Origin: Pseudodesulfovibrio sp.
Lineage (GTDB): Bacteria; Desulfobacterota; Desulfovibrionia; Desulfovibrionales; Desulfovibrionaceae
Length of the DNA: 64,000 nt
Direction: 5' to 3'
NCBI GenBank assembly: GCA_016342345.1
Contig: JAEINO010000007.1
Span: forward strand, 1-64,000
Part shown: positions 1-64,000 of the stretch, piece after piece
Layout of the letters: each line of letters opens with the position of its first letter
How positions within the stretch are numbered: position 1 is the first letter of the stretch
Program-made: the position numbers and the translations under genes
Notes under the pieces: generated by a model
The model's input: the letters and a program-made list of their open reading frames with translations, nothing else
What the model was told of the DNA's origin: nothing
The model's database searches: none

Positions 1-70
<70 letters not shown>

Positions 71-81
71 GATCATAATAG

Positions 82-110
82 CCGGCCCTCACAGGCCGGT
101 TTTTCTTTTT
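82..110 (+). terminator. Rho-independent terminator after tRNA-Gly
   Basis: CCGGCC and GGCCGG form a six-base GC stem around a short loop, followed directly by a T-rich tract. It sits 11 bases past the tRNA CCA end. Confidence 0.85.
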
Positions 111-307
111 TGAAAAACACGATTCCGCTGCTGGCTCATGGCTGGCTGGCGTTTTTTTTGTCATCGTAACATATTGTTTTGTAATCATATTAAGTGTGTT
201 TTCAGGAAAAGCCTTTTTTTTTCTATTTTTGGGCTGCTCCGGTATGGTCCATGCATTGTGGTAGACGGCGGCAAACATTTCCCAACCATGAGCACCGTCC
301 ATATACT

Positions 308-1333
308 ATGAAATACACAGATCGAATAGACCGGCAGGAATGTGGAATTGAAGGTTTGAGGCAGATTGGCCTGACTGGGTCTCCTCTGGCTTCGGCAGGA
401 CTTCAGGCACGGAATTTCACCGTTTCCATCAGGGAATCCCGGCCGAACATTGCGCCTGCGTTTTATACGTCAGACAGTCTCTCCGAGGATATCGAGCGAT
501 TGTGTGATGAGGGTTTTCCTGTCACTGATGAGCGTTTTCTCAACATAGCCGTGAAGTATTTCTTTGCCTATGTTCACGATGGAGCGCATGGCGAAAGTGT
601 TCCCTATGGCGAGATCGCAGGTCTTTACGAGCAGTTTTCCAGACATCAGAGCATGAACGAGCCATCAGACGATATTGAGATCATGAATCGTCTCAGGCAA
701 TGGTCTTCGGTACTTCGGGTTTTGGCTGATGCTCCCAGAGCGGCTCATGTCATGCGTGCGGTCATCGGGCAGGGGGATGCGACTCGCAGTTCCGGTGGTC
801 CCTATGTTGGTGTCGATATTGGTGCCGGAACCGGCATCATGCTACTGGCTCAGCAGATACAGGCCCGGCGTAATGGGTATACGGACATTCAGACTCTGGG
901 ATTTCAGACAGATCCGGTGTCAGGAGAACGAACACATGATCTGGTCCATGCCCTGGGTGCAGGGAGTATCATGTTGGCTGATCCTACCAGGGAGGGGGCT
1001 TATGGTTTGTTGAGCGGGCGCACTATCAGTTATGCTGCCAATGAGGTCGTTGCAGGGATTCAGCAATCCCTTTGCGAAGAAAATTTCTTCAAAAAATACA
1101 AAGCTTTTTTTAAGGCAGTTGATAGCAGAATACAGCAGACGGCTTTTTTCCCGGAAGGATTGATTGCCCATAGCGGAACAGTGGGCGTCTCCGTGATACT
1201 TGCAAAGGAAAACGAATTTCAGCCGCCAGCTGAATACATGGACGTGGAGTTTATCCCCCAGGGTTTGATAATAGAAGGCAGGATACTCCCCATGCACAAG
1301 TTGGGCAGGGATTTTTATCAGTACCTGACCTGA
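308..1333 (+). CDS. SAM-dependent methyltransferase-like protein, function unknown
   Basis: I do not recognise this 341-residue protein. Around residues 164-174 it has the glycine-rich GVDIGAGTGI motif of Rossmann-fold class I methyltransferases, which bind S-adenosylmethionine. An acidic residue is expected at the end of the next strand, and a C-terminal half rich in beta-strand follows. There is no signal peptide or membrane segment. The start is uncertain: the frame is open from GTG 194, but neither that site nor ATG 308 has a convincing ribosome-binding site. ATG 308 avoids an odd, aromatic-rich N-terminus. The gene stands alone between two terminators, so context gives no hint of substrate. 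Confidence 0.6.
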   Translation: MKYTDRIDRQECGIEGLRQIGLTGSPLASAGLQARNFTVSIRESRPNIAPAFYTSDSLSEDIERLCDEGFPVTDERFLNIAVKYFFAYVHDGAHGESVPYGEIAGLYEQFSRHQSMNEPSDDIEIMNRLRQWSSVLRVLADAPRAAHVMRAVIGQGDATRSSGGPYVGVDIGAGTGIMLLAQQIQARRNGYTDIQTLGFQTDPVSGERTHDLVHALGAGSIMLADPTREGAYGLLSGRTISYAANEVVAGIQQSLCEENFFKKYKAFFKAVDSRIQQTAFFPEGLIAHSGTVGVSVILAKENEFQPPAEYMDVEFIPQGLIIEGRILPMHKLGRDFYQYLT

Positions 1334-1481
1334 TCAGGCTATTGAGAAATGTCCGATTGAGACATTGCTGTAAAAAAAGTTCAAACACTTGTGAGCGGGA
1401 ATGATCTTCGTCCTTGAATTATTTTCCTTGCACTCGAACCTTTCTTGATAACCTGCCAGATTAACTCAGTCAGAATTTTTA

Positions 1482-1508
1482 AACCCGGCCAAGGTCGGGT
1501 TTTTTCTT
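1482..1508 (+). terminator. Rho-independent terminator
   Basis: AACCCGGCC and GGTCGGGTT pair around a minimal loop and run into TTTTTTCTT. It lies about 150 bases past the methyltransferase-like gene and insulates psd. The rest of 1334-1703 holds no gene I can support. Confidence 0.8.
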
Positions 1509-1703
1509 GTTTGTTTTCCTCTATGGCTGGGAGTGTAGCATGAAATGCCAAGTGGACTTATTTCATGACATGGCAGATGAATGCGTTTTTCAGGGCCGTG
1601 GAGTGTGTACGCGCTGCATCGTGTTTATTGTAAAAACAAACTTGCAGTTTGCCGGTGCTGCAGGTAAAGCTAAAAAAAACAACGGAAAGGAGCCTGTCGC
1701 ATC

Positions 1704-2351
1704 ATGTTAAAACCCTCCGTCGGTATAGCTCTTGAAGGGCTGTCCTATATATTCATTTCTGCCTTCAGTACTTTGATTTTCGCACTCATCGAGTGTTGGC
1801 CCATGGCCGTCATCGGGTTGGGTGTCACCTGTTTTATTGGTCATTTCTTTCGTGACCCGGAACGTGTGGGGCCAGAGGACGCCGAAGCTGTCGCATCTCC
1901 TGCTGACGGCAAGATCATCAAGGTTACTCGCGAGGTCGATCCTGTTTCCGGTGAAATGCGCCAGGTCATTTGCGTTTTCATGAATGTTTTCAATGTGCAT
2001 GTGAATCGTATGCCAATTTCTGGCAAGGTGGAGATGATTCGCTACATTCCGGGCAAGTTCTTCAATGCCTCATTTGACAAGGCCAGCAAGGATAACGAGC
2101 GTAATGTCGTTGTCATCACCGGCAAGGGCAACCAGCGTTTTACCGTGGTCCAGATTGCCGGACTCATTGCCAGACGTATTGTCTGCTGGGCCGAACCCGC
2201 TGACAAGCTCAAGCGCGGCGAACGGTTTGGTTTGATCAAGTTTGGTTCCAGAGTTGACCTTTACATGCCGGATGGCTATGTTCCTCTTGTCTCAGTTGGT
2301 GACAAGGTTGTTGCAGGTGAGACTGCCCTGGCTGAAAAGCGCAAGGCCTAA
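1704..2351 (+). CDS. psd: Phosphatidylserine decarboxylase proenzyme, short type
   Basis: It decarboxylates phosphatidylserine to phosphatidylethanolamine at the inner membrane. The 215-residue length matches the short bacterial/archaeal-type family. Two hydrophobic segments lie in the first 50 residues, then FRDPER and SPADGKI motifs near 50-75. The self-cleavage site is FGS near residues 180-182, where cleavage between G181 and S182 makes the pyruvoyl cofactor. The histidines of VFNVHVNR fit the family. The start ATG follows GGAAAGGAG with good spacing. pssA, which makes the substrate, begins 28 bases downstream, so the pair is one operon covering two successive steps of phosphatidylethanolamine synthesis. 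Confidence 0.95.
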   Translation: MLKPSVGIALEGLSYIFISAFSTLIFALIECWPMAVIGLGVTCFIGHFFRDPERVGPEDAEAVASPADGKIIKVTREVDPVSGEMRQVICVFMNVFNVHVNRMPISGKVEMIRYIPGKFFNASFDKASKDNERNVVVITGKGNQRFTVVQIAGLIARRIVCWAEPADKLKRGERFGLIKFGSRVDLYMPDGYVPLVSVGDKVVAGETALAEKRKA

Positions 2352-2379
2352 TTGAGTCCTTTTTTTGAAAGATATTGCT

Positions 2380-3150
2380 ATGAATAAGGAAAACAAGTTG
2401 CCACGTCACAAGAGTGTCTACCTTCTGCCGAACCTGCTGACCACCACCAGTCTGTTCATCGGCTTTCTGGGATTGACCTGGGCCATTCAGGGGGATTACG
2501 TCTCCTGTGCCTTGTGCATTCTGGCAAGTTGCGTGTTCGATGGTTTGGACGGCAAGGTTGCGCGCATGACCGGTACTACCAGTGAATTCGGTGTTCAGCT
2601 GGATTCTTTGGCAGACTTGGTGGCCTTTGGTGTTGTTCCTTCGATCATGGCTTATCTGTGGATGCTGGACGGATACGGCAGACTGGGACTGATGGCAGCT
2701 TTCCTGTTCATGGCTTGCGGCGCACTTCGCCTGGCGCGTTTCAATGTCCAGGCCGCCACTGGTTCCAAGAAGCATTTCATTGGCTTGCCCATCCCGGCAG
2801 CGGCCTGTTCCCTGGCTACGCTGGTTCTTTTTTCCGAATATATCCCGGCAGAGTACGCGCAGTCCATATTGCCCATAAGTACGTTGGTCCTTGTCTATGT
2901 GCTGTCCTTCTTTATGGTTAGTACGATCCGCTTCTACTCCTTCAAGGAATTCAGCGCATTCAAGGCTCATCCTTTCAGTTGGATGGTCACGGCGATTCTG
3001 GTTTTTTCGCTGGTTGCTTCTCGCCCCAAGATTCTGGGCTTTGTCATTTTTCTGGGCTATCTCATTTCCGGCCCGGTCTACACTATTTTCCTACTATCCC
3101 GCAGAGGCAAGCGACTACTAAGGGATAGTTCAAAGGAAGAGCTAGGCTAG
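2380..3150 (+). CDS. pssA: CDP-diacylglycerol--serine O-phosphatidyltransferase
   Basis: It joins serine to CDP-diacylglycerol, giving phosphatidylserine for the upstream decarboxylase. The CDP-alcohol phosphatidyltransferase signature DG-x2-AR-x8-G-x3-D-x3-D is intact from residue 57 (DGKVAR, then G, then two aspartates ending SLAD). Several transmembrane helices follow, as expected for a 256-residue integral membrane enzyme. I take ATG 2380; an in-frame TTG at 2365 would add five residues. A hairpin at 3191-3222 may end this transcript. Confidence 0.94.
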   Translation: MNKENKLPRHKSVYLLPNLLTTTSLFIGFLGLTWAIQGDYVSCALCILASCVFDGLDGKVARMTGTTSEFGVQLDSLADLVAFGVVPSIMAYLWMLDGYGRLGLMAAFLFMACGALRLARFNVQAATGSKKHFIGLPIPAAACSLATLVLFSEYIPAEYAQSILPISTLVLVYVLSFFMVSTIRFYSFKEFSAFKAHPFSWMVTAILVFSLVASRPKILGFVIFLGYLISGPVYTIFLLSRRGKRLLRDSSKEELG

Positions 3151-3169
3151 CTCTCACTCATCCCATAAT

Positions 3170-3224
3170 AGTACGTCGTACTGACCTCTCAACCGCCACG
3201 CATGAAAAGTGCCTTGGCGGTTTA
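3170..3224 (+). promoter_or_regulatory. Palindrome and hairpin between pssA and leuA
   Basis: AGTACG-T-CGTACT at 3170-3182 is a perfect 13-base palindrome, a plausible protein-binding site. Immediately downstream, AACCGCCA and TGGCGGTT (3191-3221) form an eight-base stem followed by TTTAACTATA, which could terminate pssA or act as a leader structure for leuA. A third small stem, CCCTC/GAGGG, lies at 3252-3265 just before the leuA ribosome-binding site. No leucine-rich leader peptide is visible. Confidence 0.4.
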
Positions 3225-3282
3225 ACTATATATGCAAACATTTGTTACTGTCCCTCATGAGAGGGTAATACCGGAGGATACC

Positions 3283-4818
3283 ATGGCTGATAAGGTATAT
3301 GTTTTTGATACCACCCTGCGTGACGGCGAACAGTCTCCTGGCGCAACCATGAACCTGGATGAAAAAATCCGCATGGCTCGTCAACTTGAGACCTTGGGTG
3401 TCGATATTATTGAGGCGGGTTTTCCTATTGCCAGTCAGGGCGATTTCGAGGCTGTCCAGGCCATTGCCAAGGCTGTAGGAACTGTTCAGGTTGCCGGTCT
3501 GTGCCGTGCGGTCAAAGGCGACATTGATCGGTGCTGGGAAGCAATCAAGGATGCCAAGAATCCGCGTATTCACACCTTTCTGGCTACCAGCGAAATTCAT
3601 ATGAAGTACAAGCTGGACAAGACTGCCGAGGAAGTGCTGATCATGGCCGAGAAAGCTGTCAGGCACGCGGTTCAGTATACGAAGAATGTCGAATTCTCAG
3701 CCGAGGACGCCTCAAGGTCCGATTGGGATTTCCTGGTCAGGGTTGCCGAAACCGTTATTGATGCGGGTGCGACTGTGGTCAATATTCCTGACACTGTGGG
3801 GTACACCCAGCCCTTTGAATACTACGACATGATCAAGTATCTGATGGATAATGTGAGAAATGTGGACAAGGCGATCATCAGCGTCCATTGTCACAATGAT
3901 CTTGGTTCTGCCGTTGCCAACAGTCTGGCCGCGATCAAGGCTGGTGCGCGTCAGGTGGAGTGTACGGTTTTGGGTATAGGAGAGCGCGCTGGTAATGCCG
4001 CCCTGGAAGACCTTGTCATGGCCATCAACACCCGCAAGGAATTGTATGATGTGGAGACCGGCATCGTTACCGAGCAGCTTTTCCCTTCCTGCCGTCGTTT
4101 GTCCCAGATTATCGGTATGCCCATTCCGCCGAACAAGGCCATTGTCGGCGCAAATGCCTTTGCCCATGAATCCGGTGTGCATCAGGACGGCGTGATCAAG
4201 AATCGTCTGACTTACGAAATAATGACTCCGGCTTCCATTGGCCGTACGAGCAATGACATTGTCATTGGCAAGCATTCCGGCAGTCATGCGGTCAAGAACA
4301 AGGCCGAGGAGTTGGGCTATGTTCTGGATGATGAGCAGGTGCAGATCCTGTTCAAGGCAGTCAAGGATCTGGCCGACAAGAAGGAGCAGGTTTTTGACGA
4401 GGATGTTGAAGCCCTGATTCTTGAGAAGGTATATCGCCGTCGCGACCGTTTCCGCCTGGTGGACATGAGTGTCATTTCCGGGACAGGGGATGTGCCGCCT
4501 CATGCCGCGATGGTCATGGAATTTGGCAGGGAAGGTGAGGATGTCGAAATAAGGCGGACCAGCGAATTCGGTGAAGGTTCGGTTGACGCCGTGTTCAAGT
4601 CCATTTATGCCCTTATTGGAGTAGCTCCGAAGCTTGAAATGTATTCGGTCAATGCCGTTACTGAAGGTTCCGATGCATTGGCCGGGGTTGCCGTCCGCAT
4701 AGAACATGCCGGTGTGAAGTCCGTGGGGCGTGCCGCTGATGGCGATGTCATCAAGGCCAGTGCTCTGGCCATGATCAATGCTTTGAATAGAATGGAAAAA
4801 GCCAAAGAGGAGAAATAG
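3283..4818 (+). CDS. leuA: 2-isopropylmalate synthase
   Basis: It condenses acetyl-CoA with 2-oxoisovalerate, the committed step of leucine synthesis. The 511-residue protein opens with DTTLRDGEQSPG (catalytic R and D near 13-14), carries the metal-binding HCHND motif near residue 205, and has HESGVHQDG in the mid-region. The C-terminal third fits the leucine-binding regulatory LeuA dimer domain, so feedback inhibition is likely. The ATG at 3283 is preceded by CCGGAGGAT at ideal spacing; the frame is open further upstream but without support. leuC starts 3 bases after the stop. Confidence 0.96.
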   Translation: MADKVYVFDTTLRDGEQSPGATMNLDEKIRMARQLETLGVDIIEAGFPIASQGDFEAVQAIAKAVGTVQVAGLCRAVKGDIDRCWEAIKDAKNPRIHTFLATSEIHMKYKLDKTAEEVLIMAEKAVRHAVQYTKNVEFSAEDASRSDWDFLVRVAETVIDAGATVVNIPDTVGYTQPFEYYDMIKYLMDNVRNVDKAIISVHCHNDLGSAVANSLAAIKAGARQVECTVLGIGERAGNAALEDLVMAINTRKELYDVETGIVTEQLFPSCRRLSQIIGMPIPPNKAIVGANAFAHESGVHQDGVIKNRLTYEIMTPASIGRTSNDIVIGKHSGSHAVKNKAEELGYVLDDEQVQILFKAVKDLADKKEQVFDEDVEALILEKVYRRRDRFRLVDMSVISGTGDVPPHAAMVMEFGREGEDVEIRRTSEFGEGSVDAVFKSIYALIGVAPKLEMYSVNAVTEGSDALAGVAVRIEHAGVKSVGRAADGDVIKASALAMINALNRMEKAKEEK

Positions 4819-4821
4819 ATA

Positions 4822-6081
4822 ATGGGTCAGACATTAGCTGAGAAAATACTGCAAAGACATACGGATCAGGAAATTGCTGGTGCCGGGCAGATCGTCCAGT
4901 GCAAGGTTTCCATGGTTCTGGCAAATGACATTACCGCTCCTCTGGCCATTAAATCGTTCAAGGCCATGAACGCAAAAAAAGTCTTTGATCAGGAGAAGGT
5001 TGCCCTGGTCTGTGATCATTTCACTCCGAACAAGGACATTGATTCTGCCGAGCAGGTCAAGGTTGTTCGCGAATTTGCAGAGGAAATGGGGGTGACCCAT
5101 TACTATGAATGCGGTGAGGTCGGCGTCGAGCATGCCCTGTTGCCGGAAAAAGGCATAGTCGGTCCCGGAGATATCGTTGTTGGCGCAGACTCCCACACAT
5201 GCACCTATGGTGCCTTGGGTGCTTTTGCCACGGGCATGGGTTCCACTGATATCGGTGCTGCCATGGCATTGGGAGAAACCTGGTTCAAGGTGCCACCGAC
5301 CATCAAGGTGGATATTACAGGTTCGCCAAGGCAGTATGTCGGTGCCAAGGATTATGTCCTCAATCTGATAGGCCGGATTGGTGTTGCGGGTGCATTGTAC
5401 AAGGCTCTGGAATTTTCCGGCGAAGCAATCGACAATCTGACCGTGGAAGGTCGTATGACCATGGCCAACATGGCCATCGAGGCGGGTGGAAAGGTAGGCT
5501 TGTTCCCGGTGGATCAGAAGACTCTCGACTATACTGCTGCAGCCGGTCGTTCCGGTGATATGATGATGACCGCTGATCTGGATGCCGTGTATGAGCGTCT
5601 GGTCGAAATCGATGTTTCTGACATGGCTCCCCAGATTGCGTGTCCGCATCTGCCGGATAACGTCAAGCCGGTTGATGAGACCTCCGGGCTCAAGATTCAT
5701 CAGTCGGTCATAGGCTCCTGCACCAATGGTCGCATCGAGGATATGCGCGAGGCTGCTGCCATCCTGAATGGACGCAAGGTTGATCCCAAGGTGCGTTGCA
5801 TTATCCTGCCAGCCACGCCAAAAATCTGGAAGGCGTGCATGAAGGAAGGGCTGATGGAAATATTCATGGATGCCGGTTGCATTGTCGGGCCACCCACGTG
5901 CGGCCCCTGCCTTGGAGGCCATATGGGTATTCTGGCAGGTGGAGAGCGTTCCATTGCCACCACCAATCGTAACTTCAAGGGCCGTATGGGTTCCCTTCAA
6001 AGCGAAGTTTTCTTGTCCAATCCTTCTGTGGCTGCAGCCAGTGCCATTGCGGGTGAGATCATCAACCCTGCAAAACTGTAG
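4822..6081 (+). CDS. leuC: 3-isopropylmalate dehydratase, large subunit
   Basis: With LeuD it isomerises 2-isopropylmalate to 3-isopropylmalate through a [4Fe-4S] cluster. The 419-residue length is that of the shorter, homoaconitase-like LeuC group rather than the roughly 465-residue enterobacterial form. Cluster ligands are visible as SCTNGR near residue 298 and CGPCLGG near 358-361. Other aconitase-family motifs include VGADSHTCTYGALG and GSTDIGAA. The ribosome-binding site is AGAGGAGAA. It is followed 9 bases later by leuD, the partner subunit. Confidence 0.96.
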   Translation: MGQTLAEKILQRHTDQEIAGAGQIVQCKVSMVLANDITAPLAIKSFKAMNAKKVFDQEKVALVCDHFTPNKDIDSAEQVKVVREFAEEMGVTHYYECGEVGVEHALLPEKGIVGPGDIVVGADSHTCTYGALGAFATGMGSTDIGAAMALGETWFKVPPTIKVDITGSPRQYVGAKDYVLNLIGRIGVAGALYKALEFSGEAIDNLTVEGRMTMANMAIEAGGKVGLFPVDQKTLDYTAAAGRSGDMMMTADLDAVYERLVEIDVSDMAPQIACPHLPDNVKPVDETSGLKIHQSVIGSCTNGRIEDMREAAAILNGRKVDPKVRCIILPATPKIWKACMKEGLMEIFMDAGCIVGPPTCGPCLGGHMGILAGGERSIATTNRNFKGRMGSLQSEVFLSNPSVAAASAIAGEIINPAKL

Positions 6082-6090
6082 GAGTATATA

Positions 6091-6582
6091 ATGATAGTTA
6101 AAGGAACAGCCCATCAGGTGGGCGACCATATTGATACAGATGCCATCATCCCGGCCCGTTTTCTGGTGACCACTGATTCCAGCGAACTTGGTGCCAATTG
6201 CATGGAAGGCCTTGAGGCTGGTTGGGGCAAGCGTCTCAAGAAAAATGATATCATTGTTGCCGGAGAAAACTTCGGTTGCGGCTCTTCCCGCGAACATGCC
6301 CCCATTTCAATTCTTGGTGCTGGTGTTCCCGTTGTCGTGGCAAAAAGTTTTGCCAGAATCTTTTATCGCAATGGGTTCAACATGGGTCTGGTTTTGCTTG
6401 AAGTCGGTGATGACATAGAAAAAATCAATGATACCGATCAAATCGAGGTTGATACCGTGAGTGGTGAAATCAGGAATATCACGACTGGTGCCGTCATCAC
6501 ATGTGCTGCCGTTCCATCGTTCATGCAGGAAATTCTGGATGCCGGCGGCTTGGTCGAGTATGCCAAGAAGAAACTTGTTTAG
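6091..6582 (+). CDS. leuD: 3-isopropylmalate dehydratase, small subunit
   Basis: This is the swivelling small subunit of isopropylmalate isomerase, 163 residues, the length expected as partner of the short LeuC type. Typical motifs are [14 protein letters not shown] near residues 10-23 and [13 protein letters not shown] near 57-69, which forms the substrate loop. The spacing to leuC (9 bases) implies co-translation. No odd features were seen. Confidence 0.96.
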
Positions 6583-6648
6583 TTAAATTGATCAAGTTCT
6601 ATTAAGCTGAATTAATTGAATTATGGTTCAAAATAATTGGAGAGCGAA

Positions 6649-7716
6649 ATGAAGATTTGTGTATTGCCCGGTGACGGAATAGGCCAGGAGATTGTGGGGC
6701 AGGCCCTTCGCGTTCTGGATAAGGTTGGCGATAAGTTCGGGAATACCTTTGAAACGACCGAGGCCCTGATCGGTGGTTGTGCCATTGATGCCGAAGGTGT
6801 GCCTCTTCCGGCTGACACTGTTGCCAAGTGCAAGGATTCCGATGCTGTTTTGCTTGGTGCTGTGGGTGGGCCCAAATGGGACACCATTGATCCGGCCATC
6901 CGCCCGGAAAAGGGATTGCTTGGTATTCGCAAGGAGCTGGGGTTGTTCGTCAACCTGCGTCCTGCAAATCTGTTCAAGCAGTTGTCTGATGCCTGCTATC
7001 TACGGCCTGATATTGTGGCCAGAGGTCTTGATGTCATTGTGGTACGCGAGTTGACCGGCGGCATTTATTTTGGTGAGCCGCGTTTTGACGGCGTAAAGGA
7101 CGGTGAGCGGTTCGGGTACAATACCATGGCTTACCACGAGTATGAGATCAGACGTATTGCGAAAATCGCCTTTGAGGTCGCTCGCAAGCGTACCGGTCGG
7201 GTCTGTTCCGTGGACAAGGCCAATGTCCTTGATGTCTCCCGTGTCTGGCGCGAGATTGTCATTGACGAGCACAAGAACTACCCTGATATCGCATTGTCGC
7301 ACATGTATGTGGATAATGCCGCCATGCAGTTGGTGCGCGATCCGTCCCAGTTCGACGTCATTGTCACCGGCAACCTGTTTGGTGACATTCTGTCTGACGA
7401 GGCCGCAGCCATTACCGGGTCCATAGGTATGCTGCCATCCGCATCCCTGGGTGAGTCCAATCCCGGTCTGTATGAACCGATTCATGGTTCTGCACCGGAT
7501 ATTGCTGGTCAGGACAAGGCCAATCCACTGGCGACCATTCTGTCCTTGTCCATGATGCTCAGGCATTCCTTTGACATGGACGAACAGGCAGAATGTATTG
7601 ATCTGGCGGTTGAAAAGACTCTGGAGCAGGGCTATCGCACTGGCGACATCATGCAGGATGGTTGCAAGGCCGTGGGTTGCATTGGGATGACGGAATCCGT
7701 GTTGGCGAATTTGTAG
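6649..7716 (+). CDS. leuB: 3-isopropylmalate dehydrogenase
   Basis: It oxidatively decarboxylates 3-isopropylmalate with NAD+, the third leucine-specific step. The 355-residue protein begins [13 protein letters not shown], contains the [10 protein letters not shown] substrate loop, [13 protein letters not shown], the metal-binding segment GDILSDEAA, and the NAD-binding [14 protein letters not shown] near the C-terminus. ATG 6649 follows TTGGAGAGCG; an in-frame TTG overlaps that ribosome-binding site and is not the start. It completes a leuACDB operon and is closed by the terminator at 7736. Confidence 0.96.
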
Positions 7717-7735
7717 GGTCAGAATTCAGATATTG

Positions 7736-7769
7736 AAAGAGCCGCATCAAGGAAACGATGCGGCTCTTT
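7736..7769. terminator. Bidirectional terminator between leuB and a minus-strand gene
   Basis: AAAGAGCCGCATC and GATGCGGCTCTTT form a perfect 13-base stem with an eight-base loop. A/T flanks on both sides let it serve leuB and the convergent minus-strand gene whose frame-corrected stop lies at 7792. Confidence 0.9.
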
Positions 7770-7791
7770 GTTACTACAGTAAGGCAGTGGT

Positions 7792-8258
7792 CTAGTCGAA
7801 CGCCGCGGATTTTGAATGAATCTTGTTGACCTTGAGGGCTTGTTTGGCGGTTTTGAGGTCGATGAATCCCATTGTGATGCAGATGCCGAGGTAGTCCATC
7901 TGCAATATTTCCATTTTTTAAGGACTTTTATGTTTTGTTCCATGGTTATCTTGCCATGCTGGATGAGGTAGCGGCTGACTTTTTCATTGTCGTCAATATC
8001 TTTGATTTCGAGATCGTCCGAAGAGATGGTTTTGATTCCTTGCTGATTGTTGCGAAGGGTGGCCAGCTTTCTTTTCTTTTCTTCAAGTTCCTTTTTCAGT
8101 TCCCTTTTGTGATTGAGCATGAACTCATATTTGCTCTGTGCATTCTGTTTTTGCATTGCCAGAGAATTCATTTTGGAAACTTTGTTGCGGGAAATTACTT
8201 GGTAGAGAAAGAGGAAAGCAAGGATTCCGATCCCGAGGGCGACGGTTGGTATCATCAT
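7792..8258 (-). pseudogene. Small membrane-anchored coiled-coil protein with apparent frameshift
   Basis: The N-terminus has one membrane helix (residues about 3-20), then a basic, glutamine- and lysine-rich coiled coil to about residue 70, then a short helical segment. At a run of six A on the coding strand (7914-7919) the frame seems to slip. As written, translation continues into a Ser/Thr/Pro-rich tail to 7719 that passes straight through the terminator. Re-reading one A gives MEILQMDYLGICITMGFIDL followed by a natural helical end and a stop at 7792, before the terminator. It could be a sequencing error, a real mutation, or slippage. The start overlaps the stop of the upstream gene by four bases (ATGA). 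Function unknown. Confidence 0.6.
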
Positions 8259-8500
8259 GAAGGAGTCTCGAACTGGAGAAGAACTGTTTGCTCGTCAATT
8301 TCTTCGATTTCGGTTTTAAGGGTGACGATAGCCTGTTCCAGTGCCTGGGTTTTCTGGGTTAGTTGGGTGACGGCATTCTCGACTTCATTGCTCTTTCTGC
8401 GGACCAGGTCCGAGCAATTGTGTTGATGTATAACGATTACGGCCACAAGAATGAATCCGGCCATGATCAAAACGAGATAGAGTGTACTGCTGTCTAGCAT
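8255..8500 (-). CDS. Small membrane-anchored coiled-coil protein
   Basis: An 81-residue protein of unknown function. A single hydrophobic helix spans about residues 6-25, followed by a short basic stretch (VRRKSN) and a heptad-like region with Q/T/L/E spacing to about residue 70. The layout, an N-terminal anchor with a cytoplasmic coiled coil, mirrors its downstream partner, and the two overlap by four bases, so they are probably translated together and may assemble with each other. Confidence 0.7.
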   Translation of the reverse strand: MLDSSTLYLVLIMAGFILVAVIVIHQHNCSDLVRRKSNEVENAVTQLTQKTQALEQAIVTLKTEIEEIDEQTVLLQFETPS

Positions 8501-8608
8501 AGGATGATAAATACTGTTTTGTGTGGCCGAAGTGGTCGGCTACAGGTGTTCCAATCCCCGAGCCTTATCGTGAAGCTCTCGGGATGGCAAGGATGTCCGG
8601 TGCGCTCT

Positions 8609-8884
8609 TTAAGCTAGCGTATTGGGCGGTCTTTGCCCAAGTTCGTTCAGGTAGGATATCTTTTTTGCACGGCCCTGTTTCTTGATTCTTATTTCGAGCT
8701 TCAAGGCTTCGCTTTTGTTTTCGACTGCAATATGCGTTTCGATGAAAACGGGGAGTCGGGAGCGAGTGTATTTTGAGGCTGTGCCAGCGTTGTGTTTGGC
8801 CAGTCGACGATCGACATCGGTGGTGATGCCACAGTAGAGGCTGTCGTCGGCACAGCGGAGTAGGTAGACGAACCAGGATTGCAT
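8609..8884 (-). CDS. GIY-YIG nuclease-domain protein, YhbQ-like
   Basis: A compact GIY-YIG fold protein of about 91 residues. The signature is visible as WFVYLLRC then YCGITTD, with the conserved arginine of DRRLAKHN and the KYT-R segment further on. Stand-alone members of this group are found across bacteria; nuclease activity on DNA is proposed for some, but the role is unsettled. I take the ATG at 8884, which starts just before the domain. An in-frame GTG at 8941 would add 19 basic residues. It is divergent from the ABC-F gene. Confidence 0.85.
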   Translation of the reverse strand: MQSWFVYLLRCADDSLYCGITTDVDRRLAKHNAGTASKYTRSRLPVFIETHIAVENKSEALKLEIRIKKQGRAKKISYLNELGQRPPNTLA

Positions 8885-8989
8885 GGCTTGTTTGTAGCCG
8901 GAAGTCTTGATCTGGTCAAAACGTCTCTTGCCAATCTTCACTGACCATTATATTCCCTTTTTTCCAGTAACAGAGAGGCCCGATCATTC

Positions 8990-10963
8990 ATGTCACGAAT
9001 CACTGTCCAGAGTTTGAGTAAATCCTACGGCGGGGAAGCCGTTTTTTCCGATGTCGCCTTCGAGGTCACGGCGGGTATGCGTCTTGCCCTGACCGGACCC
9101 AACGGATGCGGCAAGAGTACGTTGCTCAAGGTTCTGGCTGGAGAGATTGAGCCGGATCTTGGTCAGGTGACCCTGTCAAAGGGGGCTCGCGTCGGCTACG
9201 TGGCGCAGGAGATGGTTGGCGATGTCCTTGATAAACAGTTGTTGCCATGGGTGCTGTCGGCATTGCCTTCCTGGAACGAGTTCTGGGAGCAGTGGGAGCA
9301 GGCCATTACAGACGATGATAACGCCCAGATTGAAAAGCTTGCGCATCGTCAGGCCGAATTTGAGGAATTGTACGGCTATAATCCGGATCACAAGGCTCGC
9401 GCCATATTGACAGGTCTGGGATTTGATGACGACGATCTTTACAAGAGACTTGAAGAGCTTTCCGGTGGCTGGCGCGAACGGGCCAAGCTTGCCCGTGTGC
9501 TTCTGCAGGGCGCGGACATTCTGCTCCTCGACGAACCGACCAACCACCTTGACCTTGAAGCTGTGGAATGGCTTGAGGAGTATCTTCTCGGTTTTCGCGG
9601 CGCGCTCGCTTTTGTTGTTCATGATCGGATTTTTCTTAACCGTGTCGGAACTCATGTCCTGTTTCTGGGAAGTGGCAAACCTGTTTTCCGCAAGGGGTCT
9701 TTTGACGAATTCCTGGTATGGGATCAGGAGAACGCTGAACAGCGACAGAAAGATGCGGCCAAGCTTTCTGCCAGAATTGATAATGAATACAAGTATATCA
9801 ACAAATTTCGCGTCAAGGCACGCAAGGCGGCTCAAGCTCAGAGCAAGCTGAAGAAAGTGGTCAAGCTTGAGGATGAACTCAATTTGATCAAACAGGCTCA
9901 GGCCAATTCTCATCGGGGAAAGAACCTGACTTTTCGATTGCCCACCCCCCGGCGGGGAGACAAGGTCCCGGTTGCTGCTGTTGATCTGGAATTCGAATAT
10001 GAGGGCGGTGTATCTGTTTGGCCCAAACTGGATTTTCAGCTTTTTCGAGGCAAGAAAGTGGCTTTGGTTGCTCCCAACGGAGCGGGCAAGTCAACGCTCC
10101 TCAAGCTTGTTACCGGTGATCTGAAGCCGTCAGGCGGTCATGTTACCATTGGCAGCGGGACTGACGTTGGCTACTTCAGCCAGCACCAACATGAAATTCT
10201 GAATCTCGATAATACGGCCATCGGAGAGATTCGTCGTCTTTCGGACCCGAAATTGACCGAAGAGCAGGTCATGAGCGTGCTCGGTCTGTTCCTGCTCGGT
10301 GAATCCTTTTTCCATCGCAAGGTCAAGGGGCTTTCCGGTGGAGAGAAAAGTCGTCTGCTGCTGGCAAGTCTGTTCCTGGCACGGGCCAATTTTCTCATTC
10401 TTGACGAACCGACCAACCATCTTGATATCGAGACCCGCGAAGGTTTGATTCGTGCATTGAAGGATTACGAGGGCACCTTGTTCTTCGTGGCGCATGACAG
10501 ATATCTGCTCAACGAAGTGGCAGAAGAGATTTGGGCACTTGATTCGGATGGCATCACCCAGCATCTTGGTGGCTTCAAGTCCTATTATGAAAAGAGCAAG
10601 GAAGAGGCTGCATGCAAGGTCAATCCCGAGGCGTGCGTTGTTGAGGTTTCCAAGGAAAAAAGAAAACTCACAAAGGACGAGAAACGCCGTGAAGCCGAGG
10701 AACGCAATCGGCTGTATCGTGAACTCAGGCCGCTCAAAAAAGAGTATGACAAGCTTGAGTCCAATCTGGAGAAGGCTCTCGAAGAACAGGCCGAATTGGA
10801 AGACAGGATGAATGATCCTGCCACGTACGAGAAGCCGGAGCAGGCATTGAAACTTAATTCTGCCTACAAGGAAGCCTCGGAATGGGCTGAAACCCTCATG
10901 GAGCAGATGGCTGTTCTGGAAGAAAGGATGGAAGCCATAACCGTTGAAGTGGGAGATGAGTAG
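8990..10963 (+). CDS. ABC-F family ATPase, Uup/YdiF-like
   Basis: A 657-residue soluble protein with two ABC cassettes and no membrane segment, the hallmark of ABC-F proteins that act on the ribosome or nucleic acid. Cassette 1 has GPNGCGKST near 36-44, LSGGWRERAKLA and LLLDEPTNHLD; cassette 2 has APNGAGKST near 363, LSGGEKSRL and LILDEPTNHLD. The linker between them is long, basic and helical. The charged C-terminus (about 540-650) forms a predicted coiled coil as in Uup. A Nudix hydrolase gene overlaps its stop codon by one base, so the two are translationally coupled. Confidence 0.93.
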   Translation: MSRITVQSLSKSYGGEAVFSDVAFEVTAGMRLALTGPNGCGKSTLLKVLAGEIEPDLGQVTLSKGARVGYVAQEMVGDVLDKQLLPWVLSALPSWNEFWEQWEQAITDDDNAQIEKLAHRQAEFEELYGYNPDHKARAILTGLGFDDDDLYKRLEELSGGWRERAKLARVLLQGADILLLDEPTNHLDLEAVEWLEEYLLGFRGALAFVVHDRIFLNRVGTHVLFLGSGKPVFRKGSFDEFLVWDQENAEQRQKDAAKLSARIDNEYKYINKFRVKARKAAQAQSKLKKVVKLEDELNLIKQAQANSHRGKNLTFRLPTPRRGDKVPVAAVDLEFEYEGGVSVWPKLDFQLFRGKKVALVAPNGAGKSTLLKLVTGDLKPSGGHVTIGSGTDVGYFSQHQHEILNLDNTAIGEIRRLSDPKLTEEQVMSVLGLFLLGESFFHRKVKGLSGGEKSRLLLASLFLARANFLILDEPTNHLDIETREGLIRALKDYEGTLFFVAHDRYLLNEVAEEIWALDSDGITQHLGGFKSYYEKSKEEAACKVNPEACVVEVSKEKRKLTKDEKRREAEERNRLYRELRPLKKEYDKLESNLEKALEEQAELEDRMNDPATYEKPEQALKLNSAYKEASEWAETLMEQMAVLEERMEAITVEVGDE

Positions 10964-11349
10964 TGAAGCCCCTGCTTGATGTGGTTGCCGGAGTAATCTG
11001 GCGGGATGGTGAGTATCTTGCCGTTGAGAGACCGGAAGGTTTCAAAATGGCCGGATGGTGGGAATTTCCCGGTGGAAAAATGGAAGATGGGGAATCCCGG
11101 GAGGAGGCCCTTGTCCGGGAATTGCAGGAGGAACTTGGTATCACGCCTGTTGATTTTGAGTTCTGGCGGGAGGTTGTTCATGAATACGACGATTTTTTAG
11201 TTCGCTTGTATTTCTTTAATATACATGGTTATTCAGGTGAATTAGCTTCGCTTGAGGGCCAAAGAATGTCCTGGGTCAACCCGACATTGCCTTCGAGTCT
11301 CAAGTATCTTCCCGCTGATGTCGTGATTGTTGAAGCTCTCCATGAGTGA
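10963..11349 (+). CDS. Nudix hydrolase, MutT-like
   Basis: A 128-residue hydrolase of the MutT group, which cleaves oxidised or surplus nucleoside triphosphates such as 8-oxo-dGTP. The Nudix box G-x5-E-x7-REU-x-EE-x-GU is intact from about residue 36 (GGKMEDGES, then REL, QEELGI). The N-terminus DVVAGVIWRDGEYL and the FEFPGG-like WWEFPGG segment match the family. It starts with GTG overlapping the stop of the ABC-F gene (TAGTG). No partner gene indicates a narrower substrate. Confidence 0.88.
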   Translation: MKPLLDVVAGVIWRDGEYLAVERPEGFKMAGWWEFPGGKMEDGESREEALVRELQEELGITPVDFEFWREVVHEYDDFLVRLYFFNIHGYSGELASLEGQRMSWVNPTLPSSLKYLPADVVIVEALHE

Positions 11350-11483
11350 TGATTTGTTACTCATACGGTGATATCCGGTTATTTCTCCATTGAAGGTTCG
11401 ATCAAGAAAGCGTATGTATTTCTACTCGCATTCTGGCCTGGGAACACTGTTTATGGATATTGTAAGTTGCAAGGAGTATTGCA

Positions 11484-12356
11484 TTGCGTGTTTGTGATCT
11501 GATTGAAAAGAAATCTCCGTTTATTTCCCTGGAGTTTTTTCCGCCCAAGGAAAAGGACGCATGGCCCTCTTTTTTTGAAGTTGTTGATGAACTCAAGGAA
11601 CTTGATCCGTTGTTTGCGTCCGTGACCTATGGTGCTGGCGGCGGCACTCAGGACAATACCCTGGAGATTGCCACCCGCATGAAGCGGGATCACGGCATTG
11701 AGCCAATCACGCATCTGACCAGTGTCGGAGCCTCGGCTGATAAATTGGATGAATTCCTGCAAAGCCTGTGTGATTCGGACATTCAGAATGTTCTGGCCCT
11801 GCGTGGCGATCCGCCGCAAGGGCAGGATGATTTTGATTTCAATGCCCAGGAGTTCAAGCACGCAACGGATGTCATCGAGTTCATTCGCAAGCGGTACCCG
11901 GACATGTGCGTTGGTGGCGCGGCCTATCCTGAGCCTCACCCGGAATCGCCTTCCATTCAGTCCGATCTCGATATGGTCAATTTGAAGGTGCAGAAGGGCG
12001 CAGAATTTCTTGTGACCCAACTGTTTTTCGATAATCGTCTCTATTTCGATTACGTGGACAGGTTGCGGGCCATGGGATCGAATGTTCCGGCCATTCCCGG
12101 CGTTCTGCCGATCATGAGTCTTCGGTCGGCCAAGTTTATCCTTGGACTGTGCGGTGCGGCCATTCCCGGAAAATTTCTTAGTGCCTTGGAAAAGGCTCAT
12201 GCTGAAGGCGGTGACGATGCCGTGTATGAACTGGGCATCGGATATGCAGTCAGGCAGGCCCAGGAACTGATAGATGGCGGCGCGCCGGGTGTGCATCTGT
12301 ACACGCTCAATCGTGCCAAGGCCTGTCTCGAAATTGGTAGAAAATTAAAGATATAG
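11484..12356 (+). CDS. metF: 5,10-methylenetetrahydrofolate reductase
   Basis: It reduces methylene-tetrahydrofolate to methyl-tetrahydrofolate with FAD, feeding methionine synthesis and one-carbon flow. The 290-residue protein shows SLEFFPPK (catalytic glutamate), the VTYGAGG segment, LALRGDPP near 107-114, a GGAAYPEPHPES loop, and the QLFFDN motif, all typical. It starts with TTG 11484, seven bases after AAGGAG. asd follows 16 bases on; both genes feed methionine precursors, so an operon is likely. Confidence 0.94.
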   Translation: MRVCDLIEKKSPFISLEFFPPKEKDAWPSFFEVVDELKELDPLFASVTYGAGGGTQDNTLEIATRMKRDHGIEPITHLTSVGASADKLDEFLQSLCDSDIQNVLALRGDPPQGQDDFDFNAQEFKHATDVIEFIRKRYPDMCVGGAAYPEPHPESPSIQSDLDMVNLKVQKGAEFLVTQLFFDNRLYFDYVDRLRAMGSNVPAIPGVLPIMSLRSAKFILGLCGAAIPGKFLSALEKAHAEGGDDAVYELGIGYAVRQAQELIDGGAPGVHLYTLNRAKACLEIGRKLKI

Positions 12357-12372
12357 TCAGATTGGAGATACT

Positions 12373-13398
12373 ATGAGCAAGTCCCTTGTGGTGGCTGTCT
12401 GCGGCGCAACTGGTGCTGTCGGGCGCGAGATGTTGACGGTTCTGGAGCAGCGGAATTTCCCGCACAGTGAGATTATTGCCATGGCTTCGGCACGGAGTGT
12501 GGGCAAGAAAGTACCCTTCATGGATCGCGAACTGACTGTGGTCGAGATGACCGAAGATTCATTCGAGGGAGTTGATCTGGCCCTGTTTTCCGCAGGTGGA
12601 AGCACGTCCGAGAAGTTTGCCCCCATTGCGGTCAAGGCCGGTTGTGTGGTGGTTGACAACTCTTCTGCCTGGCGCATGAATGACGAGTGCCCCTTGGTTG
12701 TTCCCGAGGTGAATCCTCATGATCTCGACTGGCACAAGGGCATCATAGCCAACCCGAACTGTTCCACCATTCAAATGATGGTTGCCCTGAAGCCCATTCA
12801 TGACGAGGCACGGATCAAGCGAGTGGTGGTTTCCACCTATCAGGCTGTTTCCGGCACAGGTCAGAAGGCCATCGAAGAATTGGAGAATCAGGTGCGTCGG
12901 CTCATGAACGGTCAGCCTGTGGTTGCTGACGTGTACCCACACCAGATTGCTTTCAACTGTTTGCCGCATATCGATGTGTTCATGGATAATGGGTACACCA
13001 AGGAAGAAATGAAGATGGTCAATGAGACCATCAAGATCATGGGTGATCCGTCCATCAAGGTCACTGCCACTTGCGTCCGTGTGCCGGTTTTCTACAGCCA
13101 CAGCGAGTCTTTGAATATCGAGACTGAAGTGAAACTGTCGGCCAATGACGTCAGGGCATTGCTTGCCAAGGCACCGGGAATCATCGTTGAAGACTACACG
13201 GAAAAGAATATCTATCCCATGGCGATCAATGCTGCGGGCGAAGATGCTACCTATGTTGGCCGCATTCGTGAGGATGAGACCATCGAGAATGGTATAAATA
13301 TGTGGATTGTTTCCGATAATATTCGAAAGGGCGCAGCCCTGAACACAGTCCAGATTGCCGAGACCCTGATCGAGCGTGATCTGGTTCGTGTTCCTTAA
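12373..13398 (+). CDS. asd: Aspartate-semialdehyde dehydrogenase
   Basis: It reduces aspartyl phosphate to aspartate semialdehyde with NADPH, the branch point to lysine, methionine and threonine. At 341 residues it belongs to the shorter Gram-positive/archaeal-like group. Features are the nucleotide loop GATGAVGREML near 10-20, the catalytic cysteine in NPNCSTIQM near residue 130, and the conserved RVPV and H of the C-terminal domain. It lies between metF and a class IV aminotransferase with short gaps. Confidence 0.95.
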   Translation: MSKSLVVAVCGATGAVGREMLTVLEQRNFPHSEIIAMASARSVGKKVPFMDRELTVVEMTEDSFEGVDLALFSAGGSTSEKFAPIAVKAGCVVVDNSSAWRMNDECPLVVPEVNPHDLDWHKGIIANPNCSTIQMMVALKPIHDEARIKRVVVSTYQAVSGTGQKAIEELENQVRRLMNGQPVVADVYPHQIAFNCLPHIDVFMDNGYTKEEMKMVNETIKIMGDPSIKVTATCVRVPVFYSHSESLNIETEVKLSANDVRALLAKAPGIIVEDYTEKNIYPMAINAAGEDATYVGRIREDETIENGINMWIVSDNIRKGAALNTVQIAETLIERDLVRVP

Positions 13399-13415
13399 AA
13401 CCCAAGGATTATGTG

Positions 13416-14357
13416 ATGGTGAAAGTAGCGGATTCCAAAGCCTACATGGAGGCCATGCTCGCATCCGATAGGCCAGGATCGTCCGAGTTTCATGCTTTCT
13501 ATGAACATCGTGTGGGCATGATTTGTACTGATCCCAGACTGATGCTCATGCCATGGGACGATCATCTTGTTCATCGTGGTGACGGTATCTTCGAGACCAT
13601 GAAATTCGTGGGCAGGAAACTCTACCAGCTTGAACCACACATGGCCCGCATGCAACGATCGTGTGAGGCAATTTATCTGACCCCGCCCTGTTCCTGGGAT
13701 GAGATTCGGGAATTGATTCTTGAGGTCGCTCGGGCTGGAAAGCGTGAGACCGGCATGGTTCGTGTTCTGCTCGGACGCGGTCCTGGCGGGTTCGGAATTT
13801 ATCCGTCAGAGTGTCCGGAAACGAGTTTGTATGTAGTTTCCTACGACCTGCATCCCAAGTCCGAGAAGGTCTACGAGGAAGGCGTAACCGCCTTTAAAAC
13901 GTCAATCCCGGCCAAGCAGTCATACCTAGCGGCCATCAAGTCCATTGACTATCTGCCGAACGTGCTCATGAAACGTGAAGCAGTGGAAAAGGGGTATGAC
14001 TTTCCGTTCTGTTTCGACCGTAGCGGTTATCTGGCCGAAGGGGCCACGGAAAACGTGTGCATGGTTGACTCAACTGGCAGGCTGATCATTCCCGAATTCA
14101 CCAATGCACTGGCTGGAACCACTCTCCTGCGAGCGGTGGACCTGATCAAGGATGAGATGTCGGTCACCTTTCGTGGCATCAGTGAGAATGAACTTCTCGA
14201 AGCTCGTGAGGTCATCATTGTCGGCACCACCGGTGATGCCATTCCAGTGGTTCGTTTCAACGGGAAACCGATTCACGATGTGCGACCCGGACCGGTGGCA
14301 AAACGTCTCAGGGAATTGCTCATTCGGGATTTGGAAGAGACTGGAATACAGCTTTAG
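13416..14357 (+). CDS. PLP-dependent class IV aminotransferase
   Basis: Fold-type IV PLP enzyme of 313 residues, related to branched-chain and D-amino acid aminotransferases and to 4-amino-4-deoxychorismate lyase (PabC). Visible motifs are the HRGDGIFET segment near 50, the likely PLP lysine in AAIKSIDYLPNV near 170, EGATENVCMV near 208, and GTTGDAIPV near the end. Sequence alone does not decide between IlvE, Dat and PabC; the neighbouring leucine and aspartate-family genes favour an amino-acid role. The ATG at 13416 sits seven bases after AAGGA. A strong terminator follows. Confidence 0.85.
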   Translation: MVKVADSKAYMEAMLASDRPGSSEFHAFYEHRVGMICTDPRLMLMPWDDHLVHRGDGIFETMKFVGRKLYQLEPHMARMQRSCEAIYLTPPCSWDEIRELILEVARAGKRETGMVRVLLGRGPGGFGIYPSECPETSLYVVSYDLHPKSEKVYEEGVTAFKTSIPAKQSYLAAIKSIDYLPNVLMKREAVEKGYDFPFCFDRSGYLAEGATENVCMVDSTGRLIIPEFTNALAGTTLLRAVDLIKDEMSVTFRGISENELLEAREVIIVGTTGDAIPVVRFNGKPIHDVRPGPVAKRLRELLIRDLEETGIQL

Positions 14358-14447
14358 ATTATCATGCATTGAAAGACGTGAAGGTGCCACCTGCAACGGA
14401 TGGTCCTAGCAGTCTGGAAAGGCTTGAGTGATACGATGAAAGATATA

Positions 14448-14486
14448 ACCCTCGCGTAATATGGATTGCGCGAGGGTCTTTTTTTT
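14448..14486 (+). terminator. Rho-independent terminator after the aminotransferase gene
   Basis: ACCCTCGCG and CGCGAGGGT form a nine-base stem around a 12-base loop, followed by CTTTTTTTT. It closes the rightward operon ahead of a minus-strand glycosyltransferase. Confidence 0.92.
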
Positions 14487-14532
14487 GGGTGAGTTCAACT
14501 CTGCTGCTCTGGTTTTCTCGAAAGCACCTTTG

Positions 14533-15441
14533 TCACAACACTGCCTTTGTGTGTCGAACTGCCAGATCGAATTGGCGAATGGCTTTGTCGGCCATGATAT
14601 TCGTTCCCATTTGCTTTGTGATGGAGTCGTGCATCATTCTGGTTACATCCATGGGGCCGGGGATGGTCATGAAGCTGTATGCTGTGGCCCAGGCATCGCC
14701 GCGCAGATAGGACAACGCCCACCTGACAGTGTGCATGTGGAAGAAAGACTGGTTGTTGATAACGATCATTGCTTTGCATCGTCCATCTTCTGCGCGTTCC
14801 CTGAAGGATGTTTTGGTATGCTCACAGGAGGCCAGCGGATAGTTGACATGATAGAATCTGTTCCCTGCCAGAGCCGCCTGTATCCATAAATCCCAATCTC
14901 GATAAATTGTATTGTCCCTGAAACCGCAAGTGCTTTCCCATGCATTTCTGGTGAGCAGGACCGCCGGACCGAGAAAGTTCTGGATTTGGAGCAGGTCATC
15001 CCTGAAATCGGGCAACTGTACCATGTTCGGATGTGGAGTGCTGCTTTTCTTGTGGGCAAGGCAGATGTAGTCCGTGTACATGATGTCTGTTTCAGGGTGG
15101 TCGGAGAAGACTGAGAGTGCTGTGGTCATGTACTTTGGATCAAGCCTGTAATCCGGGCGCAGAAAGAGGAGAAGGTCCCCTTTTGCGAGCTTTGCGGCAG
15201 CATTTCGTGCCATGGCTGGATTGGTTGAATCCTGCATGTTTTCCAGACGAATATTATCGATATCGGTGATGGCTTTCCAGAGCAGAGGTGCGGAAGAATG
15301 GTGGCTGCCGTTTCCTGCTACGATTATTTCCAATCGGTCCTGACCATTTGATTGGCGTGAAATCGATTGAAGCAGGCGCGGCAAACCAGGGTGGGTTTCC
15401 AAATCGGAAACAATTATTGAGATTAGTCCTCTCGAATGCAC
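14533..15441 (-). CDS. Glycosyltransferase family 2 protein
   Basis: A GT-A fold glycosyltransferase of 302 residues. The N-terminus LISIIVSDLETHPGL and the segment MARNAAAKLAKGDLLLFLRPD match the GT2 nucleotide-sugar-binding half. The usual metal-binding DxD is replaced by PDYRLD, which keeps only spaced aspartates. A catalytic region with YRDWDLWIQAALAG (ED-like motif) follows. There is no membrane helix. I favour GTG 15441, which has AAGGAAGGGG in front, over the upstream GTG at 15516. Its target is unknown; dTDP-rhamnose genes lie 3 kb away on the same strand and a surface glycan or flagellin are candidates. Confidence 0.82.
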   Translation of the reverse strand: MHSRGLISIIVSDLETHPGLPRLLQSISRQSNGQDRLEIIVAGNGSHHSSAPLLWKAITDIDNIRLENMQDSTNPAMARNAAAKLAKGDLLLFLRPDYRLDPKYMTTALSVFSDHPETDIMYTDYICLAHKKSSTPHPNMVQLPDFRDDLLQIQNFLGPAVLLTRNAWESTCGFRDNTIYRDWDLWIQAALAGNRFYHVNYPLASCEHTKTSFRERAEDGRCKAMIVINNQSFFHMHTVRWALSYLRGDAWATAYSFMTIPGPMDVTRMMHDSITKQMGTNIMADKAIRQFDLAVRHTKAVL

Positions 15442-15717
15442 TACAGACCCCTTCCTTGGGATGTCTTTTGATAAACCGGGCGAGGCAGCACGTTCCGTGT
15501 GCACAATTATCCTCACTCGTGCTTTTTATATCGGCGGTAAAATGGATAACTTTATGCTTTGGATATGTTTTTTTGAAAAAAACGGTGAATTGTTTTTCAC
15601 GGCTTCTCTTGCGTAGGCTTCAACCTTCACGTATGTATTGCAAAAGTCTGAGAGTGTGTCGGTGCCTTTTTGCCAAGACGGACCGGCTTTGTTCATAATT
15701 GATCCAGGTGGTGGTGC

Positions 15718-18444
15718 GTGGCAATTTTCAAATGCGAATCCTGTGGATATGAACGAGATGTCCCTGACAAACTCCTGGGAAAAAAAGCGAAATGTCCAGA
15801 TTGTGGGCACGGCGTAACTATTGTCGATCAGCTTCTGGTCGAAGATGAATCCTTTGAAGCTGTGTTCGAGGACGCCGATATGGCCGAGTATGAGGAGGAC
15901 TATGACTCTTCAGGACAGAATGACGATGAGTCATCCGGGCCTATCGACCTTGACGATGAAGACACTGAGATCGACTTCGAAACAGGTGATGTGGTCTGTT
16001 CCGGCTGCGGTCATGTCATGGGTGAGGATCAGGCTGCGGTGTGTCCGGAATGTGGGGGCATCGTTGAAAGGCCTCACTCTTTTCCTGAACTGGATGAAGA
16101 TGACGTTGACGTAAGTGATCTGGCTGATGACGATGTCCGACAGGTCTGGGATGCTGATTATTCGGGAAATGAAGGTCAGACCGAAGCAGCCATTGATGCC
16201 GTTGAAGTGGTAGATGGATGGCGTCTTTTTGAAGGTTCTTTTCCTCTGAATATATATGCAGGGATAGTTTCCGGTGCCCTTGCTTTCTTTTTTGCTGTGG
16301 CCATGTCCCTGTTGGCTTCATCTCAGCAGGGTGTTTATGTGCTTTTGCCCTATATTTTAGGCACGGCTTTGACGGGCATGGTTGTCGGCAGCATCTTTTT
16401 TTCTTTTCAGACCAGGATTCCATTTGCTCTGGCCGGTCCAGAGAGCACCGTGACAGTGGTGCTCTTCTTATTGATCGGAGGTATTTATCGGTCCATGGTC
16501 AACGACTATAGTGTCGAGTTCATTTTGCCCACCATCCTTGCTGCCATTGTCACGACTTCGTTTGTTGCCGGGGGTGGATTGTGGCTTCTTGGCAAGCTCA
16601 AGGCTGGCGAATATGTCAGATATATTCCAATCCACATTCTTGGCGGGGTAATCGGTGGCGTCGGGGTCTTTGTTCTGTTCGGATCTGTTGATTGGATGGG
16701 ACAGCTTGCCCTTGATTGGAACAACCTCTACAGCGCAGTCAATTCTTTCATTTTGAATATTCATTCCGATGCTTTTCTCGATATCATAGTGCCGAGCATC
16801 GCGTTTGGTGTGATTCTTTTCCTTGCAACGGCCTGGATCAGGAACTCTCTTTTCATGCTGGCTTTGATACTGGTTGCGTCCGGTGTCGGGTATGCCGCAG
16901 GATTATGGGGGGCGGATATGAATATAAGTTCACTGGCATCTCCTATTCCTTTTCCTGAAGCCGGAGTCATGATTCATCCGTCCGAGGTGTTCAAGTCTGG
17001 TTTGTATTCCAATATCCAGTGGGGAATAATCAAGTCCAATGGGTTGTACATGGGAGCAGTTGTCGTTCTCATCATGCTGACAGTCATGTACCGGATAACA
17101 ACTCTTGAAATGATCATGGGACGGGAATCCGAGCTCAACGACGAGTACAGGGCACTCGGTTTGACCAATATGGTTTCCGGCCTGTGTGGTGGCATGCCAT
17201 CCTCTCTTTCCTACGAGCGGAGTGCTGGCAACCATGCTTCAGGGGCCAGGGGGCCTATAGCTGGCATTATGGCCGGTCTGATTTGTGGGGTGGGGCTGTT
17301 TTATGCCGATGTCGTTTTGCCCATGATTCCTCGTTTTGTTCCCGAAGGCCTGCTCATTTACGCTGGTCTTGACCTTATTCGTAGTTGGTTGTTCAAAACC
17401 AAGACAACATTTACCCGCCGTGATGACATCTGGATGCTGTGGATCACCTTTTTAGCCACGGTGTTATTTGGTGTGCTCGAAGGTATCGGTCTTGGCGTGG
17501 GGTTGGCTCTGATGGTTACCGTGAGTCGGTACAGCAGGGATGGGGCTGTTCGCAATGTCCTGTCCGGTTCCAACCATCGCAGCAATGTTGATCGTGCTTC
17601 GGCTCAGCAACGGATTCTCAAGGAGTTTGGCGATCACATTCATATTCTGAGGCTTCAGGGGTTCCTTTTCCTGGGGTCCATGGAACGGTTGCTCAAGGAC
17701 ATTCGCATCCGTCTGGATGATCGTGACAAGCTGCCTGTGAAATATCTCATTCTTGATTTCAAATTGGTTACCGGGCTTGCTTCTGCTGCTGGACTGGGTC
17801 TGGACAAGTTGCATAATCTGGTCGCTGATTACGAATTGGAACTTATCATAACCAATGCGCCCTTTGAGCTTGAGGAACACCTTGAACAAAGCGGACATGT
17901 AGGTGAGGGAGAGGGCTTGTTCAAAGCCTTTTTCAACCTTGATTATGCCCTTGAGTGGTGCGAAAACCATGTTCTTGATTCCGAGAACATGCTCAAGATG
18001 AAACAGTTGACCCTGCCTCAACTGCTGGCACCGGTTTTCCCGGAGCCAAAGTATATCCCTGCTCTCATGAAGGTTCTCAAGCGCGAGGTGGCCGACAAGG
18101 GAGAGGCTGTCTTCCGTCAAGGTGACAAGTCTGATTCCATGTATTTTGTTGAATCCGGCAAGCTGGATGTTGAACTGGAGTTGGAAGGCGGCAAGATTTT
18201 GCGACTGAAGAAGGTCGGTCCTGGAGCTGTTTTCGGAGAAATGGGCATCTACACGCTGGCTCCGCGTTCCGCGACCATCCGTGCTGCTGAAAAATGCGTG
18301 CTCTACAAGATGACGATAGAGAAGCTGGATGCCGTGGAGAAACGTGCACCGGTATTGGTCACGGCCATCAATCGTTTCCTGATCAATATGCTTTCCGAGC
18401 GGTTGGGCGATGCTAATGCAAAGGTACGTGATCTGATGCTGTAG
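15718..18444 (+). CDS. SulP-family anion transporter with zinc-ribbon, STAS and cNMP-binding domains
   Basis: A 908-residue fusion. Residues 1-30 form a zinc ribbon (CxxC at 6/9 and 26/29); about 35-90 is very acidic; a second CxxC pair lies near 93-112. From about 175 to 620 run some ten to twelve membrane helices of the SLC26/SulP type. A STAS domain (about 640-765) and a cyclic-nucleotide-binding domain (about 785-895) close the protein; the latter keeps the phosphate-binding cassette FGEMGIY...PRSATI. SulP proteins carry sulfate, bicarbonate or other anions; STAS and cNMP modules imply regulated transport. It starts with GTG 15718 after AGGTGGTG and is divergent from the glycosyltransferase gene. 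The zinc-ribbon head is unusual. Confidence 0.9.
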   Translation: MAIFKCESCGYERDVPDKLLGKKAKCPDCGHGVTIVDQLLVEDESFEAVFEDADMAEYEEDYDSSGQNDDESSGPIDLDDEDTEIDFETGDVVCSGCGHVMGEDQAAVCPECGGIVERPHSFPELDEDDVDVSDLADDDVRQVWDADYSGNEGQTEAAIDAVEVVDGWRLFEGSFPLNIYAGIVSGALAFFFAVAMSLLASSQQGVYVLLPYILGTALTGMVVGSIFFSFQTRIPFALAGPESTVTVVLFLLIGGIYRSMVNDYSVEFILPTILAAIVTTSFVAGGGLWLLGKLKAGEYVRYIPIHILGGVIGGVGVFVLFGSVDWMGQLALDWNNLYSAVNSFILNIHSDAFLDIIVPSIAFGVILFLATAWIRNSLFMLALILVASGVGYAAGLWGADMNISSLASPIPFPEAGVMIHPSEVFKSGLYSNIQWGIIKSNGLYMGAVVVLIMLTVMYRITTLEMIMGRESELNDEYRALGLTNMVSGLCGGMPSSLSYERSAGNHASGARGPIAGIMAGLICGVGLFYADVVLPMIPRFVPEGLLIYAGLDLIRSWLFKTKTTFTRRDDIWMLWITFLATVLFGVLEGIGLGVGLALMVTVSRYSRDGAVRNVLSGSNHRSNVDRASAQQRILKEFGDHIHILRLQGFLFLGSMERLLKDIRIRLDDRDKLPVKYLILDFKLVTGLASAAGLGLDKLHNLVADYELELIITNAPFELEEHLEQSGHVGEGEGLFKAFFNLDYALEWCENHVLDSENMLKMKQLTLPQLLAPVFPEPKYIPALMKVLKREVADKGEAVFRQGDKSDSMYFVESGKLDVELELEGGKILRLKKVGPGAVFGEMGIYTLAPRSATIRAAEKCVLYKMTIEKLDAVEKRAPVLVTAINRFLINMLSERLGDANAKVRDLML

Positions 18445-18509
18445 CCGGTCGTTGAAAACCTAACTGTCGTACCTGAAATCTAATTATCGCTGGCAGCCTT
18501 TGCCCGGTC

Positions 18510-19391
18510 CTAGTGGATTGGCTGTTTTTTCAGATCTTTTAAGACGTATGTCTTGAGAGCGTCTTCCCATGTGCGAGGAGTGATGCCTGTTGTCTCAATG
18601 AATTTTGACAGATCAAGGACCGAATAGGCCGGGCGGATTGCTTTGGTCGTGTATGCGCTTGTGGGTACGGGGTCGATTGTGCATGCACTTTTCGCCAGAT
18701 CTGCGGCAGCAGTTGCCAATCCGCACCATGTGGTTTCGCCTGAATTGGCGAGATGATAGATGCCGGTGGCATCGTGTTCTATGAGATTGAGTGTGTGTGT
18801 TGCTATGTCAGGGGCATAGGAAGGTGAACCGGTCTGATCGTCTACAACGGTCAGTTTGTCGCGGCCTTCGCACAGACTGAGAATCTTTTCTACAAAATTT
18901 ATCCGGCCCGGCCCGAAGAGCCATGAAATGCGGATGATCAAGGTTCGGTCGTATCCGAGCTTGAGGAGACCGCGTTCTCCGTCGGCTTTGCTTATGCCGT
19001 AAACCGAGGTGGCGTTCGGTTCATCATAGACCGAATATGGAGTCTGCTTGTCACCTTTGAAGACGAAATCCGTACTGTAATGGATAAAGGGAATGTACCG
19101 CTTTGCTGCCTGGACAGCCAGCAGTGGTGGGGCGGTTGCATTGAGGGCAAAGGCCATTTCTTCTTCGTCTTCAGCCTGATCAACTTGCGTATAGGCGGCA
19201 GCATTGACGAGCAGGTCGGGATCCTTTTTGTCCAGCAGTCGTTCCACTTCCAGAGGGTTGAGGATGTCGCAATCAACACTGGAAAGTGGAATCGGCTTTG
19301 CTCCGGCTTTCCTGAAGGCATCAGTCAACGCTTGGCCGAGAAGACCTGTCTTGCCCCCGAAGATGACGACAGTCAGTCCTTTGAGGTGCAT
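18510..19391 (-). CDS. rfbD: dTDP-4-dehydrorhamnose reductase
   Basis: It reduces dTDP-4-keto-L-rhamnose with NAD(P)H, the last step of dTDP-L-rhamnose synthesis. The 293-residue extended SDR has the nucleotide loop GGKTGLLGQAL near 10-20, the catalytic serine/threonine in HYSTDFVF and the YGISK catalytic pair near 129-133. Its ATG overlaps the rfbB stop (TGATG) and a GAGGAG ribosome-binding site lies inside rfbB, so the two are translationally coupled. rfbA and rfbC are not in the window. Confidence 0.92.
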   Translation of the reverse strand: MHLKGLTVVIFGGKTGLLGQALTDAFRKAGAKPIPLSSVDCDILNPLEVERLLDKKDPDLLVNAAAYTQVDQAEDEEEMAFALNATAPPLLAVQAAKRYIPFIHYSTDFVFKGDKQTPYSVYDEPNATSVYGISKADGERGLLKLGYDRTLIIRISWLFGPGRINFVEKILSLCEGRDKLTVVDDQTGSPSYAPDIATHTLNLIEHDATGIYHLANSGETTWCGLATAAADLAKSACTIDPVPTSAYTTKAIRPAYSVLDLSKFIETTGITPRTWEDALKTYVLKDLKKQPIH

Positions 19392-20407
19392 CAGGCGCGC
19401 TCCTCGTACCATGTGTTCATGAAAGTCCGGTATTCGCCGCTCTGCACCTGTTCAAGCCACGTTGTATTTGATTCGTACCATTCGATGGTTTTTTTCAGTC
19501 CTGCCTCAAAGCTAAGTGTTGGCGCAAAGCCGAGTTCCTCTGCGGCCAGGGAGAAGTCCATGGCGTATCGCTGGTCATGGCCGGGGCGGTCCTTTACATA
19601 GGTGACGAGCGATTCAGGTTTGCCAACGATGGAGAGCAGGGTCTTGATTACATTGATATTTGTTTCTTCAGCGTCACCGCCAAAGTTGTATGCCTGGCCT
19701 TCGCGTCCCTTGATCAGGGTCAGTTCAACACCAAGACAATGATCATCAACATAAATCCAGTCGCGGATGTTCATGCCGTTGCCGTATACGGGCAGTGGCT
19801 TGTCAGATTTGGCATTCATGAACATGAGGGGAATGAGTTTTTCCGGGAACTGGTAAGGGCCATAATTGTTGGAACAGCGGGTAACCAGAATAGGAAATTT
19901 GTATGTTTCGAAATAGGCGCGGGCCATGAGGTCGGCACCGGCCTTGCTTGCCGAGTAGGGGCTGTTGGGTGCGAGAGGTGTTGTTTCCGTGAACTTGCCG
20001 CTGTCGCCAAGAGAGCCGTAGACCTCGTCGGTCGATACGTGGACAAAGCGGTCCGTTTTGCGCTGTCGGGCGCACTCCATGAGATTTTGTGCTCCCTGGA
20101 TATTGGTGGTCACGAATGGGGAAGGGTCATTGATGGATCGGTCAACATGGGATTCGGCTGCAAAGTTGACCACGGCGTCAATTGTCTTGTCTGCCAAAAG
20201 GTCCATGACCATTTCCCGGTCACAGATGTCGCCCTGAATGAAATCATATCGGCTTTCGTTTTCTTCAAGATCAATGAGATTGAGCCTGTTGCCCGCATAG
20301 GTGAGCTTGTCCAGATTGATGATGGACCAGTCTTTGTGCTTGTCGAGCATGAGTCGAATGAAGTTGGTTCCGATGAATCCGCATCCGCCTGTGACGAGTA
20401 ATTTCAT
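19391..20407 (-). CDS. rfbB: dTDP-glucose 4,6-dehydratase
   Basis: It converts dTDP-glucose to dTDP-4-keto-6-deoxyglucose using bound NAD+. The 338-residue SDR shows TGGCGFIGTNF at the N-terminus, the catalytic triad region STDEVYG near 120, YSASKAG near 150, and the substrate-binding NNYGPYQFPEK and NGMNIRDWIYVDDH stretches. It is first of the rfbB-rfbD pair. The product supplies rhamnose for a surface polysaccharide or a glycosylated protein. Confidence 0.95.
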   Translation of the reverse strand: MKLLVTGGCGFIGTNFIRLMLDKHKDWSIINLDKLTYAGNRLNLIDLEENESRYDFIQGDICDREMVMDLLADKTIDAVVNFAAESHVDRSINDPSPFVTTNIQGAQNLMECARQRKTDRFVHVSTDEVYGSLGDSGKFTETTPLAPNSPYSASKAGADLMARAYFETYKFPILVTRCSNNYGPYQFPEKLIPLMFMNAKSDKPLPVYGNGMNIRDWIYVDDHCLGVELTLIKGREGQAYNFGGDAEETNINVIKTLLSIVGKPESLVTYVKDRPGHDQRYAMDFSLAAEELGFAPTLSFEAGLKKTIEWYESNTTWLEQVQSGEYRTFMNTWYEERA

Positions 20408-20512
20408 GTGGTTGTGCCGTTCTATGTGGTTTGTAATTCTTGATTTGGCCTATTTCCCATGTAGTGCTCCCTTAATACAAGGCGGGCTGGGAAAATACAA
20501 GGCAGGAGAGAA

Positions 20513-20965
20513 TCAATCGATTATCAAATCGGTTTGGCGCAGAGCCTCGTAAAGCAGGATGCCTGCGGCTGTGGACAGGTTCAGGCTCCTGACCTTTCCC
20601 CATATGGGAATGCGGACGTGGTCTGAATACTTATCCATCAGATCAACAGGGAGGCCCCGTGTTTCCGGCCCCAGAACGATGGCGTCATCGGCCTGAAATT
20701 CAAAACGATGATGGGATGTGCTGGCCTTGGTGCTTGCAAGGACAAGCCTGGGCGGGTTTATCTGCGTGATGAAATCCTCGAAATCGGGATGTATGGTCAC
20801 ATTGACATGCGGCCAGTAGTCAAGACCAGCGCGTTTCAAGTGCTTGTCATCGACCTTGAAGCCGAGTGGCTCTATGAGGTGCAATGGTGTTTCTGTCGCA
20901 GCGCACAATCGTGCGATGTTGCCTGTGTTGGGCGGTATTTCCGGCTCAAAGAGTACGATTCGCAT
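20513..20965 (-). CDS. trmL: tRNA (cytidine/uridine-34-2'-O)-methyltransferase
   Basis: A minimal SPOUT methyltransferase of 150 residues that 2'-O-methylates the wobble base of tRNA-Leu. The trefoil-knot motifs are clear: EPEIPPNTGNIARLC at 8-22, the middle VLGPETRGLP near 100-109, and LNLSTAAGILLYEALR near the C-terminus. It is the last gene of the tungsten-uptake operon, 24 bases after the MobB-like gene; this partnership looks incidental rather than functional. Confidence 0.93.
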   Translation of the reverse strand: MRIVLFEPEIPPNTGNIARLCAATETPLHLIEPLGFKVDDKHLKRAGLDYWPHVNVTIHPDFEDFITQINPPRLVLASTKASTSHHRFEFQADDAIVLGPETRGLPVDLMDKYSDHVRIPIWGKVRSLNLSTAAGILLYEALRQTDLIID

Positions 20966-20989
20966 GGCCGGGGAGTACCTTTTTCCGCG

Positions 20990-21697
20990 TTATACGTCCA
21001 GCTTGATGGTAGCTTTTCCTGGAGAGTAGCCCTTCAGTGTTCTAAGCATCTCCCGGATGGATGCGGAGATGATGTCTTCCACGAATGGCTTCATGCCCAA
21101 TGGTGCGCCGTTTATGTCCACCTCAATGGAATTGTGCATGGCCAGACAGGCTTTTGTCGTGGCTTTGCCAGCCACGATATCGGCTGCCAGGGTTTTGCAG
21201 TCGGGACGGCCACATGTCTTGCAGTCCATTCCTGGCAGGAAAAAGCCCTTTTCAAGGACGGTTTCGGCCAGAGCATCAATTGTTTCGAATGATGGGATGC
21301 CTTCAAGGGTATTTTCGCCGTAGGTGGCAATGGCCAGTTCGGGGACAAGCCAGTCCGTGCCATCGGAAATATCTCCGCGCAGACAGAGTACGCGAGGCAG
21401 GTAGCCCAGTGACTTGCCGCCTTCGACGATGAGGACATCGGTTGTGAGCAGCGGAAGAATGTCTGGTAGAAAACGGTGGTCGGTCCAGTGAACAAAGGTT
21501 TCATCAGGTCCTAGACCTGCAACGGCATCACATATTTCGGCGTAGTGCGTTGTGTCGGTATCTTGCCAGTTGAAACCATGATGGCTGAATTTGGCGGCTG
21601 CTACAGTCAGGCCCATCTGTTTGAAATGTCGTGTGAGTTCAAGACCAAGTGTGGTTTTACCGGAATTCTTGGGGCCGATGATGGATATTGCTTTCAT
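20990..21697 (-). CDS. MobB-like P-loop GTPase with C-terminal cysteine cluster
   Basis: The first 150 residues match MobB, the GTP-binding helper of molybdopterin-guanine-dinucleotide synthesis: P-loop GPKNSGKTT at 8-16, a basic/histidine switch region AAKFSHHGF, and a hydrophobic LIVEGG strand. After it comes an added domain with CKTCGRPDC near residues 159-167 and another cysteine at about 184, spaced like an Fe-S or zinc site. It lies between tupC and trmL with gaps of about 24 bases, so it is co-expressed with tungstate uptake and may help load tungsten or molybdenum into the pterin. Confidence 0.83.
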   Translation of the reverse strand: MKAISIIGPKNSGKTTLGLELTRHFKQMGLTVAAAKFSHHGFNWQDTDTTHYAEICDAVAGLGPDETFVHWTDHRFLPDILPLLTTDVLIVEGGKSLGYLPRVLCLRGDISDGTDWLVPELAIATYGENTLEGIPSFETIDALAETVLEKGFFLPGMDCKTCGRPDCKTLAADIVAGKATTKACLAMHNSIEVDINGAPLGMKPFVEDIISASIREMLRTLKGYSPGKATIKLDV

Positions 21698-21720
21698 GAT
21701 TTTTCCTCTGAACAGGAGTC

Positions 21721-22377
21721 CTAATGTGTGCCGCTGATTTTGCCATTTTCAAGATGAATGATCTGGTCGCATGCTGCATTCAACCATGCCATGTCGTGGC
21801 TGGCGATGACAAGGCTTGCTCCATATTCTTTTCGCGCTGCGAGGGCGGCTTGTCGGATCATGGTGGCGCTCTGTCCGTCCAGGCTGGCAGTGGGTTCGTC
21901 CATCAGAAGCACTTTGGGCCTGAGCACCAAACGGGCGGCAAGTGCAACTCGTTGGGATTCTCCGCCGGAGAGCTCGAACCATTGTCGGCAGGAAAACTTG
22001 TCGGGCGGAAGGCCAACCAGTTCAAGAGCATGATTGACCTTTGCCATGATGTCGGATTCTCCGCGAACCTTGAGTCCGTATGCAACATTTGCATGCACGC
22101 TTCGTTTGAGGAGGTAAGGCTCCTGAACAAGTAGCGTGATCTGTCTGTGTATCTGGTTGGATTTGCAGGAAGCCGGATTGCCCATGAATGTCAGCGTGCC
22201 TGATGCCGGGGCTTCCAAAAAGGCAAGAAGTCGAAGCAACGTGGATTTTCCTGATCCATTTGGGCCTGCGAGTCCGATGATGCTGCCCGGTTCGATGTCG
22301 AGTCGATCGACCGCAAGCACGGTGCGCTCGGAATATCTTTGACGAACATTGTAAAGAGAGATGATCGGCGTGTTCAT
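21721..22377 (-). CDS. tupC: Tungstate ABC transporter, ATP-binding protein
   Basis: The ATPase of the TupABC tungstate importer, 218 residues. It has Walker A GPNGSGKST near 38-46, the ABC signature LSGGESQRVALAARL, Walker B VLLMDEPTASLD and the switch histidine in ASHDMAWL. There is no C-terminal TOBE-type regulatory domain, unlike ModC, and the length is correspondingly short. Its start overlaps the tupB stop by four bases. Confidence 0.93.
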   Translation of the reverse strand: MNTPIISLYNVRQRYSERTVLAVDRLDIEPGSIIGLAGPNGSGKSTLLRLLAFLEAPASGTLTFMGNPASCKSNQIHRQITLLVQEPYLLKRSVHANVAYGLKVRGESDIMAKVNHALELVGLPPDKFSCRQWFELSGGESQRVALAARLVLRPKVLLMDEPTASLDGQSATMIRQAALAARKEYGASLVIASHDMAWLNAACDQIIHLENGKISGTH

Positions 22378-23069
22378 TTGATGGCCTTTTTCTTCAGGCC
22401 TGAGGCAAGTATGTTGACTGTCAGCGCAACGGCCAGCAGGACCATGCCCAGCGCAATGCCCATGGCGAACTCGCCTTTGCCGGTTTCAAGGGCAATGGCT
22501 GTGGTGATTGTCCGGGTGTGCCATTTGATGTTGCCGCCAACCATCATGGAAATGCCGACCTCGGAAACGATTCGTCCATATGCGGCAACAGCGGCGAGCA
22601 TGATTGAATATCGCGCTTCAAGGACAGTGGCCCAGAGAATTTGCCGCTGGTTGGCTCCCAGGGTGATCAGGGTCATGGGCAGTCGTTTGTCCAGAGCTTC
22701 CACGGCAGTGGCGGTCATGGCGATTATGATGGGCAGCCCGAGTATTGTCTGGCCCATGGCTATGCCCGGAATGGAAAAAAGCAGCCCTGTGCCACCCAGG
22801 GGGCCGTGCCGGGTGAGCAGCGCATACACGAGCAGGCCGATGACCACGGTTGGGAAGGAGAGCAGTGTGTCCACAATGGTGCGGAGGATTTTTTTGCCTG
22901 GAAATATTTTGTAGCCGAGCAGAAAGCCCAGCGGAATACCGATGGTGAGACTGCCTATCATGGACAGCGTCGAAGCTCCGACCGTGGTCCAGATTGCTGA
23001 ATACGTTTCAGAATTTCCGGTGAAAAGGAGCACGAAGCCGTGCAGGAACCCTTGTAGAAGAAAGTCCAT
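22374..23069 (-). CDS. tupB: Tungstate ABC transporter, permease
   Basis: The membrane subunit of the tungstate importer, 231 residues with five to six predicted helices. The EAA-type loop lies near residues 160-185 (VEALDKRLPMTLITLGANQ), where the ATPase docks. I take ATG 23069, giving MDFLLQGF; the frame also opens at GTG 23105 but the ribosome-binding site is too close there. It lies between the substrate-binding and ATPase genes in the usual A-B-C order. Confidence 0.92.
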   Translation of the reverse strand: MDFLLQGFLHGFVLLFTGNSETYSAIWTTVGASTLSMIGSLTIGIPLGFLLGYKIFPGKKILRTIVDTLLSFPTVVIGLLVYALLTRHGPLGGTGLLFSIPGIAMGQTILGLPIIIAMTATAVEALDKRLPMTLITLGANQRQILWATVLEARYSIMLAAVAAYGRIVSEVGISMMVGGNIKWHTRTITTAIALETGKGEFAMGIALGMVLLAVALTVNILASGLKKKAIK

Positions 23070-23131
23070 CTGTGTCTCTTTGTACCGGGAGGATGCGTGA
23101 GTCACCCTCCCGGCAAGTCAATGTGATTGGT

Positions 23132-23956
23132 CTATTGTGCGTTGGGAATGAAAAGTTTCTTCCCAAGGAGCTTGAATTCGCCGATGGCTTTCTGGGTGGC
23201 CGGAGATGCCATCCATGCTATGTACTGCTTTGCCATATCATACTGTGCGTCTTTGCAATGACCTGTGTTTACGGCCAGCGCACTGTACTGGTTGAACAGA
23301 ACCTTGTCGCCTTCGACCAGGACTTTCAGCGGCGGGTTGCCACCCTTGGTGTCGGCATATTTGATGTAAGTGCCCCGGTCCGTCATGGTGTAGCCATTTT
23401 TCTCGGAGGCAATGGTGATGGTGGCAATCATGCCTTGTCCGGTCTGCACGTACCATGCACTCTTTTCAGGTACAGACAGGCCAGCGGATTTCCACAAGGA
23501 GAGTTCTTTTTTGTGGGTGCCGGAGTTGTCTCCACGGCTGGCAAAGACTGCCTGCTTGGCCTGGATGGTCTTGAGGGCGTCCGTGACAGTCATGCCCTTG
23601 ACTCCTGCAGGGTCGGATTCCGGACCGATGATGATGAAATCGTTGTACATGAGCTGTGTGCGGTCGGTCAGGACTCCCTTGTCCACGTAGACCTTTTCGG
23701 CTCCTGGTGCATGGACCAGAACGACATCAACATCACAGTTCTCGGCCATTTTGAGAGCCTTGCCTGTGCCGACAGCCACGAATTTGATTTCAATGCCAGT
23801 GTCCTTCAGGAACATGGGAACAATCAGTTCATCGAGCAGTCCGGTGTTGGCAGTACTGGTTGTTGTTGCCATCATCAGGGTTTGTCCTGCAGAGGCAGGG
23901 AGCACCAATGCGAGTGCGAGTACGAGTGATAAAGCAAATCCATAAAGACGATTCAT
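23132..23956 (-). CDS. tupA: Tungstate-binding periplasmic protein
   Basis: The 274-residue solute-binding component. A signal peptide ending near ASAG (residues 1-24) is followed by MATTTSTANTGLLDEL, the TTTS motif that marks TupA over ModA. The rest is a two-lobe periplasmic binding fold, with the SRGDNSGTH loop near 163-171. Tungstate selectivity supports the nearby tungsten-dependent aldehyde oxidoreductase. It is the first transporter gene after the ModE-type regulator, 57 bases downstream of it. Confidence 0.95.
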   Translation of the reverse strand: MNRLYGFALSLVLALALVLPASAGQTLMMATTTSTANTGLLDELIVPMFLKDTGIEIKFVAVGTGKALKMAENCDVDVVLVHAPGAEKVYVDKGVLTDRTQLMYNDFIIIGPESDPAGVKGMTVTDALKTIQAKQAVFASRGDNSGTHKKELSLWKSAGLSVPEKSAWYVQTGQGMIATITIASEKNGYTMTDRGTYIKYADTKGGNPPLKVLVEGDKVLFNQYSALAVNTGHCKDAQYDMAKQYIAWMASPATQKAIGEFKLLGKKLFIPNAQ

Positions 23957-23987
23957 GGTTTTCTCCTCAAGTGTGGTTATGGGTTAT

Positions 23988-24005
23988 TCAGACCATGGAG
24001 TCTGA
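23988..24005 (-). promoter_or_regulatory. Inverted repeat in front of tupA, possible regulator site
   Basis: TCAGAC-CATGGA-GTCTGA is a perfect 6-6-6 inverted repeat in the 57-base gap between the regulator stop and the tupA start. Its position fits an operator for the adjacent ModE-type protein, but it may equally be a weak transcript hairpin. Confidence 0.4.
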
Positions 24006-24013
24006 TTGGTTGG

Positions 24014-24400
24014 CTATTCAGTGTCGTCGCGATAGAATTCACCGGATTTTTTGACGTCCAGATCAAGAAGTTCGGAAGCTCTGGTTGTGGCGTAGTTCTC
24101 GACGTCGAGATAGAAATGAAGGAATTTCTCCATGAGTTCCTTGCCTGTGGGGGAGAGGTTGAAACGTTGGCCCTGTCCTTTGGTTTTTTCGACCAATGCC
24201 TGACCGAGGCGTTTTTCGGCATTTTTCAATTTTCCCCATGCGCGGCGATAGGACATTCCCAGAGCTTCAGCTGCTTTCCGCAGGGAGCCAAGCTCTTCAA
24301 TGTGCTGCAATAGCAAGGTACTGCCGATGCCTATGTAGGTTTCATTGTCCTGTTCAATCCAGACCCGGAGTCTGAGTGTGGCTTTTTCTTTTTCGGCCAT
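24014..24400 (-). CDS. ModE-type (LysR-like helix-turn-helix) regulator, probable tungstate response
   Basis: A 128-residue protein made almost wholly of the ModE N-terminal winged helix: LLQHIEELGSLRKAAEALGMSYRRAWGKLKNAEKRLG is the typical helix-turn-helix run (given here as the region of residues 29-65). No molbindin (TOBE) oxyanion-binding domain follows; the tail is acidic and helical. In standard ModE the TOBE pair senses molybdate, so sensing here is unexplained. It heads the tup operon, which argues that it controls tungstate uptake. Confidence 0.85.
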   Translation of the reverse strand: MAEKEKATLRLRVWIEQDNETYIGIGSTLLLQHIEELGSLRKAAEALGMSYRRAWGKLKNAEKRLGQALVEKTKGQGQRFNLSPTGKELMEKFLHFYLDVENYATTRASELLDLDVKKSGEFYRDDTE

Positions 24401-24445
24401 GGCACTTCACTTTTTTGGGGTTGAATGGAGTCGTGTCCAGATTGA

Positions 24446-24476
24446 ATTATATGCAATACGGGAAGTGTTAAGTCAA
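24446..24476 (-). promoter_or_regulatory. Promoter for the regulator and tup operon
   Basis: On the minus strand TTGACT (24471-24476) and a perfect TATAAT (24446-24451) are separated by 19 bases, about 45 bases ahead of the regulator start. The spacer is longer than ideal. The -10 overlaps the short repeat ATTG...CAAT (24441-24457). Confidence 0.5.
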
Positions 24477-24519
24477 TGGAGACACAATGCCTGAGGTTTC
24501 GACACCAGAATGTGGCGGG

Positions 24520-25359
24520 CTAGATGGAAACTGTATCAAAGGTCAGTGATTTCAGATCTATTACGAACATGTTTCCTGCAAGAGTGGAATGATTGCCAGT
24601 GAGTATCTTTATTGTTTCGGTCGCCATGACCGAGGCAATGAAAGTGACCGCTGCGGCTGGACAGCCAAGGATTTCCTCGACTGCATTGTCGTGGCCCATG
24701 ATGTCGGCAGGACCGGATTGGCCCGGCATGACTACGCCGACATACCCTGTCCAACCAGCCAGGGCTCCTGTCACAAGAGGAATGTTGGCCTTGGCTGCGG
24801 CCTGTTGCACTGCCAATCTGGTTTCGAGGCCACCGAGGGCATCGACGACCACATCACAACCGGTTAGGAAGTCCTGGAAATTCGGCTGTTTCAGATATTG
24901 GTTCCAGGCTTCGATTTTCATGGAAGAATTGACCAGACTGCCTCTTTCAAGGGCTGCCTCGGACTTTGGGCAATCAATGTTGCCGAGAGTGGAGAGGGCT
25001 TGGCGATTGAGGTTGGTTTCCTCGAAATCGTCGTCATCGGCAGTTCTGATTCGGCCTATGCCTGTCCGAATGAAAATTTCAAGAAGGCTCCCACCCAATC
25101 CGCCAAGGCCGACCTGGGCAATGGAAGATTCGAGCAGCCTGATCTGGTCGTTTTTCGTGATTCCATCCATGTTCCGAAGGTATCGGGTTGGATAGACATC
25201 ATTTCTCAGTGCTTCTGCCTCAACGATGTAGCCAGGAATAGCGTGTTCTCTGGCTATGGTGGCGATGGCATCAAGTGAAATGGTCTCACCTTCGTCTCCC
25301 TTGGGGAGAACTATGTGAACAGCTTGATTGCGGATGGCTTCAATAAGAGGGGTAGTCAA
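24520..25359 (-). CDS. HesA/MoeB/ThiF-family adenylyltransferase
   Basis: An E1-like enzyme that should adenylate the C-terminal glycine of a MoaD/ThiS protein so that sulfur can be attached. The 279 residues hold an N-terminal extension of about 55, then the typical RYLRNMDGI segment, the nucleotide loop VGLGGLGG near 83-90, DDDDFEETNLNRQ (ATP-binding Asp and Arg) and a DALGG strand in place of DCTDN. The two CxxC zinc pairs of E. coli MoeB are absent. moaD lies two bases upstream, so the two are clearly partners; with aor beside them the purpose is the tungsten pterin cofactor. Confidence 0.88.
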   Translation of the reverse strand: MTTPLIEAIRNQAVHIVLPKGDEGETISLDAIATIAREHAIPGYIVEAEALRNDVYPTRYLRNMDGITKNDQIRLLESSIAQVGLGGLGGSLLEIFIRTGIGRIRTADDDDFEETNLNRQALSTLGNIDCPKSEAALERGSLVNSSMKIEAWNQYLKQPNFQDFLTGCDVVVDALGGLETRLAVQQAAAKANIPLVTGALAGWTGYVGVVMPGQSGPADIMGHDNAVEEILGCPAAAVTFIASVMATETIKILTGNHSTLAGNMFVIDLKSLTFDTVSI

Positions 25360-25361
25360 GC

Positions 25362-25589
25362 CTAGCCTCCACCTACAGCCGGGAAAAGGCCGATCCTGTC
25401 GCCATTCTTGATGTCACTTTCCAGATAGGCGCGTGCGGAATTGATGAAAAAGAGAGCGACTTCCTTTTCTGGAATGCCGAGCTTGGCAAGCAACGATTTG
25501 ATGGTTTCCCCCTGATCAATGGGGTAGTCGTCGCCGTTTGGCGGCAGGAACTGGGCCAGTGTGGCAAAGCATTTGATTTCGATTCCCAT
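25362..25589 (-). CDS. moaD: MoaD/ThiS-family sulfur carrier protein
   Basis: A 75-residue ubiquitin-like protein ending in GGG; MoaD and ThiS end in GG, which is adenylated and thiocarboxylated. The beta-grasp core is visible, with FFINSARAYLESDIKNGDRIGLFPAVGGG matching the family's C-terminal half (last 29 residues). It likely donates sulfur for the pterin dithiolene used by AOR. There is no ribosome-binding site, and a promoter-like sequence ends almost at the start codon. The adenylyltransferase gene follows immediately. Confidence 0.9.
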   Translation of the reverse strand: MGIEIKCFATLAQFLPPNGDDYPIDQGETIKSLLAKLGIPEKEVALFFINSARAYLESDIKNGDRIGLFPAVGGG

Positions 25590-25595
25590 GGGATG

Positions 25596-25624
25596 AATCT
25601 AGCCATTCGCGGTTGATGGGTCAA
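25596..25624 (-). promoter_or_regulatory. Promoter-like sequence directly in front of moaD
   Basis: On the minus strand TTGACC and TAGATT are separated by 17 bases. The predicted transcript start falls at or within a base or two of the moaD ATG (25589), implying a leaderless message. It lies between the aor terminator and moaD. Confidence 0.4.
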
Positions 25625-25630
25625 CGGAAG

Positions 25631-25663
25631 AAAAAAAGGGCCGAGGTTGAAACCCCGGCCCTT
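25631..25663 (-). terminator. Rho-independent terminator after aor
   Basis: Reading the minus strand, AAGGGCCGGGGTT and AACCTCGGCCCTT pair with one mismatch over a two-base loop and run into seven T. It lies 22 bases past the aor stop and separates aor from moaD. Confidence 0.9.
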
Positions 25664-25685
25664 GTCTTTGCTTGAACTGTCGGTC

Positions 25686-27413
25686 CTAGACCTTGGCTCC
25701 CTGGAGTTCGTCTTCATCGATGTCCCAGACAACGTTGTGGGGTGGCAATTTGTCGGTTTCGAAGAAACGCGGCAGCTTGTCGTCATATTTGGTGAATCCA
25801 GCGCGCTCATTGAAGAGCTGTTCATCCTTCATGCAGTTGATGCCCAGATTGATCAGATCATCGGTGGAGAAGGGTTTGCCGGTGTATGCGGCAACGAGGT
25901 CGGCCATGGCCTGTACTCCGTTTTCCGCATCCAGAACCGCAAAGGCCACAAACAGGCAGAAGCCCATGGAGTCGATAGCGGCAGTTGCAATCTGGAGATT
26001 CTTGGACAGTTCGATGTTGCCTTCCTTCTTGAGGCCGTCAACATCGCCGCCGACTTTCAGAATGTTCTGAGCGACAGCGTAACCGGCGGTGTGGTCGGCA
26101 CCCATGGCAGTGGTGGCGTAGGTAACGCCAACGCCCTTGACCGCGCGGGGGTCGTAAGCCGGCATGGACTGGCCCTTGACAGTAGGCAGACGGTCAACGC
26201 CGAATGCTCCACCAGCGAAATCAACACCGTTGCCAAGGATCATGCCCATGGGATCACCGCTGCCGACTTTGGAAACCAGTTCGATTGCGGCTTCTCCGTC
26301 ACCCCAGGGGATGATGCCGCCGTCCATTGCTATGGCGATGGCGTTGCCGATTTCAATTGTGTCCATACCTTTTTCATCACAGATTCGATCAAGCCTTGCT
26401 ATCTGATCGATGTCCTTGATCATGGCGTTGGCACCGAAAGCCCAGATTGTTTCATACTCGAAACCGGAAGTAAGGTATTCGCCGTTGGCATCATTGTACT
26501 GCTGTGAGCATTGAATGACACAGCCAGTATGACAGCCTTCCTTGACCTTGCCGCTGCGTGCTTCGATGTTCTCGGCGATTTTTTCGCCGGAGATGTCTGC
26601 GGCATGGTCGATCTGGCCCAGTCGGAAGTTTTTGCCAGGCATTGCTCCGGCTTCGTTGACGAGGTTCACGAGTATGGCTGTGCCGAAACCGGGCAGACCC
26701 TGGCCTGTGACCGGATGTCCTGTCAGGATATCAACCCATGTTTTGCGGGCGGTCTTGAATGTTTCGGCGTCAGCAGGTTCGACCTTGTTGTTCACGGCGG
26801 AATCAAGAATGATAGCCTTGATCTTCTTGGAACCCATGACAGCACCAGTGCCGCCGCGACCTGCGGAACGGGCGGGGCGTTTGTACGGGTCTGTGAACTG
26901 GATGGTGGCTGTCTTGCGGACGGTCTCACCAGCAGGGCCGATCAGGCCAGCAATCATCTTGTCGCCATATTCAGCCAGCAGTTTGTCGTGGGCCGGATAG
27001 TTGTCCATGCCGACGATGTCGCTTGCATCCCTGAATTCGACCTTGTTGTCGGAAATGAAGAGTGTGGAGAAGGGAGCCTCGTCAGCGGGTTTGTCTTCAA
27101 GGATAATGGCCAGAAGGTCCATCTTGGGCATTTTGTGTGCGAACAGGCCGCCGGAGTTGGACTCCTTGATGCCGCCAGTGAGCGGAGACTTGGTGCCCAC
27201 GGATAAACGTCCTGAGTTGGCTGCGGTAGAACCTCCCAAAATACCTGTGGCGAAGATCAGTTTGTTCTCGGCCGACAGCGGATGGCAATCTGCCGGTACT
27301 TCCTTGTTGATGACGCGGGATGTTAGTGCCCGGCCACCAAGATTGACGTAAGGTCCGACATCTTCGAAGTTATACTCTTTGGTGCGAGTGTTGATTCTGA
27401 GAATTTTAGGCAT
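25686..27413 (-). CDS. aor: Tungsten-containing aldehyde:ferredoxin oxidoreductase
   Basis: It oxidises aldehydes to acids, or runs in reverse, passing electrons to ferredoxin at a tungsten bis-pterin and a [4Fe-4S] cluster. The 575 residues include the N-terminal GGRALTSR pterin domain, a GRGGTGAVMGSK motif near 185-196, cluster ligands CHTGCVIQC near 289-297 and a fourth cysteine near 486 (MGFCLFV). The pterin motifs DTIEIGNA and DHTAGYA are also present. There is no signal peptide, so it is cytoplasmic. tupABC, moaD and the MoeB-like gene downstream on the same strand fit tungsten enzyme assembly. Confidence 0.95.
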   Translation of the reverse strand: MPKILRINTRTKEYNFEDVGPYVNLGGRALTSRVINKEVPADCHPLSAENKLIFATGILGGSTAANSGRLSVGTKSPLTGGIKESNSGGLFAHKMPKMDLLAIILEDKPADEAPFSTLFISDNKVEFRDASDIVGMDNYPAHDKLLAEYGDKMIAGLIGPAGETVRKTATIQFTDPYKRPARSAGRGGTGAVMGSKKIKAIILDSAVNNKVEPADAETFKTARKTWVDILTGHPVTGQGLPGFGTAILVNLVNEAGAMPGKNFRLGQIDHAADISGEKIAENIEARSGKVKEGCHTGCVIQCSQQYNDANGEYLTSGFEYETIWAFGANAMIKDIDQIARLDRICDEKGMDTIEIGNAIAIAMDGGIIPWGDGEAAIELVSKVGSGDPMGMILGNGVDFAGGAFGVDRLPTVKGQSMPAYDPRAVKGVGVTYATTAMGADHTAGYAVAQNILKVGGDVDGLKKEGNIELSKNLQIATAAIDSMGFCLFVAFAVLDAENGVQAMADLVAAYTGKPFSTDDLINLGINCMKDEQLFNERAGFTKYDDKLPRFFETDKLPPHNVVWDIDEDELQGAKV

Positions 27414-27596
27414 ATTGGTACCCTCAGTTTGTTGAAGATTGAGCGTCTGTATGCAAACGCGTATTTAAAATATGTTGCTATACTTTTTCTTTACACCCTT
27501 CATATAAAATGTGTCAAAGAAAACAGGCCATTGTGCTGAACAAGACATAATGTTTGAGGTTTGGGATTGTGGTATGGCATGAGTCTGGAGAAAATC

Positions 27597-28172
27597 ATGA
27601 ACAATGTTGACTGTCTGAAAATAAACATGAGAGCGGAAGCCTTGTCCGGGTGGAATTATCTATTGCAGAAAGGGTTTTTCTTGCAGGGACGGGCCGGAAT
27701 GTCGGTGCGTGAATTCCTTCGGGAAACATTGGCCTGGGATGATTCTCTGATCGACAGCGAGGTCAGGACCGTGTTTTTGAATAATAGCCCGGTGGACGAC
27801 ATCGATGCAGTTCATATCAAGGCTGGAGATCGGATGGCCTTGGGAAGTGCCATGCCCGGGATTGTCGGTATTTGCATGGGGCGCGATAATCCCTACAAGG
27901 AATTCCGACGGGATATATCCATAGCTGAAAATAGTGCTGACGAAAGCAGTGCTTTGGTTTCTGTCTTTACAAAAATATTCAGTACATTGGCGGTTTATAC
28001 AGGTGAAGGTGTTCTCAAGAGAGGGGTTACGGTCAATGCGGGCCAACTTGCTGAACTCCTTGAAGGACGGATGGAGCTTGTGCGCGAGGTGGTCGGGATG
28101 GACCTCGGCGAGTTGATTCCCCGGCTTCAAGCGGAAGAGGGCGATGTGCTGGTGGCTGTGGAGTTCAGCTGA
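27597..28172 (+). CDS. Hypothetical protein with possible beta-grasp segment, divergent from aor
   Basis: A 191-residue soluble protein I do not recognise. The start ATG 27597 follows TCTGGAGAAAATC at good spacing. Residues about 35-95 (MSVREFLRETL, VFLNNSPVDD, VHIKAGDRMALGSAMPGIVG) resemble the strand-helix-NG-GD pattern of ThiS/MoaD-like beta-grasp domains, though no terminal GG exists. The C-terminal half is helical. It shares a 180-base divergent region with aor, so a link with the tungsten enzyme is plausible but unproven. Confidence 0.65.
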   Translation: MNNVDCLKINMRAEALSGWNYLLQKGFFLQGRAGMSVREFLRETLAWDDSLIDSEVRTVFLNNSPVDDIDAVHIKAGDRMALGSAMPGIVGICMGRDNPYKEFRRDISIAENSADESSALVSVFTKIFSTLAVYTGEGVLKRGVTVNAGQLAELLEGRMELVREVVGMDLGELIPRLQAEEGDVLVAVEFS

Positions 28173-28205
28173 TCCGGCCTTGCAGGGCGTGCAAGGAGAT
28201 AGCCT

Positions 28206-28553
28206 CTATTTTGTGTTCGGGCAGCCCAGTTCGGTGCTATATTGTCTCAATTTGCGAATTTGTTTTTTCAGTTTGTTCTGCCTGAACATGTCCTCAGCGA
28301 CCATGTTATGGCGGTTGGTATAGAGAGCGGAATTGATTCTTTTGCAGGCCGTCATTCTTTCTTGATCAGGCAATCCTTCCAGTGATTCTCCATAATTTTC
28401 TACAGCCTTGCGATACGTTTTTTCAGCTATGCGATAATCGGAATCCGCCTGATTTCGTGCACCGCTCCTGTACGATTGGGCAAAGCCGGGGGCGGCGATC
28501 AGGCAAACGAGAAAGGCAATTGTAAAAAGTGTGACCAGATTTTTTATTCTCAT
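28206..28553 (-). CDS. Small exported protein of unknown function
   Basis: 115 residues from the ATG at 28553, which follows GGAGCACAGC. A signal peptide (residues 1-25, cleavage after GFAQ or nearby) precedes a mature part of about 90 residues that is charged and helical. Two cysteines in the mature part (TACKRINS and ELGCPNTK) could form a disulfide. Function unknown; it is not obviously linked to its neighbours. Confidence 0.7.
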   Translation of the reverse strand: MRIKNLVTLFTIAFLVCLIAAPGFAQSYRSGARNQADSDYRIAEKTYRKAVENYGESLEGLPDQERMTACKRINSALYTNRHNMVAEDMFRQNKLKKQIRKLRQYSTELGCPNTK

Positions 28554-28643
28554 GCTGTGCTCCAATGATTGATGTGTTGAAAGGAAATTAGCATGTTGTG
28601 AGGAAGAGCAAAAGCGTTCATTGATTTTACTGGATGTTTAAAA

Positions 28644-28676
28644 GGAAAAACGGCCCCGGATAACCGGAACCGTTTT
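28644..28676 (-). terminator. Rho-independent terminator after tRNA-Val
   Basis: On the minus strand AAAACGGTTCCGG and CCGGGGCCGTTTT pair with a two-base mismatch around TTAT and end in TTTTTCC. It lies nine bases past the tRNA CCA end. Confidence 0.85.
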
Positions 28677-28684
28677 GCATTCGC

Positions 28685-28761
28685 TGGTGGGCGATACAAG
28701 ATTCGAACTTGTGACTTCCACCGTGTGAAGGTGACACTCTAACCAGCTGAGTTAATCGCCC
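28685..28761 (-). tRNA. tRNA-Val(CAC)
   Basis: A full 77-base cloverleaf on the minus strand. Acceptor strands GGGCGAT and ATCGCCC pair; the D arm reads AGCTGGTTAGAGT, and the T arm GTTCGAATC. The seven-base anticodon loop TTCACAC gives CAC. The 3' CCA is encoded (28685-28687). Confidence 0.96.
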
Positions 28762-28839
28762 ATGATATTTCCCTGTACGGGCATGCGCCCAACGGGGAGC
28801 AAAGATATATCCGCAAGACTTTTTGTTTGCAAGCCTTTT

Positions 28840-30945
28840 TTATTGGTTTTTGGCACAATCCCCGCTCAGACATTCCTGATTTTCAGAACCATCCCGATTG
28901 TAGCAGGTCAGACCGCATCTCAGGCATCTGCATGTCTCGTGTTTTGCTTCTTCCTCGTTCAAAGCCCCTTCGATTTCCTTGAAGGTGCAGACGCGTTCGT
29001 TGCATTCAGTCAGGTGTGGAATTTTTGATCGCGCGCGAATCCCTACATCGGGAACATCCGTAAACATGGTGTACGGGATCATGTCCCGTTGCAATTTGTG
29101 CGAGACGTGCGGCGTGCCTTCGTTGATGTATTGGTGAATAGAACGGGCTGCCTTCCTGCCTTCGCCAAGGGCGGTGATCACAAGGGCAGGACCGGTATGC
29201 ATGTCCCCACCTGTGAAGACATTGGGCATTGCGGTCTGGAGAGTGTCAGGGTGGGCACCTAGTGTACGCCACTTGGTTTCTTCCAGGGTGCAGGCACCGG
29301 ATTCGTCATACAGGCAGGACAGTTCTGGTTTCTGGCCGATGGCGGTATAGATGTTGTCAACTTCCAGAATTTTTTCCGAACCCTGGATGGGCATGGGTTT
29401 GCGTCTGCCCGAGGCATCCGGTTCGCCCAGTTTCATCTGGATGTATTCGATATGGGTGACCTTCCTGGATTCGTCGGCAATGATTCTGGTTGGTGAAGCC
29501 AGGTAGAGAAAATTGACATTTTCTTCTTCTGCAGCAACGATTTCCTCTTTGTTGGCGGGCATTTCATCTCTGGTGCGGCGGTACATGAGCGTGACGTCTG
29601 CGCCAAGGCGGACGCTGGTGCGTGCCGCGTCGATTGCAGTGTTGCCGCCACCGATAACGACAACTTTTTTGCCGGTTCCGGTTTCAACGCCGAGACCTAT
29701 CTTGGTCAGGAATTCGGTTCCGGTTTCAACGCCAATGCTGTCCTCGTTGTCGATGCGAAGGTTCATGTTCATCCATGCACCGATTCCGAGGAATACGGCT
29801 TCAAATCCATCTTTAGTCAGGGAATTGAGGTCGAAATCCTTGCCGAAGAATTTTTCATGTTCCACGTCGATGCCGAGATTCAGGATGCCTTCTATTTCCC
29901 AATCCAGGACATTCTTGGGCAACCTGTATTCAGGGATACCGTATCTGAGTTGTCCGCCCAGTTTGGGCATGGATTCGAAAATGGTCGGACTGTGGCCCAG
30001 ACGGCGAAGAAAGTAGGCACAGGACAATCCGGCGGGGCCACCTCCGACAACGGCGACCTTGCGGCCTGTGTCTGGTGCGCAGGAGATGGGCAGCCGTTGA
30101 CCCGAGTTCATTTCCCAGTCAGCCACGAAACGCTTGACCATGTTGATGCCCACGGGTTCGTCTACGTGACCACGACGGCAGACCCCTTCGCAGGGGTGCG
30201 GGCAGATGCGGCCAATGGAGAGCGGCATGGGAATGCGTTCGCGGATGGTTCCCAGTGCTCCGGCATAATCGCCGCGAGATGCCTGTTCTATGTAACGGGG
30301 AATGTTGATTTCTCCGGGACAGCGTTGGCGACAGGGAGCAAGGCAATCCGTGGTTTCATTGAGGTGCATGATGCGTGCGGACATGCCCCAAATGGTAATG
30401 ACGCCGCGAGGGCATACCTGGGCGCAGCCACCACAGGCGGTGCAGAGCTCGGGGTTGACTACGGGGTAGCCGTTGGGTCCCATTTCAATGGCACCGAACT
30501 GGCAGGCACCGACGCAGGTACCGAAACCCAGGCATCCTTCGGGACACAGTTTGGAGCCGTTGTACAAAAGGTGTTGCGCTCTGCAATCCTTTGCACCTTC
30601 ATAAATGTATACATCTTCGGCGCGGCTGCCGCCGGTGCAGTCCACAAAAGCGAATTGTTTTTCCATGGAAGAAAATTCAAGTCCCATGATTGTTGCCACG
30701 TTTGCGGCAACTTCGTCTCCGCCAATGACGCAGACCGTGGCCCCGGCTTTGCCTTCGACAACACCCTGGGCTGCTCCGGCGCATCCTGGATAGCCGCAAC
30801 CGCCGCAGTTGGCTCCGGCCAGTACGCTTTCAACCTGTGCAATGCGAGGGTCTTCATAAACATATAGCATCTTGGATGCCACGGCCAGGATGATGGCTGC
30901 CGTGAGTCCAATGCCGAAAAGGACGAGTACCGATGCTGTGATCAT
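28840..30945 (-). CDS. rnfB: RnfB fused to a GltD-like NAD(P)/FAD oxidoreductase
   Basis: RnfB relays electrons from ferredoxin into the Rnf membrane complex. This 701-residue form has an N-terminal membrane anchor (1-25), the RnfB four-cysteine cluster ANCGGCGYPGC at 45-55 and a later C, and two [4Fe-4S] motifs (CLGFGTCVGAC and CTACGGCAQVCP) to about residue 190. Then comes a complete GltD-like unit: DCLAPCRQRCP Fe-S domain, FAD loop VVGGGPAGLSCAY near 300, NAD(P) loop VIGGGNTAIDAAR near 430, GGDMHTGP and a cysteine-rich tail (CRCLRCGLTC). Normal RnfB is under 300 residues. Start ATG 30945 follows TAGGAG. It ends the rnf operon. Confidence 0.93.
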   Translation of the reverse strand: MITASVLVLFGIGLTAAIILAVASKMLYVYEDPRIAQVESVLAGANCGGCGYPGCAGAAQGVVEGKAGATVCVIGGDEVAANVATIMGLEFSSMEKQFAFVDCTGGSRAEDVYIYEGAKDCRAQHLLYNGSKLCPEGCLGFGTCVGACQFGAIEMGPNGYPVVNPELCTACGGCAQVCPRGVITIWGMSARIMHLNETTDCLAPCRQRCPGEINIPRYIEQASRGDYAGALGTIRERIPMPLSIGRICPHPCEGVCRRGHVDEPVGINMVKRFVADWEMNSGQRLPISCAPDTGRKVAVVGGGPAGLSCAYFLRRLGHSPTIFESMPKLGGQLRYGIPEYRLPKNVLDWEIEGILNLGIDVEHEKFFGKDFDLNSLTKDGFEAVFLGIGAWMNMNLRIDNEDSIGVETGTEFLTKIGLGVETGTGKKVVVIGGGNTAIDAARTSVRLGADVTLMYRRTRDEMPANKEEIVAAEEENVNFLYLASPTRIIADESRKVTHIEYIQMKLGEPDASGRRKPMPIQGSEKILEVDNIYTAIGQKPELSCLYDESGACTLEETKWRTLGAHPDTLQTAMPNVFTGGDMHTGPALVITALGEGRKAARSIHQYINEGTPHVSHKLQRDMIPYTMFTDVPDVGIRARSKIPHLTECNERVCTFKEIEGALNEEEAKHETCRCLRCGLTCYNRDGSENQECLSGDCAKNQ

Positions 30946-30955
30946 ATATATGCTC

Positions 30956-31531
30956 CTAGGAGGCCATGCCCTTGAAGGCAAAGAAGGCCAGCGACATGAG
31001 TCCGGCCAGGATAAGGGCCAGAGGGGTTCCCTTGAGGCTGACAGGGACCCGTGCCAGGTCAAGCCGTTCGCGTATTCCGGCCAGGATTACGAGGGCGAGC
31101 ATGAAACCGACGCCGGACGCAATGGAAAAGATGATGGTTTCAACGAGTGAGAATTCTTCGCGCTGGCAGATGATGGCGATACCGAGCACTGCGCAGTTGG
31201 TGGTTATCAGGGGCAGGAATATGCCTAGGGATCTGTACAGCGGCGGTACGGCTTTTTTCAGGAACATTTCAACGAACTGCACCAGCGAGGCGATGACCAG
31301 AATAAAGGTGATAGTCTGAAGGTAATTCAAGTCGTTGGGAGCCAGCAGGTATTTCTGGACGCACCACGTGATGGCAGCAGCCAGGGTTGCCACGAACACG
31401 ACAGCCAAGCCCATTCCCATGGCCACGCCCGAGTCCTTGGACGTGCCGATGAACGGGCAGTTGCCGAGATACTGGGCCAAAACAATGTTGTTGACGAATA
31501 TGGCGGCGATGATGAGAACGAAGTAATCCAT
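30956..31531 (-). CDS. rnfA: Rnf electron transport complex subunit A
   Basis: An integral membrane subunit of 191 residues with six predicted helices, homologous to NqrE. Recognisable stretches are AAIFVNNIVLAQYLGNCPF near 10-28, a conserved cysteine pair flanking the membrane [2Fe-2S] site (C25 and the TNCAVLG cysteine near 110), and the family-typical GVGFMLALVILAGIRERL. It lies 10 bases before rnfB and 10 after rnfE. Confidence 0.94.
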   Translation of the reverse strand: MDYFVLIIAAIFVNNIVLAQYLGNCPFIGTSKDSGVAMGMGLAVVFVATLAAAITWCVQKYLLAPNDLNYLQTITFILVIASLVQFVEMFLKKAVPPLYRSLGIFLPLITTNCAVLGIAIICQREEFSLVETIIFSIASGVGFMLALVILAGIRERLDLARVPVSLKGTPLALILAGLMSLAFFAFKGMAS

Positions 31532-31540
31532 GACGTCCTC

Positions 31541-32218
31541 CTACATTCCGGGTTTGGTGGCACACATGCCACAACTCTTGCAGTCGTGAACCGGGCCGGT
31601 GATGGCTTCCAGTCCCTTGTTTTTGCGCTGCCAGTTGGTCAGGGTATTCATTCCGGCAAGGATGAGTCCCAGGCAGACGAATGCACCGGGAGCTTCGATC
31701 ATGAAGGTGAACGGTTGGAACCAGTCGCCCATGACCTGCATGCCGAACCATGTGCCGTATCCGAAGAGTTCGCGGATGGACCCGAGGAAGGTCAGGGACA
31801 GGGTGAATCCAACGCCCATGCCAAGGCCATCGGCAACGGCCAGATGAACGGGGTTTTTGGAGGCAAAGGCTTCGGCCCGGCCCAGAATGATGCAGTTGAC
31901 AACGATCAGCGGAACAAAAATGCCGAGTTGCAGGTAGAGCGGGTAGGCATATGTCTGCATGAGGAGTTCGACGCAGACGACCAGGGAGGCTGCCACGACG
32001 ATGAAGCAGGCTATGCGGACCTTGGCCGGGATGAGCTTGCGCAGCATTGAGACCAGCATGTTGGACAAAGCCAGTACGAAGATGACCGCCAAACCCATGC
32101 CAAAGCCGTTGTCGGCGGTTTTTGTAACTGCCAGCACCGGGCATAGGCCGAGTACCAGCTTGAATGGAGGGAGGTCCTTCCAGAGACCCTTCGAGAATTC
32201 TTTCCACAATCTGCTCAT
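31541..32218 (-). CDS. rnfE: Rnf electron transport complex subunit E
   Basis: A 225-residue membrane subunit homologous to NqrD, paralogous to RnfA. It starts with the family's WKEFSKGLWKDLPPFKLVLGLCP segment, followed by six hydrophobic helices, with NCIILGRAEAFASKNP near 105-120. The last 20 residues are unusual for RnfE: CKSCGMCATKPGM resembles a metal or Fe-S motif (C-x2-C-x2-C). Confidence 0.93.
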   Translation of the reverse strand: MSRLWKEFSKGLWKDLPPFKLVLGLCPVLAVTKTADNGFGMGLAVIFVLALSNMLVSMLRKLIPAKVRIACFIVVAASLVVCVELLMQTYAYPLYLQLGIFVPLIVVNCIILGRAEAFASKNPVHLAVADGLGMGVGFTLSLTFLGSIRELFGYGTWFGMQVMGDWFQPFTFMIEAPGAFVCLGLILAGMNTLTNWQRKNKGLEAITGPVHDCKSCGMCATKPGM

Positions 32219-32227
32219 GACTCTATC

Positions 32228-32806
32228 CTAAGACTCCCAGGCTGTGGGGAGTTTGTCCTTGATTTGGTTGAATATGTTTACGGCTTCGTTGACCGCACTC
32301 ACGGTGCCGGTAGATGATATGGTTGCCCCGGAAATGGCTGCTATGTTGCCGCCCTGTTTCTTGAGTGCGATCTTGTCCGTAGAATGGCCTGAAAACTGAT
32401 CACGGAATTCCGGTTCTACTACGCGTGCGCCCAGACCGGGAGTTTCCTTCAGGGTTGTGATGCCGATGCCTTCGAGTTTGCTGCCGTCCGTGACAAAGCC
32501 GACCATGACGCCGATGTTGCCGCCATACCCTTTGCCAAAGGTTTCAAAGGCTACGCCGGTGAGTTTGCCGTCCTTCATGGCCGGGAAGACTGTGATCGGG
32601 CCGCTAGGCAGATCAAATGTCTTGCGATCCTTGACCGGGTTGTTGTCGTAATTGCTGAATATCTGTTTAAGGGACGGGCCTTGAACGTAGGTCATAACCT
32701 GTTCTTCAATGCGTTCGCTGGTGGCTTGGCGCACTGTGGCTAGTGTTAGGCCTGACAGACCGCAAATCAGGGAGAGGACGAAGATCATCTTCAGCATTTC
32801 TCGCAT
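32228..32806 (-). CDS. rnfG: Rnf electron transport complex subunit G
   Basis: The periplasm-facing flavoprotein subunit of 192 residues. One N-terminal membrane helix (about 5-25) is followed by an FMN-binding domain; the covalent FMN threonine sits in SGATISST near residue 167. ETPGLGARVVEPEFRDQF is another family motif. ATG 32806 follows GAGGAGGGCG; the frame is open further upstream but only as an overlap with rnfD. It overlaps the rnfD end by 16 bases. Confidence 0.93.
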   Translation of the reverse strand: MREMLKMIFVLSLICGLSGLTLATVRQATSERIEEQVMTYVQGPSLKQIFSNYDNNPVKDRKTFDLPSGPITVFPAMKDGKLTGVAFETFGKGYGGNIGVMVGFVTDGSKLEGIGITTLKETPGLGARVVEPEFRDQFSGHSTDKIALKKQGGNIAAISGATISSTGTVSAVNEAVNIFNQIKDKLPTAWES

Positions 32807-33789
32807 GTTGCGCCCTCCTCGTCTTTGGAAGAATATGAGAACGGGCCGCCAAATGGTTTGGGGCGTATGCGGTCCAGCAGCGGAGTGAACAGATTGGTCA
32901 GTAATATGGCGAACGGTACACCGTCCGGGTAGATGCCGTATACACGGATGATGATGACCATGGTTCCGGCAATGAGTCCGAACAGGAGGCAGGGAATGAG
33001 TCCGATGGGCGACGATGCTGAATCGGTGGCAAGGAAAAAGGCTCCGAAGATCGTGCCACCTGCCAGGAGGTGGAACATGGGTGGAGCATATGTGGTTGGA
33101 TCGATCAGTTGATATATCCAGGTCGTGATCAAAATGCCTGCGATGAATCCGGTGGGGATTTCCCATCTGACGTGGCGGCGAATGAGCAGGAATGCGCCAC
33201 CGAGGAGCAGGGCTATCACCTGGACTTCGCCGAGTCCGCCGAGTTGTTCGCCTATGAGCAGTGTTGATGATTGAATGGATTGGATGGAATCAAGACCGAA
33301 ATATTTCAATTGCTGCAACGGGGCCGGGAGGTTGGATGACAGCATGGTTGCATTGGTGTCCATGACTGTACCCCAGGAAATGCGGCAGACTGCCCAGCCG
33401 ACAACAGGGGCGCAGAGCGGACTGGCTCCCAGTCCTCCGAAGATCATTTTTCCGAGGATAATGCTTGATGCTGCGCCAACGGTTACCAGCCACCACGGGG
33501 CAGAGGCTGGAAGCAGGAAGGAGAAGAGCAACCCCGTGAGCAGTCCGCTGAAGTCGTCGATGGATTGCTTTCTTCCCATGATTTTGTTGCAGATGGCCTC
33601 GGTGGTTACGGCTACGGCACAAGAAAGGGCCATGACCCTTAATGCGCCCATGCCGAACATGTAGGTTGCCATGAGTGCGGCAGGCATAAGTGCCGCAATG
33701 GTTTCAATCATGTAGCCTTTTATCGTCCGACCGCAATGAACGTGGGGGGGGACGGATACTGTCAGTATCGGTTCAAGCGGTTTATTCAT
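32791..33789 (-). CDS. rnfD: Rnf electron transport complex subunit D
   Basis: A 332-residue membrane subunit homologous to NqrB, with about nine to ten helices. It carries the SVPPHVHCGRTI N-terminus and KMIFGGLGASP. The covalent FMN site, usually SGAT in this family, reads here DTNATML near residue 145, keeping the threonine but changing both residues before it. PDGVPFAILLTNLFTPLLD near the C-terminus is canonical. It overlaps rnfC by four bases and rnfG by 16. Confidence 0.93.
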   Translation of the reverse strand: MNKPLEPILTVSVPPHVHCGRTIKGYMIETIAALMPAALMATYMFGMGALRVMALSCAVAVTTEAICNKIMGRKQSIDDFSGLLTGLLFSFLLPASAPWWLVTVGAASSIILGKMIFGGLGASPLCAPVVGWAVCRISWGTVMDTNATMLSSNLPAPLQQLKYFGLDSIQSIQSSTLLIGEQLGGLGEVQVIALLLGGAFLLIRRHVRWEIPTGFIAGILITTWIYQLIDPTTYAPPMFHLLAGGTIFGAFFLATDSASSPIGLIPCLLFGLIAGTMVIIIRVYGIYPDGVPFAILLTNLFTPLLDRIRPKPFGGPFSYSSKDEEGATCEKC

Positions 33790-34988
33790 TCTTTTTCTCC
33801 GGCTTGTCCGGTTTCAGCTTGTACAATCATGTCTGAAGGGGTTTCGTCTTTTCTGAGCAGGGCGAGTTCGTACTTGGCAAGTCGGATATATTGCAGAAGC
33901 GGACGTTGTGCCTTGCACCAATAGCCGCAGATGCCACACTCGATGCAGGAGTGGATATGGAAATCCTCGGCTCGTTTGAACTGCTTGAATTCGGCACATC
34001 GGCTGATCATGCCGGGCATGATGCGAGCCGGGCAATGGCGTTCACATTCACCACACCCCAGGCAAAAATTGTCAGTTGTTTTGAGGCTTTCGTCCTTGCG
34101 GAGAATCTGGAGTCCTGTGGTGTCCTTGCCCACACCTTGCTCCAGATTGATGGCGGTCAGGCCGCGCATTGGTCCCCCCATCACGATTCTGTCGCCGGGT
34201 TGGACCGTGGCTCCGGCCTGTTCAGCCAGAAAGCCGACAGGCGTGCCAACGCGAATCAGATAGTTCCGGTTTCCGATGGTCATGATTGTTTCGGTCAGGG
34301 GTCGACCTGTTTCCATGATTCGTCCGATGAAATACAAATCCGAGACAGAGAGAATGACGGTGTCATCTGGGGGGGCATCGGGCAGCACTTCCTGACCCGT
34401 GACGGCTTTGATGACCATTTCATCGATGCCGTTGGGGTAAGTGGGCGCAACGTGCATGACCGTGCAATTGGCAAATGCATTGGCTCGGTTGCCCTTGGCT
34501 GCCACCAGGAACATCTTGGATGGCTTTACGATGCGTTGGACTGTTTCCAGTCCCAATTCCAGGGTTTTGCGGTAATCACGGAGTAGCGGGTCATAGATGG
34601 AAATGCCCGGCTCAGGCGGGACTGCGTTGATGATCAGGATCGGTGCCTTGTCAATGTTCTTGACTTGGGCACCCATGTCGCGGAGCCACTCCTTGAGGGG
34701 AGCCCCATCCGCGGAAGGTGCTTTTTTTGTCTTGGCCCTGTCCTTGCCATTGACTTTGATAAGCATGGAGTAGGGGAGGATGTCCTGGATTATTCCTGCC
34801 ATTGGTGCATGCATGTCGCCACTGCCATCGTGGTTGGCAATGGCAATTTTTGTCCCGACCAGTACCTGGTCGCCCTCGGAGAGAATCGGGGTATGGCAGG
34901 GGATGGGGATGCGCAATCGATCCGGCTCGGAACCCTTTTCCAGGGGGCCGGTTTCACCGGTTTGCAGGCTGAAACTGAACGTGGTCAT
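33786..34988 (-). CDS. rnfC: Rnf electron transport complex subunit C
   Basis: The soluble NADH-binding subunit of 400 residues. A biotin-carboxyl-carrier-like N-terminal region (HAPMAGIIQDI) precedes the NADH/FMN NuoF-like core (residues about 110-300, with QRIVKPSKMFL and a PYPNG-like APTYPNGIDEM). Two [4Fe-4S] motifs close it: CLGCGECERHCP near 308-319 and CIECGICGYWC near 347-357. It is the first true rnf gene, 13 bases after the decaheme cytochrome. Confidence 0.94.
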   Translation of the reverse strand: MTTFSFSLQTGETGPLEKGSEPDRLRIPIPCHTPILSEGDQVLVGTKIAIANHDGSGDMHAPMAGIIQDILPYSMLIKVNGKDRAKTKKAPSADGAPLKEWLRDMGAQVKNIDKAPILIINAVPPEPGISIYDPLLRDYRKTLELGLETVQRIVKPSKMFLVAAKGNRANAFANCTVMHVAPTYPNGIDEMVIKAVTGQEVLPDAPPDDTVILSVSDLYFIGRIMETGRPLTETIMTIGNRNYLIRVGTPVGFLAEQAGATVQPGDRIVMGGPMRGLTAINLEQGVGKDTTGLQILRKDESLKTTDNFCLGCGECERHCPARIMPGMISRCAEFKQFKRAEDFHIHSCIECGICGYWCKAQRPLLQYIRLAKYELALLRKDETPSDMIVQAETGQAGEKE

Positions 34989-35001
34989 ATCTGTCGGTCC
35001 C

Positions 35002-35745
35002 CTATTTCATGTGGCATTGATAGCAGGCATCGTCACCGAATGGTCCTTTGCCTTGTTTCTCATGGCAACTCATGCACTGGCCGTGAAAAGCATTCGTGGT
35101 CGTTGGAACAATAATATCCACAGGCTCGGCATGGCAGTTTGCGCAGGATTGTGTTTCCGGCTCACTGGTCGAAGCTGAGTCGTGGGTGTGGCAATTGCCG
35201 CATCCTTTGGTGCCTTCGTCGTACATGTCTTCATGACAATCGGCACATCTGGCATGATTGGCCTTTTTCAGGCTTAACATGTCCGTGGTGCCATTTTTTT
35301 TGTGACAATTGGAGCAGGCTTGTGGTTCTGGTTCGATCTCTGCCTCATGGTGGCAGGCCTGACAGTCGTCTTCCGCGTATTCTGTTTGATGTTTATCATG
35401 AGAGAATTTGGCGATGCTTGCTTCCTGGTGGTGACAGGAAATGCAATATTTCTCTTTGATACTCTCTTGATGATCTGCCACGAAAACTTCGTCGAATTTT
35501 TTGGCGTGGCAGCTGGTACATGCCGGGGGTGTCTGGTCGTTACCTGATGTATGATGGCAGGTAACGCAGTCCTGTTCTTCGCGTTCGGCATGTGATGCAT
35601 GGGTAAAAATGATGTTTCCGCCCTTGTTGTCGAGGAGAATGCGCGTTGGCGGGACCTCGGAACTTGCTGGTGCAAGGTAGCCTACAAGAGCTGTCACGAA
35701 TAAAATTCCGGTCAATATGGAGATGGTGAAATATTGTCTTTGCAA
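35002..35745 (-). CDS. Decaheme c-type cytochrome of the rnf operon
   Basis: A 247-residue periplasmic cytochrome with ten CxxCH heme sites (CVTCH, CTSCH, CISCH, CQACH, CSNCH, CADCH, CGNCH, CANCH, CMSCH, CYQCH) and extra histidines for bis-His ligation. An uncleaved or cleavable N-terminal helix (about 8-25) targets it across the membrane. In Desulfovibrio such multiheme genes head rnf clusters and are proposed to link Rnf with the periplasmic cytochrome pool. It starts with TTG 35745 after AGAGGT. Confidence 0.94.
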   Translation of the reverse strand: MQRQYFTISILTGILFVTALVGYLAPASSEVPPTRILLDNKGGNIIFTHASHAEREEQDCVTCHHTSGNDQTPPACTSCHAKKFDEVFVADHQESIKEKYCISCHHQEASIAKFSHDKHQTEYAEDDCQACHHEAEIEPEPQACSNCHKKNGTTDMLSLKKANHARCADCHEDMYDEGTKGCGNCHTHDSASTSEPETQSCANCHAEPVDIIVPTTTNAFHGQCMSCHEKQGKGPFGDDACYQCHMK

Positions 35746-35822
35746 TGAACTGACCTCTGGAGTTTTGGCTTATTAAGCTCGTATAGCTGTAAAAACGGGG
35801 TTAAGTCCATATCATTATCTTG

Positions 35823-35858
35823 TTGATTGATCAGTCAATGCCATACTTTGGAAGTATG
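35823..35858 (-). promoter_or_regulatory. Two adjacent palindromes upstream of the cytochrome-rnf operon
   Basis: The first, TTGATTGATCAGTCAA (35823-35838), is a near-perfect 16-base palindrome; read on the minus strand it contains TTGACT, a good -35 box, with TGATAT 18 bases on. The second, CATACTT-TGG-AAGTATG (35842-35858), is perfect. The pair is 78 bases ahead of the cytochrome start. The remaining sequence to 36023 holds no gene I can support. Confidence 0.5.
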
Positions 35859-36023
35859 ATAAATGAATAGTGTGGAAAGTTGGCGTGTTGAAGACACCTC
35901 AATCAAATTTTTAGTGCAGCAGATTATATACATCCTCTTTGTTTATTTGTAAAATTTGATGGAGGCGGACGGATGCCTCTTTGAATCTGGAAAGGCTGCA
36001 GTATTCTTTTTTATGCTGGAGTA

Positions 36024-36347
36024 TTATTTTCGTACGAGAATTTTGTTCAGAAACACCAGTGCGAAGAAAGCGGTTCCTGTCCACCAAAGAAAGATTGATA
36101 ATTCGGTTGAAAAACAAAGGTATGCCGTCTTGACGGCTAGATCAAGTGGAAGGGATTGGACAAAAGACGTGTAGTCGATGCCGAACAACGCGTGTGATGC
36201 GTCCATGAGTGTCAGTGAAGGCCAGCAGGCAAAAAGAATCCAGGAGATGCCCTGATAGGCAAGAACCAGGAGACAGCCAATCCAGGCGATGATTCCAAGT
36301 GATTTGAGCATGGTGATCATATATCTAATTGCCGTCCAAAATTCCAT
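36024..36347 (-). CDS. Small membrane protein, hypothetical
   Basis: A 107-residue protein with about three hydrophobic helices (roughly 15-45, 65-80, 84-102) and short polar ends. I recognise no family. The start ATG lacks a clear ribosome-binding site, and only 36 bases separate it from the divergent PilZ gene, so the two may share a control region. Confidence 0.6.
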   Translation of the reverse strand: MEFWTAIRYMITMLKSLGIIAWIGCLLVLAYQGISWILFACWPSLTLMDASHALFGIDYTSFVQSLPLDLAVKTAYLCFSTELSIFLWWTGTAFFALVFLNKILVRK

Positions 36348-36383
36348 GGGGTATTGCTAATAAAAATAGAGGAAATACTCATA

Positions 36384-37013
36384 ATGGATTTAGCCGTTGG
36401 AGATAGGATACTCGTCGAATTTTCGACTTTTGGCGATAGATTTCTGAGCATCGTGACCGATGTGAAGAATGATGGTCGGCTGGTCGTTTATTCTCCAATT
36501 ACTGATCCCATTGTAAAGAGGCTCAGGACTGATCGGAATGTTGTGGTCCGGTATGCCCACAATGGTCATCTCCTGGGATTTTTTACCCATGTAATTAACA
36601 AGATTGAAAAACCGGGTACTGTCATAGAATTGGCAAAGCCTGATGGTGTCCATGATGCAGAAGAACGTTGCGAAATAAGGTGTCCCTGTCGTTTTCCGGC
36701 AATGGTCGTTGATGGTGACAGGGCTGCCAGGGTTGTTGTGGAGGACATGTCCGCAAGTTGCTCCCGAATTCGTTTGCTCAATGGAGATCATGCGCCGCTT
36801 CTTGAAGAAATTGGCCTTGGCGTTCAGTTGACATTTCACCCTTTTGACATCGATTGCGATGGATATTCTGTCGGGTGTGTGGTCAGGAACACCTTCATGA
36901 AAGATGGGGATTGGTATGCCGTGCTTGAGTTCAACAGGGAAGAGAGCAAGGTTCGGCAGCGTATTGCCAGCTATATTGAAGCTCAGATACGTTGCGGAAT
37001 CCCAAGGCTTTAG
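36384..37013 (+). CDS. PilZ-domain protein, YcgR-like
   Basis: A 209-residue protein with an N-terminal YcgR-type beta domain (about 1-90) and a C-terminal PilZ domain, the arrangement of c-di-GMP-responsive flagellar brakes. The PilZ RxxxR motif is present as RCEIR near residue 95, but the second motif D-x-S-x-x-G reads DMSASC, with cysteine for glycine, so c-di-GMP binding may be weakened or lost. I take ATG 36384, which follows GAGGAAAT; a TTG at 36354 is in frame upstream. It is monocistronic, with its own terminator. Confidence 0.82.
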   Translation: MDLAVGDRILVEFSTFGDRFLSIVTDVKNDGRLVVYSPITDPIVKRLRTDRNVVVRYAHNGHLLGFFTHVINKIEKPGTVIELAKPDGVHDAEERCEIRCPCRFPAMVVDGDRAARVVVEDMSASCSRIRLLNGDHAPLLEEIGLGVQLTFHPFDIDCDGYSVGCVVRNTFMKDGDWYAVLEFNREESKVRQRIASYIEAQIRCGIPRL

Positions 37014-37064
37014 TTGGCTTTACTGAATTTGATTGTTGTCGTTATCGTCGTGAATGGACGAGAC

Positions 37065-37114
37065 AAGCTCAAAATCTTTGCGTACGTGATGTACGTATTG
37101 ATCTTGAGCTTTTT
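37065..37114 (+). terminator. Terminator after the PilZ gene, long nested hairpin
   Basis: AAGCTCAA/ATC and GAT/TTGAGCTT form a long imperfect stem ending in TTTT. The 23-base loop itself contains CGTAC...GTACG, so a second small stem can form inside. Confidence 0.7.
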
Positions 37115-37161
37115 AGTGTCTGGTCTTGCGGTCTTCATGAGCAGTCCGCCGGAAAGTATCG

Positions 37162-38070
37162 TCAGTCCAGTTTCAGCTTTTTTGCATAGTTGGCGGCTTC
37201 AATACCCGCAACACATCCTTCGCCCACGGCCTTGGCCATTTGCAGAGGTGGTCCGCATATGTCTCCAGCGGCAAAGATGCCTGGTCTGTTGGTGTGCTGT
37301 TTCTTGTCAGCTTCAATATATTTCATGGATTCATCCAGCTGTATGTCGAGCATTGCGGTCAGTTCCAACATGCCTTTGGCACCGAGTTCGATGAATACGC
37401 CACTGACGCTTTGCGTGGTCCCATCTTCAAGCAATATGGATTCGACACTGTTTTCACCACGGATTTCCTTGATAGTGGAACCTTCGTGGACAATGACGCC
37501 GGTTGTGTCGAGCTGTTTTTTCAAGCCCTCGGCAACATTAAGTTCCTCGCAGTAGAGGTGAACTTCCCGTGCGAAGCTGGTCAGGGAAACAGCTCCTCCG
37601 GCGGCTGCGCTGCGGCATCCTGCAACGGCCACGACTTCATTTTTGTAAAAACCAGCATCACAGTCAACGCAGTAGCTGACGCCTTTACCGAGCAGTCTCT
37701 TTTCGCCAGGGACCTTGAGCTTGTTGTGAGTGGAGCCAGTGGCAAGGATAATGCTTTTGGTTTTGAGCATTCTTCCTGCTTCAGTCTTGAGGATCATGAG
37801 TTTGCCATCGGGTTCAATGGAAAGCACATCTTCGTCCATGATTTCCGCGCCGAAATTGATAGCTTGTTCGCGTCCGGTATTCAGGATGTCTTCACCTGAC
37901 AATTTGAGTTGGCAGCAGTAGTTTTCAACATGCGCCCAGTACAGGCTGCTATTGTCCATGCGGCCGAGCATGAGAGTCCTGGCTTTTTTGCGTGCTCCGT
38001 GGATGGCCGCTTGCAGACCGGCAGGGCCGGAGCCAAGTATGACGATGTCGTAGAGAGATGAGTCGGACAT
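37162..38070 (-). CDS. Thioredoxin-reductase-like flavoprotein lacking NADPH motifs
   Basis: A 302-residue member of the low-molecular-weight thioredoxin reductase family. FAD motifs are GSGPAGLQAAIHG near 12-24 and AAGDICGPP near 265. The redox CxxC is CVDC at 134-137, preceded by VSY as in the family. The NADPH half is altered: the second glycine loop, usually GGGNSA, reads AGCRSAAAG, and the HRRxxxR that binds the 2'-phosphate of NADPH is missing (HLYCEELNVAEG). It may use NADH, ferredoxin or another donor. ATG 38070 follows TGGAGG. No thioredoxin gene is adjacent. Confidence 0.87.
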   Translation of the reverse strand: MSDSSLYDIVILGSGPAGLQAAIHGARKKARTLMLGRMDNSSLYWAHVENYCCQLKLSGEDILNTGREQAINFGAEIMDEDVLSIEPDGKLMILKTEAGRMLKTKSIILATGSTHNKLKVPGEKRLLGKGVSYCVDCDAGFYKNEVVAVAGCRSAAAGGAVSLTSFAREVHLYCEELNVAEGLKKQLDTTGVIVHEGSTIKEIRGENSVESILLEDGTTQSVSGVFIELGAKGMLELTAMLDIQLDESMKYIEADKKQHTNRPGIFAAGDICGPPLQMAKAVGEGCVAGIEAANYAKKLKLD

Positions 38071-38159
38071 GGAAGCCTCCATGGTTTGTCGGAGTGATTG
38101 TCTTATCCTTGAGTATAATGATCAGTGAGAAAATGTATAGGGTGGCTGTATTCTTCTTC

Positions 38160-38942
38160 TCAAAGAAAGGGAATCATCAGCATCTTGGACAGGCGGACAA
38201 ATGCGGCATCCCTGAATATGGTCAGTCCGATGTGCATGGCGTCATGCCCCAGGTCTGGTTGAGCCTTGTACGTGCCGAATAACCGATCCCACCAGGGGAA
38301 ATTGAATCCGTAGTTCATGTTGGCTTCACGCATGTCGGTCGAGTGGTGGACGCGATGCATGTCGGGCGTGACGACAAGAAGCCTGAGTATGGAGTCTTTG
38401 CCCGTGGGCAAATGAACATTGGCATGATTGAACAGGGCACATCCATTGAGCAGTATTTCGAAAATTATCACGGCGATTGCAGGAGGACCGAGCAGGAGAA
38501 TGACTGTCAGTTTGATGAGCATGGACAGTATTATTTCAATGGGATGGAATCGGATTCCGGTGCTCGCATCTATGTTTGTGTCAATGTGATGCATGCGGTG
38601 AATACGCCAGAGCAGGCGTTGTCTGTGGAAGGCGACATGTTGCCAGTATATGGTCATGTCGAGAAGGAGGACGCCAACGACCACCGATAGCCAGTCGGGA
38701 AGAGAGAGAAGACTGAGCAGGCCGAGGCCGTGTTCTTCGCAATAGAGAGCCAGGCTGGTTGGGATGATCGGAATGAGTATGCGAACCAATACTGTAGAGA
38801 GTACGGAAATGGAGATATTGGAAAACCATCTTCGTGTCTTGGAGACATCAAGGGTGCGGCGGGGCCACAGGGTCTCGGCAGTCCCCATGACCACAAGCAT
38901 GGTAATGAATGAGCCAGCGCGGATGAATGTTTCCGGGTTCAT
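38160..38942 (-). CDS. Fatty acid hydroxylase / sterol desaturase family protein
   Basis: A 260-residue integral membrane di-iron oxygenase-like protein. The histidine-box pattern is clear: HVAFH near 108, HRMHH near 122, NHANVH near 180 and HRVHHS near 205. About four to five helices surround them. Family members hydroxylate or desaturate lipids with O2, which is striking in an anaerobe; many bacterial members have no known substrate. It follows a response-regulator gene with a 20-base gap and may be co-transcribed. Confidence 0.88.
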   Translation of the reverse strand: MNPETFIRAGSFITMLVVMGTAETLWPRRTLDVSKTRRWFSNISISVLSTVLVRILIPIIPTSLALYCEEHGLGLLSLLSLPDWLSVVVGVLLLDMTIYWQHVAFHRQRLLWRIHRMHHIDTNIDASTGIRFHPIEIILSMLIKLTVILLLGPPAIAVIIFEILLNGCALFNHANVHLPTGKDSILRLLVVTPDMHRVHHSTDMREANMNYGFNFPWWDRLFGTYKAQPDLGHDAMHIGLTIFRDAAFVRLSKMLMIPFL

Positions 38943-38962
38943 GGAATCCTCTGGTGAAATGG

Positions 38963-40075
38963 CTATGGATCGAGATCCTTGGCGGATTCCTTGACTCCTT
39001 CGGCAATGGGGCGGGGACGGGCAGCCTTGCCCATGATTGGAGTCCAGGGTTTGCCGTGTATTCGTTGATACAGCTTGTTGGCCTCCCGGAATTCAGGGTT
39101 CATCTTCAGTGACATGTCAACTGCGGATGAGGCTTCTTCCAGCTTGCCCATGAAGTACAGGGCTTTGGCCATATTGAAGTAGATGTTTTCGTCGTTTGGC
39201 GTGAGCTCAAGTGCCTGCTTGTAGGCGTGGATGGCTCCGGGGTAATCTCCCTGTTTGCGAAGATTGACCCCAAGGGAATTGAACGGATTGGGTGTGTCCG
39301 CTTCGTACTTGAGAATCTCGATGAACATGGCCTTGGTTTCTTCCAGACGGTCAAACTGGGCATGAACTTCGGCGGCCTTCTTGAGAAATTTCTTGCAGGC
39401 ATCCATATTGCCCTTGCCTTTGTAGGCATCGGCCAGCCCTTTGTAGGCTTCGGCAAACAAGTCGTTGATCTTGACTGCTTTTTTGAAGGATACGATTGCC
39501 TTGCCGTATTTGCCCTGAACCATGAACTGGCATCCCATGTCATAGTATTTCTGGGCTTCATCCTGATATGAGATAAGCTCTTCAAAGGCTTCGATGGCTT
39601 CGTCAAAGTTGCCGCGTTCGACCATTTCCTTGGCTTCCTGAAGTTCCATTTCTTCGATTTCAGGATAGCTGTCCAGTTGGTTGGCGAGGATGAGATATTT
39701 CTCGAAAGTGTCGAGGGAGTATGGTCTGAGAATGTATCCGATACAACCGGCGGCAATGGAATCAAGAACGTGATCCTTTCTGTTTTCCAGTGTGACCATG
39801 ATGATGGGCAGAGGTCTGCCACTCATGTTCTTGCGAACGATTTGGGCGAACTTGATCCCGCTCATGTCGTCGAGGGTCGAATCGCAGAAAACAAGGTCGA
39901 CAGGATTGTCCGCAAGGTAGTCGATGGCATCGACGCCTGTGCTGAATATCTTGACATTGATCGGACCGAATGTCTTGACTGTTGCAAGGTCACGCTTGGC
40001 ATGAACCTCAACGTTGGTCAGTATGATGATGTTTTTGTAGACACCGTATGCCTTGCTGTCCTTTTTTTGGGCCAT
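38963..40075 (-). CDS. Response regulator receiver fused to TPR repeats
   Basis: A 370-residue soluble protein. The receiver domain fills about residues 12-130, with the phospho-acceptor aspartate in LVFCDSTLDD near 64 and the threonine and a switch region MVTLENRKD. The conserved lysine before a proline reads RPYS, so arginine replaces lysine. From about 150 to 345 there are five or so TPR units (AIVSFKKAVKINDLFAEAY, AIHAYKQALELTPNDENIY), a protein-docking output instead of DNA binding. The start ATG lies 12 bases after AAGGGAG. Confidence 0.88.
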   Translation of the reverse strand: MAQKKDSKAYGVYKNIIILTNVEVHAKRDLATVKTFGPINVKIFSTGVDAIDYLADNPVDLVFCDSTLDDMSGIKFAQIVRKNMSGRPLPIIMVTLENRKDHVLDSIAAGCIGYILRPYSLDTFEKYLILANQLDSYPEIEEMELQEAKEMVERGNFDEAIEAFEELISYQDEAQKYYDMGCQFMVQGKYGKAIVSFKKAVKINDLFAEAYKGLADAYKGKGNMDACKKFLKKAAEVHAQFDRLEETKAMFIEILKYEADTPNPFNSLGVNLRKQGDYPGAIHAYKQALELTPNDENIYFNMAKALYFMGKLEEASSAVDMSLKMNPEFREANKLYQRIHGKPWTPIMGKAARPRPIAEGVKESAKDLDP

Positions 40076-40127
40076 GGTTCGTTTTTTCTCCCTTGATATG
40101 AATTTGTAATGTCTTGAATTGATTATA

Positions 40128-40910
40128 TCAAGGGGTCGACAGAGTTTTATAATGCATGAATTTGAGGACTTTATTCTCAAGAGACTGAATTCTATCGTTT
40201 TTTGGTAGAATGGAAAATGCTCGTTCAACAAGATTCTTTTGGGCAAGCAGGTGAACGGAAGCTGTGAAGTTGAGTGTGAAAATCCAGCCGGTGATGAGAA
40301 GTATGAAATCGTTGGTGTAGCGCATCAAATTATAGTCACACGTTTTTTCGGAGAAAACCATTCTGTATACTGTGTCCGAGTACCTGTCGGGATTTTCTAC
40401 GAGACTGTGAATGACGACCGGTTTGGTTTCGGAGTCCTGTCCAAGGTGATCGAGTATGACTTCGTAAATGTCGATTTTGTCCGCATCCCGGACAGTCTTG
40501 ACCATGGTGGACAGAGGTGCGGAAAGTTCGGATCGGATATCCTTGACGTTGTGCAGTGCGACTGCGGCGCGGATTGTTCTCCAGTCCCGGTCCGTGAGTT
40601 TTCCGGGAAGATCCAGTTCGCGCAATGTCAGTACGCCAAGACGTCCGTGGTTGGTTGAGTCTGCGTCCTTGTATGTTCCGTATCTGGCGTATTGGGGAAA
40701 GCGGCCAATATCATGATAGAGAGCGGCGAGTCTGGTCAGGCAGGCAGAGTGGCCGGAGATGTTTTCTCCATCAAGTATTGCGCGAGCATTATCGAGCACC
40801 CGCAGGGAGTGGTCGATTTTTAACTGGATTAGATAGTCGTTTTTCTGATTGCCGGTCAGGTATTGCGCTGCGAAAGCGGTGAACGTTTCGATATGACGGG
40901 ATAAGTCCAT
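40128..40910 (-). CDS. HD-domain phosphohydrolase
   Basis: A 260-residue HD superfamily protein. The metal ligands are H34 (KIDHSLRV), H66-D67 (ALYHDIGRF), a further histidine in STNHGRLG near 89 and the RDADKID aspartate near 142. The family hydrolyses nucleotides or other phosphoesters; no output or sensor domain indicates the substrate. It is coupled to the upstream membrane protein gene by a two-base gap. Confidence 0.85.
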   Translation of the reverse strand: MDLSRHIETFTAFAAQYLTGNQKNDYLIQLKIDHSLRVLDNARAILDGENISGHSACLTRLAALYHDIGRFPQYARYGTYKDADSTNHGRLGVLTLRELDLPGKLTDRDWRTIRAAVALHNVKDIRSELSAPLSTMVKTVRDADKIDIYEVILDHLGQDSETKPVVIHSLVENPDRYSDTVYRMVFSEKTCDYNLMRYTNDFILLITGWIFTLNFTASVHLLAQKNLVERAFSILPKNDRIQSLENKVLKFMHYKTLSTP

Positions 40911-40912
40911 GA

Positions 40913-41242
40913 TCAGTCCTTGAGTCGTTTCATCCTTATCATGTAGTCGTCTTCCGTGATTTCACCTCTTGAGTATATCTCCTCAAGTTCGATTCGTTCC
41001 TGTTCCAATTGTTCTTTGGCTTCACGATCCATCTCTTCATCTCTGAAATAACCGTTTGGTCCGAACAGGATGCGCAGGAAAAGCAGGATGGCTCCCATGA
41101 TGAGGGTTACGAAAACCAGCCGTGCAATTGATGGTAATATATGCTCTCCATAACCTGCATTGAATGGCCATGCGCGCCATTGCGGACTATCCATGAAATC
41201 GAAGAAGCCGGATAGAATGTTGGGTAAATCATGTATGTTCAT
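40913..41242 (-). CDS. Membrane protein with SHOCT-like C-terminus
   Basis: A 109-residue protein: a short polar N-terminus, one or two membrane helices (about 38-62), then a charged tail ending LEEIYSRGEITEDDYMIRMKRL, which fits the short C-terminal (SHOCT) motif found in many membrane proteins as an oligomerisation element. It is two bases from the HD-domain gene downstream, suggesting a shared job. Function unknown. Confidence 0.75.
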   Translation of the reverse strand: MNIHDLPNILSGFFDFMDSPQWRAWPFNAGYGEHILPSIARLVFVTLIMGAILLFLRILFGPNGYFRDEEMDREAKEQLEQERIELEEIYSRGEITEDDYMIRMKRLKD

Positions 41243-41575
41243 TGTAATTATAGCCTCCAGGGGCGGTCAAGGTTTGGCCGTGGAGATTTACTACGTTTCA
41301 AATGGTTCGCTTGCAAGAGGTTTGGGAGGGCTGTGGGCAGGTTGATGAAAAAACTCAATAAAGAGGGCTGGAAAAACAGATGATCGCATTCGAGAAGTGA
41401 AGATTTTTTTCTTTCAGTTCTTGAGCATGTTATGAAGAGTCTGTGAAAATTGCCAGTGTAACCACTTGGAAAAAGTGTTTGTCGTGCTCTTGTGCTCAGT
41501 GTCTTTAGCGATTATGTTGCATCATGCGTTTCGTTTCCCGATGGTATTGGGTACTGGTTTGTTTTTGGAGGAATA
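41243..41575. other. Divergent intergenic region with no gene seen
   Basis: This 333-base stretch separates the membrane-protein gene (minus) from the response regulator (plus). It has only stop-rich frames. A weak stem, CGGTCAA/TTGGCCG, lies near 41266-41282; no strong promoter was recognised. Confidence 0.5.
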
Positions 41576-41974
41576 ATGCGAATTTTGATTGTTGAAGATG
41601 AATATACCAGTCGTAAATTGTTGACGGCACTTCTGGCCGACTATGGTCAGTGCGACACGGCATCCGATGGTGTCGAGAGTGTTGATATGTTCAGAAAGGC
41701 CCATGATGCAGGATCACCCTATGACCTTATCTGCATGGATATCATGATGCCCAACAAGGACGGACATCAGGCCCTGAAGGAAATCAGAAGCATTGAACAG
41801 GAGCTCTGCGTCAAACCCTCGAATGAGGTCAAGGTGGTCATGGTAACCGCGCTTAACGATCCCAAAACAGTGGTTAAGGCCTATTACAAGGGCGGGGCGG
41901 CAGCGTATCTCACCAAGCCCATTGAGGTAGAAAGTCTCAAGGCAATTTTGCGCGATCTTGCCCTCATAGATTAA
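41576..41974 (+). CDS. Single-domain response regulator, CheY-like
   Basis: A 132-residue stand-alone receiver domain. The acidic pocket is VEDEYTS near 6-12, the phospho-acceptor aspartate lies in CMDIMMPNKDG near 56, and the switch residues T (VTAL) and K (TKP) are present. No output domain follows. Start ATG 41576 has the strong TTGGAGGAAT ahead of it. No kinase gene is adjacent; it differs from the flagellar cheY at 50793. Confidence 0.9.
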   Translation: MRILIVEDEYTSRKLLTALLADYGQCDTASDGVESVDMFRKAHDAGSPYDLICMDIMMPNKDGHQALKEIRSIEQELCVKPSNEVKVVMVTALNDPKTVVKAYYKGGAAAYLTKPIEVESLKAILRDLALID

Positions 41975-42008
41975 TCATGCCCGCGTTGGCCAGATGTACG
42001 GAGCATAC

Positions 42009-42785
42009 ATGCAACCATTCCTTTTTTTGAGAAAGACCTGGTCTGATTGGTTTGATCGCAAGAGTTTTATGTCCATTGCAATAGTGGCACTTTTCATCCT
42101 TCATGCGGCCCCGGTTCTGGCTGGTGCGGAGGCGCCGCCAAGTCGTGGAGGAAGTGTTCTCAACATATTGCTTCTCGGATGTATTGCATATTTTCTTGTT
42201 CGTTCATTCAGGCGGCGTTCCGGTGATGATGACAAAACGCGTCCGGGCAACTGGACCGGAAGGAATCCAGATGAAGGGGAGGATGCAGGACAGAATGGGT
42301 CAGTTGGCGGAAAGCCCGTTGATAGACATGAGGCAGCTCGTCAGGCCTGGAGTGTCTTGAGTTCTGAGAAAAGTGATCCTTCAGCAGTGCAATCTTCAGC
42401 CGTTCCGACCAGCACTCTTGCAGAAGCTGAATTTTTGGAAGGGGCAAAACTGTTTTTCTCTCGCTTTCAACAAGCCCGGGATTCTCAGGATTTTCAAATC
42501 CTCAGGGATTTTATTTCCGATGAAGTATATTTCGATGCGTTGGCCGAGGCCCAACGTGATCCGGTGCAGGCGCGTACCGAGATCATGTTGCTGGATGCCA
42601 GACTCATGGAGATGAAAACCGAAGGCGAACATACCTCTGCCACGGTTTTTTATGATGCTCAGCTTCGCAAGGGTATTTCGGGCGAACATCCGGTGCACAT
42701 TCGGGCCGTATGGGAATTCTCTCGAGATGAAGCTGCCGAGAATGCGCTTTGGGTCCTGGAAAAAATCAATAAAGTTGAACAGTAG
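42009..42785 (+). CDS. Tim44-like domain protein with signal peptide
   Basis: 258 residues from ATG 42009, which follows CGGAGCATAC. Residues 1-40 look like a long signal peptide or anchor, then a second hydrophobic stretch near 48-62 and a polar linker. The C-terminal 150 residues (FLEGAKLFFSRFQQARDSQD onward) match the Tim44-like/MctP fold found in bacterial membrane-associated proteins. Function in bacteria is poorly defined. It lies 35 bases after the response regulator, so the two may be one operon. Confidence 0.78.
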   Translation: MQPFLFLRKTWSDWFDRKSFMSIAIVALFILHAAPVLAGAEAPPSRGGSVLNILLLGCIAYFLVRSFRRRSGDDDKTRPGNWTGRNPDEGEDAGQNGSVGGKPVDRHEAARQAWSVLSSEKSDPSAVQSSAVPTSTLAEAEFLEGAKLFFSRFQQARDSQDFQILRDFISDEVYFDALAEAQRDPVQARTEIMLLDARLMEMKTEGEHTSATVFYDAQLRKGISGEHPVHIRAVWEFSRDEAAENALWVLEKINKVEQ

Positions 42786-43176
42786 TCTTTGGCAAGGGGT
42801 TGCTAGTTCGTTGAGCTTGATTTTGCGAAGTTCGTAGAAGTGTGGTCCTTGGATTCGATCATGAGTGCAGGGAGTCAATCAAGTAGGATGGCGTTGCATA
42901 TTTTAAGTGTAGAGAGTATGAAGACGCGGTCCCAAAAAAATGGCACCGCTGGGGAGTGGTAGCGACTCTCCATATGATTTTGTAAGTCAGGGCTTGTGTC
43001 GCAAGTATAGGGGCAACTCGGCAAGGGTATCGGCTGTCCGGGAGTGGTTTTGAAATTGGATTTCAGCTTGGAATGCGCCGATGTACGCTTTGATTAATTC
43101 AATTAATTTTAGGCTGTTAAGCCGTTGAGTCTGCTTGTATAACATGATAATTATTGAATTGATGTGTTCTCCACGC

Positions 43177-43206
43177 TTGACAAAACTTGTGGTGTGGTCG
43201 TAGTGT
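43177..43206 (+). promoter_or_regulatory. Promoter of dsrC
   Basis: A perfect TTGACA (43177-43182), an 18-base spacer and TAGTGT (43201-43206) form a reasonable sigma-70 promoter. The predicted start leaves a leader of about 120 bases, which includes two palindromes. Confidence 0.55.
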
Positions 43207-43244
43207 CCACAGCACGGTTTTTTGAGCCTGTTTATGATGGTTAC

Positions 43245-43297
43245 AAACAGCGGATCGCTGTTTAAACGGATATGGTTGTCTCGGAAAGTTCCGAGAC
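43245..43297 (+). repeat. Two perfect palindromes in the dsrC leader
   Basis: AAACAGCG-GAT-CGCTGTTT (43245-43263) and GTCTCGGAA-AG-TTCCGAGAC (43278-43297) are perfect inverted repeats with very short loops, 15 bases apart. They could be mRNA-stabilising stems of the dsrC leader or operators. A strong ribosome-binding site, TAGGAGGAT, follows. Confidence 0.7.
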
Positions 43298-43332
43298 CAC
43301 AGCATGAAAAACATCCCACTTAGGAGGATAAA

Positions 43333-43650
43333 ATGGCTGTTGTTGAATTCCAAGGTTCTTCTTTTGAAGTTGATGAAGACGGTTTCTTGCAGAGATTTGA
43401 TGATTGGACACCACTTTGGGTCGAATTCGTTAAAGATTCCGAAGGTATCAAGGACATTTCTGAAGATCACCAGAAGGTTATCGACTTCTTGCAGGACTAC
43501 TACAAGAAGAACGGCATTGCACCCATGGTCCGCATCCTCTCCAAGGTCACTGGCTTTAAGCTGAAGCAGATCTATGAGCTGTTCCCGTCCGGACCTGGCA
43601 AGGGAGCCTGTAAGATGGCTGGCCTGCCCAAGCCTACTGGCTGCGTATAG
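43333..43650 (+). CDS. dsrC: DsrC, sulfur-carrier substrate of dissimilatory sulfite reductase
   Basis: The 105-residue protein carries the sulfite-derived sulfur as a trisulfide between two C-terminal cysteines, linking DsrAB to membrane electron carriers. Both are present at exactly C93 and C104 (CKMAGLPKPTGC), which separates true DsrC from TusE and other single-cysteine relatives. The helical body (FDDWTPLWVEFVKDSEGI...) is typical. It is monocistronic, with its own promoter, long leader and terminator, as expected for a very highly expressed gene. dsrAB is not in the window. Confidence 0.97.
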   Translation: MAVVEFQGSSFEVDEDGFLQRFDDWTPLWVEFVKDSEGIKDISEDHQKVIDFLQDYYKKNGIAPMVRILSKVTGFKLKQIYELFPSGPGKGACKMAGLPKPTGCV

Positions 43651-43674
43651 TCCGCAACCAACGCTTGATTGTTT

Positions 43675-43706
43675 AAAGGCGAGTGCGTCCGCACTCGCCT
43701 TTTTTA
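43675..43706 (+). terminator. Rho-independent terminator after dsrC
   Basis: AAAGGCGAGTGC and GCACTCGCCTTT form a perfect 12-base stem with a four-base loop, followed by TTTTTA. Confidence 0.95.
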
Positions 43707-43888
43707 TTGTACAATAGTGGAATTGGTGTTTCTGGCACAGCTCTTGTGTGGGGGGAGCGGTATTGATGGTTGGACGGAGTTTTTCATGAAGAAAAATGTC
43801 GGGAAAAACCATGATTTTTTGCTTGCCAAGCAATGGCTCTCCGAGTATATGACCAAGTTCCACATGAAAAGAATGACAGGAGATCGTC

Positions 43889-44116
43889 ATGAAAAAAGAT
43901 ATTCATCCAGAGACATTTAAGGCCAAAATTCGTTGCCATTGCGGTTACGAGGCTGAATTGTTGACTACCAAGGGCGTAGAGATCGAAACCGAAATTTGTT
44001 CCAACTGCCATCCATTTTACACTGGCAAGCAGCGTTTTGTTGACACTGCCGGTCGTATTGATCGCTTCCGGAAGAAATATGCGAATTTCGATGGCCTGAA
44101 AAAAGTCGCAAAGTAG
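43889..44116 (+). CDS. rpmE: 50S ribosomal protein L31
   Basis: A 75-residue large-subunit protein of the zinc-binding (C+) type: cysteines lie in IRCHCGYE (16 and 18) and ICSNCHPFY (37 and 40). The remaining body, [20 protein letters not shown], is the family signature. ATG 43889 follows ACAGGAGATCG. It is separated from dsrC by a terminator. Confidence 0.96.
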
Positions 44117-44142
44117 CTGTTTTTCGGCGTAAGCCGTGATTA

Positions 44143-44189
44143 TATGCCTTCGTTGGGGTAATCCCCCTCGGAGGCATATTGTTTTTTTT
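44143..44189 (+). terminator. Rho-independent terminator after rpmE
   Basis: TATGCCTTCG and CGGAGGCATA pair with one mismatch, with an inner GGGG/CCCC stem, followed by TTGTTTTTTTTG. Transcription of the next gene must start afresh. Confidence 0.85.
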
Positions 44190-44327
44190 GCGCTCTTTAC
44201 AATTCTGGTGGAATTCTTAATTCTCTGACTGGCGGTTGATGGCGAATGAATCGTTGTAAGCCGTCAAGCCAAGAATCCCACACATTGTCATTTGGAGGGT
44301 AGCTGCTTGAATCTGCGAGGAATTTTG

Positions 44328-45257
44328 ATGATGGCCGCACCTCAGACTGTCGGTGGACAGGCTGTGATTGAAGGCGTCATGATGCGCGCCAAGGACAATC
44401 TGGCCATTGCCATCCGTAAGGCGGATGGTGAAATCGTGACAGAGGTGAGGCCCTGGTTTACTCTTGTTCGTCATCCCTGGCTTAAAAAACCGTTTCTTCG
44501 TGGATTTCCGATACTCATGGAAACCATGGTCAACGGTGTCAAAGCTCTCAATTTTTCCGCTATGCAGGCTGCCGACGAGGGTGATGAGGATGACAGTGAA
44601 TTGACCACTTGGCATCTGGTTCTGACCATGGTGCTTGCTCTTGGTGCTGCCTTGGGACTTTTTGTCGTACTGCCTCATTTCCTGTCAGTAGGCATGGAGC
44701 AATTCGGGTGGGCCGGAGATGTTGATTCCCTGAGCTTTCATGCTTGGGATGGTCTCATCAAGATGGTTGTTTTCGTGACATATATTGTCGCCATTTCTTT
44801 CATTCCGGATATTCGTCGCGTATTTGAGTATCACGGGGCCGAACATAAGGTTATTTGGACATGGGAAGAGGGCAGGGAGCTTTCACCCGTAAGCACGCAC
44901 CCATACAGTCGCCTGCACCCGCGTTGCGGTACGGCCTTTTTGCTGTTTGTTCTGGTTGTGTCCATCTTGCTCTATGCGGTGCTTGTTCCTTATCTGCTTA
45001 CTTTCTATTCCCCTGAAAATTTTGTCGTGAAGCATTTGTATGTGGTTGTACTGAAGCTTTTTCTTATGATTCCTGTTAGTTGTGTGGCCTATGAGATGAT
45101 AAAATTCGCTGGTAAACACAGCAGGAATACCGTGTGCAAGCTCATGTGCTGGCCCGGTTTGATGTTGCAATTGCTGACCACCAAGGAACCTGACGATAGT
45201 CAGATCGAAGTCGCCATCGCTGCCTTGCGGTGCGCCGTCAATGCTGAGGAGTGCTAA
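44328..45257 (+). CDS. DUF1385 membrane protein, YqhQ-like
   Basis: A 309-residue membrane protein. The DUF1385 hallmark [12 protein letters not shown] lies at residues about 9-20, and [11 protein letters not shown] with HPRCGTAFL in the middle are the other conserved stretches, suggesting a metal site. About four to six helices follow. ATG 44328 (or 44331) has GAGGAA ahead. It overlaps nothing but lies two bases before prfA; rpmE, this gene, prfA and prmC are commonly neighbours in bacteria. Function unproven. Confidence 0.88.
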
Positions 45258-45259
45258 TC

Positions 45260-46327
45260 ATGTTTGGCAAGCTGGAAGAGATTGAAGTAAAATACGAGGA
45301 GCTGGAGCAGGAGCTTGCCCAGCCTGATATTTTCAATGATCAGGAACGGTACAAGAAGGTTTCCAAGGCTCACGCCGATCTTGCCGAAATGGTCAAGCTC
45401 TATCGGGATTACAAGAGTTTTTCTCAGGACCTGGCGGACAATCACGAGCTTCTCAATGATCCGGATCCTGATATTCAGGAAATGGCAAAGGCCGAGATTG
45501 CCGAGGGTGAAGGAAAATTACCTGAACTTGAAGCACGCCTCAGGGTTTTGCTTTTGCCCACGGACCCCATGGACGAAAAAAATATCATTCTTGAAATTAG
45601 GGCAGGTACGGGCGGAGATGAAGCTGGTCTTTTTGCAGCTGATCTTTATCGCATGTATACGCGTTATGCCGAAGCCAATAGATGGAAGGTGGAGGAAATG
45701 AGTTCCAACACCACCGGGTCCGGTGGAGTCAAGGAAGTCATTGCTTCAATTTCTGGAGAAAAGGTTTACAGCAAACTCAAATACGAGTCCGGAACGCATC
45801 GTGTGCAGCGCGTGCCGGCAACCGAATCCCAGGGGCGTATCCATACTTCTGCGGTTACCGTTGCAATCATGCCTGAAGCCGAAGAAGTGGATGTTCATAT
45901 TCGCAATGAAGATGTTCGTGTGGACGTGTTCCGTGCATCCGGTCCCGGAGGTCAGTCTGTTAACACTACAGACTCCGCGATTCGTATAACGCATGTTGCC
46001 ACAGGTTTGGTGGTCATCTGTCAGGATGAAAAATCCCAGCACAAGAACAAGGCCAAGGCCTTGAAGGTTTTGCGTTCTCGTCTTTTGCAGTTGGAACAGG
46101 ATAAGGCCAAGGCCGAGGAAGATGCCACCCGTCGTAGCCAGATCGGCTCTGGTGATCGTTCGGAACGCATTCGTACCTACAACTATCCGCAGGGGCGTGT
46201 TTCAGACCATCGCATCAATCTGACTCTTCACCATTTGCCTCAGATCATGGAAGGCGAACTCAATGATTTGACAGAAGCCCTGATCAGCCATTTCCAAGCC
46301 GAAGCCATGAAACGGCAGGGCGAGTAA
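45260..46327 (+). CDS. prfA: Peptide chain release factor 1
   Basis: It reads UAA and UAG stop codons and triggers peptide release. The 355-residue protein has the catalytic GGQ in [15 protein letters not shown] near 232, and the stop-recognition PxT as RVPATES. I take ATG 45260 with GAGGAG upstream rather than the GTG nine bases before it. prmC, which methylates the GGQ glutamine, follows 20 bases later. Confidence 0.96.
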
Positions 46328-46347
46328 CGCGGGGCTGGGGAACCATC

Positions 46348-47202
46348 ATGGCCTCCTCTGTCAGAATTGTTCTCCAAGAAGGTGAAGCCCTTTTACATGG
46401 GGTTGATTCGCCACGCCTGAGTGCCGAGCTGTTGCTTGCCGAGGTCGTTGGCTGTTCGCGTTTGTCGCTGGTCGTTGATTACAGTCGTCAGTTGTCCTCC
46501 GCAGAATGTGAACAGTTCAGACAACTTGTTTCTCGTCGGGCAACAGGCGAGCCTCTTGCGTATATCATCGGGATGAAGGAATTTTATGGGTTGGATTTTC
46601 AAGTCACGCCCGATGTTCTTATTCCACGCCCGGAAACCGAACATATTGTAGAAGAAATCGAGAGACTCTACGACAAGGACAAGCCTTTCCATTACGCCGA
46701 CCTGGGTACTGGTTCAGGAATTCTTGCGGTGACAGTGGCTGTCCTTTTTCCCAAGGCAACCGGTGTGGCTGCCGATATCAGCCGCGGAGCGTTGCATGTC
46801 GCATCCTCCAATGCGGTACGTCACGACGTAGCCAACAGGCTTGATTTCCTGCTTGGCGATTTCACTACCCGGCTATTTGATGAGGAAGTGTTTGACCTTA
46901 TCCTTTCCAATCCCCCTTATGTGACGGAAGCGGAATACGATGCAGCCAGCCATGAGGTGACCGGTTTTGAACCTGTAGGTGCATTGGTCAGCGGGGTTGA
47001 TGGTCTGGATCATGTCAGGGCCATGCTCGGGCATGTGTTGCATGCTCTCAAGCCTGGTGGATATTTTCTTATGGAGATAGGCTGCGACCAGGGACGTGAA
47101 GTAGAAAAAATTCTAACAGATCAATTCCCGGGATTTGAGCCGGTTGTCGTCAAAAGGGACATTGCCGGTCTTGACCGTGTCCTTTTTGCACGAAAAAAAT
47201 AA
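46348..47202 (+). CDS. prmC: Release factor glutamine methyltransferase
   Basis: It N5-methylates the GGQ glutamine of release factors. The 284-residue enzyme has a helical N-terminal domain with GEPLAYIIGMKEFYG, RPETEHIVEE near 92, the SAM loop DLGTGSGILAV near 114, and the catalytic NPPY near 187. Its place after prfA is the usual one. The sequence then runs 180 bases to lpxC. Confidence 0.96.
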   Translation: MASSVRIVLQEGEALLHGVDSPRLSAELLLAEVVGCSRLSLVVDYSRQLSSAECEQFRQLVSRRATGEPLAYIIGMKEFYGLDFQVTPDVLIPRPETEHIVEEIERLYDKDKPFHYADLGTGSGILAVTVAVLFPKATGVAADISRGALHVASSNAVRHDVANRLDFLLGDFTTRLFDEEVFDLILSNPPYVTEAEYDAASHEVTGFEPVGALVSGVDGLDHVRAMLGHVLHALKPGGYFLMEIGCDQGREVEKILTDQFPGFEPVVVKRDIAGLDRVLFARKK

Positions 47203-47335
47203 TCGCAAAAATGCAACAGTCTCGATGAAATGTTGTTGTAAAAATACACATAGTTGCGAGAATGCTACAGGGTTCTAGAAAAAGTCTCACAGAAAAAAAG
47301 CTTGTATTTCAGACACCTATCTGGTTGCATTCGGA

Positions 47336-47367
47336 TGGCACCAATCTTGCTTTAACAAGATTGGTTT
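47336..47367 (+). promoter_or_regulatory. Sigma-54-type promoter overlapping a hairpin, before lpxC
   Basis: TGGCAC-CAATC-TTGCT (47336-47351) matches the sigma-54 consensus exactly, with GG and GC ten bases apart. The predicted transcript start is about 20 bases before the lpxC ATG. The same bases form ACCAATCTTG/CAAGATTGGT (47340-47365), a perfect ten-base stem followed by TTT, which could instead end the prmC transcript. Confidence 0.55.
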
Positions 47368-47382
47368 TCAACCGGAGAAATT

Positions 47383-48303
47383 ATGCCACAGACTACAATA
47401 CATAAAACAGTGCGTTGCACGGGAATTGGACTCCACAGCGGAAAGCAGGTGGAACTTGTCCTACGTCCGGCCACTGATGACACCGGAATTCTGTTTTCGT
47501 TGCGCAATGGTTCCGGGTCCACCTTCCTGACTCCCTCTCCCTCCCTGGTCGTTGAGACCGGACTTGCCACAGTGCTTGGCGACGGCCGTGAGACCGTGGC
47601 GACTGTTGAGCATCTGCTTGCTGCTGTCAGTGGCATGGGTATCGATAATATTCACATAGAGGTGATGGGCAGAGAGTTGCCGATCATGGACGGAAGTGCC
47701 GCTTCATTTGTCTACTTGCTCAAGCAGGCTGGTGTTCGGAAGCTGAACAAGCCCCGTCATGTCATGGCCATCAAGAAGTTCGTTGATTTCGAGCAGAATG
47801 GGAAATTCATCAAGGCCAGACCGTATAATGGTTTCCGTGTTGATTACACCATTGATTTCGCTCATCCGCTGATTGGCAGACAGCAGATGGAACTTGAAAT
47901 TACTCCTGAAAATTTCACCAAGGAAATTGCCAAGGCACGTACATTTGGTTTTCTCAAGGAAGTCGATTATCTGCATGCCAATGGATTGGCTTTAGGCGGT
48001 TCATTGGATAACGCCATTGTTCTGGATGAATATGGTGTTCTCAATGCTGACGGGCTTCGTTTCAAGGACGAGTTCGTTCGTCACAAGTTGCTTGATTTTG
48101 TTGGAGACATGGCAGTCTTCGGTGCATCCATTCAGGGACATTTTGAGGTCTTTGCATCCGGGCACGCACTGAACAATGCTTTTCTGCGCCATCTTGAAGA
48201 AAATAGCGAAATGTATCTTGAGTCCAAAATCGTACCCATACCTGAAACATCCGGGGAGGCTGTCCGCGAAGATCGTTCGCAGCCTGTCAATGCGCTTGCA
48301 TAA
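47383..48303 (+). CDS. lpxC: UDP-3-O-acyl-N-acetylglucosamine deacetylase
   Basis: The zinc-dependent first committed step of lipid A synthesis, 306 residues. Zinc ligands are in TVEHLLAAVSG (near 78) and HKLLDFVGD (near 233 and 237); the catalytic HE pair region HALNNAF is near 265. The start ATG follows CCGGAGAA. Control may come from the upstream sigma-54-like site. The enzyme is often regulated by proteolysis at its C-terminus; here the tail has no hydrophobic degron. Confidence 0.96.
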   Translation: MPQTTIHKTVRCTGIGLHSGKQVELVLRPATDDTGILFSLRNGSGSTFLTPSPSLVVETGLATVLGDGRETVATVEHLLAAVSGMGIDNIHIEVMGRELPIMDGSAASFVYLLKQAGVRKLNKPRHVMAIKKFVDFEQNGKFIKARPYNGFRVDYTIDFAHPLIGRQQMELEITPENFTKEIAKARTFGFLKEVDYLHANGLALGGSLDNAIVLDEYGVLNADGLRFKDEFVRHKLLDFVGDMAVFGASIQGHFEVFASGHALNNAFLRHLEENSEMYLESKIVPIPETSGEAVREDRSQPVNALA

Positions 48304-48327
48304 TTAATTCATTGTATTGAATAGATG

Positions 48328-48356
48328 AAAACCCGCCATAAGGCGGGTTTTTTTTG
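48328..48356. terminator. Bidirectional terminator between lpxC and the flagellar block
   Basis: AACCCGCC and GGCGGGTT pair around ATAA, with A-rich sequence before and eight T after, so both convergent operons can end here. Confidence 0.9.
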
Positions 48357-48358
48357 TG

Positions 48359-49195
48359 TCAGTCCCTGCGAAACATGAGTTCGGTAAGGATGCCGCCGTG
48401 TCCACTTTGGGGGAGCTTGGTTACACCCAGAAAATCTGTTTTCGCGGCCAGATCAGGATGAATGCGGTTTATTAGATATTGTAGCAGTGATTTGCTGCGC
48501 CCAAGGTGTTGTAATTTGATTTTGCATACGGCCTTTGGCTTTTTGTAGAGAAATTCTGCTCTCACCAAGCCTAAATCATTATGCTCGAATTCAATGATCG
48601 CCTCTACAAGCGGATTCCTTTCGGTTTTCGAGAAGCTGCGGATGAATGTTGATTGTCTGCGGCCTTCAGGAACAAGCCATGGTTGGTAGAGGATTCTGCC
48701 TGTATTGCGTGCCTCCAGATCAACAGAAATGGCTTTAGCGCAGTTTGCTGCGTCTTTAAATGCCATATACAAGGTCTTGTTGGCTGCCAGCAATTCAATG
48801 AAATTGTCTGACCCAGGCAGGAAAAATGCCGCACCCGTGTCTTGATGCATGGACCTGATCCTGCTTTCAAAAAGGGCTCTGGATGCGTCGAAGGCTGTTG
48901 TCAGGCCGAGTGCATTGGTGGTTGCAGTATTGTGCTCAAATACTTCCTTGAGAATAATGTCAGGGACGAGCTGTTTGATGATGAACGTCAGTCTGGCACC
49001 TTCCTGATGTGCAGAATGCAATTGAGCAAGAAGATTGTCACCGTCGATGGAAACCCATGCCATGTCATTTGATACTCGTTTGAGGAGCACGCCTTTGACT
49101 TTCTTGCCCAGCCGATGTTTTTTTCTGAATGAGTCGGAGCGGTTCTTTTCACCACCATAATCATCAAAACCTGTTCCAGAACCTCGGATACGCAT
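48359..49195 (-). CDS. Flagellar-cluster protein with FliK-like C-terminal domain
   Basis: A 278-residue soluble protein. I do not recognise it by name. Its last 75 residues (AIIEFEHNDLGLVRAEFLY through the LLQYLINRIHPDLAAK helix) follow the pattern of the flagellar hook-length control (FliK) C-terminal domain: a beta strand, LG-x-V-x-A, two strands, and a helix. The N-terminus is basic. Unlike most FliK it lacks a long Pro/Thr/Ser-rich ruler. It is the last gene of the flagellar operon, which supports a role in hook or export switching. Confidence 0.65.
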   Translation of the reverse strand: MRIRGSGTGFDDYGGEKNRSDSFRKKHRLGKKVKGVLLKRVSNDMAWVSIDGDNLLAQLHSAHQEGARLTFIIKQLVPDIILKEVFEHNTATTNALGLTTAFDASRALFESRIRSMHQDTGAAFFLPGSDNFIELLAANKTLYMAFKDAANCAKAISVDLEARNTGRILYQPWLVPEGRRQSTFIRSFSKTERNPLVEAIIEFEHNDLGLVRAEFLYKKPKAVCKIKLQHLGRSKSLLQYLINRIHPDLAAKTDFLGVTKLPQSGHGGILTELMFRRD

Positions 49196-49209
49196 GTCTT
49201 CTTGCCCTG

Positions 49210-49617
49210 TCAGGACTGGTCAATAATGAGTTCAATCTCTTCAAGACTCAGGCCGGTTGATTTGGCGAGCTGGATAGCTGATTTTCCTGCGCGGTTTCCC
49301 TTGATGATGATTTCACGCATGAATTGTGGCGATTTGCAGTATTCGCTGGCAAGATCCACCAGTTTTTGCAGTTTGACGGATTTGTTTTCAAGTTCGCGGT
49401 TCAAGTTTACCAGTTCCTGCTGCCGTTGTTCAAACGTTGCAACAAGTTCGTTTTCCAGCTGGGTATTGAATTGAAGCCGTTTTATGAATCCTTCCTGATT
49501 AGCCTGGAGTCCGGAAAGCAGTGTTTCTGATTTTTTCAGGCGAAGGAAGAAAAGTATGACAATGATAAGCAGAATGACTTCGCTGACTGTGAAAAGGATA
49601 ATGAGCAGGTTGGACAT
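49210..49617 (-). CDS. Membrane-anchored coiled-coil protein with DUF2802-like end
   Basis: A 135-residue protein. One membrane helix (about 3-25), a coiled coil (about 30-90) rich in Q, E and L, and a C-terminal SAIQLAKSTGLSLEEIELII helix-turn-helix-like motif as in DUF2802 proteins. In gammaproteobacteria DUF2802 genes also lie in chemotaxis/flagellar clusters. It sits 14 bases before the FliK-like gene. Function unknown. Confidence 0.75.
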   Translation of the reverse strand: MSNLLIILFTVSEVILLIIVILFFLRLKKSETLLSGLQANQEGFIKRLQFNTQLENELVATFEQRQQELVNLNRELENKSVKLQKLVDLASEYCKSPQFMREIIIKGNRAGKSAIQLAKSTGLSLEEIELIIDQS

Positions 49618-49742
49618 TCCGGTCTTCCTTGATTGTTGATCGGTAGGTGTTTGCTGGAAATTGATATGACAGACTGCTGAAAAGGCTCTGATCGCGGTTT
49701 TGCAACGTCTGGATCAAACTCTTGCGTGCGGTGGCAAGGGTG

Positions 49743-50063
49743 TCAAATCTTTACGTTGACGATATTGCCGGACCATGGCGAAGCGTTAGAAGAGCCGGTA
49801 TCAGGATCGTCGTCTTCCTTTTTTTCCTTTCTTTCTGATGAGGCCTGCTGTTCATTTTTGTGACCATCACGGTCTACAGGACTCGTTTTTTCTTTTTTTT
49901 CAACGTGTTGGACTTTTTCTTCTTTTTTTCTGAGATGTTCGGTTATGAGAGGTCCGAAGAGCAACTTCCTGATTTCAGGTTTGGCTTTTTCCGCATGGGC
50001 TATCTTCTGCACATATGGCAATTGCGATATGAGAATCGGAAGATCCAAAGGAGTTGAGCTCAT
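49743..50063 (-). CDS. Small charged protein of the flagellar operon
   Basis: A 106-residue protein with a 45-residue helical N-terminus (DLPILISQLPYVQKIAHAEK) and a long, low-complexity, Lys/Glu/Asp-rich disordered tail (residues 46-90). I recognise no family. The start is two bases from the fliL stop, so it is translated with it; a flagellar role is inferred from position only. Confidence 0.6.
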   Translation of the reverse strand: MSSTPLDLPILISQLPYVQKIAHAEKAKPEIRKLLFGPLITEHLRKKEEKVQHVEKKEKTSPVDRDGHKNEQQASSERKEKKEDDDPDTGSSNASPWSGNIVNVKI

Positions 50064-50065
50064 GA

Positions 50066-50767
50066 CTACCTCACAAGGTATTGTTCAAACAGAAGCGTCT
50101 TGAATTGACCAAATCCCATATATTGGTTGATGATGGCCAACAATTCGCTTTTCAGTTTGTTGCTATTCTCTTTATCGGTCAAAAATTGCAAATCCTTATT
50201 CTTCAAGTAGTAGTATAGTGCATTGCGAACAGTGTATGCTTCCTGCTTGAATTGTTTGGCCAGCCCATCTTCGGGGGTGCTGACCACAACTCGTATCTCC
50301 AAGAATCTAATGTGACCGTCCTTATCCTTTTGTTCAATGAGGAAAGGGTCGAGTCGAATGAGGATTTCAGGAATTTCCTCCACAGCTTCAGGAGCTTTTT
50401 CCTCAGGCTGTGTTTTTTCAATGGGTGGAGGCGGAGGTGGAGCGTCAGGTTCGCGAATGAGCAGGATGGCGATGATAACAATCAGAAGAACAATGACGCC
50501 CAAGCTGATTAGAAACAGCTTATTCTTCAGCAGAGCGGAGAAATCGAATTTGGATTCTTTTTCCGATTCTTGAAGAAGAGGCGTTTCCTCTTCCTCAAGA
50601 GCTATTTCCTCTTCTTCCTCGTCTTCAAGGAATGGTGCGTCATCAAGATCAAGATCGACTTTTTGCGTAGCCTTGCTGGCCTCGCTGTCATCGAGTTGAG
50701 CTTTTAATTGTGATGAATCACCATCACTGGTTACATCTTCGGCGTCGTCCGGGACAAGCAGGACCAT
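50066..50767 (-). CDS. fliL: Flagellar basal-body protein FliL
   Basis: FliL sits around the MS ring and stabilises stator units. The protein is 233 residues, longer than the usual 150-180, because of an acidic N-terminal cytoplasmic tail of about 80 residues (with the run EEEEEEIALEEEE). One membrane helix (about 83-107), a proline-rich linker (APPPPPP) and a periplasmic SPFH-like domain follow, with the VRNALYYYLKNKD motif near 190. It lies between cheY and the small charged gene. Confidence 0.9.
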   Translation of the reverse strand: MVLLVPDDAEDVTSDGDSSQLKAQLDDSEASKATQKVDLDLDDAPFLEDEEEEEIALEEEETPLLQESEKESKFDFSALLKNKLFLISLGVIVLLIVIIAILLIREPDAPPPPPPIEKTQPEEKAPEAVEEIPEILIRLDPFLIEQKDKDGHIRFLEIRVVVSTPEDGLAKQFKQEAYTVRNALYYYLKNKDLQFLTDKENSNKLKSELLAIINQYMGFGQFKTLLFEQYLVR

Positions 50768-50792
50768 GGTATAAGCCTAACAGGCAATTTGC

Positions 50793-51173
50793 CTAGGCGA
50801 AGATTTTATCGATCTTCTGGCCCAGTGTTTCAGGAGTGAACGGTTTGACGATGTAATTGGAAACCTTTGCTTGTACCGCTTCAATGATGTTTTCCTGCTG
50901 TGCTTCAGCAGTGACCATCAGAAAGGGCAGGTCTGCATACTCTTCACTTGCGCGGACCTTGCGGAGCAGCTCTATGCCGGACATGATTGGCATGTTCCAG
51001 TCGGAAACGATGAAATCGATATTGTCTTTGTTGAGAGTCTCCCATGCAGTGGAACCATCATCGGCTTCAACGATGTTGGTAAAACCAATTTGCCGAAGGA
51101 TATTCTTTATGATCTTGCGCATGGTGGAGAAATCGTCAACAACAAGGACTCGCATATTTTTGTCGTAAGCCAT
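50793..51173 (-). CDS. cheY: Chemotaxis response regulator CheY
   Basis: A 126-residue single receiver domain. The acidic residues (VDDFSTMRK, D12-D13), the phospho-acceptor aspartate in VSDWNMP near 57, threonine (MVTAEA near 87) and lysine (VKPFTP near 109) are all intact, and the IIVKPFTPETL end matches flagellar-switch-binding CheY proteins. It lies 23 bases from fliA in the flagellar operon, separate from the stand-alone regulator at 41576. Confidence 0.94.
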   Translation of the reverse strand: MAYDKNMRVLVVDDFSTMRKIIKNILRQIGFTNIVEADDGSTAWETLNKDNIDFIVSDWNMPIMSGIELLRKVRASEEYADLPFLMVTAEAQQENIIEAVQAKVSNYIVKPFTPETLGQKIDKIFA

Positions 51174-51196
51174 GGGGGTATCTCCTTTAATCTGTC

Positions 51197-51982
51197 TTAT
51201 TCGCTTTCATAGCGGTCTCTGAACGTTTTTCTTAATTTCATAAGGGCTTGGGAGTGAAGCTGAGAGACACGTCCTTCGGTAATATCCATGACCTCGGCTG
51301 TTTCCTTCATGTTCAACTCCTCACCATAATATAGAGATATGACCAATTTTTCACGTGGCGTCAATTCCTCAATGAGATTGGCTACTTTGTCAACAATTTC
51401 CTGAAAGGCCGTGGACTGAAACGGTTCGTCGTCGGACATGCTTTTCCGGCCGATGAGATTCTCGTGAAAACTGTCCAGGCTCAGGCATATCTGGTTGTTC
51501 AGGGCTTCAAGACCATTCTGGACGTCTTTGTCGGACATGCCGGTGTAAGTCTGCAATTGGTCCGCAGTTGCAGTGACGCCTGTTTCATGCTCGATTTGCC
51601 GCATGGCGTCTTCAAGTACTTTGACCTTGTGCCTGAGTCCTCTGGAAAACCAATCCATGCGTCGCAATTCATCGAGCATGGCACCTTTGATCCGACTTTC
51701 GGAGTAGGTGTCAAACTTGATCCCGCGCTCTGGGTTGAATTTCCCGAGCGCATCCAGAAGGCCAAGGCTACCCGCGCTTATGAGCTCGTTGAGCTCAACG
51801 CTTTGTGGCAGCTTCGACTTGAGCCGCAAGGCAAGAATCCGAATTTTCGGGGCATAGAATCGAACGATGTTTTCCCGATCTCTCGGTGAAAAGTCGTCCC
51901 AATTCTTTACTCCCTTTTCCAGATCATGCCACGGATCGTTCCCGGAAGAGGAGTTTTTTCCAGAAGAATTTAATATTGCCAT
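51197..51982 (-). CDS. fliA: Flagellar sigma factor FliA (sigma-28)
   Basis: The sigma factor for late flagellar and chemotaxis genes, 261 residues. Region 2 contains ELISAGSLGLLDALGKFNPERGIKFDTYSESRIKGAMLDELR (as region about 65-106), region 3 follows, and region 4 has the helix-turn-helix MKETAEVMDITEGRVSQLHSQA. The start ATG overlaps the flhG end by 59 bases in another frame and has no ribosome-binding site; no later good start exists. The first 30 residues are Ser/Asn-rich. Confidence 0.93.
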   Translation of the reverse strand: MAILNSSGKNSSSGNDPWHDLEKGVKNWDDFSPRDRENIVRFYAPKIRILALRLKSKLPQSVELNELISAGSLGLLDALGKFNPERGIKFDTYSESRIKGAMLDELRRMDWFSRGLRHKVKVLEDAMRQIEHETGVTATADQLQTYTGMSDKDVQNGLEALNNQICLSLDSFHENLIGRKSMSDDEPFQSTAFQEIVDKVANLIEELTPREKLVISLYYGEELNMKETAEVMDITEGRVSQLHSQALMKLRKTFRDRYESE

Positions 51983-52751
51983 CGGTGTTGGGTGTTACCT
52001 GCCATGCGTTGATTTTTTGTGCAGTCTGTCGAACCGCGACGCTTGCCGGACTTTTTGGAAATTTATGACAAAATGGTATCTGTGCAATGACCGAGTTGCG
52101 GACATTCGGATCGAAAGGAATGAAGCCAACCAGATCAAGCGAAATGCCGTCAAGAAAATGGTCACACGCATTGAGAAGTCTGATGTAAACTTCTTTGGCT
52201 GTCTTCTGGTCCACGACCATGTTTACGAGCACACGGAAGCGTTCCACGCCATGGTGGAGCTTGAGGACTTTGATAAGTGCATAGGCGTCGGTCAGTGACG
52301 TTGGTTCCGGTGTAATGACCAGAAGTCGTTCCTGCACGGCCAGATTGAAGTACAAGACATTGTCGTTGATGCCCGCGCCTGTGTCCACTATGAGATAGTC
52401 GATAGTGTCTTCAAGTGAGTCCATGGCATCCAGAAGATCGAGTTTCTGTCCTTTGTCCAGGTTGACCATGTCACTGACGCCGGAAGATGCTGGCAGTATC
52501 TTGAACCCGTAAGGGGTGTCGTACAGTATTTTGTCCAGTGTCGCGTCTTCGTGGAACAGGTGAAAAAGATTGTGTTCAGGAGCAAGTCCGAGAATGACAT
52601 CCACATTGGCCAACCCGAGGTCGGCGTCGAGCAGGACGACATTTTTTCCAGCTGCACTCAGGGAATAAGCCAGATTGACGGACATGTTGGTTTTGCCAAC
52701 GCCACCTTTTCCGGAGGTGACTGAAAGAACCAGAGGTAAATTGGAACTCAT
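51924..52751 (-). CDS. flhG: MinD-like ATPase FlhG (FleN)
   Basis: A 275-residue Walker ATPase that sets flagellum number with FlhF. The deviant Walker A TSGKGGVGKTNMS is at 11-23, the switch DADLGLANVD near 41-50, and the VDTGAGI strand near 121. Unlike membrane-bound MinD, the C-terminal amphipathic helix is weak. It follows flhF by 17 bases and overlaps fliA. Confidence 0.93.
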   Translation of the reverse strand: MSSNLPLVLSVTSGKGGVGKTNMSVNLAYSLSAAGKNVVLLDADLGLANVDVILGLAPEHNLFHLFHEDATLDKILYDTPYGFKILPASSGVSDMVNLDKGQKLDLLDAMDSLEDTIDYLIVDTGAGINDNVLYFNLAVQERLLVITPEPTSLTDAYALIKVLKLHHGVERFRVLVNMVVDQKTAKEVYIRLLNACDHFLDGISLDLVGFIPFDPNVRNSVIAQIPFCHKFPKSPASVAVRQTAQKINAWQVTPNTDGNIKFFWKKLLFRERSVA

Positions 52752-52768
52752 GGTATTTAATCTCCTCC

Positions 52769-53839
52769 TTAAGGTTGAGTGATGCCGCCGGGCAATTTAC
52801 GCATGAATAAAAGTCGCCAGATAGAGTCTTTGGTCGCCGCTGCGATGCTGTTTTTCAGACCGGAACCGTACGAAAGGGCGGAAACCGGCAGGCCGCTGGC
52901 AAACGACATGTTCAATATTGAACCGAATGTACAGGCTTCGTCGAGTTTCGTCCAGATAACGCTAGTAAGTTGTTCACTTTTATATTTTTCGATGAAGCGT
53001 TCGAATTGAGTAGGGCTGTAATAAGGACTCAAGACGAGATGTACGGATATATCCGAACAACTTTTCATTCCGTAAAGGGTCATCCATTCATCAAGGCATG
53101 TCCGTGCCGAAAGACCGGGCAAATCTATGAGAATCATGTCAAACTGGTTGGATTCTTTCTGTAAAAGCGCGAAGTCGTCTCTGGTCAGGATCTCCCTGAA
53201 TGCCAGGCCTGAGAGTTCTGCGTAGTGCTTGAGCACTATTCGTCCCTTTCCTCGTCCTCCGTCTGCCGTGGCGAGGCAGATGCGGGCCTTGGGATGCTTT
53301 TTCTTTTCCTTGAGTGCCAGACGGACCAGGCTGGATGTTTTTCCCGCGCCGCCAGGGCCTGCAAATGCGTGAAATTTTCCAGTCCAGTTATCCATGTCAA
53401 AGGAAATCGTATCGACCATGGAATCTAGCACGGTAATGATGGAACAGTCCTTGTCTTTCCTGAGACAGCAATAGACCTTTGCGAGAACCTTGTCGTTCAC
53501 TTCCTCCCGTTCCAGATATTCCATGGCAAGTTTCTGTTTGGGCGTGAGGAGTTCCGGGTCCATCTGTGGCTTCATGAGTGCCATGATCTGGCCTTTGATT
53601 TGGCTCCATTCCCTTTGCCAGCCAACGCTGTTTTGCAAGGCATCTTCCATCACTCCATCCTTGGTGATGTGTTTTGACATAACCGGAGAGGCTTCGACAG
53701 CAGCTACAATTTCGCAACACTTGGAGCCATTGTCAGACACGGTCTTGTTGGACAAGATGACTGCATCTTCACCGAGTTCGGCTTTGACTTTTGCGAATGC
53801 CGCAGAAGAGTTGGCGGCTCTGAACGTTTTCATTCTCAT
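52769..53839 (-). CDS. flhF: Flagellar SRP-type GTPase FlhF, divergent motifs
   Basis: It places flagella at the cell pole. The 356 residues hold a basic N-terminal region, a helical linker and a C-terminal GTPase. The P-loop GPGGAGKTSS is near 159-168 and the G4 TKLDEACTFG near 300. The other G motifs differ from the family: the DTYRIGA-like segment reads ADGGRGKGR, and the G3 DTAGR reads DLPGLSAR. The start ATG follows TAGGATC. It lies between flhA and flhG in the usual order. Confidence 0.9.
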   Translation of the reverse strand: MRMKTFRAANSSAAFAKVKAELGEDAVILSNKTVSDNGSKCCEIVAAVEASPVMSKHITKDGVMEDALQNSVGWQREWSQIKGQIMALMKPQMDPELLTPKQKLAMEYLEREEVNDKVLAKVYCCLRKDKDCSIITVLDSMVDTISFDMDNWTGKFHAFAGPGGAGKTSSLVRLALKEKKKHPKARICLATADGGRGKGRIVLKHYAELSGLAFREILTRDDFALLQKESNQFDMILIDLPGLSARTCLDEWMTLYGMKSCSDISVHLVLSPYYSPTQFERFIEKYKSEQLTSVIWTKLDEACTFGSILNMSFASGLPVSALSYGSGLKNSIAAATKDSIWRLLFMRKLPGGITQP

Positions 53840-53848
53840 GGTGTGATC

Positions 53849-55948
53849 CTAAAGTTCCACGGTTGCGGCTGATTGAATTCTGGCATCGGCTGGAATTTCG
53901 GCCTGCGATATGACCGGCAAGGTCGGAATGAACCTGGTTAACAGTTGAGCAAGTTGAGCCCTGATCTGTGGACTTACAAGCAGAATGGGCTGTCCGTCGG
54001 CGACCATGGCTTCTTCTGTTGAACGGTTAATGGCTTGAATAATCTGCTGAGCGGTTCCAGGCTCCAGAGCCAGATAGCCGCCTTGTTCGGCAGGGCGCAT
54101 GGCTCCCGCAAGAATCTCGTCAATTTGCTGACTCATTGTAATGATAGGCAGGACGCCTTCTTCTCCCATGTATGGCTTGACGATGGTGCGTGCCATCTTT
54201 GCTCGAACATATTCCGTGAGTTGGACAGGGTCCTGAGTGGCATTGCCATAGTCGGCCAATGTTTCCACGATGGTAAGCAGATCACGGATGGAGACATTCT
54301 CTTTAACAAGGGCTTGGAGCACTTTTTGAACACCGCCGACACTGAGGACTGCCGGGACCAGACTTTCAACGGCCTTGGGTGCCCGTTTGGAGAGATTGTC
54401 CAGTAATTCTTGAGTCTCTTGGCGACCAAGGAATTCGTGCAGGTTGCGTCTGAAGACTTCGGTGAGGTGTGTGGCGATGACTGTAGACGGATCGACTACA
54501 GTGTATCCTGCCAGCATGGCTTCCTCTTTTTGGGCTTCTGGAATCCAGACTGCAGGGAGATTGAAGGCTGGCTCCATGGTCTCGACACCCTGGATGCGGT
54601 GCTTTGCATCGCCAGGGTCCATGGCCAGGAAATGGTCGATGAGCAGTTCTGCGCTGGCAACGGGGTTGCCTTTGATGAGTACGCGGTATTCGCCGGGCTT
54701 GAGCTGGAGATTGTCTCTCAGGTGCAGTGAGGGCACAACCACACCCATGTCCAGTGCAAACTGGCGGCGGATTGATCTGATTCTCGAAAGCAGGTTGCCG
54801 CTTTGTTCCTCGTCCACAAGGGGGATGAGGCCGTAGCCGACTTCGAGCTCCAGTTGATCGAGTGGAAGCAGTGCCTGCACTTCTTCAGGTGTATCGAGCG
54901 TGGAGATTTCTTTCTGATCTAACTCTTCAATATCCCCAACCAACTCTGCTTGTTGTTTGGCGGACATGTGACCAATGGAATACACGATGACTGCAAGGGT
55001 GAGGAATGGAATTGTCGGCATGCCGGGAACAATCCCGAAAATAACAAGAATGCAGGAAACCAGTTTCAGCGCACGGTGGTGGAAAGACAATTGGCCGATG
55101 AATTCTTCGCCCATCTTGGCTTCTGCTGCAGCGCGTGAAACGATGATACCTGCGGAAGTCGAGATGATCAGGGAAGGGATTGTGGCGATCAATCCATCAC
55201 CGATTGTCAGCAGGGTGTAAGTCTGGGCCGCGTCCATCCAGAGCATGTCTTTTTGGATGACGCCGATCAGGAATCCTCCGACAATATTGATGCCGGTAAT
55301 CATGAGACCGGCCTTGACGTCACCAGATACGAACTTGCCTGCACCGTCCATGGCTCCGTAGAAATCTGCTTCACGACGCATGTATTCGCGTTTTTCGTTT
55401 GCTTCATCTTCATTGATCAGTCCGGCATTCAAGTCGGCTTCAACGGCCATCTGCTTGCCTGGCATGGCATCCAGTGTGAATCGAGCAGCGACTTCGGCAA
55501 TACGCGTGGTACCACTGACAATGACGGTCTTGTTGAGAATGTACAGAATCATGAAAATGACGACGCCAACGGCGTAGTTACCACCGACAACAAATTCACC
55601 AAAACTTTGAATGACTGATCCGGCCGCGCCGGTTCCTTCATCTCCATGCAGAAGAATGGCTCGTGTCGTTGCGACATTAAGGGCCAGTCTGAGCAGGGTT
55701 GTGATCAGCAACAGGGATGGAAAAATGGAAAATTCCAGTGGGGAAGTCATGAACATGGCCGTGACCAGGACGATCAGAGCCAGTGAAATGCTGACAGAAA
55801 GCATGAAATCAATGAAAGGTGTCGGCAGTGGGATGAGCATCACGAAGAGGATGGTCACAACACCTGCAGCAAGAAGAATATCACCCTGTTTTGAAAACCT
55901 GGAGTAGTCGATTTGTGGCAGCTTGGACTTGGTAGTGGGTTGAGCCAT
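53849..55948 (-). CDS. flhA: Flagellar export gate protein FlhA
   Basis: The nonameric export gate of the type III flagellar secretion system, 699 residues. Eight membrane helices fill about residues 20-330, with the FHIPEP signature region (here ARFTLDAMPGKQMAVEADLNAGLI) near 150-173. The cytoplasmic domain with RLDLEVG-like and IRDLLTIVETLADYG motifs ends the protein. The ribosome-binding site is GAGGTGTC. It is the third gene after fliR and flhB. Confidence 0.96.
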   Translation of the reverse strand: MAQPTTKSKLPQIDYSRFSKQGDILLAAGVVTILFVMLIPLPTPFIDFMLSVSISLALIVLVTAMFMTSPLEFSIFPSLLLITTLLRLALNVATTRAILLHGDEGTGAAGSVIQSFGEFVVGGNYAVGVVIFMILYILNKTVIVSGTTRIAEVAARFTLDAMPGKQMAVEADLNAGLINEDEANEKREYMRREADFYGAMDGAGKFVSGDVKAGLMITGINIVGGFLIGVIQKDMLWMDAAQTYTLLTIGDGLIATIPSLIISTSAGIIVSRAAAEAKMGEEFIGQLSFHHRALKLVSCILVIFGIVPGMPTIPFLTLAVIVYSIGHMSAKQQAELVGDIEELDQKEISTLDTPEEVQALLPLDQLELEVGYGLIPLVDEEQSGNLLSRIRSIRRQFALDMGVVVPSLHLRDNLQLKPGEYRVLIKGNPVASAELLIDHFLAMDPGDAKHRIQGVETMEPAFNLPAVWIPEAQKEEAMLAGYTVVDPSTVIATHLTEVFRRNLHEFLGRQETQELLDNLSKRAPKAVESLVPAVLSVGGVQKVLQALVKENVSIRDLLTIVETLADYGNATQDPVQLTEYVRAKMARTIVKPYMGEEGVLPIITMSQQIDEILAGAMRPAEQGGYLALEPGTAQQIIQAINRSTEEAMVADGQPILLVSPQIRAQLAQLLTRFIPTLPVISQAEIPADARIQSAATVEL

Positions 55949-56014
55949 GTTTTTGACACCTCGTAGACAGATTTTTTTCAGTACTCCGAAGGGGTGTCTG
56001 GCTCTTTGTAACAG

Positions 56015-57082
56015 CTAGCGATTCTTGAACTTACTGAGTTTTGCCAGAATCGCGGCTACTGCTTGAAACAGTTCCTCCGGGATGGTTTCCCCGATTTCCA
56101 CTTGTTTATACAAAGCCTGTGCCAACGGGACGTTCTGTTCGATGGGAATGTCGTTTTCTCTGGCAACTTCCTTGATTCTTTCAGCAACCCTGTTCACTCC
56201 CTTGGCAAGTACGAGCGGAGCTGGAGCAACCATTGCATCGTATTGCAGGGCAACGGCATAGTGCGTCGGGTTGGTGATGACGACATCTGCTTTGGGAATG
56301 TCCTGAAACATTCGGCTAGCCATCATTTCCATCATCTTCTTGTGCTGCTGCTGTTTGATCTTTGGGTCGCCTTCTGCCTGCTTTCGTTCGTCTTTCACCT
56401 CTTCTTTGGTCATTTTTATGCCTTCCTCATAATTCCAACGCTGATACCACAGATCGACAATGGCGATGAGCATCATGGGGATGAGGGCATAGCAGGCCAT
56501 TTTGTAACCAACTGTGAGAAGAAATGCGATGACTCCTCTTACGTCAGCATGAAAGAGAGGGAGCAGGTTGTTCATCTCCTGTTTGATGACAATATATGGC
56601 GCAAGGCCAACAGCGACTGCCTGTAATATGCTTTTTCCAAGTTTGATCAAGGCTTGCGGGCTGATGAGAAGTTTCTTCAAGCCGCTCATCACGTTGAAGA
56701 TCTTGCCGAATTTTGGTTTGAGAGGTTTGGTCGTCCAGAGTTTACCAACCTGAAGTCGCATTGTGAGCCAACTGACAAAGACAAGTACGAGAAGAAACGG
56801 GAGCAGCAGAAGAGCCATTTTCTGTATGCTCCATGTGAACAGGGCATACGCAGTGGCCTGATTCACTTCAAGAAAGATGGCTTCGGTGAACGTCCAACGG
56901 TAAATTTCAGTAAACTGGTCACGATAGAAAGTTATCATGAATCTCAAGGCAAGAACTCCGGCAAGGAGAACCATTGCCTTCGTGATTTCCTCGCCTTTGG
57001 CTACATTGCCCTCTGTGCGCTGTTTCTTCCGGCGTTTTGGGGTAGCTTTTTCTGTTTTACTCGGATCTTCCTGTCCAATCAT
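56015..57082 (-). CDS. flhB: Flagellar export switch protein FlhB
   Basis: A 355-residue export gate protein. Four membrane helices lie within about 35-215, then a cytoplasmic domain with the self-cleaving NPTH site in VITNPTHYAVALQY near residue 266. Cleavage there switches export from hook to filament subunits. The N-terminus GQEDPSKTEKATPKRR matches the family. It follows fliR by 13 bases. Confidence 0.95.
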   Translation of the reverse strand: MIGQEDPSKTEKATPKRRKKQRTEGNVAKGEEITKAMVLLAGVLALRFMITFYRDQFTEIYRWTFTEAIFLEVNQATAYALFTWSIQKMALLLLPFLLVLVFVSWLTMRLQVGKLWTTKPLKPKFGKIFNVMSGLKKLLISPQALIKLGKSILQAVAVGLAPYIVIKQEMNNLLPLFHADVRGVIAFLLTVGYKMACYALIPMMLIAIVDLWYQRWNYEEGIKMTKEEVKDERKQAEGDPKIKQQQHKKMMEMMASRMFQDIPKADVVITNPTHYAVALQYDAMVAPAPLVLAKGVNRVAERIKEVARENDIPIEQNVPLAQALYKQVEIGETIPEELFQAVAAILAKLSKFKNR

Positions 57083-57095
57083 TTAATGTCCCGCC

Positions 57096-57884
57096 TTAAA
57101 AGGTGTTGGGTGATCCGGCCTTCAATATGGTTTTGAAGAGAGGGCCAAGTTCTTGCAAAAAATCACCTACATAGGTTGACATGATTGAAAAAATAAAGCC
57201 GAGGAAGAAGAAGCCGACTGTAATTTTGACTGGAAATCCAAGAACGAGAACATGCATTTGCGGAGCGGCTCTTGAAATGAGTGCTAGGGAAAGGTCCACC
57301 AGAAACAGTGCAGCCATGACAGGTGCTGCGATCTTGATGGCAAGAATGAACATGATGTTTGAGAATTGGAGTATATGATTGGCAAGTCCCGGTGTAATCA
57401 GCAGCCCGCCGGGAGGGATGTATTCGAAACTGAGTCCGATGGCTTTCAATAGGTAGAGATGGCCGTTGAGTACAAGGAATGTCAGCATGGTACACATGTA
57501 GAGAAAATGTGCAGAGACAGCATTACTGACTCCGGTGATGGGGTCTACGACATTGACCATCGCAAATCCCATTTGGAAACCGATAATTTGTCCTCCCAGC
57601 TGAACTGCTCCAAACAGAAATTGAACAATAAGCCCCAGAATGAGACCTAAGATCAGTTCTCCGATAAACATGATGGCTATGTTCCAGCCTTCTGGCATCA
57701 TGCTACCGGGAAATGACAGTTTGGGCCACAACGCCAGAGAGATAACCAGCAAGAGGGCTGCCTTGACAGGGGTGGGTATGGTTTTCCCTCCGAAAAAAGG
57801 CAACAGAAACAGAATGATACTGATGCGAAAGAGCGTCAGGAAATAACTGAGCAGGTCATTCGGGTTAAATCCAAAAATATCCAT
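57096..57884 (-). CDS. fliR: Flagellar export protein FliR
   Basis: A 262-residue membrane subunit of the export gate with about six helices. The family motif GxxxGxxxxxxxxxxxxxGxxxGFQ-like GGQIIGFQMGFAMVNVVDP near 95-114 is clear. It starts the flagellar operon; flhB, flhA, flhF, flhG and fliA follow in the typical order. No promoter stands out in the 90 bases in front. Confidence 0.95.
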   Translation of the reverse strand: MDIFGFNPNDLLSYFLTLFRISIILFLLPFFGGKTIPTPVKAALLLVISLALWPKLSFPGSMMPEGWNIAIMFIGELILGLILGLIVQFLFGAVQLGGQIIGFQMGFAMVNVVDPITGVSNAVSAHFLYMCTMLTFLVLNGHLYLLKAIGLSFEYIPPGGLLITPGLANHILQFSNIMFILAIKIAAPVMAALFLVDLSLALISRAAPQMHVLVLGFPVKITVGFFFLGFIFSIMSTYVGDFLQELGPLFKTILKAGSPNTF

Positions 57885-57969
57885 TATATAATCTTTGCAA
57901 AAGTTGAACCAGTTGAATTTGCGAGGAGTTGATCTCTGGGAGCCGGCGAAGGTTCTATTGTTGGATTAT

Positions 57970-58013
57970 ATAAACAAAAGGTCCTCTTGGAAAGTTTGAT
58001 TCCAAAAGGACCT
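57970..58013 (-). terminator. Terminator after the M23 peptidase gene
   Basis: Reading the minus strand, AGGTCCTTTTGGAA and TTCCAAGAGGACCT pair with one mismatch and end in TTTTGTTT. It lies 25 bases past the peptidase stop and separates it from fliR. Confidence 0.85.
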
Positions 58014-58037
58014 GGTGAGTTCACTGTGCTCAAACCG

Positions 58038-58943
58038 TTAGTTCAGAATATAGCGTTTCGGATTGACTGGAACGCCGTTCAACCGAACTTCATAATGAAG
58101 GTGCGGACCTGTGCTACGTCCAGTATTGCCAACATACCCCATCAATTCTCCCCTGGTTACCGTCTGGCCACTTTTGATGGCAATACGGTGAAGGTGGGCA
58201 AAACGTGTGGACAGGCTTGCATTGTGTTTGAGACGAATGCTCAAACCGTAGGAACCATCTCGTCCGGAGAAGGTTATGGTTCCGCGGGCAGGTGCATATA
58301 TGGGCGTGCCTCTGGGGGCAGAGATGTCAATGCCCTTGTGGAATTCGCGTTTGCCTGTGAATGGCGAGGTTCTCCATGCAAATCCAGAAGTGACCCAGCC
58401 GGAAGTCGGCCATATGGAGGGAGTTGCTTCCAGAATGTTCTGATTGTTGCGAAGGGTGTGCATGATCTCTTGCTGCCGGACTTCTTCAAGCCTGGCTTCA
58501 ACATTCAGTTGGCTGAGAAATTCATGCATCTTGCGAGCCAGGAGTTCCTGGCGATAAAGAGGAAGATAGCCTTTTGAGAAATTTTCGTTGGTAGGGCCAC
58601 CTTTTGAAGAGGCCGTCTGGCCGCCGTCCTGATCCAGATTGATCATGACACGCAATTTGGAATCAAAATCTCTGATGCGACCAAGATTTTTTTGCAGGGC
58701 GGATATCTTTTGGGAGAGGCTCAATAGTTGGGTTTTTTGTTCCTGAACAGTCTTTTCGGCAATGTTCAGACCTTTTTCTACCCGAGAGTGATGAGCATAT
58801 TTTTTCCACAGAATTACATTGCCTGTTGCCATTCCGACCATAAGAATGAAAAGGGTTATGATAGTCCAGCCCCGGAGCTGAAATTTCTTGCAAGAGCCTT
58901 GCTGGTCCTTGAATACAACGATGTGATATTTTCTGAAAAGCAT
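58038..58943 (-). CDS. Membrane-anchored M23 family peptidase
   Basis: A 301-residue peptidoglycan endopeptidase-type protein. A basic N-terminus and one membrane helix (about 27-48) anchor it, a coiled coil spans about 55-100, and the LytM domain fills about 180-295. Zinc ligands are visible as FHKGID (H and D) and HLHYEV near 279-281, with RFAHLHRI carrying another histidine. All catalytic residues are kept, so it should be active or act as an activator. It precedes the flagellar operon but has its own terminator. Confidence 0.9.
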   Translation of the reverse strand: MLFRKYHIVVFKDQQGSCKKFQLRGWTIITLFILMVGMATGNVILWKKYAHHSRVEKGLNIAEKTVQEQKTQLLSLSQKISALQKNLGRIRDFDSKLRVMINLDQDGGQTASSKGGPTNENFSKGYLPLYRQELLARKMHEFLSQLNVEARLEEVRQQEIMHTLRNNQNILEATPSIWPTSGWVTSGFAWRTSPFTGKREFHKGIDISAPRGTPIYAPARGTITFSGRDGSYGLSIRLKHNASLSTRFAHLHRIAIKSGQTVTRGELMGYVGNTGRSTGPHLHYEVRLNGVPVNPKRYILN

Positions 58944-59006
58944 AGCCTTGCCAGTGCTTTATAATATTAATGGGACTGTCTAGCCGCAACTTTAATAATC
59001 AATAGT

Positions 59007-59756
59007 CTAGACTTTTTTACTTGTCAAGTCAACCTGTTGGCGGGTTATTGCGTTGAACACATTGTTTTTAATGCGTTTATCATTTTGCCATGTTTGGCGC
59101 AACCAATCATGTATTTCATTGCGTTTGGTGGAGCCGTTCGAGGGACAAGTGTTGCTCCACACTGGAAGATTCCATTGTTTTGCGGCTCTGGTGACAGTGT
59201 TTTTATCAAGCAGAATTGTTGGTCTGATGACAGTGAGTTTGCCATCAAAAAAAGGTTCGCAGACAGAAAGGCCTTCTGCGCGTCCGTTATGCAGAATGTT
59301 CATGAAAAAGGTGACGACGTTGTCGTCGGCATTGTGCCCGAAGGCCAAGTGAGTCAGGCCATAGTCCCGGCAGAGTTCGAAAAGTCGTTTTCGGCGGAGC
59401 ATGCTGCAATAGAAACATGGTGAATTTCTCCTGTTTTCCTCTGAATGTGCGCGAGGACCGAATTCAGTCATTTCGATATGGGCAGCCATCTTGTGATCCG
59501 CACACCAGTCAACAAGAGGGTGATGGGATTGAGAGTCGAATCCGGCATTGATGTGCAGTGCCATGAGTTCGACAGGGAAAGGCATTATGGCCTTTCGGAT
59601 GGTCAGCACCTTGAGCATGAGGAAGCTGTCGACTCCGCCGGATGCTGCAACGCCGATGCGTGCCCCTTTCGAGGCCATGCCGGTATGCTGCATGAGTTTG
59701 CCTGTGGCTGAAACGCATTTTTTTTGTGCGAAAGTGAGTTTGCCCCATGACGCCAT
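59007..59756 (-). CDS. TtcA-like tRNA-thiolation PP-loop ATPase
   Basis: A 249-residue N-type PP-loop ATPase related to TtcA, which makes 2-thiocytidine in tRNA. The PP-loop SGGVDS is at about 38-43, a CxxC occurs in SPCFYCSMLRRKRLF near 113-116, and LAFGHNADDNVVTFFMN near 137-153 is the TtcA-type motif. Its N-terminus (HHPLVDWC) also keeps cysteines. TilS is a more distant alternative. It is divergent from the DUF4340 gene. Confidence 0.85.
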   Translation of the reverse strand: MASWGKLTFAQKKCVSATGKLMQHTGMASKGARIGVAASGGVDSFLMLKVLTIRKAIMPFPVELMALHINAGFDSQSHHPLVDWCADHKMAAHIEMTEFGPRAHSEENRRNSPCFYCSMLRRKRLFELCRDYGLTHLAFGHNADDNVVTFFMNILHNGRAEGLSVCEPFFDGKLTVIRPTILLDKNTVTRAAKQWNLPVWSNTCPSNGSTKRNEIHDWLRQTWQNDKRIKNNVFNAITRQQVDLTSKKV

Positions 59757-59935
59757 ATGTTTTCTCCTGACCTGTTTTAGGATATATTCCCTGAACCCGT
59801 TGAGGCTGATAGGTTATTCTTGCTTGACTTGCAAGGGGGCTTGGGGCAGCTTAACAAGCTTATTCACAGTGGATGGCAGAGTTGCGTCCAGTGAAAATCT
59901 TTCGGCATATGGGATCCTTTTGGAGGAATACCTAA

Positions 59936-61270
59936 TTGAAACGCGCGATTCTTTTAATAGTATTGGTACTGGTGGTCGGTTTTGCCGGCACTGCTTACTG
60001 GTACACTTCATATAATAATAAGAATCTGGATAATACTCGTTGGCTTTCTCGTTCCTTTGAAGGTGTTCAGTCCATTCATGTACAGGCCGTTCAGGGAACA
60101 TACATGCTGACGGCATTAAAGGATGGATGGGAGGCTCAGGTTCCAGGGGCTTCCTGGAATATCACCGCACGAGTGCTTCCGGCCAAAGTGGTTGAATATT
60201 CAGCCAAACTTTCTGATTTGACGCCATATCGTTCCATCGGAGGTTTTGATCAGGGTGGCCCGGAGGAGTATGGTTTGGACACCCCGGACCTCAAGGTCAT
60301 TGTCAAGTTTGGTGGAAAAGCTGAGCCGTTGACGGTGAAGCTGACTACAGACCCTTCCGGTATGGTTTTCGGATGGAATTCGGACAGTCCTGGTCTGGTT
60401 TATGAGTTTGGCAAGAAAACATTGGAACAATTGAGTCTTCCTGCAACTCGTTTTTTAGATACCAGGGTTTTCCAGTTTGATGAAGAAGTTGTCAGCAAAT
60501 TGCAATTGGTGCAACCATTCGGCTCCAGTTGGCTGGTTGAGAAGCGCAAGGAAGGATTCTTTTTTACCTTGCCCGGATATCTCAAGGAAAAGCCGGCATC
60601 AGATTCCGAGCTCAAGCTGTACATTCATGCGTTGGCATTGTTACGTGCCACGAATCTGGTGCTTGAACCAATGGTTACAGACAAGAGGATTCCTGTATTG
60701 ACCCTCAGGCTTTGGACAGGAAGTGGGGAACCTTCAGCTGTGGTTGAATTTTTTACTGTTGCGGATAATCCTGATGTTTATTTGGGCAAGTCATCCTGGC
60801 TAACCGTTCCGTTCATGCTGGATGCCGAAAGTGTTGGACAGTTGGTCCGGAGTGCATTCGACGTCCAGGGACGAACTGTAGTCAAATTCGACATTGGGAC
60901 TGTAGCGAGTTTTATTGTTCAGTATGGTGGAAAAAAATACGTGGTAAATCGTAGTGAGTCCGGCTGGCGTGTTGAAGGTGGAGAAAAAAATGTCCCTGGC
61001 ATTGACATGTCGCTTTGGCGATTTACTGAATTACAGTTTGAGGCTTTACCGTTAAATAATTTACCAGACTCGGCGATTGAGTTGATGTATTGTAAGCTTC
61101 TGGATGAGAGTGGGAAAAAATTGACGGCTCTGACGTTTTATACAGACCCTAAATTGCCCCAAGGTCAGTGCTGGATGAAGAATGGGGGCGGGATGTATTA
61201 TCCTGTTTCCAGCAGATTGCTTAAAGATTTACAGGGCATGTTTCCGGCTAATTCCATTGGAACAAACTAG
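59936..61270 (+). CDS. DUF4340 domain protein, membrane-anchored
   Basis: A 444-residue protein with one N-terminal membrane helix (about 4-22) and the rest predicted outside the cytoplasm. The body is beta-rich with the repeated DUF4340 pattern (EEYGLDTPDLKVIVKFGG near 102-120 and VLEPMVTDKR further on). In other bacteria DUF4340 genes often lie near ABC-type gliding or lipoprotein genes, not seen here. Start is TTG 59936 after GGAGGAAT. It precedes rpoZ by 35 bases. Confidence 0.78.
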   Translation: MKRAILLIVLVLVVGFAGTAYWYTSYNNKNLDNTRWLSRSFEGVQSIHVQAVQGTYMLTALKDGWEAQVPGASWNITARVLPAKVVEYSAKLSDLTPYRSIGGFDQGGPEEYGLDTPDLKVIVKFGGKAEPLTVKLTTDPSGMVFGWNSDSPGLVYEFGKKTLEQLSLPATRFLDTRVFQFDEEVVSKLQLVQPFGSSWLVEKRKEGFFFTLPGYLKEKPASDSELKLYIHALALLRATNLVLEPMVTDKRIPVLTLRLWTGSGEPSAVVEFFTVADNPDVYLGKSSWLTVPFMLDAESVGQLVRSAFDVQGRTVVKFDIGTVASFIVQYGGKKYVVNRSESGWRVEGGEKNVPGIDMSLWRFTELQFEALPLNNLPDSAIELMYCKLLDESGKKLTALTFYTDPKLPQGQCWMKNGGGMYYPVSSRLLKDLQGMFPANSIGTN

Positions 61271-61305
61271 GAATACACGCTTTTATAACGTAGAAGGAGA
61301 ATAAC

Positions 61306-61542
61306 ATGGCACGAATTACTGTTGAAGATTGTCTGGAAAAGGTGAGCAATCGCTTTCTTATCACCCAGATGAGCATCCAGCGGGTGAAGCAGTATCGCGA
61401 AGGGTATGAACCTCTGGTGTTGTCCAAGAACAAGGAAATTGTCAGTTCCTTGCGGGAAATCGCTGCGGGTAAGGTAATCCCGGACCAGTCGATCCCTGAA
61501 GCCAATGTTGATGTTGAATTTCCTGAGGATGCTGAAAAATAG
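61306..61542 (+). CDS. rpoZ: RNA polymerase omega subunit
   Basis: A 78-residue subunit that helps assemble RNA polymerase and contributes to the ppGpp site. The start [20 protein letters not shown], with RVKQYREG further on, is the family pattern. An acidic C-terminal tail of about 20 residues follows. ATG 61306 has AGAAGGAGAATAAC in front. dnaJ starts three bases after its stop. Confidence 0.95.
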
Positions 61543-61544
61543 TC

Positions 61545-62663
61545 ATGGCCAAACGCGATTATTATGAAGTCCTTGGCGTTGCACAGGACGCTTCTCAGGA
61601 CGAGATCAAATCGGCTTACCGTAAATTGGCATTCAAGTTTCACCCTGATCGCAATCAGGATGACCCAGATGCCGAGTCCAAATTCAAGGAAGCCTCCGAG
61701 GCGTATGAAATTCTTGGCAAAGCTGAAAAACGCCAGACGTATGATCGTTTCGGCCATGAAGGTGTGAGTGGAAACGGTTTTTCCGGTTTTTCCAATAATG
61801 AGGACATCTTCGGAGCTTTCAGCGATATCTTTGGTGAGGTTTTTGGTTTTTCGTCCGGCGGAAGAGGGGGGGCAAACCGTCCTCGGGCCGGGTCTGACCT
61901 TCGGTACAATCTGGATGTTTCATTCCGGCAAGCTGCCAAGGGTGCTGAGGTCGAGATTCAAATCCCCGTGGAAGTTTCCTGTTCCTTATGCGGTGGGAGT
62001 GGGGCAGCCCCTGGAACCGATCCTGAGGTCTGTTCCCATTGTGGCGGTTCCGGGACCATGCAGCAATCTCAGGGGTTCTTTCGTATTTCCGTGACTTGCC
62101 CCCATTGCCGTGGTGCGGGGCAGGTCATTACTGATCCCTGTTCGGAGTGCATGGGACGAGGATCAGTCATTGAAAACAAGGATCTCAACGTCAGAATCCC
62201 GGCAGGTGTGGACAACAATTCACGTCTTCGCCTGCGAGGTGAGGGTGAAGGTGGCACGAATGGAGGGCCTCCGGGCGATCTGTATGTTGTCATTCGCGTC
62301 GAGCCTGATGACGTTTTTGAACGTCACGGTCAGAATCTGATTATTGGTCGTGAGATTTCTTTTGTAGAAGCTGCTCTTGGACATCGCATGGAAGTTCCGA
62401 CTCTGGATGATCCGGTGAATCTGGATATTCCCAAGGGCACGCAGAGCGGTGAAGTTTTTCGGCTTCGGGGTTTGGGCCTTCCTCATCTGGGGAGCACCCA
62501 CAAGGGGGATTTGCTGGTGGAGGTCAAGGTCAAGACTCCAACCCGTTTGAACAGTCGGCAGGAAGAGCTTCTGCGGGAGTTCTCCGAAATCGAAGGGAGT
62601 AAGCTGACGACCAAGGCTAAGGACTTTTTCAAAAAGGCCAAAGATAAAGTCATGGGAGAGTGA
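61545..62663 (+). CDS. dnaJ: Chaperone DnaJ
   Basis: The Hsp70 co-chaperone, 372 residues. The J domain (1-70) includes the HPD in FKFHPDRN near 33; a Gly/Phe-rich linker (about 75-115) follows. Four zinc motifs ([32 protein letters not shown]) lie near 143-205, and the C-terminal substrate domain has the LRGLGLPH segment. It lies between rpoZ and moaC; dnaK is not in the window. Confidence 0.96.
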
Positions 62664-62664
62664 G

Positions 62665-63144
62665 ATGATTGACGGTTTTTCGCATATGGATAACGATGGA
62701 AATGCCCGCATGGTTGATGTTTCCGGCAAGGTTGATACCCAGCGTACAGCAATTGTCCGGTGTCTGGTTCGCCTGTCTCCCGAGACACTTGCTCTTCTCA
62801 TGAAGAATGCCCTGCCAAAGGGGGACGTGCTGACCACGGCCAAGATAGCAGGTATCCAGGCTGCCAAACGGACTGCCGACATGATTCCCATGTGCCATCC
62901 ACTTCCGATCAGTTATGCGGATATCCGGTTCAATGTTGATGAATCAGAATCCACCATTGAGTTGGAGGCAGAGGTTCGGACTATCTACAAGACTGGCATC
63001 GAAATGGAAGCTCTTGTCGGTGCTCAGATTGCTGCCGCGACCATTTACGACATGTGCAAGGCCGTACAAAAGAATATTATCATCGACAATTGCCGTCTCG
63101 TTTTCAAGAGCGGCGGCAAGAGCGGGACCTTCAAGGCAGATTAG
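62665..63144 (+). CDS. moaC: Cyclic pyranopterin monophosphate synthase
   Basis: It makes cyclic pyranopterin monophosphate, the first stable intermediate of molybdenum and tungsten cofactor. The 159-residue protein has [31 protein letters not shown] (as region about 51-82) and the [23 protein letters not shown] active-site stretch near 112-134, all as in MoaC. Start ATG 62665 is one base after the dnaJ stop. The product serves the AOR cofactor 37 kb away. It is closed by a strong terminator. Confidence 0.95.
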
Positions 63145-63165
63145 AGCCTGATTATGATGAAATCA

Positions 63166-63198
63166 AAAAGCCGCTTTCCTTTGAGGAAAGCGGCTTTT
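63166..63198. terminator. Bidirectional terminator between moaC and hisF
   Basis: AAAAGCCGCTTTCC and GGAAAGCGGCTTTT form a perfect 14-base stem with a five-base loop; both flanks are A/T-rich, so it serves moaC and the convergent hisF. Confidence 0.93.
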
Positions 63199-63222
63199 CT
63201 TGTCTCATTCTTTTGCAGATTG

Positions 63223-64000
63223 TTACCAGACTGAACGAGTCTGGACGCCTGCATTGGCCATGTATTTTTTCAAATCAGAAATGGTGTATTCTCCGTAGTG
63301 GACGATGGATGCTATGAGGGCGGCTGTGGCCCGGCCCGTGGTAACGGCATCGACCATATGCTGAGGAGATCCGGCACCGCCGGATGCAATGACCGGGATG
63401 GTTACGGATTCTGCAACCAGTCTGGTCAATTCGAGGTCGTAGCCGTTTTTTGTTCCATCAGCGTCGATGGAATTGAGGCAAATTTCGCCTGCTCCCAATG
63501 CCTCTCCGGTCTTGGCCCACTCAATGGCGTCCATTCCCATGTGCTTGCGGCCGCCATGGATGACGATTTCAAAACCGGATGGGATATCCTCGGATTTCTT
63601 GACGCGTTTGACATCCATGCCCAAGACTATGCACTGGGAGCCGAATCGTGCGGCCCCTTCGCTGATGATATCAGGATTCTTGACAGCTCCCGAGTTGACA
63701 GAAACTTTTTCCGCGCCAGCGACAAGGACATCGCGCATGTCATCAATCGTATTGATGCCGCCACCGACCGAAAAGGGGATGAATATTTGGGAGGCGACTT
63801 TTTCAACAACATCAAGGAATATTCCTCGTGCTTCGTGGGAAGCCGTGATGTCGTAGAAGACGATTTCATCCGCGCCGTCCTCGTAATATCTTCTGGCTGT
63901 TTCAACCGGGTCGCCAATATCAACATTGTCTTTGAACTTGATGCCTTTTGTCAGCCTTCCATTCCGAACATCAAGGCAGGGGATGACGCGTTTACTGAGC
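63223..64000 (-). CDS. hisF: Imidazole glycerol phosphate synthase, cyclase subunit (cut by window edge)
   Basis: HisF forms the imidazole ring in histidine synthesis from the ammonia of HisH. The frame starts at the window edge with [15 protein letters not shown], so only the first two bases of the start codon (giving ML) are missing. The visible 258 residues have the catalytic aspartates in CLDV (near 11) and [10 protein letters not shown] (near 130), two phosphate loops (SVGGGI near 83 and ASGGAG near 203). It is a (beta-alpha)8 barrel of normal length. Confidence 0.95.

Follow-up and report, generated by a model that had tools for sequence, protein, structure and literature searches.

An RnfB with a C-terminal FAD-NAD(P) module and an RnfC without a recognisable FMN loop in the Rnf operon of a Pseudodesulfovibrio

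A different type of Rnf complex has been described for D. toluolica Tol2 and D. multivorans, with an RnfB of about 700 aa that contains NAD-binding sites and an RnfC that lacks the NADH-dehydrogenase and SLBB domains, the electron acceptor being given as still to be identified (PMC5109826). This type, Rnf2, has been placed in the core of the Desulfobacteraceae and is reported to be abundantly and constitutively formed in six strains of that family, while the Desulfovibrionaceae are named under Rnf1 (PMC11887813). The fused-RnfB architecture is already in print for Desulfobacteraceae, with a mode of action that is unverified there (PMC5109826, PMC11887813), and our literature search found no measured activity or functional test of such a complex. 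The main text of a 2025 review (PMC12174285) contains no mention of Desulfo, NADPH or fusion, and in a partial literature search we found no mention of a missing FMN loop in the RnfC of unfused Desulfovibrionaceae. For the Desulfovibrionaceae, a 2024 paper interpreted the operon as one in which rnfB was lost and an FAD-dependent oxidoreductase stands instead (PMC11434368).

Several related organisms add to this picture. A link between cytochrome c, NAD(P)H and ferredoxin has already been hypothesised for the operon of D. gigas (PMC4287179). The RnfB and RnfC of D. vulgaris are listed at 30.9 and 43.5 kDa, respectively (PMC10920352), a size that assigns this RnfB to the short type. In D. alaskensis G20, of which the RnfB may be fused or short, the cytochrome dhcA was mostly dispensable where rnf was needed (PMC4215793), and the behavior of the rnf mutants suggests forward pumping in that relative (PMC4215793, PMC4841214). 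In the Rnf complex of A. woodii, the cluster of the RnfB FeS domain passes electrons to RnfA/E (PMC11889175).

We analyzed a stretch of 64,000 nucleotides from Pseudodesulfovibrio sp. (contig JAEINO010000007.1), further called the window, in which all six RnfA, B, C, D, E, and G genes are organized in one operon, in the order cytochrome, rnfC, D, G, E, A, and B-fusion (Table 1). The genome encodes one RnfC and one RnfB matched from its start, together with a separate NfnAB-like pair (L002, 504-2799) and an ApbE gene elsewhere. The membrane core with its conserved cysteines, the RnfB front and the RnfC fold are as in the canonical Rnf complexes of A. woodii, C. tetanomorphum, and A. vinelandii, but the RnfC of the window has no FMN loop or SLBB domain and its RnfB ends in an FAD-NAD(P) module. 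The window thereby resembles Rnf2, with its RnfB of ~700 aa with NAD-binding sites, its RnfC without NADH-dehydrogenase and SLBB domains and its cytochrome in the cluster, and judging from the encoded proteins we assign the complex to this Tol2-type kind. It differs from the Rnf2 of Desulfobacteraceae, which has a 15-kDa cytochrome, in encoding a 10-heme cytochrome and in being located in a Desulfovibrionaceae genome.

Table 1. Location of the rnf genes, the domains of the fused RnfB and the upstream cytochrome gene in the window. Residue numbers in the RnfB rows refer to the fused protein, and conservation is counted over distinct fused proteins.
Feature	Coordinates	Strand	Evidence and remarks
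rnfB fused to GltD/NfnL-type FAD-NAD(P) module	28840..30945	minus	701 aa; profile matches and relatives
RnfB membrane anchor helix, residues 1-26	30868..30945	minus	AlphaFold helix 2-26; hydrophobic sequence
RnfB FeS domain PF04060, residues 42-73	30727..30822	minus	C47, C50, C55, C72 in 105/105 fused proteins
RnfB ferredoxin-like dicluster, residues 134-180	30406..30546	minus	C134, C138, C144, C148, C168, C171, C174, C178 in 105/105
Fer4_20 of the fusion, residues 201-281, without the first 26 profile positions	30103..30345	minus	C205, C209, C248, C252, C256 in 105/105
FAD and NAD(P) domains (Pyr_redox_2), residues 296-596	29158..30060	minus	Pfam; fold match 9bov_A, 9n5v_A, 8oh5_C, 5jfc_L
NADP(H)-type loop GGGNTAID...YRRTRDEMPA, residues 432-465	29551..29652	minus	YRR in 78/105 fused proteins including the window's; also in 5jca_L
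Tail cysteines C672, C674, C677, C681 (CRCLRCGLTC)	28903..28938	minus	Conservation; like the tail in 9n5u_A and 9bov_A
rnfA, 191 aa	30956..31531	minus	Membrane [2Fe-2S] cysteines C25 and C113 present
rnfE, 225 aa	31541..32218	minus	C26 and C109 kept; extra C-terminal CxxCxxC
rnfG, SGATIS motif	32228..32806	minus	Start codon inferred from a longer frame
rnfD, 332 aa, ATDSASSP motif	32791..33789	minus	Profile and motif match
rnfC, 400 aa; FMN loop and SLBB domain absent, both [4Fe-4S] motifs present	33786..34988	minus	Pfam, alignments, model
c-type cytochrome, 10 CxxCH motifs, signal-like N terminus	35002..35745	minus	Motif and profile

The fused gene is a single open frame without internal stops, running from an ATG at position 30945 to a stop codon at 28840 of the minus strand, with AGGAG a few bases 5' of the ATG and the stop codon of rnfA about 10 bases 5' of it. 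Pfam places an FeS domain (PF04060, residues 42-73), Fer4 types (136-184), Fer4_20 (201-281), and Pyr_redox_2 (296-596) along the protein; the FeS, Fer4_20, and Pyr_redox_2 matches score above the cut-offs and some of the overlapping Fer4 models below. An RnfB front with anchor and Fe-S clusters that continues into an Fe-S domain and an FAD/NAD(P) module, as in the original prediction, is thus confirmed as one intact frame of 701 aa. Residues ~6-192, a minimal RnfB, match the solved RnfB chains 7zc6_B and 9eri_B, and residues ~192-682 match chains of NfnABC, StnABC, and NfnL. In a set of 105 distinct fused proteins, 19 cysteines are invariant (14 in the RnfB and five in the GltD part) and the FAD motif GxG..G is present in 105/105. 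The cysteine-rich tail that had been predicted is conserved as well, since C674, C677, and C681 are found in 104/105. The AlphaFold model of the fusion has a mean pLDDT of 62.6 and is poor outside the FAD domain, with residues 94-142, 178-236, 244-273, and 616-701 below 50.

The module had been likened to GltD and NfnB-type enzymes. Its Fer4_20, FAD, and NADP domains are indeed common to NfnL (NfnB), GltD, and the fusion, but its closest relatives are NfnL and the NADP-module subunits of NfnABC/StnABC, rather than GltD. The subunits of NfnABC/StnABC with a GltD-like module (9bov_A, 9n5u_A, 8oh5_C) share 38-43% identity with the fusion over the aligned module, and a fold search with the fusion model matches 9bov_A (Z 36.7, rmsd 4.0, 403 aligned), 8oh5_C (Z 34.7, rmsd 4.5, 405 aligned), and 5jfc_L (Z 34.4, rmsd 4.3, 396 aligned). 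The scores stay under the GltD cut-offs (TIGR01318, 304 of 483 bits; TIGR01316, 361 of 472 bits). In 9n5u_A and 9bov_A, a tail with RCxxCG is similar to that of the fusion. The genome's own NfnB has an N-terminal EADRCLQC (RCLQC) ahead of the Fer4_20 cysteines, whereas the fusion lacks this motif and has RCLRCG at the C terminus instead; its tail cysteines may be ligands that have moved there from the N-terminal RCLxC of NfnB. GltD or NfnB proper is ruled out as the identity of the fusion by the cut-offs, the gene context, and the layout of the ligands. Compared to NfnABC/StnABC, the fusion adds a membrane anchor and the RnfB front, and its operon has no NuoE/NuoF-like partner.

The NAD(P) loop of the module contains the basic residues YRR...R after the second beta strand, which we take to be the residues that bind the 2'-phosphate. 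The motif GGGN...YRR is common to the fusion of the window and the NfnL chain 5jca_L, of which the entry is titled as NADP(H) bound, pointing to a putative NADP(H) site. The last cysteine of the RnfB part (C178) and the invariant C205 of the GltD part are 27 positions apart. This layout, with the kept GGGN...YRR, suggests the direct NAD(P)H-to-Fe-S path that had been proposed, along which the module would be active. YRR is absent from 27 of the 105 fused proteins, all of which are paralogs that form two groups, specifically nine Desulfovibrionaceae copies (e.g., L197 and L200) and 18 loci (L097-L114) of a roughly 40% identical group. The constant feature of the module is therefore FAD/Fe-S, and not always NADP(H). 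Some of these paralogs without YRR have rnf genes adjoining.

The second half of the RnfC of the window aligns with solved canonical RnfC only from residue ~116, the glycine-rich loop ahead of it being absent, and the canonical NGAECEPY corresponds to NAVPPEPG. There is no SLBB domain, and PF01512 is present as a remnant under the cut-off that covers only positions 27-135 (the first 26 are missing). The loop presumably binds FMN, since PF01512 is the Nuo51 FMN-binding domain and both FMN and NADH have been located on RnfC (PMC11889175). The AlphaFold model (mean pLDDT 82.2) has the fold of RnfC (8rbm_C; Z 33.5, rmsd 4.4, 383 aligned), followed by that of NqrA (8acy_A; Z 26.3, rmsd 5.3, 357 aligned).

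We compared 132 RnfC rows from loci that were picked from the search tables and not at random, leaving out L136-L139 (no rnfD near), RnfC frames above 520 aa (L196, a read-through into RnfD), and matches below 40 bits. When present at 6 of 7 key positions, the FMN loop was counted, which is the case in 0/61 rows whose locus contains a fused RnfB (where L074/L195 and L172/L200 look like identical contigs counted twice and L106 has its RnfC on the opposite strand from the fused gene), 34/58 rows with a short RnfB (with L131 counted as unfused though cut by the contig end), and 2/13 rows in which no RnfB was found in the locus. ECEP follows the same classes with 0/61, 33/58, and 2/13, respectively, and both [4Fe-4S] motifs are found in 60/61, 57/58, and 13/13. 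According to Pfam, SLBB is present in 0/13 fused-type, 0/12 unfused Desulfovibrionaceae, and 13/13 canonical RnfC, and PF01512 (E ≤ 0.001) in 6/13, 6/12, and 13/13, respectively. All eight compared genomes with both kinds of rnf cluster keep the loop in the RnfC beside the short RnfB and miss it in the other RnfC. The loop is also absent in the 12/12 unfused Desulfovibrionaceae loci sampled (L221-L232) and in seven further unfused loci (L125-L130 and L141). Its loss is thus older than, or independent of, the fusion of RnfB. The idea that RnfC lost its FMN site because RnfB gained a module is weakened, as RnfC is degenerate in the unfused relatives too.

The predicted RnfA/D/E/G core of the window has the ordinary motifs of an Rnf pump. 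RnfA C25 and C113 are found in 126/126 loci, RnfE C26 in 126/126 and RnfE C109 in 119/126. Of the 91 evaluable loci with a degenerate RnfC, 73 have a multiheme cytochrome gene no more than 1.5 kb upstream of rnfC (48/57 fused, 17/24 unfused-degenerate, and 8/10 rnfB-less degenerate), vs 0/35 canonical loci, after loci too close to a contig end were set aside. With a limit of 600 bases, the corresponding counts are 39/57 fused, 11/23 unfused-degenerate, 7/10 rnfB-less (57/90 degenerate loci in total), and 0/35 canonical.

The architecture was checked across the Desulfovibrionaceae, as the original prediction had proposed. RnfB (E ≤ 1e-15, query residues 1-192) is found in 150 of the 288 family genomes; 70 of these 150, in 14 genera, encode a fused RnfB, as judged by frame length among the matches listed and with the copy of genome G022 pieced together from two contigs. 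Unfused RnfB frames are 270-348 aa long among the matches listed, which represent 21 of the 80 other genomes. The family named under Rnf1 in PMC11887813 thus has fused RnfB in 14 genera, and the gene read as a replacement of rnfB in PMC11434368 is here an RnfB fused to such an oxidoreductase. Frames of fusion length occur in 36/36 genomes of the genus examined (among the matches listed), and 17 named records match the fusion over its full length, with identities of 44-86%. These findings exclude chance or a misassembly, the latter initially considered as a possible refutation. By RnfB, the closest named relatives are Pseudodesulfovibrio MAGs (82-86%). Named records with a fused RnfB include Pseudodesulfovibrio, Salidesulfovibrio, Desulfatitalea, CSSED10-310, Thermoanaerobaculales, and SAR324. 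Among 395 sampled Desulfobacterota genomes, each scored by its best two matches, a match that spans almost all of the fusion is found in at least 42 in addition to the window's genome; of these, 29 reach 49-56% identity and 13 others only 36-43% (among the matches listed). A few matches listed from this phylum sample contain a single stop codon, which in some cases lies right at the end.

Six genomes (G234, G572, G442, G400, G423, and G235) have no rnfC, D, or G beside the fused gene, within about 9 kb on its upstream and 2-3 kb on its downstream side, and contain an rnf cluster elsewhere without an rnfB of its own adjoining. G424 is similar, but its rnf cluster reaches the contig end. In D. 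phosphitoxidans, only rnfCDGEA and a cytochrome c gene were identified (PMC4046663), and this rnfB-less cluster fits a fused rnfB lying apart from the operon.

A tree of RnfA, D, and E places those loci with a degenerate RnfC that it includes on one branch, except for L132, L133, L142, and L143 (SH-aLRT 100 with 99 rows; FastTree 1.0 with 126 rows). In the RnfB tree, the fusions also cluster on a single branch (SH-aLRT 90 when 37 of the 88 fused rows are retained), which adjoins the unfused degenerate group (98). With all 88 fused rows, this branch has a support of 0.952, and the lone unfused row inside it is L131, which is cut by a contig end. The unfused Desulfovibrionaceae RnfB group with five canonical ones (98). 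These trees suggest that Desulfovibrio replaced the fused RnfB by a short one from a canonical Rnf, but an AU test leaves the alternative standing, the union of the unfused Desulfovibrionaceae RnfB with the fused ones of the family not being rejected (p 0.119).

As the best explanation, held with about even confidence, we propose an Rnf2 complex with NADP(H) input at RnfB, an unchanged core pump and an exit other than NAD+ at RnfC. The RnfB clusters would exchange electrons with NADP(H), through the FAD/Fe-S module, and possibly with ferredoxin as before. Electrons would then pass RnfA/E, RnfG, and RnfD as in other Rnf complexes and leave (or enter, in reverse) either at the RnfC clusters to a cytoplasmic partner or periplasmically to the c-type cytochrome, with no transfer to NAD+ at RnfC. 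The conservation of the RnfC clusters argues against an exit by the periplasm alone. Our observations concern gene content, motifs, fold, conservation, and distribution, and from these we infer donor, acceptor, direction, and ion. Without a recognisable FMN loop in RnfC, the Rnf of the window would not be a normal Rnf with an extra input, and it probably uses other electron carriers than the textbook complex. The scheme parallels NQR, where NADH enters at NqrF: NqrF took over the NADH input and NqrA lost its cofactors (PMC11889175, PMC12174285). Na+-NQR likewise has a pyridine-nucleotide flavoprotein as input and an RnfC homologue, NqrA, without flavin, but NqrF is an FNR-type reductase (PMC12174285) and the RnfC of the window keeps its cluster motifs. 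The unfused relatives manage without the module, which counts against our explanation, as do the 27 fused copies without YRR and, in G20, the mostly dispensable dhcA (PMC4215793).

Another reading, which we consider unlikely but the least so of the alternatives, is that the complex is still a ferredoxin:NAD(P)+ oxidoreductase, in which the RnfB-tethered GltD module docks on RnfC, takes the electrons of its clusters and passes them on to NADP+, serving in place of the lost FMN site. Such docking would agree with the retention of both clusters in RnfC (60/61), with the position of RnfB and RnfC next to each other in the A. woodii complex (PMC11889175) and with the G20 rnf mutants, which behave as expected of a forward, pmf-making Rnf (PMC4215793, PMC4841214). 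However, the RnfC loop is also missing where RnfB has no GltD module (the 12/12 unfused Desulfovibrionaceae, L125-L130, and L141), the module is covalently next to the RnfB dicluster, i.e., at the input side, and the closest Fe-S centers of RnfB and RnfC are more than 30 Å apart in A. woodii (PMC11889175).

It is rather improbable that the module is an uncoupled ferredoxin:NADP+ reductase on RnfB that keeps NADPH in balance, with Rnf pumping along a different path. Ferredoxin does donate at RnfB (PMC11889175) and the module resembles NADP-linked units, but the genome already has a separate NfnAB, and the module stayed joined to RnfB on one tree branch, even in the six genomes with the fused gene off the rnf cluster.

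Still more improbable is electron bifurcation at the FAD of the module, a possibility raised in the original prediction. The nearest solved relatives belong to bifurcating complexes, and the paralog of locus L109 has NuoE- and NuoF-like genes directly upstream, while loci L104 and L111 fall in a common NuoF-like BLAST cluster; of the seven loci that we labelled as fused with Nuo-like genes (FUSnuo), only L109 was checked by HMM, and L104 and L111 by BLAST clustering. In NfnABC and Stn, however, the bifurcating flavin probably sits in the NuoF-like subunit. The operon of the window contains no NfnA-type second flavoprotein adjoining the fusion, nor is there one within the fusion protein, and a survey by genes and profiles found no NuoE- or NuoF-like gene in it. 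Bifurcation by the fusion protein alone is thus not supported, as no partner for it was found in the operon. Finally, the idea that the Rnf is of the usual kind and its fusion ornamental or in decay, or that the contig was wrongly joined, has next to no probability and is refuted for the window's copy: nothing in the window favors it, although paralogs elsewhere lost the NADP motif and a few listed matches have one stop codon, and it is opposed by the full-length frames in 36/36 genus genomes, which rule out misassembly, and by the conserved Fe-S and FAD motifs of 105 fused proteins.

Returning to NADP(H) input at RnfB, a wider reading can be offered tentatively, with less than even confidence. 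The Rnf of Desulfovibrionaceae and many Desulfobacterota would not be a ferredoxin:NAD+ oxidoreductase. In one old lineage, RnfC would have been stripped of its NADH site, and some members of this lineage, the window's genome among them, would have made RnfB an NADP(H) input, resulting in an NADPH-driven or NADP+-reducing, NQR-like ion pump. Unfused family members, whose RnfB falls in the size class of that of D. vulgaris, would share the loss, and in a side branch the RnfB-flavoprotein beside NuoEF-like genes would be a membrane-anchored relative of the bifurcating NfnABC. If this holds, the standard energy schemes of Desulfovibrio need redrawing, and if RnfC cannot bind NADH here, the ferredoxin:NAD+ Rnf reactions drawn for much of the Desulfovibrionaceae and Desulfobacterota are wrong. 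At issue is how NAD(P)H, ferredoxin, and ion pumping are linked in sulfate reducers, the role of NAD(P)H having been called a long-standing mystery (PMC4215793). Since six strains of Desulfobacteraceae are reported to form Rnf2 abundantly and constitutively (PMC11887813), the answer is relevant to the marine cycles of carbon and sulfur.

We also found one genome (G355) that contains a canonical and a fused rnf cluster, at 3.10 and 3.11 Mb, and these paired clusters fit the description in PMC5109826.

By pattern match, a CxxCxxC-like C-terminal tail was detected in 37 of 126 RnfE rows, divided between fused-type loci, in which RnfB is joined to a GltD/NfnL-type FAD-NAD(P) module (26/60), and unfused degenerate loci, which have a short RnfB and an RnfC without the glycine-rich FMN loop (11/22). 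Within the same 126 rows, the pattern matched none of the 9 from loci without rnfB nearby and none of the 35 from canonical loci (ordinary RnfC, short RnfB). All tail-bearing RnfE proteins come from the window's family or from named Desulfovibrio, Pseudodesulfovibrio or Salidesulfovibrio loci. The tail is possibly an additional metal or Fe-S site. RnfE of seven canonical-type operons carries Ala at the position where the membrane [2Fe-2S] cluster would be expected to have its second cysteine.

Features of the window and of loci from other genomes
Feature	Location	Strand	Detail
RnfE C terminus	window 31541-32218	-	final residues HDCKSCGMCATKPGM
AOR and transporter/regulator/ThiF-like genes, adjoining rnf operon	window 21721-27413	-	
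RnfB-flavoprotein paralog and neighbours	L109 1435-6949		gene identities by HMM
RnfE with Ala for second membrane [2Fe-2S] cysteine	L117, L118, L121, L152, L154, L157, L158		

The window rnf operon is adjoined by a gene for aldehyde ferredoxin oxidoreductase (AOR). Translations of the genes around it were read as a tungstate-type ABC transporter, a regulator resembling ModE and a ThiF-like protein. AOR fragments also lie beside rnfB in four other loci (L010, L011, L013, L014), and AOR could supply ferredoxin for Rnf.

RnfB-flavoprotein paralogs in three loci (L109, L104, L111) lack the NADP(H)-type YRR motif. In L109, HMM checking showed that the paralog is preceded upstream by genes resembling NuoE and NuoF and followed downstream by one resembling RseC; L104 and L111 were linked to it by a common NuoF-like BLAST cluster. 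On this gene content, these systems are perhaps a membrane-anchored relative of the bifurcating NfnABC/Stn complexes.

The glycine loop is also missing from a second RnfC group (L132, L133, L142, L143), in which TEFE replaces the canonical AECE. These loci cluster with canonical cores, and their FMN loop was perhaps lost independently.

Two rnf operons (L233, L234; genomes G234, G572) contain a GltD-like 467-aa gene and a 279-331 aa neighbour directly after rnfA, possibly an NfnAB within the operon. L094-L096 encode anchorless proteins of ~600 aa that combine the RnfB dicluster with the GltD module. The genes preceding those of L094 and L096 share a BLAST cluster with one L078 gene, which was assigned as succinate-CoA ligase beta.
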